64,000 bases of DNA. It comes from Diprion similis (Eukaryota > Arthropoda > Insecta > Hymenoptera > Diprionidae). The notes beneath the pieces were generated by a model. The model was not told the origin of the DNA. It worked only from the letters and a program-made list of their open reading frames with translations, and did no database searches. Shown here piece after piece: positions 1 to 64,000 of the stretch. The stretch is taken from the NCBI RefSeq assembly GCF_021155765.1, contig NC_060106.1:13418031-13482030 (forward strand), written 5' to 3'. Both the position numbers and the translations under genes were made by a program. Within the stretch, counting starts at the first letter, position 1. Each line of letters opens with the position of its first letter.

Positions 1-83
1 ATTTCCGTTATATTTCAAAGACTAATCAAAATTTCCTTGAAATATTCGAAATCATGAATACTGAAAAAATAAAGTTGATTTAC

Positions 84-3000
84 TGTTGGTGGTAAGAATG
101 TTGACACATAAAGTGAACTGAAGGAAGTTCTAGCTGGTCATGACACGCACTGCAGCGGGATCCTTGAAAAATGATTGTGCTATTTTTTATAGATTCTATT
201 TGTTCTCTTAATTTCTGTGTATCTGCTTGATATTTTTTCGTTAGGTCTGTGTCAGCCTGTGTCTGTTCATTTTCAGTGCGCAGCACATTATTCAAGTAAC
301 TTCGTACATCACCCAGTGTACAGGACATTGATGTTGATAACGCATCCACCACCATCAATGGTGACAAAAGTTTCTCTTTTGCTACAAAAATATGTTTAAA
401 ATCTTATAACATGCCTTCAAGAATACTATATGAAACTTTCAAAATTGGCACTTATGCTTTACCGATATATGTGAGAATGTCAGCTAGAAGCTTCGATGAT
501 GCAGTTTTGTTCCGCGCTACACTCCACAATGCGTGAACCCACAAATTAGGATCCTGATGGCCAAACCGTTTACAGGTTGCCAAAATTTGTTCATTATCTC
601 CTTCGCGTAAGTGATACTGCAGAATCTCTTGGTACCTGTCATTTGAAAATTGAAAGTAAATAATATTATGCATGGTTTCACCACGAGAAATTATATTCAG
701 AGAAGAGAAATAACAAATCCGTTGAAGTAATTGTGTGACTTACAATTTTCTTTCTTCATACAGAAAGAGTATACCTCGTCGAAAGTTGTGCTGTTGGCAT
801 AGTATTAATATTTGATCTTTATCATAACTGGCTTCCGAACTTTGCAACAATCTGACAACTTTTTGTTCATACTGGAGTTTTGCTACCTCACTACCTAAGG
901 CTGACCACACGTGCAGATAATGTTCTACTAAGGTATTATACACTAACGTACTCCATCTGCAATAGAACAAAAACTCATGCCGTTCACATTATGTACTATA
1001 TGTAATTGCATGTATTCTATTATTAAGGAAATACTTAAAAAAAAACATGGCAAGGTTATTTTAAAATTTTATACCTACTTGCTTTCACATTTTACTAGAT
1101 GCTCTAAAAATTCAACCAGACGTTCAGAGTTGCCAAGAAACAAATGTATGAATTCTTCGGGATTAGCTTTTTCGATACTCTGTTCAGCAGATCCATCCAA
1201 CACGGCCTAAAAAACAATTTTTTATGAAAAATGATTCGACCTCTTGGCAAACAGTAAAATCAAACTCATACCTGGTCGACGAGAGGTTTATTTGCAGGTC
1301 TATAATTAGTACACAATCTTTTTAAAAATTGGGTCGCCTCATTTGGTACATTTTCAATTAATACATTTCCGTATTTTTTCATATTTGACTCGGCCTGAAA
1401 TTATAATGCAAAATTGAGTATGGCAAGAACTGGTGTATGTTAGGTAATTGATGATGTTAAGCATTCACCTCTTCGAAATCTAAAGTTGCAATGTATTCCA
1501 AAGCCCCTTTATACTCAGCTTTATCTTCTATTTGAATTCGCAAATACCATTCGTGTTTGCCATGTTTTGTAGCCAAGAGTAACGCATCTTCCGATGATGC
1601 CTGGCGACAAACTTTTATGGCTATTTCGACATCGAAATCTACTTCGCGGTCCTTCGTCTAAAAATTTGAACAATGTAAGTTATCAATTTAAAAGGTATAT
1701 ATGAAAGAATTATAATTTATATAGTAAGAATACGATATCATTGATTTCTCACGTACCATGATAAATTCTTTTAATTTGTCAGTATGGTTCAATTTTGTGT
1801 AACAGTTTAACAATAAAGTAGTGTGGTCTCCAGTAGCTTGACCTTGTTTATGCAGTGCTTGAAGATATGTCGTTAAATTATCAATGTGTTGCGAATCCAA
1901 GAATTTTCGAATCACATAAGATGGTTCAAGCTTTCCAATTGTTTTTATATATTGCTCTATGGCCCCATTATGATCACCTTTCGAATACAAATGATCTCCA
2001 TACTGGCGGAATATATCTACAAGTCCCTCCGCATCATATTGTTGACTTTTTGCTATTCTATAAAATAAGGTATGTGATGTAATTCAAGATTTTTTGAAAC
2101 TGAAGGTATCATTAATGGACACGTGATTAGTGCTGAAAAAAAAACGATACTTCACCTTATTGAAACATCATAAAGATTTTTTTTGAATAATAATGCCAGC
2201 TTTGATTGCAAATCCTTTTCATCTAAGTGATACAGCTTACTATTACCGCTCAAAATGAAGAAGCCACCCCACTCTGATAAGACAGCTTGAACTGACAACA
2301 TTGGTGCGGAAAATACAATAACCTTGTTCTGAATATCAAGAACCGTGATTGTGTGCTTATCTGCACCTGGAGGTATAGGTTCTATAGTACTGGAAACATT
2401 AGCAAGAACAATTATTTTTCATTATAGCAAAGAAAAAGCTTAGTTCTACGAAGTATTAACAAACTATTCATCATACTTAGGTTTTGCAGAAATAGTTGTG
2501 GTTCTGGGAACATTGGCAGCCTCCTTGGCTATTATCACTAGATAACTTCGAAACCATTCTAGCATGATTTTTTGTCCATCCACCGCATAACATGGACCTC
2601 TTCCATCAGGTGTGTAACAGTACACAGCCTGAATAAAAATAATTCAAGATTATTACCAGGTATGGTATCTAAAATCATTCATACTCTTTAATTTTGCTTT
2701 ACGACCGAAATGACGCCCAGGATTTTAACAAGTGGTTTGCAATTTTACAAGTTGTAGAATTTGAAGCAATAAAACTCAAGTAAAGTCAAACATGTATGTA
2801 TAACAGTAATCTAGTAATGTAGAATTACTCATACAGTTGCTACAGCTAGAAAGGATTTTTGTTTTAATACTTATGACTACACAAAAAAATGATATAGATT
2901 TTGATAAATATCTTACATCATTGCGCCCAATCATGAAGTGACTGCCTTGGGATGAGTCAGCCAAAACGCTGCACTTTCTTGAGCATCCCATATTATCCAA

Positions 3001-4123
3001 ACTAGTTTTATACTCTTTATCCTTGACAGTGATATTGTAGAGAAATACACTAGTTGTTGTTGCAACAAACATATGGGTTTGCTTGCCTGTCGATCGTATA
3101 GCAAGACCAGTTACGGGTGTATTACTATCCTTCAGTATTCGTATTTTATTTTTCCTTTCCCGTGTCAGGTCACCTCTGTGAAAGGAATATTATGATTGTG
3201 TGAGAATAATCTTAAATCAGCCGAAGGTTGCTCTAGATATTAACACCCAAATTAATGTGACCTGTAGAGCATAATGGATCCATCCCCGAAACCAACAGCC
3301 ATCAGAGTGAGCCCGCTATGAACACATAATGCACTAGCTGGAACTGCACGGTACCCGGGAATGGCTCTGCTGATTCTAACACAAGTCGGATTACCATGTT
3401 TGTCCAGCTTGGATAGATTCCAAACTTTTATTGTCGGATTACAACCAGGCTCATCTTCCTAAACAACAAAAATTTACATTGCCTCAGGTCGTGTTTTGAG
3501 GGAAAAAGATAAGTAGGTGTAGAGCGAAAGATGAAATAGCCTCACTGACAAGCATTTATTTACTGTAAATGATACTTACGCCAATTGTGAACAAGAAGGT
3601 GGAATGTTGTACTTGTTGGGCTAAGGTCAACGTTATTTCATAGGCACGAAATGTTGTGATCACATATTTTCTATTCACCAAATGCACGTTACCTATGTTA
3701 TCACCAAAGACAAGGTCTCCATTTCCGCTGGTTGCTGCTGTGACTTGAGCCTCCTAAGGAACAAAGAGTATAAAAAATGTTTTATTTGTAACAAAATATC
3801 ACATGCAGGATAAACGAGAGGTTCCTATGAAAACAAACCTATCAGAAAGAGACAAATAGAAACGTCGCATCTTAAACATTCTACAATTTATCTTATGTCA
3901 CTGCAGACAGAATTTTTCACAAGACAAAAAATAAGCTTACCCCAAGAGCTTCAGAAATCTTTCCACTGTCCACTTCCTTTTTCAAATCAAAGAAATTGAA
4001 ACGTCTCCACTAAAAACATATTCTAATTGAATAAAGTATCAAATGTGAGGTTAGAATCATTAACAGAGGATCAAATATTTTGGTTACTGAAATTAAAAGA
4101 AATATCACCTCCAGGAACGCCAT
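84..4123 (-). CDS. Vps11: VPS11, core subunit of HOPS/CORVET tethering complexes (3' end outside window)
   Basis: Core subunit of the HOPS and CORVET complexes, which tether endosomes, lysosomes and autophagosomes before SNARE fusion. Fourteen coding exons join in phase: 4123-4109, 4009-3941, 3753-3580, 3458-3262, 3175-2917, 2628-2477, 2389-2156, 2057-1757, 1657-1469, 1394-1272, 1206-1079, 956-744, 635-463, 381-84. They encode about 841 residues. The start reads MAFLE then WRRFNFFDLKKEV, the usual VPS11 N-terminus; a beta-propeller half follows (exons 2-7), then the alpha-solenoid with DHNGAIEQYIKTIGKLEPSY. The last visible exon has a coiled-coil stretch and then the start of the C-terminal RING (CSACHDQLELPSVHFMCQHS), where the window cuts it; the remaining zinc ligands must lie in an exon to the left. 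The product is identified with high certainty; individual exon edges are inferred from GT-AG sites and phase. Confidence 0.95.
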
Positions 4124-4600
4124 CATAAATATAATAATTATTACGCTGACATTGACACTTTCACGCCAAGTAAAATTCCGCAAGAATCAAATTTTTTTCT
4201 ATTATTTGACAGCTCACTGACACAAAGTGTTCCAAAGCAACCCACCCCCATGATCTAACTAACACTAACACCCAGACTCAACGTATATGCATCTATCAGT
4301 GGCTGGCAGTTTAGCACATGCGTGATATATTCGTTGTATGATCAAATTCAAAATTACAATACGAAAATCTACACCCACGGATCATTTGATGGAACATGAA
4401 TAATAGTGTAGTATTTTGATTGAAAACAACTGTTAGTAATTTTTTGCTTTTTCTTTCATGGCTTATGATTTCTGCAGTTTCTTTGTACCTTTCCTAATGA
4501 AGTCATGTATCATAAATTGTACATACATATTTGCAATTAGGGACTGAATTTTAGATTAACAGTGTAAATGATAGGCATATATAAGCTTTTATTGAATCAT
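4124..4600. promoter_or_regulatory. Presumed VPS11 upstream/promoter region
   Basis: This is the sequence immediately upstream of the minus-strand VPS11 start codon. No opposing gene begins here on the plus strand and I recognise no TATA box or strong core motif. The role is inferred only from position. Confidence 0.35.
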
Positions 4601-7600
4601 TTATTACATGGTTCCACTTTACAGTAGCCCAATTGGTATGTAAATAATAATATTACTGGGAGTAATATAATAATATATAACAAATAATATTAAGATTCAT
4701 TGATCATTATGGTAATGATAATAGTAAATACACGTTACAGCATGAATGTATGCCCAATGTTGATCAGGATGACAGAACAACCTTTGCATAATTTTATAAA
4801 TTAATACATAAACTTATACTTATTTTATAGGGGCATTTATTGGGAAAATTCTGCCATTTATTTTATATATTATAATTAAATTTATTTGTATATATATATA
4901 TGTATGTAGATATATATATATACTATATTTATTTATATAAGTAATTGTAATATCTTTTCTCTTTTTACTGTTTTGTAATCATCATGTGTCCCGCGTATAA
5001 TCATTCTTCAACCTTATTTTGTTCTATCATTACGTAATTTTTTTTATTATCATAGAGATCTTAAATAGTAATAAACCTTAAATACCATAATGATTATATT
5101 ATATCGATAACAAAATAAAACTATTAGACACTACAACAGTCAGCAAGCGAAAATAATAACGTGAACTCTGTTAACACTAGCCTTTATCCTAGTTTACTAC
5201 ACTCGCGTTATAACAAGACGTTCGGCAAAACTTGATTCTGGTTGCATTTAAGTCGCTACACAATCTCACAGTTGTCAGTGAAAGAAAACTGTGCATTAAA
5301 AAGTCCAATTGAGAAATGTTATTACCCAGATATTATCATATTGCAATACAAATACAATGTTTGTGTGCTTTCAGATGGAAACTGAACAATGTAAAATATC
5401 CAACAATGATCCTATACAAAGACTAGTGTTATATGAGCTATAGTTAAAAATAATAATCATCGTCAACTGAACGTTACTAAATTTCCTTTAAATTTACAAT
5501 TGTAACAAATAATGCAAAAATGCATGTAAAGGTACATCATTGACTAGAATGCAATCAATGCATTATTAAATGTGTTATGTTGAGATTTATTGATAATAAT
5601 AATCTACGTTATAATGTACAAAGTGAGCTGTGCATGTACTCACTTAAGTACTAGACATGAGGGTACATTTCTATTGTGGAAAATAGAAATATTTTTTCTT
5701 TCAACTGACACCAAACTCAATTTATTTATTTATTTTTTTTTTTTTATATTAAATCATCATTGAAATACCTGCGGTTCCTATCAAAGCATATATTATATAA
5801 TTTACATAGAGGTTTATAAGGAGCTGAGACTTCGGAAATATTTATTGTTTTGAATTTTATATTGTACGTTTGTAGTATGTATGTAAGATCGGACAGTAGT
5901 TTACCAGAATTCCTGTCTCGTTTGTCTTATTTCGATATTAGCCAGCTTGTAATCAATTATTGAATGAATATCGTTCTACCGTACATGATTCACGCACATT
6001 TGTACGTGCTCGTCATTTTCGTAGTACATGTTACCCATTGTTTTGCATAACAGGTTTCGATACTTTAGAATCTTTTTTTATGACTTTTTCATTTATTGTT
6101 TCATCTTTCAATTCCTATTTTCCAAATGCTACTGCAACTAACTTATCATAAATAAATTACGATACCAGAATAAAATTCAAAACTTAACAGACAAATTACT
6201 CCTACAAAATCCAAGAATCTAGGAAAACGTTTAAATTATAATAACAGTTGACGACAATATAAGTTTCTTGAAGATTGAGTACACCGTTATAATGATAATC
6301 ACCTGCTATTCAAAAATTAAATAAATAGTAATAGATTTTCAAAACAACGGTGTACTGTCGTATAGAATTTACATAAGTTAGTTTGAGTTGCTGCAAATTA
6401 TTATTCTAAACATGAAACAGCCATCTCTGAGTCTAGGGTACCTTTTGTCATTTGCAATAATAAATAATTACAATATTAATTTGCAGCTAAACGTAGATCA
6501 CATTCTCACACACTTTCACTCTTCATATATACACCTTTTTATAGAAATTAAATTCAGTTTAATAAATAAAAAAAAAAATGAAACAAAGTTTTCACAGCAA
6601 GAAGATGAGAGTGTGAATATTCATCTTGATCTTCGTAATAATATTACTAAAAGGCCGTTTTAACGAATAAATCGTGATTTTTTCATGAACCCAACGTTGT
6701 CAACTGTATATGTTTGATGACAATCAGTAGGTATAATAGTTATAATACAGTCAAGTTTACAATAAAATCCGTTTTGAATTTGGCTTCATGTATCTAATCA
6801 AGACTTTTATGCAGACAGAATGAGTTATACCAGATTCCAGTTCACTTTCAACGACTTTTACTTGCACAATTTATCAATGTCGTACTCCGAATATAAACAA
6901 TCAACTACAAATGTACTTACATCTAAGTAACAAACAATCGGAAAAAAATTGATCTTTCATGTTATCATTGAAATAACGTGATCATGTTAAACATAGCCAA
7001 GATAGTACATATCACAAATATTTATTGCTTGTGTAATGTGATGGCAATTAAGTCTGGTGTTGGACCAAGTTTATTTATTACTCTCATTCCGTGATCAGAC
7101 ACATTTACTTCAAGGGTAGCGACAGGACATGTTTTGTTACATGCGCACCTAAAACACTGATTTACACTAGTTCTTGTCATGTTCACTGTAACACTTGAGT
7201 AAGAACCACATTCCCAAGTCTTTCCTGATTACCAGGAGATTTTGGCAAAAATTTGTGACTTGCATTTATGATCTGCATTAAAGTCTTGTTTGGATATCAT
7301 ATGCTGATATAAATTTTGCCAATTTTGTCCATAAGATAACTTACATTACTATTGCGTATATTTAATTTTCTTATACATTATTTTCGTTTTTAGAGTCAAA
7401 TATTTTTCACACAATAAAATAAAATTCAGATTCATCATGATACGCAACATGATGTTATAGTTAGTCTCTGATGCCTATAATATATGTATGTCACTGACCA
7501 ATCGATATTACAGAATATTTATAAATGTTGAAACCTGTTACATTCAAAAAATATTTTATTTTGTCCCATTTCTAGGAAACTATATTTCAGATGGTTATCA

Positions 7601-8645
7601 AATTGTTTCACATATTCAAATAAATAAATATCAATTGCAGAGATGGGTCTGGAAATGCTCTTCCTATCTGGTTTGAATTTTTGCAAAGAAGTGGCTAACA
7701 TATGTTACCTCAGGCCACTCAATTTATTACCTTTTTTGTAATCGCTGGACAATTTTCTTCCTGGTTTAGCATTTCAATGGATAGAAAATTACCAATATGA
7801 GGGGCAATAAAAGTATATACAGTCAGCTACTAGTATTCAGACTTACTGTTATCAGATGCAAAGTCTGATCGCGTTTGGAAATAATGCTTGACATCGCATT
7901 TAAATGGTATATTAGGCAAACCGATCACTGTGTTTTACTGTCCTACATGCATTATTTTCAATGTGATCTATTACATGTATTTGTATGCTATTGAGTATAC
8001 ATACATATACAACATGGTCCGCTCATGTCTACGATACAACTTCAAATCACTTATACTTATTTTGCAATCCATGTCCGACATCTTACGTGGTGTCATATTA
8101 AATGGTAAATTTTCATGCTACGTCTCAACTGAACAGTATTTAACGAGAAATACTCAGAGAGATGTGCAAAGATAAATTTAAACACGTATTCATTATACCA
8201 TTAAATGAATTGTTTATTAAAATTGATTTTATACCATTCCAGTAGGACTGAGAAAATAATTCCAGTAAAGACATATAGAATATCTCTGCTCAACACCAGT
8301 CTATCGAAGCTACCAGGTTTACTGTAAATACAGTCGTTTGCATCGATTTCTGAATGTCATTCAAAGTAATTCCATACTGTAGCTCAGTCTTCTTTTTACA
8401 AATAAACGCTAAATAGTGATAGTGTGTGCGATTACATACTTTTCCCAACTATCATGAAACGCAAAAGCTGTACACAGAAATTAGATGTTTAATAAGCAGC
8501 TGACTTGAATTTGATTTTACTAAACGATAACTGGAAATTAAATATTACAGCCATTTGGTTATCTTAGGACAGAAGAGGTCTGATGCAGTATCTGTTCGGA
8601 ATCTTATTTTCAACGTCCATTACCTTAGCTAGTGTATTCTATAAT
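4601..8645 (-). other. AT-rich spacer, probable 3' UTR and downstream DNA of unc-104
   Basis: About 4 kb downstream of the unc-104 stop codon without a protein-like reading frame on either strand; the open frames are short and of low complexity. AATAAA on the minus strand occurs at 8213-8218, a first plausible poly(A) signal giving a 3' UTR of about 0.4 kb. Further AATAAA matches, including one near 4600, would allow a much longer neuronal-type 3' UTR. A TA/TATATG simple repeat lies at about 4889-4940. No RNA gene was recognised. Confidence 0.4.
4889..4940. repeat. TA-rich microsatellite
   Basis: Runs of alternating TA interrupted by TG and GTAG are visible directly. It is a simple repeat with no further significance apparent. 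Confidence 0.7.
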
Positions 8646-26261
<17,616 letters not shown>

Positions 26262-26312
26262 TTTCCGCCTCTTTTTTAGTTACCTTCTATGCAGGAGTTG
26301 TGAAACGGATCT
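26262..26312 (-). other. 5' UTR part of unc-104 first coding exon
   Basis: Minus strand: a pyrimidine-rich acceptor (TTTCATCCTGTTCCAG) ends at 26313, so a spliced 5' UTR of 51 nt would precede the ATG at 26261. Inferred from the splice signal only. Confidence 0.5.
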
Positions 26313-29300
26313 CTGGAACAGGATGAAACACTTTTATGAATCTATGAATAATCTGCAATTTCAGATGAGAGTAATGCTCGATAGTGAAAATCAACGATAA
26401 ACTACGATAAATATCTGCAATATTATGTCAGAATGAGCTGTAGAGTAAACCATCTGACAATGAGACGTGGTTATCAGCCATTAACAGTTCAAGCGCTCCG
26501 TTATATTTTATCTTAACAAAAATTAGGCGAAAAAAATTAAACTAGATCATCTTCGACCTTAATTCGACTCCAGGTGACAGAGAAACGAGGCTTGATAGTA
26601 TTATTAGGAAGATTACCGGTAAATTTTGAAAGATTAAAGTTTCTACAGAGTTATGAATTCAGAGTCTATTTGGGACTCGTTCCCACGAGAGACGTAACGC
26701 GACATCTGGTGCCATTAAGCCGTCAAAGTCACGTAGCCAACGGTTGTTACAAAATCATCCCTTCCAGTAAACGTTTAGCGGCATGATTCCCTGCGTAAAA
26801 TTAAACTGGTCAAGGGAGATGAGCGGCTCGTTTGGATAATTAGAACTAGAGTCGAGTTGTAATTTGGGGTTGGTTATCGCGGGAAGGTGTTAAATTTTAT
26901 GCAAATTAGGTACGATAGAAACGATCATTAGAGTCATGCTTTTATTTGTTTTGATTAAACTGCGGAAATAATCTCAGCGAAGGAAATGTCTTGATAAAAT
27001 TTTTTAATTCCTACATTTGGGCATAAGATTTTTCTAATTTGGTAAACATACGTACATACGTTCTAATCGAAGCCTCGATTCAACTTGAGAATCTCAGTAA
27101 GGTTTGCAGGCCATTATAAATTAGATACATTTTCCTACTCTTTGAAGCGTAATAATTATATTCTCTGCAATATATTGTTTAAAAAAGCAAGTAACGAATT
27201 TGTCTGCACGTAAGTTGTATCCACGGAACTAAGAATTGATGGGTTTTATGTGACGATCCAGGACATTATCCACGACATTTAATATTTCGTAAAAATATTA
27301 TACAATTTATGAGTATATATTATATGTATATATATTATACAGACATTCATAGAAGAGTTATCAAAAAGTGATTAACTTGATGGATACGAACGTCCCTCCC
27401 ACCGCCCTAAATTCCTAATGATATATAGCGTATAAAAATTAGCGATAAAACATGTTTTATGGATGTCCTGAACCACGTTGAACACCCAAATGACAATCGA
27501 GTCTTAAGTTCGCAAATATATAAACGATCCTCATAAATAAATGAAAAATAAAAGGAAAAAAAACGCATCAACAGCAACTGCGAAACATCTGCATCTGCAT
27601 TAGTTGCATTTTCGATGCTCGTAAGAGTGAACACTCTTCACTTTCATAATAGGTTAGTTAAAATTCAAGATTCAAGTCGAGTGCAGCCCGAAATTGGAAA
27701 GCTACACAAAACGGTGTCTCTACGGGGATTCCCCTGTGGTTTCTTACACAATCCACGGGGAACCCCGTTCCCGCGTGGAATTCGCATTTAAAGCCGATAC
27801 AGATAAGCCGAGACTGTTTTTCTTTCACTTATTACCCTTCTTTGGTAAAAGCTGTTTCACTCCGTCACCCGCTAAACGACAGGATTCGATCAGTCATGTA
27901 TTAGGTATACGTAGAAAGCACACACACGGGGTTTGAGCTCAGTTCTTAGCACTAGAGCAATCTTCTGGAGGAAAAGGAAAACTTGGCTTGGTAACTGCAT
28001 ACTCCGAGGTCAACGGTGACTCATCTTGCCCTCCCGCCCTCGCCAAAGATATTGACAACAAGATCAGAGTCGCTGAATTTTTTATATTCGCTAATTATTC
28101 AGTTTTCGGCCTAAATATAAAACACGATTTTATACGTCAGGGTTGAAAAGCCAACGACACATAAAACACTCGTCTCGTAGAATTCAATTTTCCGTGAAGA
28201 CCAAATTCGAGTTAATGCTATAATTACATCAAATTCGTAGAACAAGATAGCGAGCTCATCATCGAGCTTACGTCAGTGCGAAGATTGAAGTGATTGCGTG
28301 CAAATTTGGTAGCCAAATGTAAGTGATTAAAGCTAACTAACTCACATTAGGGCGCAGGGTCTGTACGGTCGATTTCTCAGATTGATCTAGGCTAACGGCG
28401 AAATTGTTGGTAATATTCGCGTAGGTAAGCGAAGGAGAGCCGAGTATGGGTGTGTCGTGCGGGATTGAACCGAAGAGTGTAAGAATAGTTCAACGTTGTC
28501 AATAGCTGTTGGTTTACCGCACGGCAAGTCTCAGACATAAGCCAATCAAGCGGAATAATTAAAGCACTACGACGTTCCGTCATTCGTTATACTTTCGAGA
28601 AAAAGGAGTTAATATCAGTTAATTCGATGACTGCGATTGATTCACTGAACCTGAGGCGAAGTCTGAAAGTATTTATGTATGCCCAGTTTATGTGGGCGAA
28701 ATGAATTAGGGTTGAACCAGCAAACCATGGAGTTGAATCGACTGGTGGGTGGGGGGTGCACACGGCCGTCTGCTACGACAGTGACGTCATCTCAAGGATA
28801 AACAATTACATGGGTTTGTCATGAGTACGCTGACGCAAATTTTTCGCGGTGATAACCGTAGAAATTATCGATTTCTGCGTATTTTAGATTCGGTTCCACC
28901 AGTTTGTTTGTCGAGGGGTGAAGAAGGTAAATAAATAACATTTGAAATTGGAATTAGAAAAAATAGTGACTCGCGTAGAATTACCAGTAACAATGAGATG
29001 TAACAATCCAATTTTGATTATTTGGGAAATTATTTACGTAGACTTAAAACGATCCAAACTTCTCGTTCAATGTCTTACAGAAGTGTCGATTCGCAACTTC
29101 CAGATTCATCGAAGACTGAGAACGTTTAACAGTCAGCCAGAGTTTTTCTTCCCTGTGTTGACTGAATTTGGAATTTGTCACGATGAATTATTTTCTATCA
29201 AATTATCCTCTTTGGGAGAACACAAGTACTTGCTTGCTGCACGTCTGATGTCTCAACTGTTTGTCGAGTAGCGATGACGTAAAGTCGGAATGGTGATAAG

Positions 29301-29474
29301 GATGAATATTAGTCTAAGGCTTACTTGATTATAACGGGGGGAAAAGAATTCAAGGACAAACGGTTGATCCGCTGCAGAAGACAGCTCCGAATAAGGTTTG
29401 TAAAAGTTGCGATAGTCGGTGTCGATCGATCTAAAGATTGAAAGAAGACTTGACGAACTCAAGGGCACTCACCG
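26313..29474 (-). other. Probable 5' UTR intron of unc-104
   Basis: It lies between the strong minus-strand donor at 29474 (ATCG then GTGAGTGCC) and the acceptor at 26313. No coding region was recognised in this 3.2 kb. A perfect CRE palindrome TGACGTCA lies at 28782-28789. Confidence 0.4.
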
Positions 29475-29690
29475 ATGTAAATTTCGAGAGGGTGTTAAAA
29501 TCCTAGGACAACAACGAGTGATAATTTCCCTGCGAGCACTGTGTATTATACGAAAATCACAAATAGCACGATATATTAAACGCTTCGTCGACTAAACAGT
29601 ACGAAGCCACAATCGCAGACATTATTGTATGTCCACACTATACAACGGTGTCCCGGCGACAGGATGCGAGCTTTCGGGTGACTGCGACGC
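29475..29690 (-). other. Candidate first (non-coding) exon of unc-104
   Basis: The minus strand has a consensus donor GTGAGT after ...TTTACATCG at 29475 and a GC-rich, CpG-rich promoter-like block immediately upstream. The 5' end near 29690 is a guess from the promoter motifs and an initiator-like sequence. No long open frame is expected or seen. Confidence 0.4.
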
Positions 29691-30180
29691 CACCATCAGC
29701 GAGCTTTCGACTTAGAAATGGCAATATGGCCGCGGCGCATGCACGCCCTCGATGAATCGTCACGTGACTGGTCTAGTGGGTCATTTTTCCGGGACGGGTG
29801 TCCAATGGGAGGGTTGTTCCCGACGAAAATCAATAGCGAGGGAGGTATACCCGTGACGTCACACGGCACACGATCGACCAATGCGGCGCGGGCGGCGCCG
29901 GCCAATTCCTTTAAGCAATCAATAAAGAAGCCAGTGCCACCGTAGGGTGCGGAGGCGTGGAATGGATGGGGGTCGGGGTGGACTGGATGAGTAAAACGTA
30001 CAGAAATCGCGTCACATGTCGCGCAGGGGCCTCACGGTCTCTTTCGTATGTTGCCCTTGCGAGTCGCGATCTCCCTGGGCACACCGACCCATTCCCCACC
30101 CCCCATCCCCCATTCCCTATTACATCGAAATTCACCCGGCAGGCTCGAGCTGGCCTTGCATGGTTCATTAGCACCTAATA
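29691..30180 (-). promoter_or_regulatory. CpG-rich promoter-like block upstream of unc-104
   Basis: This is the most CpG-rich block of the left half of the window. It contains a palindromic E-box GTCACGTGAC (29759-29768), a perfect CRE TGACGTCA (29854-29861), an NRF1-like GCATGC core with GC-rich flanks near 29738, and a YY1/PHO-like GGCCATATT on the minus strand near 29724. Position before the candidate first exon supports a role as the unc-104 promoter; a divergent plus-strand transcript cannot be excluded. Short GC-rich open frames here look like chance. Confidence 0.5.
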
Positions 30181-30654
30181 GCTGTATGAATTATAGATGA
30201 TCATTGCGCGCACAGCGTGCAGGATATACCCACAACACAATAAGTCGCATTGCACCGAAAGCTGCGGGTACACATCAGCTCTTCGACTTCTTTTCCATAC
30301 TCCCTCTCTCGCGGTTGTGAACAGCCCTCGACTAATGGGGAGAGTGAGACGCATTCGGCAGACTGAAGTTTAGTTTTTCGAAAGAAAGGGCGACATCGGA
30401 TTGCCCTTGACACGGGGTGAAAGTCTAAGTAGCTGTTGCTCGGGGAGCCAATATACACATTGCTACTCCGCCTTGTCTCAACGACTATCTTCATTGGAGT
30501 GGGTCTGTCTTACTCATTTTTAATACAACGGATAGATTGGGGCCCGAGATTGTAATCGAGGTGTGTGACCCGCATCGGCGATCATTTTTCAACATCGTCG
30601 TTCGTTCAGTGAGGTTCGGTTGCAAATGTTTCCTGAAAGCATTACTCACGGAAA

Positions 30655-30674
30655 TACCTACCTACCTACCTACC
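30655..30674. repeat. (TACC)5 microsatellite
   Basis: Five perfect tandem TACC units are visible directly. Confidence 0.9.
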
Positions 30675-33600
30675 TCTGCAAAGCTTACTCGGGAATTTCG
30701 TCAATTAAACGGAATGAGATTTTATTTCACCAAATACTCGAGCTGCCAGGCGCCTCAGCTGAGTGCGGGTGACCGTGGCACAGTTTTCGTGCTGAATTTC
30801 CGACCTGAAACCTACGTATCTTGGCATACAGATTCTAGTTCGTAAATAAGGAAATTTCAGAAATTTAATCGAAGCATGCCAAATATTTTACAGTATTTAT
30901 CCTTATTTAGTCCATAAACCATTTTGAGCATTCACGTGAAGCCTAAAATATCTCAGATGACTGATGCCGGGGAAATTTGATGGCTGAAAATGTGTAGGTA
31001 TAAGGACACCCACATCTGATTCGGAATCTTGTTTCAAACTTGTCGTAAAAAACGGGATATATATACAATAAACTCTTGAAAAGCGTCTCCCGCGGGAGTG
31101 TAACAAAATATTAAACGATTACATGAAAGACTGATGCACCTTATACGGCTAGCGAGAAAGCTCGTAAACTTTTTGAACGAAAAACTTTCATTCGATATCG
31201 TTACTCTGTCAATTCCTGCGATTGCTTTTTAAAATTATGACGGATGCCATTGCAAGATATATAACATTTTTATTGGGGATATTTGCCAACTAAAAGCTGT
31301 TACTGCATAGTTAGGCTAAATAAAACGACCAAAAGTACTTATCTCACCACTGTGTGGAACATCGTGAAATATCGGAGCTGAATTACAACGCAGAGCGAAG
31401 AAAAAACCTCGGAATTTAACGAGATTTTTTATTGGCTGAACATAGAGTTTAATAATACAAAGTTTTGCCATTGAGTAATGACCCTCACTCTTCTGCACAG
31501 GCTCAGCCATTGCGTGTTGAATATTATAAATCGTTCTTCAAATTCCCAATATCCAACTCTATTCGCTTGCGCAGTAAATGCACAAGAAAAAAGCTCGCTT
31601 TCAACTGCTTCGCTGCAGTTTCTTCAATCTTCAAAAGTGGTCGACGACTGACAATTCGTGTTGTGAGATTGTTGTCGGTACGTGAAAGCCCGACTTGTCG
31701 AAAAGTTTTCCACCGCCTATTGTTGATTCCTAGGCCATGTTTCTTCAGTAATTTTCCATTATCCAAGAATAATCGAGGCTTACAGAAGCCGAGTTGTTGG
31801 CAAATCTTTTGTCAGGTGTGGTGGAAGGTGTTCAACGTGAGTGGTAAACCTAATTCCAATTGTTTTCCTTCACTTGCGTACGTCCTTCGGTTGGCCGGGA
31901 AAGAATGGATTTTCCATTTGCCCAGAGAAAGAAAACGCGAGCAACCTCGAACGAATGGTCGTCCATTTCCATCCCTCTCATATATACATGATACGGATGG
32001 GCAAATTTTACAAGCGGTGATTGTACGGGGTGGGTGTCGTAAAAATGAAGAGATTTGACGGTGCGGCAACATATTCTCGTTTCAAACGAACGATGTCGAT
32101 ACGATATTCGCTTACCAGTATTTCAAAATAACGCCAAATTAGCTGTTCCGCAAAAGTTCTATACACATGAGTGACAAAGATCGATTGTTAGTGCCTGCGA
32201 GTACGGAATATAAATAATAATGGCGCCATTAAGGAAAGGTACACGCTGCATAAACAACGAAGTAAACTCATTAGATACCGATGAAAAATTCCATAATTAT
32301 TAAATTCAGGGTTCAAGGAAGAAACAATAACTCAAGCTTTCATATCGTGAATCGGACTCTTTGAAATACATCATCAGACCACTGCGTATAATTCATTCCA
32401 ATTATCACTTCATGAATTTTAACAAATTTACAAAGACCGAGTTGTTTAATTAGAGGATTTTACGCGGCAGGAAGATTAGTATTAGGGTCACAGAGGGATG
32501 TCGGTTGCGCCATGAACCGTGAATGCGAAAGACAAGCCTGGAACCCTTGACCGAGGATCTCACGCCTAGTGAACATCGAACGGTCGTACCTTGTAGAAGG
32601 GAATGCAGATGGAAACGAGCAAGCGAGTCCCATAGAATTGGCAGGAAATGGGACGAAGCTTGAATCGAAGACTCGAGCCTCGGGTTAGTGAACCGAGACC
32701 AGAAACTTACCAGGCATCGGTATGGTCCGAGTGAATTTAATTTAAACCGTGAAATGCTGTCTGTTACCCGAGCTTTCTGGCGCCGGGAATCTTGCCACGC
32801 GACGTCACCGGCTTTATCGAATCGCGAGCAAGCATGCAACGATGTCGATCCGCAAACGTACCTATAGAGAGACTGTCGTCGAGCCCAGCAAACCTGTAAT
32901 CAATTTCGAAAACGTACCAACGTAATCATGCAGGCGTGGATAAAACCATGATAGCTTCTGAAAGCTAACAATAAGTTGGGGCGACTTGGTCGTGACCCTG
33001 AAGAGTTAAATAACACGAAGTGAGTAAAGCTGATCGGTGAACTTCAGAGGTGAAAGAAGAGGAGGCGAGTCTCGTTATTTTGGGAAGCAGAAGTAAGCAT
33101 ATGCTACGAACAATGGTTACACAGTATGGCGTCGGAAGGTTGGCACGGATATTAATTAAGGCAACGGGTAGTCGACTCTAGTTAAGGACGACGGAGCTTC
33201 GAGAAAGGTTACACCAAATTTATCCGCGATGGCGGATTGGACTTGCCTCTATAGGCCTGTACAAAGCCCTCATTAAATACATAGGTGTGGGAGAAATTCT
33301 GCTCGTTCAAACTCTTCCCCGTCTCATATTCGTTGGAAACAATTCCAAGCGCCGTAGGTGCCAGGTCGTGTAAGGTAGGTATATCGAATCATATATATTC
33401 AGGATTAATTCGCCCGTCCAAATAACGTTTGTTAGAGAATTTCGATTTAATTAAATTTAACGTAGATTTCTGTTAATTTCTACGACCTCCTGCCTTTCGT
33501 CAGGAATTCTTTCGTAGTTAGAAAGCGAAGGAAAAGTATTTTTATGCATTTAATCGAAGCTCGTTGACAGACCGACATCAATGATGACGCATATAGTCGT

Positions 33601-36600
33601 AAGAGACAGTGAATTATGTGTATCGAGTGAATTTGGTGTTCAGAATGTGAAACTCTAAATGCTGAATAAAAAAAAAACTGGTTGCAGCGTTAGCGAGGAA
33701 TTTTTCTCTATTTTCTTTTTTTTTTGTTTCATTTTTTTTCCTACATGTACTTATTCAGACACAAAGAACCGGTCGATTTCATCTGGCGTTGGGCAAGTGA
33801 GTGCCAAGATAATGGAGGTAAATATTCGGATATTTGAAGTAAAGGATTAAGTCCCAGCATTTTGAGTCAATTCAACAACGAAGCTCGGAGATTCTTGATA
33901 ATTTTTACGGCGTATAAACGAGGTCTTTGGGAGTCCGATACTTTGAAGGCTTGTTTGGCTGGCTTGTTTGTTAGCTCGCTGAAAGAAACGCCCACTGCAA
34001 GGCGCTTTATCGTCTGAACACTTCTGTTTTCATCCGCACCCGGATACGATGAAATTGCAACGACAATGATACAAAAAAAAAATTATCTCTACCGAAAGTC
34101 TGAGGGAAGCGAAAAATTTCAACAGAGTAATTTTCACCTGTTATATTTATCGCGTAGGATCTTGTCACGGAAAGAGAAAAAAAAAGGGACATGCGATCGT
34201 GCAGTGATAAGAATCGGCCGAAGTAGAGAAATTTCGGATAATTTCAACGAACAGCTTTACGGGCCAAATTTTTCCTCATATACCTGAATGTATAAGTCGG
34301 CAACGTATACAGAGAATAATATATGACGTCATGTGTATAGCAGAGGCGTGTGGACGATTTTACACGCAGTTGTAATTCATTTGCAGGGTTTAAAGGAAAG
34401 GGGAACGGGACGAGGCATGTAGAAGTGACACGCCTGGTAAAAACGTTTTATATGTTAAAGTTAGATGATATCCAATTTTGGAGCTTTGAAAATAGTCCAA
34501 AAACTTTCCTCTGCCTCTGTGTAATATAATTCATTTTGTATTCAGTTTGGTATTATAGAGTGAAATTTCGGTTGAAAATTTTGCCCAAGTTGTTGGATAT
34601 AAAAAAAAAATAAATAAAAAAATGATGGTGCGTCTGAATTGGGATTCAAATAAGAAAGAACAAAACCCTTCATCTACCATCCGACACGAATGTACGGTGC
34701 AATGGTCAGACGTGACAACATCATTCACGCGTCGATGCAAGTTTTGTTATATGGATACTGCACGTGTGCCGCTGTATAATCCGCGAACTTTTCATTCCCT
34801 TTGATCTGCACGAGCCGTTTTCCCACGTGACGTGTGAGTTCTCTCTTTTAGTCTCTGTGGCTCGAATGGAGCTGATTTTATATGTAAGCGCTAAACGAAA
34901 CCGTCCACGTTTTGTGCTCGAGGTTGCCACCGGAGACAAGGTCACGTAGGAAGACACGAGTGTAATTGAATTCTATACGTACTTACGAGTATATACGCTA
35001 ACTGTTAGAGTTGAGGATCGATATATGAAATGAACAAGTCAATTGGGAATTACGAGTTAAGCGAGGGTCAAAAACTGCGGGGGTGGCAAGTTCCAGGGCT
35101 TTGTATAACGCAATCCCACCCTTTTTATCTGGTTAATATTCATAAGCTTCATCGTGAAAAATCCTCGCATCGCAGCGTTCAGAACAACCCCGAAGCCATT
35201 CAATTTTTCGCGTTAATCGACGAGTCAAAATCCGCCTCCACAGTTTCTGGATGGCTGCACAGGCTCGCTGGTATGCAGACAATACTCGTACCGCGTGGAC
35301 AGTTTTCTACGCAGAATCCTGAATCCCTTTGTAGATCCCCCTGCGGCCATGATGGCATGATTCGCAACACCCTGACCTCGCTCAATCCACAAACCATGAA
35401 AAGGATAATGGCTCTTTGACCTCAAATCGTCGTTGTCACGTGTATCCAAGGCAAAGATAGTCAAGAACGTGAAAACAAGGTTCTAGGATTCCGGAGCTGT
35501 TTTTGCACATTGGGAAAAAATATATCCTATTATTTTTCACACAACGATCGGTACATTTGCACGCATGTATGTATAACACATGCGCCTGAACAGTTTCTCT
35601 GAATATACCAGGACGATAGGATATACTGGCATTAAGATGGACAGCGACGACGTCAAGAATGTTCCGGTAAACGGGCGTGAATATTTCCAAGGTAAAAAAT
35701 AGTTCACGTATACTCTGGCGCATCAGGAACAGGATGAATTTTTAAAAAACTGGGGCAACTGGAAGTCGGGACTGCCAAACGACGCACGACGGTGTAGGGC
35801 AATTCATAAAATATTGAAAACGTAACGTAGCTACCATTCTGGCGAATAGGTCGATACATGTATGAATGGATGATGCCCTAACGTGGCAGATCCTTCCGAT
35901 TAAGCCTGCAGCTCTTCTCGGTTTATGCAGTCCACAAATTCAGTTAACATCCAGAAGTGAAAAAAATTATATGCATTAAAATGAGCGAGATAACGCCTGA
36001 AAAATTCTTGCTATTTTACTTTCGCAAAATTTATTTATTCCTCAAATACGTGTTATGACAGGATTCCTGCAAAGTTTGTCCAGTCGTTGAGAGCACTATC
36101 GTGTTAACGATGGACCACTTTCACGGATGACTGAGTATACAACATAACCGTGGACGAAACTTTCCATAGAGTCTAAACCTTTCGCCACAAGGACTATAAG
36201 GGTTGCAGTCTCAGAGGCGCCATGGCAGGGCGATAATCCTACAATTGCAAATGGACACTGAACGACGAGAGTGAAAATTGAACTATTCCTTTGTATTTTA
36301 GTATTTTCATCACTAGAACAGAGGTAGATTGCAATGTAATTACGTACGAATATTTGATACATTCGTCGTAGACATATTATCATTGAGTCTTAATGTCAAC
36401 GAGCTCGTTAAATTTGTCGGCTCTTTATCACAACTGCAGTTATTGTACCTATTTACCATTTCCTACACTCTACATTACTGTGCAACTCTCGCAGCAAGTG
36501 TAGCGTGTATAACGAGCTCGCATCATTCATAGACGTACATATAAACGTAATTTCACGAACAGTATAACGCGAGGCGAGGAAGTATAATTTATTACGAATA

Positions 36601-38480
36601 GACAAGTGCGGTAAGATAGGTCGATCGTTGTGATTCCTGCTCTTTGAAATTACTATGTAAACAATTTTTCCACCGATTTATATCGGTAATTGATAAGAAA
36701 CGCAGCAGACAATTATGTGCACGATTCGTACACAGCACAGATACTCACGTTATCAGTGGGAACAATTGAACAGACTCAATAAAGTGTAAGTGAGCACTTA
36801 GTTAGTTGAGATACGTAATTATCGATAAATATTGCTACGTAAATATCGGTTGTATCCACAGTATAGAGGAATTTTTTGTGCTCGTAACCTTTGCGACCAG
36901 CAAAGTACGTTTGTAACATCGTGTTTGTAATCGATAATAGATTGCGAATTATTATGCTCTGGCTAACATCAAAAGCAGACAAATTCCACTACAAACACTG
37001 GAGAAAGTAAGTAGAGAAACAGTATGTAGCTTGTAGAAAATTGAGGAAATTTTACCACCGCGCTTTTCGTATGCCTGTTTCACGTAACAATGCTTCCAGT
37101 CTTGTTGGACCTCTATTCCAGTGTAAGAGAGTGCAACGTAAGTACAAACTACTTCCTGTGAGCACGTAGAATTCACATTCAGGGTGAGTAATTTTTTTTT
37201 TGTTCATTCTTCTGGTAAATACAATTTTCTATATTTTTATCACATTCGACGTTTGCCTGGCAAATGGAAACCGAATTCCTGTCACAAACAAATCGATCAT
37301 TATTTCGCGGATATTTGGTAACCTCTATAAACGGTGTACAAGGCATTCTCTACCAGTTAAGCCACTTTTTTTCAATAACACTTTTGGATGCCGTCGAAAA
37401 TTGGCCACATTTTGGTATAACTTGAAAGTAGTCTTGGTGAATTTTTTTTCAGTTTTGTAAATCAATCTTTTAGCAAGAGGAATATTTTATCTTTTTGTTA
37501 TTCATGTAATTTGGATTCGTTAAGTTTGGCAACAAAAATGTCGCTGCAAACAATGTTTTTCATTTAAATTTGTAATGCGATTGATCTTATATGTTTTTAT
37601 TCTCATCGCTAATTTATAGGCTGTTGTGAAAAGAAAAAAATTCAAATAACTATCCTTCTCACCTGTAATCACTTTCGATTTAAAAAAATCTTCTGGGATA
37701 TGTAAAAAAAATATACCTAACTACAGAAAAATTGAGGTAGCACAGAGCATCAGCTATGTAATGAAATTAAACCTATAATATCGAATTGTGATACGTAAGG
37801 TGTCCGATTGAATGGATAGAATTCATTCCGATTTTTTTTTACATTATAAGAGGACTTATCGTATTGCAAAGATGTGCAAACAGCTTTTTGCCAGACTTTC
37901 CCGATAGAAGTCGTACCTATTAATGTAAAAAAAGTTCAATTCGAAAATGATCGAATATAAAATCTAAAAGAAAAAAAATCACAGATACCAAGAAAAAATG
38001 TCTGAATTGGCGGAGAGTGTCGTATGTACCTATTTTGTTAGAAATCAAATTTCAACAAAAAACTTCTCGACGTTACGAATGTAAAAACTAGTGGCAATCA
38101 GTTGTAAGCTACAAATCGCCTGTAAGAATATTTTTTCATATCACAATAATATTGAAAAAAAAAAATATATATTTGGATAGACTGCAGATTTTTTCCAACA
38201 AGTTTGCAAAGTCCGGGATACAGTTCGTTCGAATGAGATCGAATTTTTCTGACAAGGGTAACAGAAAAAAAGATAATCCGCGGTTACTTTCTTTACAATA
38301 TAACCGTGTAGAACTATATTCTACCTATATTTACACCGCGTGTGGATTACGGTTTCAGCCAAGCAGGCTTCGTTGGATTTAGCCATCTCATGCCTTTCGT
38401 GTTTACGAAGAAAATGAAATCACGTGTAATCGGATGAGTGCGTGTACCGGGATCGCAATGGAGTATCGTGATACTGTAAC

Positions 38481-38540
38481 AAAAAAAGAAAGTGAAAAAA
38501 GAGAGAAGAAGAAGACGAAGAAGAAGAAGAAGAAGGAGAC
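38481..38540. repeat. Purine-only GAA/AAG microsatellite
   Basis: An almost pure purine stretch of A runs, GAGA and (GAA)n units. Polypurine tracts of this kind can form triplex DNA; no coding role is evident. Confidence 0.8.
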
Positions 38541-41500
38541 GTTTGCAGCTCCTGCGCAGTTCCACAGCCAACACATGGCTCCCAATTTCTTGTGCATGGC
38601 CCAATTAGGAGCTCTCTAAGCCCAACTCGTTGGACTCGGGCAGTTTTTTCCAAATTAACACGTGTAGACGAAGAAACGACACCATAGAAGCCGTTCCATG
38701 GATTCCCATTCAGTGGAACCGCGAAATGCTCCGCTGTAAGAACGTGGGTTAAATACATAATTTATGCAGATTTCGAAAGCCTTTCTTTTTCCTCACTTTC
38801 CTCGGACTCAAACGGATTTTCTAGCTCAATATATCTCCGTTATGGTGTCCTATGGCGGCGCCGATCTCTCTTACATCGATAAACGAACATGTAATTTCAC
38901 GTTACAGGTACCGCATCACATGCATATTATACTGTTTTCACGCGAATTATGTTTAGAAGAATATCGCATAATTCATGACGTAGCTCCACGTTTCTTCGGT
39001 TATCGATTGCCTTCTATCTGTCAATTTCGCGGAAGGAATCTTTTTATTTATCACGAGATGTTGCCGTGTAGAGCTCGTGCAGAACAACGTGGTGCGATCG
39101 TACGACGACTGCAGTCACGAGGTTCTTGAGACCGCTGCAGCTACGTGCACTGCATTTTCCCTAAGAATTTGCATCTGCTAACTTGTCTCCGAGACTAGAT
39201 TCAGGCTTCAGAGTTCCGATATACTCAGGCAGCGCAGCCTCAAAACTCCAGAGTAGGTGTCTCTAAGGCGACAGAGATACCTTATATCGATTATTGGGTT
39301 CGGTATGCGCAGTATTGTGCTCTACTATCGACGTATCAATTAAAAATAATTAACGCAGCGGCATTTGGGCTCGAGGAGAGTTATTTTGGGTTATTTTAAT
39401 CATGTGAAAAGTTGTTCCAGGTTAGATGAGTTAAAATTAATTCTTTCCTGCGTTAAAATTCAACAAAAAAATATACGACTTGAAGCCAATTAAGGTTTGT
39501 CAAAAAATACGTACCGTTGAGATGGGCACAGTTCTGTTATATATATATGGATGCGCCTGTAATTAGCGAAACCACGAACGAAATACCTTGAGAATAAAGG
39601 TAGAAAATGAAGCGAATCCTGTCTCCGCGGGTAATTAAAAACACGACGAGTCAATTAAAAGAGGCTTGTATAGTAATATTTCGAAATAAAATGGAGAAAG
39701 AGGTCCATTCAATCTGGCTGACAATGAGCAGCAGGGTGAAAAGAAATAAGTATATGATACATAATCTATATACAGGGTCGGATTGTGCGGCTCCTGCAAC
39801 GGGGTCATGGGAAGTACTTTGTTAAAGCCGTCAAGGCGGTAGATATGATCATCCCCGTTTTTTCTCCCGTGCACAGTAGAAGCGAGGAAAAGACGAAAGG
39901 GAGTAAACAGGAGAGATACGAAGCCACTGAGCCTTGGGAATCTGATCCAATTCGATGCCACCTTGATCCTCCAATGCCGGTCATTTCATATTCCGCAATC
40001 GAACAGGCCGTTTGGTATGTTATACCGGCCTCGCTGTATTATAGGGGCCGAAACCATGGAATTCATTCAAATATCCTTACCGCCGTTGGGCCTTGGTTTG
40101 AAATTCTAAAAGCACCTCATGATTCTCACGCGAAGAAATCACGCCCCTGATTAATCGACGACTGATCAAGCTTCGGATGAATATAATGCGGCATGCCTGC
40201 ATGCACTTGAGTTTAAAGTTATCGCAGAGATTTCATCCCGAAACTATCACCCTGCACGCAGTGAACCTATAATTGCTAATTACCTTGTTATGTCGTCTGT
40301 GGACGACAGCTACAACTCGACGAAGTTCTCTCATGCAAGTTTAACGACTATACCGTTAAGATCCGCTGCAGTGATCTGTCGGAGATAATTAACGTTTCAG
40401 GGCAGGTGTATATACCGACTAATGCGATAAAGAACTCCTTAAATTTGTACGACGGAAAACAAGATCCTGTAGGTAGAACAAACTTGACTATATCTACCTT
40501 CGAAAGTTTGGCAAACGCACGCGTTCATTTTTTGTCGCATATTATGTATCTCTTTCATTTTATTGCATTATTTCGCATGAAACTTACAATTTTATAAATT
40601 CTTAGGCTTGTATATATATATATGTATAGTATACGTAATATGACTCAGTGATACTCGGCATTTGCTATGTGCATAATATATAGTACAAAGGAAACAAAGC
40701 CTTGCATCATCGCGTTATACGATTCCCTTATACATGTATTTGAATTTTGGCGAATAGCCAGGAGGGTGGAAAATATGTTAGGCAGTATGAACGGCGAGAG
40801 AGAGAGAAAATACGCAGTTTACATAGTAATTTTAGAAGACATCGATTCCGGGGGTGAAGAGGCGATCCACTCCCTTTGATGGAAGATGAAGAAGAAAAGA
40901 AGACACGTACGGCTCGACCTGCAAGGGCGTGTCGGATCCGGGTTAACTGTATAAGCGAACTAAGAAGTTCGGAAGAAGCAGCGGGAGAAGAAGGGAAAAG
41001 GAAAGAGTTTGAATCGAATGAGACAAAAATTATGGGAGGAGGAAATACCGCGGTAGCGAAACGGGAGAAAGGAAGGAAGGGAAGTCAGAAAGGGCCGAAT
41101 ATCAGTTAATCCGTTTATCTTGATCGGGGTTCAGCTGCGGTAAATATTAACATTGCGTTCCGTAGCTCAAACTGATTATCAGAAATTGAAAATACTTTTT
41201 AATTTCGGTCTGCTGTAACGGAATGCGTATGCGGTGTGTTGAGATTTACAGTGATGGAATTGAATAAAATATGGCAACCGTGAAGCTGTACTTATATTCG
41301 TTTTTAAGACTGTATTACTCGCTTTTGCTTCTCGAGAAAACCGCCGGAAAATATTTCCCTAAAAACATGCGATTAATGTCGGAATTGTACATTTATTCAT
41401 TCATCACTCTCGTAATCATCAAAGGAAAAAAAATCTTTTCATCCATTGTCGTTCCAATTCTACAGAACGGTAGCTTTATCTCCAGGACGACGCAACTTCT

Positions 41501-44489
41501 GCATACCCATCATATAGAAGAAAATAAAAGCAACCAAATCTCCCGTGGGAAACAATATCAAAGATAAAAATAACGGCGATGGTTCGAGGCCTCTACACGC
41601 TATAAGGAAATTTTCCGATCTCGATGTAAAATGAAGTGGAAAATATGAAGAGAAAATATCACCTAAGAGAATCAAGTAATCAATGCACGGATATACGCAC
41701 TCGGGTCAGGAGAATAGGTGTAGGTATAAAAATTGTTACGGTTAAAAATTTTCGAGTAGTGTTATTACGGCGTAACCGGAAACGGACGCGAATGTATCCG
41801 CAAATATTTTTCTACACGTTATGTATATGAACCGCAGCTTGTGTCGATATAGTAAAGGGGGGACGAATGTTTTCGAACAAGCATAATCGCGTATTACATT
41901 ACGCCCAAAACGTGAACAACCCCGAGGATGTCGTGCAATAAACATACGCCATAATGTTACATGCGTGCAGAAGACCTCGCGGATTGCAATATAAATCGTT
42001 GTTAGAAAAATCGCACGAGGATGTAGGGGCACAAGGTTGTGCTGAAGGGTCATTACTTCATGTGCTTTGTGTGCTACGTAGGCCAGTTCAGTCAGGGCTA
42101 TAGGAATACAACACACATGTAGGTACGTAGGAATCGATTTTGAGGGCGACAATCGATCAAGTGGATGGGTGGCGCTGGTGGAACGGTTACAGACATGCGA
42201 GCCAGAAAAGCTCAAAGATGTGGGTATGCAGAACAGGGGATTCTTGCATATGAATATAAAGAGAGAAGCGCGCAATATGCTCTCGTATGAGATGCTTCAT
42301 TCCGACTGATTAAACTCGTCCGAAGTTACGATGGAAGAGAAGGTATATGTGGCAGGATACGCTGAATGTATAACCTATACACGTACAAAACGCGGAAGGG
42401 AGTAAAGAATATGAGAAAGAAGATTTAAGGATATTCTTGAAAATCAGCATTTTTTTTTTCACGTGCCATGAGGCGCGTGATATTTGTTATACGCACAATA
42501 TTTCATTGGAAAAGAATTCCCCCATAAGAATTCAACCGACGGATTAGAATAAAATATCAAAGTTCTTTACGGTTAATCAGCGCGAAGAGCAGAAAAAATT
42601 TTGGGGTTCTAAACCTAATTATCCATCCTGTATGGTTAAAACGCAAGACGTGCCGATTTTAAATTTGAAAACAAAAAATTCAACTAGATACGAGACGAAG
42701 AAATGAACGATGAATAATAATAATTTTCTGAAAATTTTCGCCCGAAGTAACCGGCAAGCTTTTCGTTGAAAGCTAGAGTAGGAAGCAGCTTTTCTCAAAG
42801 GATATTTTTTTCAAGTGCAAAGAGCACTATCCGTGTCTGCATATGTAGAGTTATACATACGTATGTGAGTCTGAAAAATGCAGAAACCTCTTGCTCGCCG
42901 AAAGAAAGCTTCTGTAACGCGAGTTAGAGGCTGAAATATCCCCAACGACGACAACTCACTTACTCCTTGAGATCAAAGAGCAAGCCCGTGTTAGACTCAA
43001 AGTTATCCAACTCGGCTCTTGCTCCGTATAAATAAAAAACAAACCATAAGTATGAAAAAGTTATAAGCAAGAAAAATGAAACACAAATATGAGTTCAGTA
43101 TCGTCCGTGTGTAATAGGTGAGCATAACTTTTCCTTCTCACTCCAGAAATTCTACCGTGTCGCGATGTGTATTATATACACACGTGCTTATATAAAAATA
43201 GGTAAGTACATAGGTGTATATCTATGATCGTAGAAACGGTGACTACAGAGAATTGAAAAACAGTTTCTGAACATTCGGGCACTTTTCTCTACCCCGACAA
43301 TTTTCGCTCGTTCATTTCCCACCGCGACTTCGATCTAGTTCCAGAGTGCCGTAGAGCATGTTTTTCTGCTGGTCGTAACCCTGCTGTTAGAGCAAACAGA
43401 AGTACACATATATGGGTTTCTTGATCTCCCATAGGTACAATTGAAACGGACCAGAGTATACGTCATTGTGAGCGTACCGTCTATTTAAGTATGTACATGT
43501 CTTCGCTATTCGCCGTTCTAGGGTGGGTAAATGGAGTTGCAAAGATACGGGGAAACCGGCGAGACGGAAAGAAAAATTGCCCCCAGGACGAAGGAGAAAC
43601 GAGTGCGCAACGCGTCGCGGAAATACTGAAAGAGTTCGTTAAATTAAAGGAACGAGTTCAGCGAAAGGAGGAAACTCTTGCACGTGCATATAACGACTTG
43701 AAAATTGCAAGAAGTACCTAAGGAAATGGGAAAACCACGAACTCGCTTAATTCACCACTTTTACTGGATCCCGATTTTTTCTACCGTCCTCTCACGCCGC
43801 GAGGAAAATCACACTCCGATGCAAGACCTGCGGGTCTCTTATCGAGGCAAACTTTCGAGTTATATATCATATAGCGCGTCGGATAATTAACTACCTTCGG
43901 GATGGAAAGAAGGTGGGTAACGAACAAAGGGTCCGTGTTCGGCGAACCGTTATATTTCTTAGGTACGGGACCTATGTTGTAAATTATAAATTCCGAGCGC
44001 ATGGTTTTTCACGGGTTCTGCCGCTCGACTCTACCGATGTAAAGTTAGACGACGCGGTACTTGGGCAAGATTTCAAAGCCGAACGTATATTTCAGTACAT
44101 AAAGTTTGCCCGGAGCGTGTATACCCACCTGACGTATATGTATATATGTATACGTCAATATATACGTACAAAAGAAATGTGATACAGAATTGAAAAGAGG
44201 AGAGACTGCAGGAGGGGCGGAGAGAAAATCCAACCCCATATTGGAAATTTCACGTTAAGTAAATTCAAAATTGTTGACCATTTCGATCGGTGGTCAGGCA
44301 AGTACTTTTCACCATCACTTATCGTAACTTCGCTAAACGAAGACACGGGAAGATAAAAAGATAGACAGTAAACCGCCGAGCGTTGGAAATGCGACGTGTT
44401 TCCGACACACGGATCTCGCGGTACGTACCGGAAATGAAGTACGTTCGAAGATACTGCGAAGGGATGAATGAATCAACGAGATGAAACGA

Positions 44490-44960
44490 GTTTCGGGGTT
44501 ACGAGGGGTCGAGGAAACTGCGATTCATGCACCAGCGCAAGGGGTGTGGGACACGTAAATGAGGAGGATGCAAGGCAGGTTTGACTTGAAATAGAGTGCG
44601 AAGCACCGTAGATCGATGGTGTCTGGTGCACGGCACCCCTCGCCTGCCTCTCCGAGGTTTCGACCGCCTCCTCGCTACCCTCCGCGTCGTATCCGTGTAG
44701 GCATCACCGCCGCCCCGGCAACGGAAAACGTGAGTCACCAGGACCCCACCACGACCCGCAGGGCCTCTCAACCCTCAACTCTCAACCCTCAACCCGCACC
44801 CTCAACCCTCAACCCTTGGCTCCGGCCTGGCTCGACTACAACCCGGCTCACCTCCTGCCGCAGACACTGACGGACTGAAAGCAAAGTTCCTTTTTACCCA
44901 AGGAGGCCTCCAGCGGGTCTAGCGACCCGTTCACGATGCACCCTGCACACTGCTGCGGGT
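44490..44960 (+). promoter_or_regulatory. Isolated GC/CpG-rich island in gene-poor DNA
   Basis: A sharply GC-rich block in AT-rich surroundings. On the plus strand an ATG at 44616 opens a proline/arginine-rich frame whose ATG-proximal part ends at a consensus donor (GAAAAC then GTGAGT, about 44730). Without the splice the frame runs 84 codons. It could be a promoter with a first exon of an unseen plus-strand transcript, or simply a local compositional island. No protein family was recognised. Confidence 0.3.
44767..44815. repeat. Imperfect (AACCCTC)n tandem repeat
   Basis: Heptamer AACCCTC/GAGGGTT units recur with small variants (AACTCTC, AACCCGC). The unit resembles short G-rich telomere-type motifs, but it is only about seven units long and internal. 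Confidence 0.75.
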
Positions 44961-47751
44961 AGGTACTCTGATCGTAGAGCATCGGTTTTTACTCTTGTCA
45001 TTTCGCACACTTCACGATGCGACGGGTGAATTCTACTTGAAAGGATCCATACTCGGCGACAGGACCGATATTGAAATTAATCGTACATTGGGGCTGCTAT
45101 ACTCTTCGAAACTGATGCTTGCCAATAACAATGAATTAAGCCTAACAATCAGCAAAAGTTTATATACCTATCTAGAGAGAAAAATAATTGGTTGGTATGA
45201 TAGAATGAATAGTGAAAATGAAATAGTTGGAAGTACGATTAAAGATCACTTTTCAACGCAACTTCTACCACTAAACAATTATAACCGTTTTAATAACTGT
45301 AGAAGGGTATTTTGCTTGAATCCGAACAGTGTGAAATTGAGCCACCTGTATCTATAGATAATCTCCAGGTGCCATCTATAGATAACCTCGTTTTCATTTG
45401 AAATATTGTAAAATATGGTATAAGATTTATTCTTTCAGACACATTTCAGTCTCTGACATTGTCAATCTGTGGGGTGTAGAGAGCTTTTTCCCTCACTGCC
45501 CCAGTTCTCTTCACGGGATTTATTTTCATGCACGATTGGGCAGCAAAGTGCTATACACATTTTCCATCGTGCAAAAAAAGTTTCGTATCCACTTTACCGC
45601 ACTCAGGGATACGGCTATATCTATATACCTATGTATAAGCAGGCTTATTTTAATTTTGAGTTTGAAAATGGAATGAACAACAGTCTCATTTACGTCTGCG
45701 TAGTGGCATATTACTGGATATTGATGCACAGAAAAGAATTTTCGCGAATATAACGCGAGGACGCAATTTATGACCGCGAATTCCGATAAACCGCATATTG
45801 CTCAGGTGCATCAGCAGTGGTTAATCTCGAAACTCATTAAAGCGAGCGCATATACAGAATGGATAAAAAGAAATCAGAGAGCGAGCTGAATGTGGGATGC
45901 ATGCTAAAAAAAGTAAAAAAAAAAAAAAAAAAAAAAAAGAATCACTCCCGCACGAGACAAAGGGATCGAAAGACGAGACATCTCTCCTGGCATTGAAGTA
46001 TATGCATAACATCCAAGCCCGCAAGTTTTTGCGAATAAAAGTATAAAATTCTGGAGAGCCTTGACGGAAGTGAAATTCTCGTATAAAATTCCCACTCGAT
46101 GTGGAGTTGGTGGCCTTTGATAAATTAATAACTTCATCAGCCTCTGCACACGATCCCAGTTTTACCTCCGCAGCTTAGCTAATACGATTCCCGCGCTTAC
46201 CTCGAAAGCTCAGCTCAGGTATGCGTAGCGTCAAAAATGTATGTCGCGTGGTTTTAAAACGCGGCTGGATGCTGGAGAGATTTATGGTGGTAAAAGTGGA
46301 CGGTCGAATGCGACTCGTTTTGTCGGAATCTCGTTAGAAAACTAAACGTAGACATACAATCTGCCTCCGTATATTTCTTCCTCTCATTTCGCATTGAAGC
46401 GACGTATATACACGTTGAAAAACAACTCTTTTAACTGCGTTACGAGTTTGAATTTTCGCACTTTGACTCAATAATCGAGGTCACCTGTCTCCTTGAGAAC
46501 ATTTCGTAAAATGAAACATTGGAAAATCTCACAATCATCCTTCAAGTATAGTTACTTTGCTCTTCACGTCTCGTGACGGGGAAAATTAAAAAAATTTCAA
46601 CTCATTAACCGCTCTTTGACTAAATTCACTCAAGGTGAGAACACGTGAGCTACCCTTAGCAATTTACACGAACTGCAGTCTCGGCGGTATTCGGATTTCC
46701 CGTTTACAAACAATCGGGAGGCCGCAAAGTTACATCGCATGCAGGGAGATCGTAGCTAGTGTTGATGATCGGAGAATTATCGAGTGAAGCGTAGCGATAA
46801 CGAACCAAACCAGATCTATCGCATGTGCAATTGAACGGGTGGGTATCATAGCTGCCAACACGCCCGTGTTTTGCGGGGCGTCGCGACGCTGCAAGTCGCA
46901 CGGCGCCATCCACCCCAGGAATCAATGATTGTTATCCGGTCATAAGTTTGTCACACATATCTAACCAGCAACTTTTTTTTATCAGAAAAATTAGGAGGAT
47001 CTATCGGCGACGAGTTGCAATAACACCTGACGCATTTTGCGGGGGACATATTTTCAGCTCGTTTGTAATACGTCGATGGAACGCACTGTTCGTTTATTTT
47101 GGAGCAAAGAATGAGCAAACACGGAATTGCACCTTCAAACGGATCACGATATGGTTTTAGATATTTACAGCATGGATAAACTTTCGGACGATGAATCATA
47201 AGGTTCGATTAATTGGCTCATCAATCGCTGTGACGAAGCCATTAAACTGCAAATTCGCAGAGGTATTGCGTCCTGATCGTATATCATTTCAACGACGGTA
47301 CAAAGTTGCGAGAAAAATTTCGCCGAGCGATTAATGAGCTCAATTCAAGACTCCCATTGTTCTGGCTGCGATTCAAAAATACAATTACGCATGTATCGAT
47401 GCATGGCATGAGCTGTACGAAGAAATAAAGAAGTCGCGTAAATATTGTCGGAAATTCGATTTGAGATACTAATTTAGAATTTGCCAAGATCAAAAATGAA
47501 TCGGTAATCTAAAAACGACGCGCATCGCGTCTTGCCGTTTGAGTATGAATGGGTGTAAATAAATAAGCTGTCAAAGTGTTGACAGTACTTTGTATGCAAA
47601 CTTCGCATGAATAGTTATTAATATGACGTTGATTGATTCAGCGAGAGGAGCTGTGCGACTGATAAAAAGACACCGAAGAAATGACGATTGTGTTGGAAAA
47701 CTTTGAATAATATGGAAATTATCATTATGCGAAAGTAACCTCTTGACTTAC
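44961..47751. other. Spacer without supported gene
   Basis: No recognisable gene. It holds a 24-nt A run (45915-45938) and a short palindromic cluster (45341-45386). Small open frames such as 45398-45676 (plus) and 46704-46925 (minus) show no family features. Confidence 0.6.
45915..45938. repeat. A24 homopolymer
   Basis: Twenty-four consecutive A, preceded by a shorter A run. It may be the poly(A) relic of a retroposed copy, but no recognisable gene or element precedes it and no target-site duplication was found. Confidence 0.9.
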
Positions 47752-47798
47752 CAGATAGGCCGAAGAAGATCCGAAAACAGCTGAGGTCGACCAGCCAT
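47752..47798 (-). CDS. Candidate first coding exon of an unidentified minus-strand gene
   Basis: On the minus strand ATG at 47798 opens MAGRPQLFSDLLRPI plus two bases and runs straight into a consensus donor (CTG then GTAAGTC). The frame also stays open upstream to about 47855, where a weak acceptor (CTTCACAG) occurs, so this could equally be an internal exon with a longer N-terminus. I do not recognise the peptide and found no matching downstream exon to the left. It may be a leader exon of a gene otherwise outside the window, or chance. Confidence 0.3.
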
Positions 47799-47859
47799 AC
47801 TATCAGGTGGTTCGAATTCCGGCGTTCCTTCGTTCCTGGGCGCGCGATCGATACCTGTG

Positions 47860-48289
47860 AAGCGTCGATACGTTTTTGTCACGCGACGTAATTTGTTCAA
47901 ATATTGAGAAATACAGGAGCAATATTTGCTAAACTAATTTGCAAAAAAGCTTTACTATATTTGTAAGTGCTGTAATCAGCCAAGGGTTCGATTCTTGTAC
48001 ATTTTATATTAGAATATATTAGAATATCAAGTCATCTAACATATTGTAGGACGGGGGAAGATTGTTTACACAGAATTATTTTTTGAATAGAATATATCTT
48101 TATGTATAAAGTAATCTACACGGTTTAACACGTTTGCATACATTGCATACAGAAGTTTCGAATAATATGTCGGGAGTATTTCGATCGTGTAATAAAGTAA
48201 GAGATTGATATTTAATTTTAAAGCCAGTACTCAATCGCCTTGAGTCTCTAGTCACTTTCTAGAAACTATAAATGCTTGGGGCAGTACAT
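47860..48289 (-). other. SOD2 3' UTR/downstream region
   Basis: AT-rich sequence following the SOD2 stop. ATTAAA on the minus strand near 48211-48216 is a candidate variant poly(A) signal. No gene was seen. Confidence 0.4.
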
Positions 48290-49339
48290 TCAACATCCAG
48301 CTGCCTTCTTGAAGCGATCATTGATATCATTCCAATTCGCGATGTCCCATATTGCCTTAACATATTCTGGTCTGACATTCTTGTACTGGAGATAATATGC
48401 GTGTTCCCAAACATCAATACCAAACAGTGGCACAAGTCCTGTTGTAGCTTGCAGAGGATCTTGATTAGCGCAGGCTGCAATCTGCAACCTTTTATCTTTC
48501 GCATTGTAACCGAGCCAGCCCCAGCCGGAACCTTGGACAGCAACAGTGGCCTCCGAAAGTCGTTTTTTCAATTCTTCCAAGCTGGAGAAATCCTTTTCAA
48601 TTTGCTTGAGGAGGGCACCTGGACAAAATACATCAAGAAAATATAGCTGGCATTCAGCAGCACCCTTGGGAAGAAATTTCAATACTGATAATTAATAATT
48701 CATAATTTTTTTCATTATACTTGAGAAAAATTGTGAAAAATCAATAAAACATTCAGTCATATATCCAACTGAGAATTTCAAGTATAACTTTACCATCTGG
48801 TTTCCCGCCATTGGGCGACAAATTGTTCCAAAAGATGGAATGATTCAAATGCCCACCGCCATTGAACTTAATCGCAGGTGCCAATGCAATCTCGGTAGAG
48901 ACGTCACCCTTACTCACAGCTTCCTTCAATTTGTCCTCAGCAATGTTCAAATTGTTTACATATGTCGCGTGATGTTTACTGTGATGAAGCTCCATAATCT
49001 CTGCACAGATCACTGGTTCCAGTGCCCTGTAGTCATAGGGCAACTCAGGCAGAGTATGCTTTTGCCTTGAAACATTCTTGGTGCTTCTTAAAAATTTTTA
49101 GAAAAAGATGTCATGTAGAACCGCGAACAATGGTGTATTTAGCAATGCAGATCGAAGTCGCTTTCATGAAATTCTTTATCGAGGATTATCTAACTGGTCT
49201 AGATACATGTCATTGTGAAAATTAACCAATACTTTTAGGTTAACAATTACATAATACGCAACTTAAACAATTAAAACCTTCTAACGTGATTCAATACTTA
49301 CAGAGCCCCTGCTGCGAAGGCACGTCTTGCAGCAAACAT
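48290..49339 (-). CDS. Sod2: Manganese superoxide dismutase, mitochondrial
   Basis: Converts superoxide to hydrogen peroxide and oxygen in the mitochondrial matrix. Three exons join in phase (49339-49302, 49086-48794, 48618-48290), giving 219 residues, the normal length. The N-terminus [20 protein letters not shown] is arginine-rich and lacks acidic residues, as in a mitochondrial presequence; the mature enzyme begins near [11 protein letters not shown]. The Mn ligands are present: His in MELHHSKHH, His in [13 protein letters not shown], and Asp and His in [19 protein letters not shown]. The [11 protein letters not shown] motif and the DIANW segment near the C-terminus are intact. The start is chosen because it gives the presequence and a consensus donor 38 nt later. 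The gene is head-to-head with the gene at 49959. Nothing unusual was seen. Confidence 0.97.
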
Positions 49340-49958
49340 GGTCTAATAATCAATGATCAATTATTGGTTATCACAATAGAACCGGCAGTTTCTTATGTCG
49401 CAACAATCCGGTGGTAAACCGGTGAGCCGGGTTGCGTAGTACGGTACGTATTTACGTATATGGGCCCGTCGAGACCTTGGAATGGACTTCGGACAAATTA
49501 ATAAACACGGAACGTTGGAACAATTTCAAGCGCCATTATTTGAACGCGATAATATTACCTTCTTATCTTTTAATTATTTACTTGACGCTAATTTTATTGC
49601 AATAAATACAGGTACTTCAGCATGAAACAGTTCTTCTAATGCGTGTTTGTACAAGAAAATTAAACTTGAGAAATTTTTATGAGAATAATACAGAAATACA
49701 TGAATCACGTAATACAATGAGAATGAAAGTGTGATAGTTCAGTCGAAAATAAATACAGAATTGTTACCACGTCTAATGATAAATCGATCTATTCCTTGTG
49801 TTGTATTATATTTACAACATAAATATTTTCTGAACATATTGCTATTGGATAAGCTGTGGGCCTATACATTATGGTAGTGAAAAAACGTAAACACTGATAT
49901 TGAAATGTCTGTTAGGGGTATCTAATTCGCACGAACGACCTCCAGTACTAGCCATACA
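49340..49958. promoter_or_regulatory. Shared upstream region of SOD2 and the divergent gene at 49959
   Basis: These 619 bp separate two divergent start codons, so both promoters must lie here unless one gene has further 5' exons. A CpG-containing block with repeated CCGGT (49408-49445) lies nearest SOD2. No TATA box is evident. Confidence 0.5.
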
Positions 49959-51967
49959 ATGGACAAGAACGGAGTTGTGTCTATTTCAAACCGTAATTCA
50001 ATTCAACGAAAATTTTTCCAATGGGTAGGGCAGTGGTTTTATGCTGGACAATCGGAAGATGTAAGGACTGTGTACTATTCATGTGTCATTCTTTGTTACC
50101 AAAAAATTATTTTATTCATACGTTGACTAACATAATGTGGTGTGATCATTTTCAGATTATTATTAAACCAGATGCCCCCGAACTGGCGTGCTTCCTTCAG
50201 GCGATTGGCTTTCGGTTGCGAGAATTTGAAAAGCATGAGGATAATAATAGCCATAATGGAACTAAAAACGATACCCTGAAAATTATTATAGAATGCGGCT
50301 CTTCAAAAATGAGAGCGGTGATGGAGCTTGAAGATGTTAGTTGTCAGTGCCCAAATCAGGATGACGCTAAGGACGCTTCATTCTGGAGCGTGAGTGGCAC
50401 TGCCCCTTTGGGAAGCACGGTAATATAAAAGATAAATCTGACTGAAGTTTCAAGAGAAGCAGATATCCTTAAAAATCATTTACATATGTTTTTTTTTTTG
50501 ATCAGGAGAACATGAGCAAAGTTTTAGAAACTGGTAGCAACCTTTTACCAACAATTTCTAGAGGTGTCACAAACGTCATTCGAGATGTTACACACCATCT
50601 TTTTAAGCTGATAAAAAACATTCCAGACATCAATCAGAATGCAGATTCAAATTTAAATGTATCGGCTAGAGAATGCTCTTTAAAACCTCCGTCTAATGCA
50701 ATGGGCATTCCATTTGTGCGACGACATACTGAATCCGATTTTAATACAGCAAAATGTCGATCTTTGGATACACTTACTAAACGCGATGAAGTGGCGAATG
50801 ACAAGGTTTTGGAAACCCCTTTGATTTCTCCCAGAAACCGCTCTTGCAGTGTTTCACTGCATGATCCACAAGTAAGGAGATGCAAAAAGCGTAACGATTG
50901 AAATATTAGTCTTCAATTTGAATTGCGTATTTTATTTGTAACTCAACTTCTAGACATTTTTCAATTGAATGTCATCATCTTTCAGAAAACTTCAGATAAT
51001 AAGCTGATTCTGAAGGAAGAGTTAGGCAACATTAACTTGGCTATTTTGTCTCATGTGGTTTCTCAGTTGCATCCCGCTCCTCTTCAACGTCAGAAGACTT
51101 TTGATATGGATATTGAATGCTCAAGCATAGAGGGTGAGCCTCGTCCATCTCCACCAAAACTTTCAAGCTCTCCAGTCCCGGTTCCTCAGCTTTGTATGTC
51201 ACTGGGTCAAATATCACTGCAGAGTGAGGAGAAAGATCTGCCTTTTATAGACTTTTTATTTAAAGCCAAAGCTAATCTGGAACATGCTTTGGTTATGCTG
51301 GCTAATAGTCCGCATGGCTCAAATACAAACTTGGATGGTAATTGACTAAATGAATGTTCTTTAAATTTCCACTTCATAGAGTATGTAGTATATGTTATTG
51401 TGGATTCATTTGCTATATGCTTTCTTTCAAGACGTATTCCTGAAACCGGCTCCACCGAAGACCTCCCTCAGAATTAGCCCTACAAATAATTCACGACCTG
51501 GATCTAGCTGCTCTCTGCCAGCTCAGCCTGCATCTAGGAATGCAAATCTACACAGATCATCGGTACGAAGAAACGTTGCAACATCTTTCCGAAAAAGTCT
51601 TGACGGAACGAAATCCCCAGCTGACAAATCTACTCCAACTAGTCGAAATATCCTGCAAAGAAGGAGCTTAGGGGGACGACTTCCCTCGCCCAAACCAGTC
51701 CAGGTAAAAGTCGATACTCCAAGACCTGGAACCAGTGGGATGAAGTCTAATCCCTTAGAATCGAGAATGATTATAACAGCAAAGCGAAGAGTTTCACCCG
51801 ATCCAAAAGCTAGCTCTTCTGAATTTTCAAAGCACAATGCTTCCCTGAATATATCAGGACTGAAAAAATTGGCAGTTACCAATAAACTAGAATCGAACAA
51901 TGCTTTGTCAAAAACTTTGCCTGGAAGTACTGCAAACAAGTTTGGATTCATCAAGAAGAAAGTGTAA
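49959..51967 (+). CDS. Unrecognised 539-residue Ser/Pro/Lys-rich protein
   Basis: Five exons join in phase with consensus splice sites: 49959-50060, 50156-50419, 50506-50871, 50986-51337, 51432-51967, giving 539 residues. I do not recognise the family. The first 120 residues look folded: an N-terminal FFQWVGQWFYAGQSED, then IIIKPDAPELACFLQAIGF and a strand-rich segment with several cysteines (IIIECG, SCQC). The middle has a possible amphipathic helix (LPTISRGVTNVIRDVTHHLF). The second half is low-complexity, Ser/Pro/Arg/Lys-rich with repeated RxxS-type sites, and ends in basic KFGFIKKKV; this suggests a phosphorylated, possibly nuclear or cytoskeletal protein, which is inference. No signal peptide or membrane segment is seen. 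Poly(A) signals AATAAA follow at 52499-52504 and 52588-52593. The gene is real on splice and phase evidence; its function is unknown. Confidence 0.85.
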
Positions 51968-52600
51968 TGCTTCGGGTAGAAAATATTGAAGCATATGTAT
52001 GTATTTTAAATTATCCAATATCAAACTGTGGTAGAGATTTGCTTTGCTATCTGTATGTCTTTTCCAAAAATTTTATAAGTGTTTGGGGAATCTTTTAATA
52101 GTTTAGACACGCTAACTTTACGTTTACACATGATTGTACATATTTTTGAAATACTGTTATTATTCGTACTCTTCAATTTTCATATATCCGATACGTATTC
52201 TACATGCATGAAGTCTGAATCTAGGTTATATAAATTGTTTCTTTGCTGGTCAACGCATTTTTTTGAAAATCACTTGCATGCGATAATATCCGTATAAAGT
52301 ATAAATAATCTTGTGACTAAAATCTCACATTTTTCTCAAATCTTTCAGCAATCAAGCCAATTCCTCACTAATTTAGTATCGAAATTGAAAGGAATGTTTT
52401 ATCACAAATAAGTAATTGATAGTTTTGCGTAGGTTTTCATCATTCATCAGTTAGGTAGAAATTAAAAATTGGTTTATAAACAGTCAAGTAAGATTTTGAA
52501 TAAATAGGACGGTCAAACTCACCTAACCTCACTCGAGCCCAAATATGGTTTTTCTCAATAACTGTATAGACGAAAACACAATGAGACAATAAATTATGAG
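51968..52600 (+). other. 3' UTR of the unrecognised gene
   Basis: AT-rich sequence after the stop codon at 51965-51967, ending with AATAAA at 52499-52504 and again at 52588-52593. No other gene was seen. Confidence 0.5.
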
Positions 52601-52679
52601 TGACTTTATTATTACACGTACTTTCGTCCTAATATTCCCGACTATCATTTACATTTAAACTATGTATCACGCGTAAATC

Positions 52680-53008
52680 TATAAGGTGGTCTTCCCTCGA
52701 AAATGGCGGAACCAATCAGAGTCCAGGACGACTTTACCGAATTCTGAGTGGAGGGCCTTTGGCTATTTCTTGGCTATTTCCACTAGCCTTCCCTACTTGA
52801 ATGGCCATTCCCACTCACTGGCGTATCGAGCGGTCGCCTCAGTTAACTGCAGTTTAGTGATGGCGCGGTGTTCCGCACGCAAAACGTAGTTCATAAAATC
52901 GGCGAACGATAAAACCGTGAAATCATGTCAGTTTTGTGCGGATAACAGTTGAAGCGGTCGGCGTTTTTCTTTTGTGTTGAATATAAGAGCTAAGTTATTG
53001 GCGTTAAG
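52680..53008 (+). promoter_or_regulatory. Probable promoter and 5' untranslated exon of fl(2)d
   Basis: A CpG-containing block with an AATGGCGGAACC YY1/PHO-like match (52702) and a CCAAT-type element, followed by sequence that ends at a good plus-strand donor (TTAAG then GTACGT, exon end 53008). It lies about 0.9 kb before the fl(2)d start codon with no coding frame between. A spliced 5' UTR is therefore likely but not proven; the acceptor before 53945 is not obvious. Confidence 0.4.
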
Positions 53009-53944
53009 GTACGTTCGATTCTTCCGTCGATTATAATATTCCCCGACATTCAATCCAAAGAGGTTGTGAAAAATTAGAGCAGGGGAGAGCGGATAGCTAG
53101 CGTACGGCAATAAAAAGTTATCAACACTTTTTCGCGATATTTATCTTGGAGAACTCGATACACGCTGGCCAATTTAGCTCGCCTGCCACTCAGCGGTGAT
53201 GTAATTTACTATGAAACAACATGTATTTCTCGTAGTAGAATAACAGTCTTTAAATGACGCCCCGTTTGATGCTTCGACATATTGCAGTAATGGCGTCTAT
53301 CCTACTTGTCTATTCGATATTTTTTTCGGCCTCTTAGGAATTTTATCATTTACATTCACTCTGGAATTTCGTTTTTTACCATAAATTTTCTCACGCAATT
53401 CATGTAGATTAATCGGATCCACCGCGTATGTCCGATTTACTGATATTTCGAAAGTAATCGATCACAGTTCTGTCTCTTATGACATAATTTCTGTTCAAAA
53501 CAAACTGATCTTCGGAAGATTGTATCCCCACAGATCACAAGTTCTTGTTTCTACTGGTTCTAATTATTACCTTTCTTGAAAATAATATGTCGAAAAAAGA
53601 TAGTCTAGATTTACTCCAAATGGTGCTCGAGTTATATTTCAATTATAGTTAGGTAATTTTTGCACCACTTTCTCATCTTTTGAATCACTATCTTTTAATA
53701 TTCTAACGCGATTAGTTTCATTTTATCATTATGTTTCACTTTGGCATTGTTAGTTGCACATTCAATATAGTTTGAATACTTGCGAGAGGCGGTGTAAAAT
53801 ATTGACAAGTATCTATATGTCTCAGTCAGATGTCTGCCGTCGGAGGAATTTGCCACCTCCAGTAAACTGGGAACATCTTGGCCGCGTAGATCGCTGCAAA
53901 CGACTTCTAACAAGTTCGAGAACAAGCATAACTGTATTATCAAA
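53009..53944 (+). other. Spacer or 5' UTR intron before fl(2)d
   Basis: No supportable gene. It probably comprises a 5' UTR intron plus the leader directly before the ATG. Confidence 0.4.
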
Positions 53945-56900
53945 ATGGCTGAGGAAAGCATGGAAGTAAAATCAGCAGGGCCGTCTTCACCTCGCAGTCC
54001 TCAAAGCAACGGAGGTGGCAAACCGAACAGTCCACCTTCTCCTTTGGCAGTTCGTCAACCACGCAGGATTAAATTATCAGAGCAACAATTGGACAGCTCG
54101 ACAAGGGACGAGTTGGCGTCGAAGTGGCGCGAACAGGACTTGTATGTGGAATATCTAGAGGCACAAACTACAGCCCAGGAAGGTACTGAGATCACATGAG
54201 TGAGCCCACCTCACTCGCCAAAATTTCTACTTAACTGAATTTTCAAAAGCGAAATTGAAATGTCTTCATGACCAGAGAAAGAAAGACAAGACTTTTTTAG
54301 AGACACTAAGCGGAGAAGGAGAATCTCCATTCCCTGCCAGTGTCTAGTCTGCTAAGATAGTTAAGTTCATAGTATTTAAGATACTGACCTACTTTAGTTA
54401 TACTTAGATTAGTTTAGAATTAAGGAGAACTTGCCAAAATAATTTTGCTATGAAGCAATAATTACAAAAATGCTGGTAAATGTTAGATGAAACAACTCGT
54501 TCTATGTTACTGAAACGGCGTGCAATATCATTAACGTTCCTGAAATACTTAGTGTTTGAAGGAAGCAATTTTGATGAGTGGGGAAAAAGAGATGAGTTGA
54601 GTGGATAACTGTGCCTCTTGTGTTTAATTTGTCAAGCGTCATTTGGCGTGGTGATTTTTTTTTTTTATCTGCCAGAAGTAATGTGCGATGAAAAAAGAAG
54701 TAGGCAAATTTGTCCAGTCCTTCCGTTGATCCTTCAATTGTGTTAAATTTCATAAATGAACAGTGAATTGTGTCGGATAATTCCAATAAGATTGCTGGAG
54801 CTTTGTGATTAAATTTTTCGTGAATTGAATGAAATTGATCTAAAAAGAGCTAAATTTTTCCATGTCACAATTACAAGTGCCAGTGCGGTGTTATATTTTG
54901 TTGCATACTTTTGTTGATCACAATAGAAAAATGAATGTGCAACATTGTAAAAGATAGTGCTAGTGATAATAGAACTTCCTGACTTGACCATATCTCATGG
55001 CTTTCACGACTACCGAGAAGCTAGCCATCCCACAAGATTCTTGAAGAAGCATCGGCCACTTCGCTGGGCCTGAGAAGTATAAATCCACGTCAGCAGCTCA
55101 ACATTTTGCTTCGATGTGTTGAAACAGTCAAACAAGAAAGTTACATTGATATTTCCCTACCCAAAATCAATCCACACTTGTAACTAGCATTCAGTAATAT
55201 ACTGATTAATATCACTGAATCAACTAATCCTTCTCTAAATATATTCCCATCAAACTATCCTTGACCTGGAAAATTCTTTCTGGACATGGAAAAATGTTGA
55301 TCACATCATTTGGCACAAGTTGACTGGACGGTGAACCAACTTCCCAGTAACCATGGGACAAAGATAGCATCAGAAAAGAACATCGTCTCGGCCGAAGCAC
55401 AGAATTCGTCATTGGCAACGCTCGACAACTCCATGATCAAAGTATGCGTCAATTAAGGATGTCAGTTGTCAGGCAGTAAATGTCACTATCAATGATCGTC
55501 CTCTATGTATGCACATAGGGCATAATCGTAGATTCAATATGTCTAAACCATCATCCCCCAACATGATGATTTATCAAATTCGATGACTTATACTTGCAGT
55601 GTCTCCTTCGCCACTGTAGCATCCAAGCGAGCCAAAATATAGCACTTCTTATGTTTTAATATTCATTTCTTTGTCAGATGCTGTAAACCCTCTGTGTGAC
55701 TCAGAAGTTTTATTAAGCAATAAAATGTCAAGAAGTTACAATTGTAATTGATTGAAGGCAAAGTTGAAGGAAGTTAAAAAAAATGTATGCCATCGGTAAA
55801 TAGATCAGAATAACTATCCATCGTCCCACAGTACAGTTATTTTTAAATAATGTTTCAAATAGGCATTCTCACCCAGAATACACATTAAGATTAGAGTTTT
55901 TCCCTCTGTTGAACATCCCCCAAAAGATAGTTTCAGAAATTTGTGTTTTTACTCAACATTTTTAGTTAGTCGTGGTTGGATGTATTGGTAAACATTTAGT
56001 ACTGGCATTGTGACTACTTGTTTTTTTTTTTTCTGTACCACGAAAATATGAAAACACACGACACCACACAATATACATATAATGTAAAACTTGAGAGGCA
56101 CAGAGCAGGGGACCAGTTTTATAATTGAGCGTAGAAGACTTACTAATTGCCCTGTTATAGGTGAACTAGCTTCACTGAGAGATTCAGAAGACAAGTACAG
56201 GCAACAGTACGCTGAAGCATCACACAGAGAGAAGATTTTAGTGAGGAGGCTTGCCTCCAAAGAACAGGAATTGCAAGAATATGTTGTACGTAATGTATTT
56301 TGTCTTGCAAAATTGATTTTCACATGCTTGTACAACGTGGCATAGTAATCTCAGTTTAATCCACTTGGTAAAAGCTCCTTTTGAAAAACTAAAATCACCT
56401 AGCAGCTAGAGCAACTTTAACGTTTAAATACTCACTTACTTCAATAAATGAGTGCCCAGTATTATGTGATACAAAACATTCCAAAGTCAAATATCTAGCT
56501 ATGTATGTAACGTTAAATGTAATTCGGTTTTGGGTTTCGTATTAAAATTGTTGACCCTCTACCAAGGCGAGCTTCTGATTAGAAAAATTAATTTGTTGTA
56601 TCAAATACGTTGAACATGATAATTCAATTTCCATGTTTACCATAGAATCAAATATCGGAAATGAAAGCTGCTCAGGCACCATCTGCAGCAGCACTAAAAT
56701 CAGCTTTGTTGGACCCTGCAGTGAACATACTCATTCAGCGACTGCGACAAGAGCTCATTACAACAAAAGCAAAGTTAGAAGATACACAAAATGAGCTCAG
56801 TGCTTGGAAATTTACACCAGACAGGTAACTTAATCAATTCTCAACCAAAATTAGTTACAGAGAATTGTGAACTTTTCTTGTATATGAATTCCCTGCATTT

Positions 56901-58077
56901 TACCCAAGTTATAGTTCATAAACTGATGTATAAGTATATTACAGACCATAAACTCCCTTTCCAATATGAAATTTGGAATAATATACTCCAACATTGATCA
57001 TCTTCTAACTTTAAAGATAGTTTTCAGTTCATATCTATTATAATTAGGAAATGCTGAGTAAACAATTTCTTACGTTAATTGAACACAAACCTTTTTTCAC
57101 AGCAATACGGGAAAGCGGTTAATGGCCAAGTGTAGGCTGTTGTATCAAGAAAACGAAGAATTGGGGCGGATGATTGCAAGCGGCCGAATCGCCAAGCTGG
57201 AAGGTGAACTTGCATTGCAGAAAAGCTTTAGCGAAGAAGTCAAAAAGTCTCAATCTGGTAACTACACTTTTTTTTTACATTGCAGTCTCAAAACGAGGCT
57301 GCTTATGAATTATGAAATAGTTTTCTTAACAAAAATGAAAAATATAATGTTACAGAACTGGATGAATTTTTACAAGACTTGGACGAGGATGTTGAAGGTA
57401 TGCAAAGTACCATTTACTTTCTGCAGCAAGAACTCCGCAAGGCACGTGAATCTGTGACGTTACTTCAGCAAGAAAATATTGCACTGAAATCCAGTTCGGG
57501 TGAGAGCAACCTGACAAACGGCATGTCTCCCCATACTCCGCCAATAAAGAAAGAAGAAGTAGACGAAAGTGCTACAGCTCTTGAAGTAAAAACCGTGAAA
57601 CCAGAAGAGAGTGACATGTGCAAAGGTGCTAGGACTCCGCCATTACCACCCGAGGGTTCGCCTCGGAGTGACAGAGGAAGTGTTGAAAAGTCTGAAAGGA
57701 CAGAACGTAGGCCTAGTCAATCAGATCTGCAAATTGACGAGAGTTCCAGTGATTCGGCAGCCCTCATTATAAAAGTTGAAAACGAGGAATTAAGTGACAG
57801 GGATGAAGAGGAACAGGATAATCGAAATAGCAAAAGGACTTTGAGGACTAAAAGTAATAACAAAGGTAGCGGTAAGTCAAACGGGGAAGAGGTGACGACA
57901 AGGACAACCAGGGGTAGGGATAAAGCTAAAAGGGAAAAAAGTGGGGCAGGCAGTGATGACGAGAGGACACATAAGAAAAAACGAAGAGAAAGTGTTCTTT
58001 CTCTTGATTATAATGAAGCTGACGATGACGCGTTGGTGCTAACTAATGGTGAGACGCTTCAGAGTGATCCTGAATGA
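53945..58077 (+). CDS. fl(2)d: fl(2)d / WTAP, regulatory subunit of the m6A RNA methyltransferase complex
   Basis: Nuclear adaptor that holds METTL3-METTL14 with the other writer subunits, directing N6-methyladenosine to mRNA. In flies it is also needed for sex-specific Sxl splicing. Five exons join in phase: 53945-54182, 56161-56285, 56646-56824, 57103-57257, 57356-58077, giving 472 residues. The N-terminus is Ser/Pro/Gly-rich, followed by the WTAP core: IKLSEQQLDSSTRDELASKW, then a long coiled coil with LRDSEDKYRQQYAEASHREK, LIQRLRQELITTKAKLEDTQ, TGKRLMAKCRLLYQENEELG and DLDEDVEGMQSTIYFLQQEL. The C-terminal 200 residues are low-complexity, acidic and basic by turns, with KKKRRE as a likely nuclear localisation signal. 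Intron 1 is 1978 bp; reading through it adds only a few residues before a stop, which could give a short isoform of 84 residues. Identification is firm. Confidence 0.96.
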
Positions 58078-60425
58078 AAAATCTATTGCTGGTGGAAATT
58101 CCGAAACTAAAGTTCTAAAATTTAGGTAGGCAACGATTCTTGCAGCATATTGATTTCTGGTTGACTGGTGCTGATTTGTTTTTATTTGCCTTTTCCCTAA
58201 TTTAAACAAAAGGACGATTTTTTATTCCTTGGCGTGATGAAATTTCGAAGCGAGAATCGTATGCTGTCTTTACTGTGTGCAGACTACTACAATAGGTGGC
58301 ATTAATTTTGTAAAGAGAAATACATGCATGTTTCTCACAATCAACACAGTAGTTCTACACGTTACACGTTGTAAAGTATGCCTTGTAGCATTTCGATGTT
58401 TTTTCCTACTGCTCCATCAGGTACATTGTTGAAACTGAAATATGTTGATTAAATTTTTGTTCTTCGTTTTTGTAGCTATTGTTTTCGAATTTATATCCAT
58501 GTATGTACTTCAGCACCTAATGTCATCTATTTATAGTGACTGCAACGAAATAGCTTTCGGATAGTTACTCATGAAGACCTTGAACACATGTATAATATAT
58601 AAATACAATAATTATATATATGCAAAGTTATATTAAATACCGAATCATCAAATGTACTCTTGGTTATCATGTATTATAAGATTGGGATTCATAATTCGTT
58701 TGGAGTACAGGCGTATAACTGACATAATAAGTCCCATAAAAAATGACTAATCAAGGTGTGAAACTTGTTTTTAAATATAGTTGCACGTCACAAATCGTAA
58801 TTTTCAAATTTGTAATATTTTTCCGACTAAAACGGTTGTACAGAGTTTTTTCATTGCTATTTTATAATATTATTACCTGCATATTAAGCATTTGTTTTAC
58901 ATTATCCTACCCCGCCTCTGGCCCAGAAATATTTACTTTTAACATAGTAGTTTTGCCTATCGTGAAATATATATTTTCAAAAATGTTTACGTCTCATTAT
59001 TTACAATTCTTTGAAAAATAATTATAACTGAATTTGGTGTAAGGGTACACATATGTGTTGAATTCTGACCGATATAAGGCCACTGGCACTCGTATCATCT
59101 GCTGCCATCCATTCAACCTGCGCAGCAAGCAACACATTCATACCAAAATGTATGTGCACAAAACAAGTAGCGGTTTTAGTGACTGCCAGAACTTATTATG
59201 ATTGCTTCTGGATATCGCGGTTCCTGTCAGAATTTATTGTAGCAACACCTACATATGCATCCGAGAGAAAATGTAGAATAGCCGAGGCTGAGCGGCCGAA
59301 CTATCGGTCGTATATTTGTGATCGGTTAGCAATTTTGAGGTTACGTTGTTGCAATGACTTTACAAGTCATCCGTCATCGATCAGTCAACAATAAAAGTCG
59401 TTCCAAGTTTTCTTAAATCACTACATCTTTTATTCGAGACCTGTTGAGTGACAAAATTTGTATCATTTACATAACCTTCGCATGCCGGCTTGCGTGTGTT
59501 GAAGACGATAAAACTCGCGCATGCGCAGTTAGTCGCTCAGCTTGCTAACTTTCACCATTTCTTCTGTATTTGACAAATGAATATAAATCAAGATAAACTG
59601 ATTTTATAAAAGCGTGAATAATTTTGACTCAAAGTAGAGCGTTGACTTTTGAATTTTGTTACAGTTGAGGTTATTAGATAACGTCGTTCATATTTAGGTG
59701 GTAATTTAAAGTCAAACATGATTGTCGCGCCAGTCCCGCCAGGCTTTGGCCGATCTCTGTGGAGGGAAAACTGTAATGTAACCTTACCAGTTTCTGTACT
59801 CGCTTTCAAGCTGCCAAAAGTAATCTCATAAGAAAATATCGTCGCTATTTATTACGGTTTACTGTCACCAAACACGTTCAAGTAAGTTCATTTTACACGT
59901 TGCGATGTGTCACGAATTTTCATTATTCGAATTTCTAATGTTTTGTTTTGACGGTAAAAATATAATGATCATAATACTTTACACGATTAGCATGGGTAAC
60001 CTTGGTAACCGCAGATAACCGCGAACTTACTTGTTTACGAGTGACGTATGCTCAAAAGCAACAAGTTACAAAATCTTATTCGGTTAACAAGACAAATTGA
60101 GAGATACGAATCGCAACAGGGTTTTTTCTCATGCTAGCACTGTCAACACGAAATGCAAAAATATATCCTCTTCTAGGAATTTTATTTTTATTACAGTCAA
60201 ACTAAAAATTGGAACGTAACTTGAATCTAGCAACTTCGCAGGTTACCTAAAACAGCATACAAGCATGAGGGTAGTTTTTTATAAAAACAGTGGAGAATTG
60301 GCGGTATTACATTTTTATTTTTTATTAAAAAAAAGTATTCACACATCGATTGTAGGCTTAGGAACTAACGTGGGTTATCAATATATTTGTATTGAATTTT
60401 CTGGTGATCAGTACATAACAGTATT
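58078..60425. other. Convergent spacer between fl(2)d and ZNHIT1
   Basis: It holds the fl(2)d 3' UTR on the left and ZNHIT1 3' sequence on the right. In the middle lie a perfect NRF1-type palindrome GCGCATGCGC (59517-59526), a 38-codon plus frame near 59718, and a 73-codon minus frame (59588-59809). An AATAAA-containing stretch lies near 59388. No protein family was recognised. A small non-coding transcript or an orphan promoter is possible. Confidence 0.5.
59517..59526. promoter_or_regulatory. NRF1/Ewg-type palindrome GCGCATGCGC
   Basis: Perfect match to the nuclear respiratory factor 1 consensus, a motif typical of CpG promoters. It stands about 900 bp from the nearest annotated coding end and points to no known start site. 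Confidence 0.4.
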
Positions 60426-61113
60426 CTATGCCGTCCATTTCAAACACCTGGTATCTAAATGGGTTCCTAAACATTTGATACAACAGTATCTGGCGCCACA
60501 AGGAATGCAAGTGTAATTGCTAGGAAATCCACAAACTGCGCAAAAGTGTCTATCTGGAAATTGAGAAGGTTGAGATTGGGCTGACATATAATTAGGTGGA
60601 CTTGGATTGTAGTTGTGATCTTCTTCCACCAATTGAGAGAATGTTTTGCGAAATCTTTGCTTGTAATATTCTGCCGATTTGGTCTTCTTTTTTCGCCCGA
60701 CTCCTCTGCTATCAAGTGTTTCTTGAAATTTCGGTACTTTCTTGCTCATTACTGGAAATAAATAACACACAAGAACTGTTGTAATATCTTCGCACAGCTT
60801 TTTTACCTTCTTTACATTATTAAGTTATACTGAATAAACTTGTTTAAAATAACTTCTAAATATAGTGCTTTATATGAAAACTATAAATTGAAACCACTTT
60901 GTGTAATAGAGGGTTAAAAACATTTCAAAAAAGATAGTTCGTAACTAATGGCAATGTAATACCCAAATCAGCGTGTGGATCATCATGAAAGTTATCCTCC
61001 TCAAGAGCCTCCAGAGCTTTCCTTTGTCTTCGTTTCCTTGCGGCATCATCCAAAACTCTTTTCTGGTTCGCATCTTTTATTCTGCCCGATTCGCGGGCTG
61101 CCATTTTTGTCAT
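60426..61113 (-). CDS. Znhit1: ZNHIT1, zinc-finger HIT subunit of the SRCAP/SWR1 remodelling complex
   Basis: Small subunit (yeast Vps71/Swc6) of the complex that exchanges H2A for H2A.Z. Two exons join in phase: 61113-60963 and 60751-60426, giving 158 residues. The first ATG (61113) gives MTKMAARESGRIKD; the second ATG (61104, context AAAATGG) is better placed for initiation and would give 155 residues. The N-terminal helix RVLDDAARKRRQRKALEALE and DNFHDDPHADL match the family. The C-terminal HIT zinc finger is complete: CAVCGFPSNYTCIPCGARYC followed by CIKCLGTHLDTRCLKW. The start lies only 59 bp beyond the GTF2H5 stop codon on the same strand, with no poly(A) signal between, so co-transcription is possible. 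Confidence 0.95.
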
Positions 61114-61172
61114 TCGAATTTTACTCTCTATGTAAAGTATATCCGTGTAGCAGTTTGTTTACCAAGTTTATC

Positions 61173-62511
61173 TTACAATCCCTTATCTGCTAGAGGGAAT
61201 GAGATCTGATCCATAAGGTCGTCAACTTTTGTTTGCAATGTTTCCAAAATATCTGCAGATATGAACAAGTGACGCTCATCAAGATCTTGAATGATGAATT
61301 TCTTTCCTAGGGCGAATGTTTCATCCAGATGCAGTAAAAACTGTTTCATAGCCGCATCGCTTTTGCAGTGAAGAAAAAGGAAGAGTGTTAAACAAAACTC
61401 AATTCATATCAGTATTTTTTTCACATAAGAAACGAAATGTCTAAACGAAAAGGAGTGTCGGCAGATGAGAAACGTGTTAGGATGCTTCAGCTATTTTATG
61501 AGAAAAGGGAATTCTTCCAACTTAAGGATTTGGAGAAAATTGCTCCCAAAGAGAAAGGTATCGTGGCTCAATCTGTTAAAGATGTGGTACAGGCTTTGGT
61601 TGACGACGGACTGATTGATACTGACAAAATTGGAACTTCAATCTATTTTTGGGCATTTCCCGGGTAACGTATCACAAAATATATATAATCTAATCATATA
61701 AAGTATTCGATTTTATTGCATATTTCAAGCAAACAACACTTTGAATCTATCGATGAACTGGCTTTTCACTTTGTAGAAAAAATATAAAATTGACTGAAAA
61801 GAACATTGAGGAGGCGAATCAAAAAATATTTGAGGCTGAAATGAAGATTGCTAAAATTAGTGAAGAAATTCTCAGAGAAAAAGTAATTCATTCCAATTAA
61901 TAGCAAAGATATACATGGCAATTGCGGATTTATGGGAACACATTATAGTTGATATTGTTTTATACCTAGGTTGAAAAAGAGGACTCAATAGAGAGACAAA
62001 AATTAATTCAAGAGGTGACAAAGTTGCAACGACGAGAAACCAAACTTCAAAAAGAACTTGCAGAGCACATGGCAAATGACCCCGAAGAAGTTGCAGAGTT
62101 GACTAAAAAAGCAGAGGTAAATGTATTTAAAATAATGGATCAATATATTAAACCCATCTTTGTTACCATGAGATTTAAAGTAACACTCTAATAAACGATT
62201 GCTACTAATAGTTTCAATTATAACAATGATTAAATGTTCAAACTACTTTTTGCAGAAATATAAAGATGGAACAAATGCGTGGACGGATAATATATTTGCA
62301 ATACAGAGCTGGTGCAACAAGAAATTTGACATATCTAAGACAGAACTAAACAAACAATTTAATATCGCCGAAGATTTAGATTACATAGAATAAGGTTATG
62401 TCGACTATGCTCTGAGAATCGTATGAAATACGTGCTTCTGAAAGCTTGGTGGGATTGATATATACTCATTACGTACCATTCAACTAAAATTCCTTTCATA
62501 ACATTCACCAT
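61173..62511 (-). CDS. Tfb5: GTF2H5/TFB5 (p8/TTDA), smallest TFIIH subunit, split by a large intron
   Basis: Stabilises TFIIH and stimulates XPB in nucleotide-excision repair and transcription initiation. Two exons: 62511-62477 ([11 protein letters not shown] plus TG) and 61359-61173, joined as TG|C to restore the ECDAAMKQF junction known from the family (human ECDPAMKQF). Total 73 residues against 71 in human. The second exon reads [20 protein letters not shown], then [10 protein letters not shown] and [16 protein letters not shown] before TAA. The start exon has only 35 nt and a consensus donor GTACGT. The 1117-bp intron contains the complete MND1 gene on the opposite strand. Confidence is high because the short exon matches both the family N-terminus and the required phase. 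Confidence 0.93.
61437..62393 (+). CDS. Mnd1: MND1, meiotic recombination factor (partner of HOP2)
   Basis: With HOP2 it promotes DMC1/RAD51 strand invasion between homologues at meiosis. Four exons join in phase: 61437-61663, 61777-61882, 61970-62116, 62256-62393, giving 205 residues, the same length as human MND1. The N-terminal winged-helix segment reads [20 protein letters not shown] and [20 protein letters not shown], with SIYFWAFPG closing the domain. A long coiled coil ([31 protein letters not shown]) follows, and a conserved C-terminal cap with [20 protein letters not shown]. The whole gene sits within the GTF2H5 intron, antisense; its stop is 84 bp from GTF2H5 exon 1, with no AATAAA between, so the two transcripts probably overlap. 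Confidence 0.96.
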
Positions 62512-63312
62512 TGTGCTTTCTGTTTATTCCTTATGCTTTTTCAACATCACACGACTTTATCCGTGAGGACCGTGAGTTGTTTAAAGTTGTAAGAATACCA
62601 CGGCGAATAGTGAACGACGAGATTACATATATGTGCCTCTACTAAGGCTAGATTTTCATTCGCGTCACATTCATGCGACGGCAACTTGACACGGCAGCGC
62701 CGCGCCGTCGACGGAGAAAACCATAGTAAAAAGACGCTCATGAGAATAGGCACCGCCGATGCAACACAGTGTGAAAAAATAGAGAAAATGAAGAAGCGAG
62801 ATGAAGTAGCTATTCGGATTGCGCGTAATCGATTTCTCGCGCAAAATTACCTCGATATAGTGCATCAAAGGATTGATTTGAGTATTTTTTAAAATTAGCC
62901 AAATATCCACTGAAAAATCTGTAGAACTTATATTAACCTTCCTCTGTTTGCGGTTTTCAGAGCTTGGATACTATTTGTCTCAGAATCGTTTTGCAGGGCT
63001 CTTTGCAGGAAAACTTCCACCAATTGAACCCTCAGGAATGATTGAATATATGTTCGCTCAACGTATTTATTCGACTGGAAGTCGCCAGAAAATTTCAATT
63101 GATGCCTAACGCCGCGTCCAACGGCAATTTTTCGAATATCTAACCGCGTTGTGCGATAGGTAGTTTAGTTCGCATCACGTCTCTGACTAGTCGAGAACTG
63201 TTTCAGAGCGCAGCGCGGTGTCAGTCGCTTCCGAGCAGTCGTAGAGAAAGTACGCAAGTCGTACGCCGAGAATTCGGATCGTCATCATGTTCAGTCTTTA
63301 ACTATCCGGGAT
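62512..63312. promoter_or_regulatory. GTF2H5 upstream region and promoter of a right-hand plus-strand transcript
   Basis: The left part contains a GC-rich block (62675-62715) with inverted GACGGC/GCCGTC arms and is the likely GTF2H5 promoter. The right part (about 63170-63290) has CpG-rich sequence with an initiator-like TCAGTC and looks like a start region for plus-strand transcription. No gene with known domains was found; a 69-codon plus frame (62686-62892, TTG start) is judged chance. Confidence 0.4.
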
Positions 63313-63458
63313 ATGGCCAATCACCGATATCTTGTGGTTAAAAAACGGCTGTGTAACGTTATTCGATCAGTGTATTTCCAAGAAATTTACATGAGTGGCA
63401 GCGTATGGCTCGTAAAAGAACCGAGTTACTGGAATGAAAACAGCAGGGGACATCGAAG
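63313..63458 (+). CDS. Candidate first exon of an unidentified plus-strand gene
   Basis: An ATG at 63313 in strong context (G at -3, G at +4) opens a 48-codon frame, starting MANHRYLVVKKRLCNV and ending WNENSRGHR, that runs into a consensus donor (CGAAG then GTGAGT) at 63459. I recognise no family. A second ATG at 63434 in another frame gives MKTAGDIE to the same donor. The exon may instead be untranslated. The rest of the gene lies beyond the right edge. Confidence 0.3.
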
Positions 63459-64000
63459 GTGAGTTGTGTATTATTAATTTTCATTCTTTGGTGCAACTTC
63501 AGCTATAAGCGATTTCGATTCTCGACTCTCTGCGTCGGGTGTCGTTTGTTTTTGTTTGGGTGGCTGATTTTCGGTATGTGCGCAGTTGCATTGTTAGCAA
63601 GTTTAACTCAGTCAGTTTAGGCAGCCAGCTACAATACAAAAAATGTAAATGGGCTTGGAATCAAGTGTAATTATTACGCTGCATAGTCACGAGCGTATTA
63701 GAAGAACCTAGTTACTGAAATAAAAACATTAGGGGACATCGAAGGTGAGTTTCGTGTTGCAAATTTTCATTCTTTGGTGCAACTTCAGCCCTAAGCGATG
63801 TCGACTCTCTGTTTTGTGTATCGTTTGTTATTGTTTGTGCGGCTGATTTTTGGTAAGTTCAACTTAGTCAGTTTAGGCAGCCAGCTAGCTACTAAACAAA
63901 AAGTGGGAATGAGCTTGGAGACGAGTGTAATTATTTCGCTGCATAGTCACGAGTGTTTTGTGACAAGAATCCTTGCAGAAGGTGACTTTCGTGTGAGTTG
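63416..64000 (+). repeat. Tandem duplication, unit about 286 bp, two full copies and the start of a third
   Basis: Copy 1 begins at 63416 and copy 2 at 63702; both start AAGAACC, share GGGGACATCGAAGGTGAGTT, then CATTCTTTGGTGCAACTTCA, CAGTTTAGGCAGCCAGCTA and CGCTGCATAGTCACGAG, with scattered substitutions and small indels. A degenerate third copy seems to begin near 63965 (AAGAATCC...GAAGGTGACTTTCGTG) and leaves the window. Each copy carries the splice donor (63459, 63745, and a weaker 63982). Confidence 0.85.

Follow-up and report, generated by a model that had tools for sequence, protein, structure and literature searches.

Gene models at the locus

The window, meaning the whole 64,000-nucleotide stretch of Diprion similis DNA that was analysed, contains a 2.2-kb locus in which GTF2H5 (TFB5) and ZNHIT1 follow one another on the minus strand, while MND1 occupies the GTF2H5 intron on the opposite strand. 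The features of this three-gene unit and its borders are as follows.

62512..63412, minus strand: CpG-rich stretch (65 of 188 C's followed by G) preceding GTF2H5 exon 1, on the presumed promoter side
62477..62511, minus strand: GTF2H5/TFB5 exon 1, 35 nt, with 11 complete codons plus two bases of Cys codon 12, which is split by the intron; GT donor
61360..62476, minus strand: GTF2H5 intron, 1117 bp, GT..AG, with donor GTACGT and an acceptor ending in GCAAAAG; MND1 lies inside on the opposite strand
61173..61359, minus strand: GTF2H5 exon 2 including the stop codon (spliced frame, Tfb5 profile)
61114..61172, minus strand: intercistronic spacer, 59 nt, with no ATG and no AATAAA or ATTAAA; variant hexamers GATAAA at 61172 and AGTAAA at 61125
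60963..61113, minus strand: ZNHIT1 exon 1 (spliced model, match to a solved ZNHIT1 chain), with AATAAA at 61081
60426..60751, minus strand: ZNHIT1 exon 2, with the HIT zinc finger and the stop codon (spliced model, Pfam)
60314..60326, minus strand: a pair of AATAAA poly(A) signals, beginning at 60326 and 60319, about 100 nt past the ZNHIT1 stop
61437..61663, plus strand: MND1 exon 1 (spliced model, Pfam)
61777..61882, plus strand: MND1 exon 2 (spliced model)
61970..62116, plus strand: MND1 exon 3 (spliced model)
62256..62393, plus strand: MND1 exon 4 including the stop codon (spliced model); no AATAAA or ATTAAA on the plus strand until 63719
60114..62550, no strand: CpG-depleted block over the entire three-gene unit (change-point fit, matched by 0 of 100 permutations)

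The GTF2H5 model, rebuilt by splicing, is an intact frame of 73 aa in which residues 1-67 form a Tfb5 domain (Pfam, E=1.7e-27), and it shares 62% identity with a solved-structure chain named GTF2H5, which we take to be the human protein. Because this alignment begins at residue 1, the 12-codon first exon is correct. A first exon located elsewhere was ruled out, as the codons of 62511-62477 match GTF2H5 from residue 1 and join the second exon in frame. The acceptor at 61359 scores low (-0.15 on a rough, hand-set matrix), and the ATG context fits 4 of the 5 positions of the start consensus CAaaAUGg, counted by eye against what is a Drosophila consensus, quoted in the accessible text of PMC2276209. 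The locus holds the single Tfb5-profile match across the 269-Mb, 60-contig genome, and the only match of the 2.2-kb locus DNA to that genome is the locus itself.

The spliced ZNHIT1 frame is likewise intact, encoding 158 aa and interrupted by an intron of 211 bp, with a zf-HIT domain at residues 118-145 (Pfam, E=1.7e-09). Its residues 7-157 match a solved chain named ZNHIT1 (E=1.8e-50, 55% identity), presumably also human. ZNHIT1 is assumed here to be a SRCAP/SWR1 subunit, a role taken in part from a title cited in a paper. Compared by eye with the same Drosophila consensus, the first ATG, at 61113, agrees poorly (1 of 5 positions), and the next in-frame ATG, at 61104-61102, agrees well (4 of 5). 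Judged from the letters, translation more likely starts at this second ATG than at 61113, in which case the spacer would measure 68 nt and the ATG at 61113 would count as one extra upstream AUG. A GTF2H5-ZNHIT1 fusion protein produced through readthrough is ruled out, as the two frames differ (281 nt from ATG to ATG).

The nested gene, MND1, comprises four coding exons and encodes an intact protein of 205 aa with an N-terminal winged helix (Mnd1 HTH, E=4.3e-29) and a C-terminal LZ3wCH domain (E=5.2e-20) in Pfam. Among solved structures, a chain named Mnd1 (4y66, E=1.4e-27) is the only one it matches with E no higher than 0.001. MND1 is the partner of HOP2, and a HOP2-family (TBPIP) match lies elsewhere in the genome, on contig C1. 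The whole MND1 coding sequence (61437-62393) falls antisense within a single host intron (61360-62476), and 323 nt lie between the ATGs of ZNHIT1 and MND1. These models bear out the architecture of the original prediction: splicing, the Tfb5 domain and the residue-1 alignment show that it had the right coordinates for the 35-nt GTF2H5 first exon (62477-62511) and the 1117-bp intron; all four MND1 exons, with both MND1 domains, lie antisense in that intron; the GTF2H5 stop (61173) and the first ZNHIT1 ATG are 59 nt apart on the same strand; and the interval of about 320 bp between the MND1 and ZNHIT1 starts agrees with the measured one.

Several other features were recognised in the window. Two plus-strand copies, 81% alike and 286 bp apart from start to start, lie at 63413-63542 and 63699-63828; each has a donor-like end, GACATCGAAG followed by GTGAGT (by eye), and together they look like a duplicated first exon of a plus-strand gene arranged head-to-head with GTF2H5. 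A WTAP homologue, which we take to be fl(2)d, lies on the plus strand at 57083-58077, with a Pfam Wtap match (E=2.3e-22) in the frame 57083-57457 and a 253-aa open frame, 57316-58077, that overlaps this frame and then extends past it. On the minus strand, a kinesin gene, presumably of the kinesin-3 type, covers 11270-21862, with motor, Kinesin_assoc, FHA and DUF3694 domains spread over three open frames, and a VPS11 N-terminal propeller exon is found at 2776-3189. Scans of the window with Rfam (at gathering scores) and for tRNAs gave 0 matches.

Poly(A) signals and CpG content

The spacer between the two minus-strand frames contains neither AATAAA nor ATTAAA, and the earlier claim that no poly(A) signal separates them therefore holds for these hexamers, with the qualification that variants occur at 61172 and 61125 and that an AATAAA lies at 61081, inside ZNHIT1 exon 1 and 32 nt into the frame. 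Minus-strand hexamers are also present inside the GTF2H5 intron (AATAAA at 61717, ATTAAA at 62363). On the plus strand, the first AATAAA or ATTAAA after the MND1 stop is found only at 63719, beyond GTF2H5 exon 1, and a variant ACTAAA lies at 62483, within that exon. Because no canonical poly(A) signal occurs before 63719, the 3' end of the MND1 mRNA may overlap GTF2H5 exon 1 in antisense.

A three-segment change-point fit over the hand-chosen region 58500-63500 delimited the CpG-depleted block at 60114-62550, in which the fraction of C's followed by G is 0.137, against 0.225 to its left and 0.353 to its right (the log-likelihood gain is 17.6, or 16.1 when the fit is made on a coarse grid, where 100 permutations reach at most 13.8). 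Across 60300-62511, 52 of 361 C's are in CpG, compared with 65 of 188 upstream of GTF2H5, and the non-coding part of the unit taken separately gives 17/124 against the same 65/188 (p=4e-5). The left flank differs less from this non-coding part (65/289 vs 17/124, p=0.04). The GpC control shows little depletion (1.12 in the unit vs 1.22 and 1.19 in its flanks). For the window, the unit is not extreme in CpG, since 32% of window stretches of equal length are as low or lower. In the accessible text of PMC5960102, Trichogramma genes show a bimodal CpG depletion that marks gene-body methylation, and Nasonia and Apis have a similar pattern. According to the same text, Trichogramma methylation is enriched in exons, whereas exons in the present unit are no more CpG-depleted than its non-coding sequence (35/237 vs 17/124).

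At the scale of the window, CpG observed/expected per kb is very uneven, ranging from 0.47 to 1.66. Values are low over the first 22 kb and, through most of 22-48 kb, high (0.74 in 1-21800 and 1.31 in 22001-47000, with GpC values of 1.09 and 1.05), an unevenness also seen in insects whose gene bodies are methylated. The depletion over the kinesin-gene region stops at about 22 kb.

The interval between the ZNHIT1 and MND1 starts (61114-61436) has 8 of its 57 C's in CpG, which is indistinguishable from the rest of the unit (43/289, p=1.0) and lower than the region upstream of GTF2H5 (65/188, Fisher p=0.003). Because this interval resembles the unit and not the upstream region, the CpG pattern weakly favours, short of proof, one minus-strand promoter upstream of GTF2H5. 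As evidence on an internal promoter the comparison is weak, because the interval is not unusual against the window mean (P=0.25); in addition, just 20 of its 57 C's are non-coding, with 3 of these 20 in CpG. CpG depletion reflects long-term germline loss and is not a record of transcript starts, and a test of this kind would miss a short promoter inside a depleted gene body.

A probable bicistronic GTF2H5-ZNHIT1 transcription unit

The TFB5 frame comes first and the ZNHIT1 frame second on the same strand, separated by a short spacer of 59 nt, and the locus is probably an insect copy of the published TFB5-ZNHIT1 bicistronic transcription unit, with MND1 as a separate nested gene. The dicistronic GTF2H5-ZNHIT1 mRNA put forward in the original prediction is the best-supported reading, since it matches the published insect bicistron and agrees with the CpG block, but it is not novel, the TFB5-ZNHIT1 bicistron having been published for flies. 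Its primary source in Drosophila is reportedly the work of Herrera-Cruz et al. in 2012, to which a 2022 paper and a 2020 review both refer. In the accessible text of that 2022 paper, Drosophila Tfb5 and Dmp18 (ZNHIT1) are placed on a common bicistronic transcript, and according to the accessible text of the 2020 review all arthropods have the p8 bicistron; one citing passage leaves the partner subunit unnamed, and the title it cites names Swc6/p18Hamlet. The accessible part of PMC2276209 (2008) lists TFB5 as the 73-aa frame conserved upstream of CG31917 (Ka/Ks 0.00), and the most distant EST it gives with both frames is from Bombyx, while the accessible part of PMC2576456 yielded nothing on gene structure.

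The present locus shares with the Drosophila Tfb5 (Dmp8/p8)-Dmp18 (CG31917, ZNHIT1/Swc6/p18Hamlet) unit the same pair of genes in the same order, and the TFB5 frame has 73 aa in both. Unlike in the Drosophila bicistron, the TFB5 intron here hosts MND1. Moreover, whereas the Drosophila bicistron is taken from the literature, the single transcript at this locus is inferred, as are reinitiation and the antisense overlap.

According to the proposed mechanism, transcription of the minus strand would begin within the CpG-rich sequence upstream of 62511 and yield a single transcript, which would lose the introns of 1117 bp and 211 bp and terminate close to the two AATAAA at 60326/60319. Ordinary scanning from the first AUG would give TFB5, and reinitiation on the shared mRNA, once the 73-codon first frame has been translated and the AUG-free 59-nt spacer crossed, would give ZNHIT1. 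MND1 would be a separate plus-strand gene with its own start near GTF2H5 exon 2. Counting the TFB5 start, a ribosome scanning the spliced message would meet nine AUGs before that of ZNHIT1, all of them outside the spacer. Given this number and the good context of the first, it is judged unlikely that ZNHIT1 is reached by simple leaky scanning. A dicistron with so many upstream AUGs would need reinitiation or internal entry.

Searches with ZNHIT1 and TFB5 queries gave no confirmed relatives in viral contigs and found no insect relatives in the contig collections queried. A contig filed under a Nitrospinota bacterium MAG (WAIB01000042.1) encodes, at 88-345, the N-terminal half of ZNHIT1 (query residues 2-84), followed by an intron-like break (by eye), and is likely eukaryotic contamination of the bin. 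The 87 bp upstream of this match, which extend to the contig start, show by eye no TFB5 end and, at this length, tell little about linkage.

Alternative readings of the locus

ZNHIT1 could instead be transcribed from a promoter of its own, placed within GTF2H5 exon 2 or within the spacer and perhaps driving MND1 in the other direction, with the GTF2H5 mRNA ending in or just after the spacer. The AATAAA at 61081 could end such a separate GTF2H5 mRNA, MND1 must start nearby in any case, and translating the second frame of a dicistron would call for unusual initiation beyond nine AUGs. A scan for a few loose core-promoter patterns, uncorrected for chance matches, picked out two initiator-like sites on the minus strand (TCAKTY, at 61294 and 61202), a GAGAG at 61128 and, on the plus strand, a string resembling Motif 6 at 61412. 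However, 61114-61436 contains no TATA box and no DRE by pattern scan, its CpG content stays at the level of the unit and below that of the region upstream of GTF2H5, and Drosophila makes a bicistronic transcript (2022 paper, accessible text). A separate ZNHIT1 promoter is considered unlikely, and the earlier suggestion of one inside GTF2H5 coding sequence, divergent with MND1, finds no support in the CpG level, which is itself weak evidence.

A single promoter could also serve both genes through alternative splicing, in which GTF2H5 exon 1 would be joined to an acceptor in exon 2 or the spacer to yield a ZNHIT1 mRNA, a possibility compatible with the bicistronic unit favoured here. The exon-1 frame would then become an 11-codon upstream frame, which would make reinitiation easier, and joining to 61252, 61186 or 61127 does give 11 residues and then a stop in all three cases. 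The acceptor-like sites at 61252 (4.5) and 61186 (3.5) outscore the real acceptor at 61359 (-0.15) on the rough hand-set matrix. However, when the GTF2H5 frame was shuffled synonymously 2000 times, 24% of the shuffles reached an equal or higher best score and 6.7% had two such sites, whereas the best acceptor-like score of ZNHIT1 (4.39), for which no such splicing is proposed, was reached in just 1.8% of shuffles. Because the ZNHIT1 score is the rarer of the two, the acceptor-like score does not single out GTF2H5, and the sites in its exon 2 were rejected as evidence of alternative splicing, lying within chance in the GTF2H5 shuffles. This splicing route is accordingly held to be quite improbable.

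That the three genes are merely accidental neighbours, brought together by compactness with no common transcript or regulation, is very improbable: nesting is common, since in the accessible text of PMC3786989 about 6% of Drosophila genes are nested and frequently run antisense to their host, but the order and orientation of TFB5 and ZNHIT1 match the published bicistron. For MND1 alone, accidental proximity is likely.

The nested MND1 gene and possible meiotic regulation

MND1 within the TFB5 intron is the sole element of the locus not found in print, no published description of this nesting having been found among open-licence papers, while antisense nesting itself is common in insects. To our knowledge, MND1 is absent from D. 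melanogaster, and the nested gene is therefore not expected there. DMC1 is also absent from that species according to the accessible text of PMC10403939, which reports all core meiosis genes except DMC1 in two Microctonus wasps, MND1 expression in the ovaries of one of them, and the lack of DMC1 in most Hymenoptera assayed. In Nasonia, the accessible part of PMC6704150 lists DMC1, HOP2 and MND1, with comparable expression in testis and ovary. A similar arrangement is that of 2mit inside tim2, likewise a complete protein-coding gene on the opposite strand of a host intron, which is kept in honey bee and flies and not in four lepidopterans (PMC3786989, accessible text). Unlike tim2, the host of MND1 is the first cistron of a probable dicistron.

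A more elaborate scenario is an interlock kept by selection, in which meiotic transcription of MND1, running antisense through GTF2H5 exon 1, would tune the TFIIH and H2A.Z-exchange subunits in meiotic cells, and constitutive transcription of the dicistron would hold MND1 down elsewhere. Such an interlock is extremely doubtful. Loss of p8 arrests Drosophila male germ cells in meiosis (PMC5090060, accessible text), so strong silencing of TFB5 in meiotic cells would be costly. Shared meiotic regulation would take its most specific testable form in the predicted overlap, in antisense, between the MND1 3' end and GTF2H5 exon 1.

Collectively, the locus would provide a further instance, with exact coordinates, of the bicistronic pairing of a TFIIH subunit with an H2A.Z-exchange subunit reported for flies and arthropods. 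The compactness of the unit makes the translation of a second cellular cistron testable, and the nested MND1 lends itself well to examining possible mutual interference between a meiotic gene and its constitutive host.
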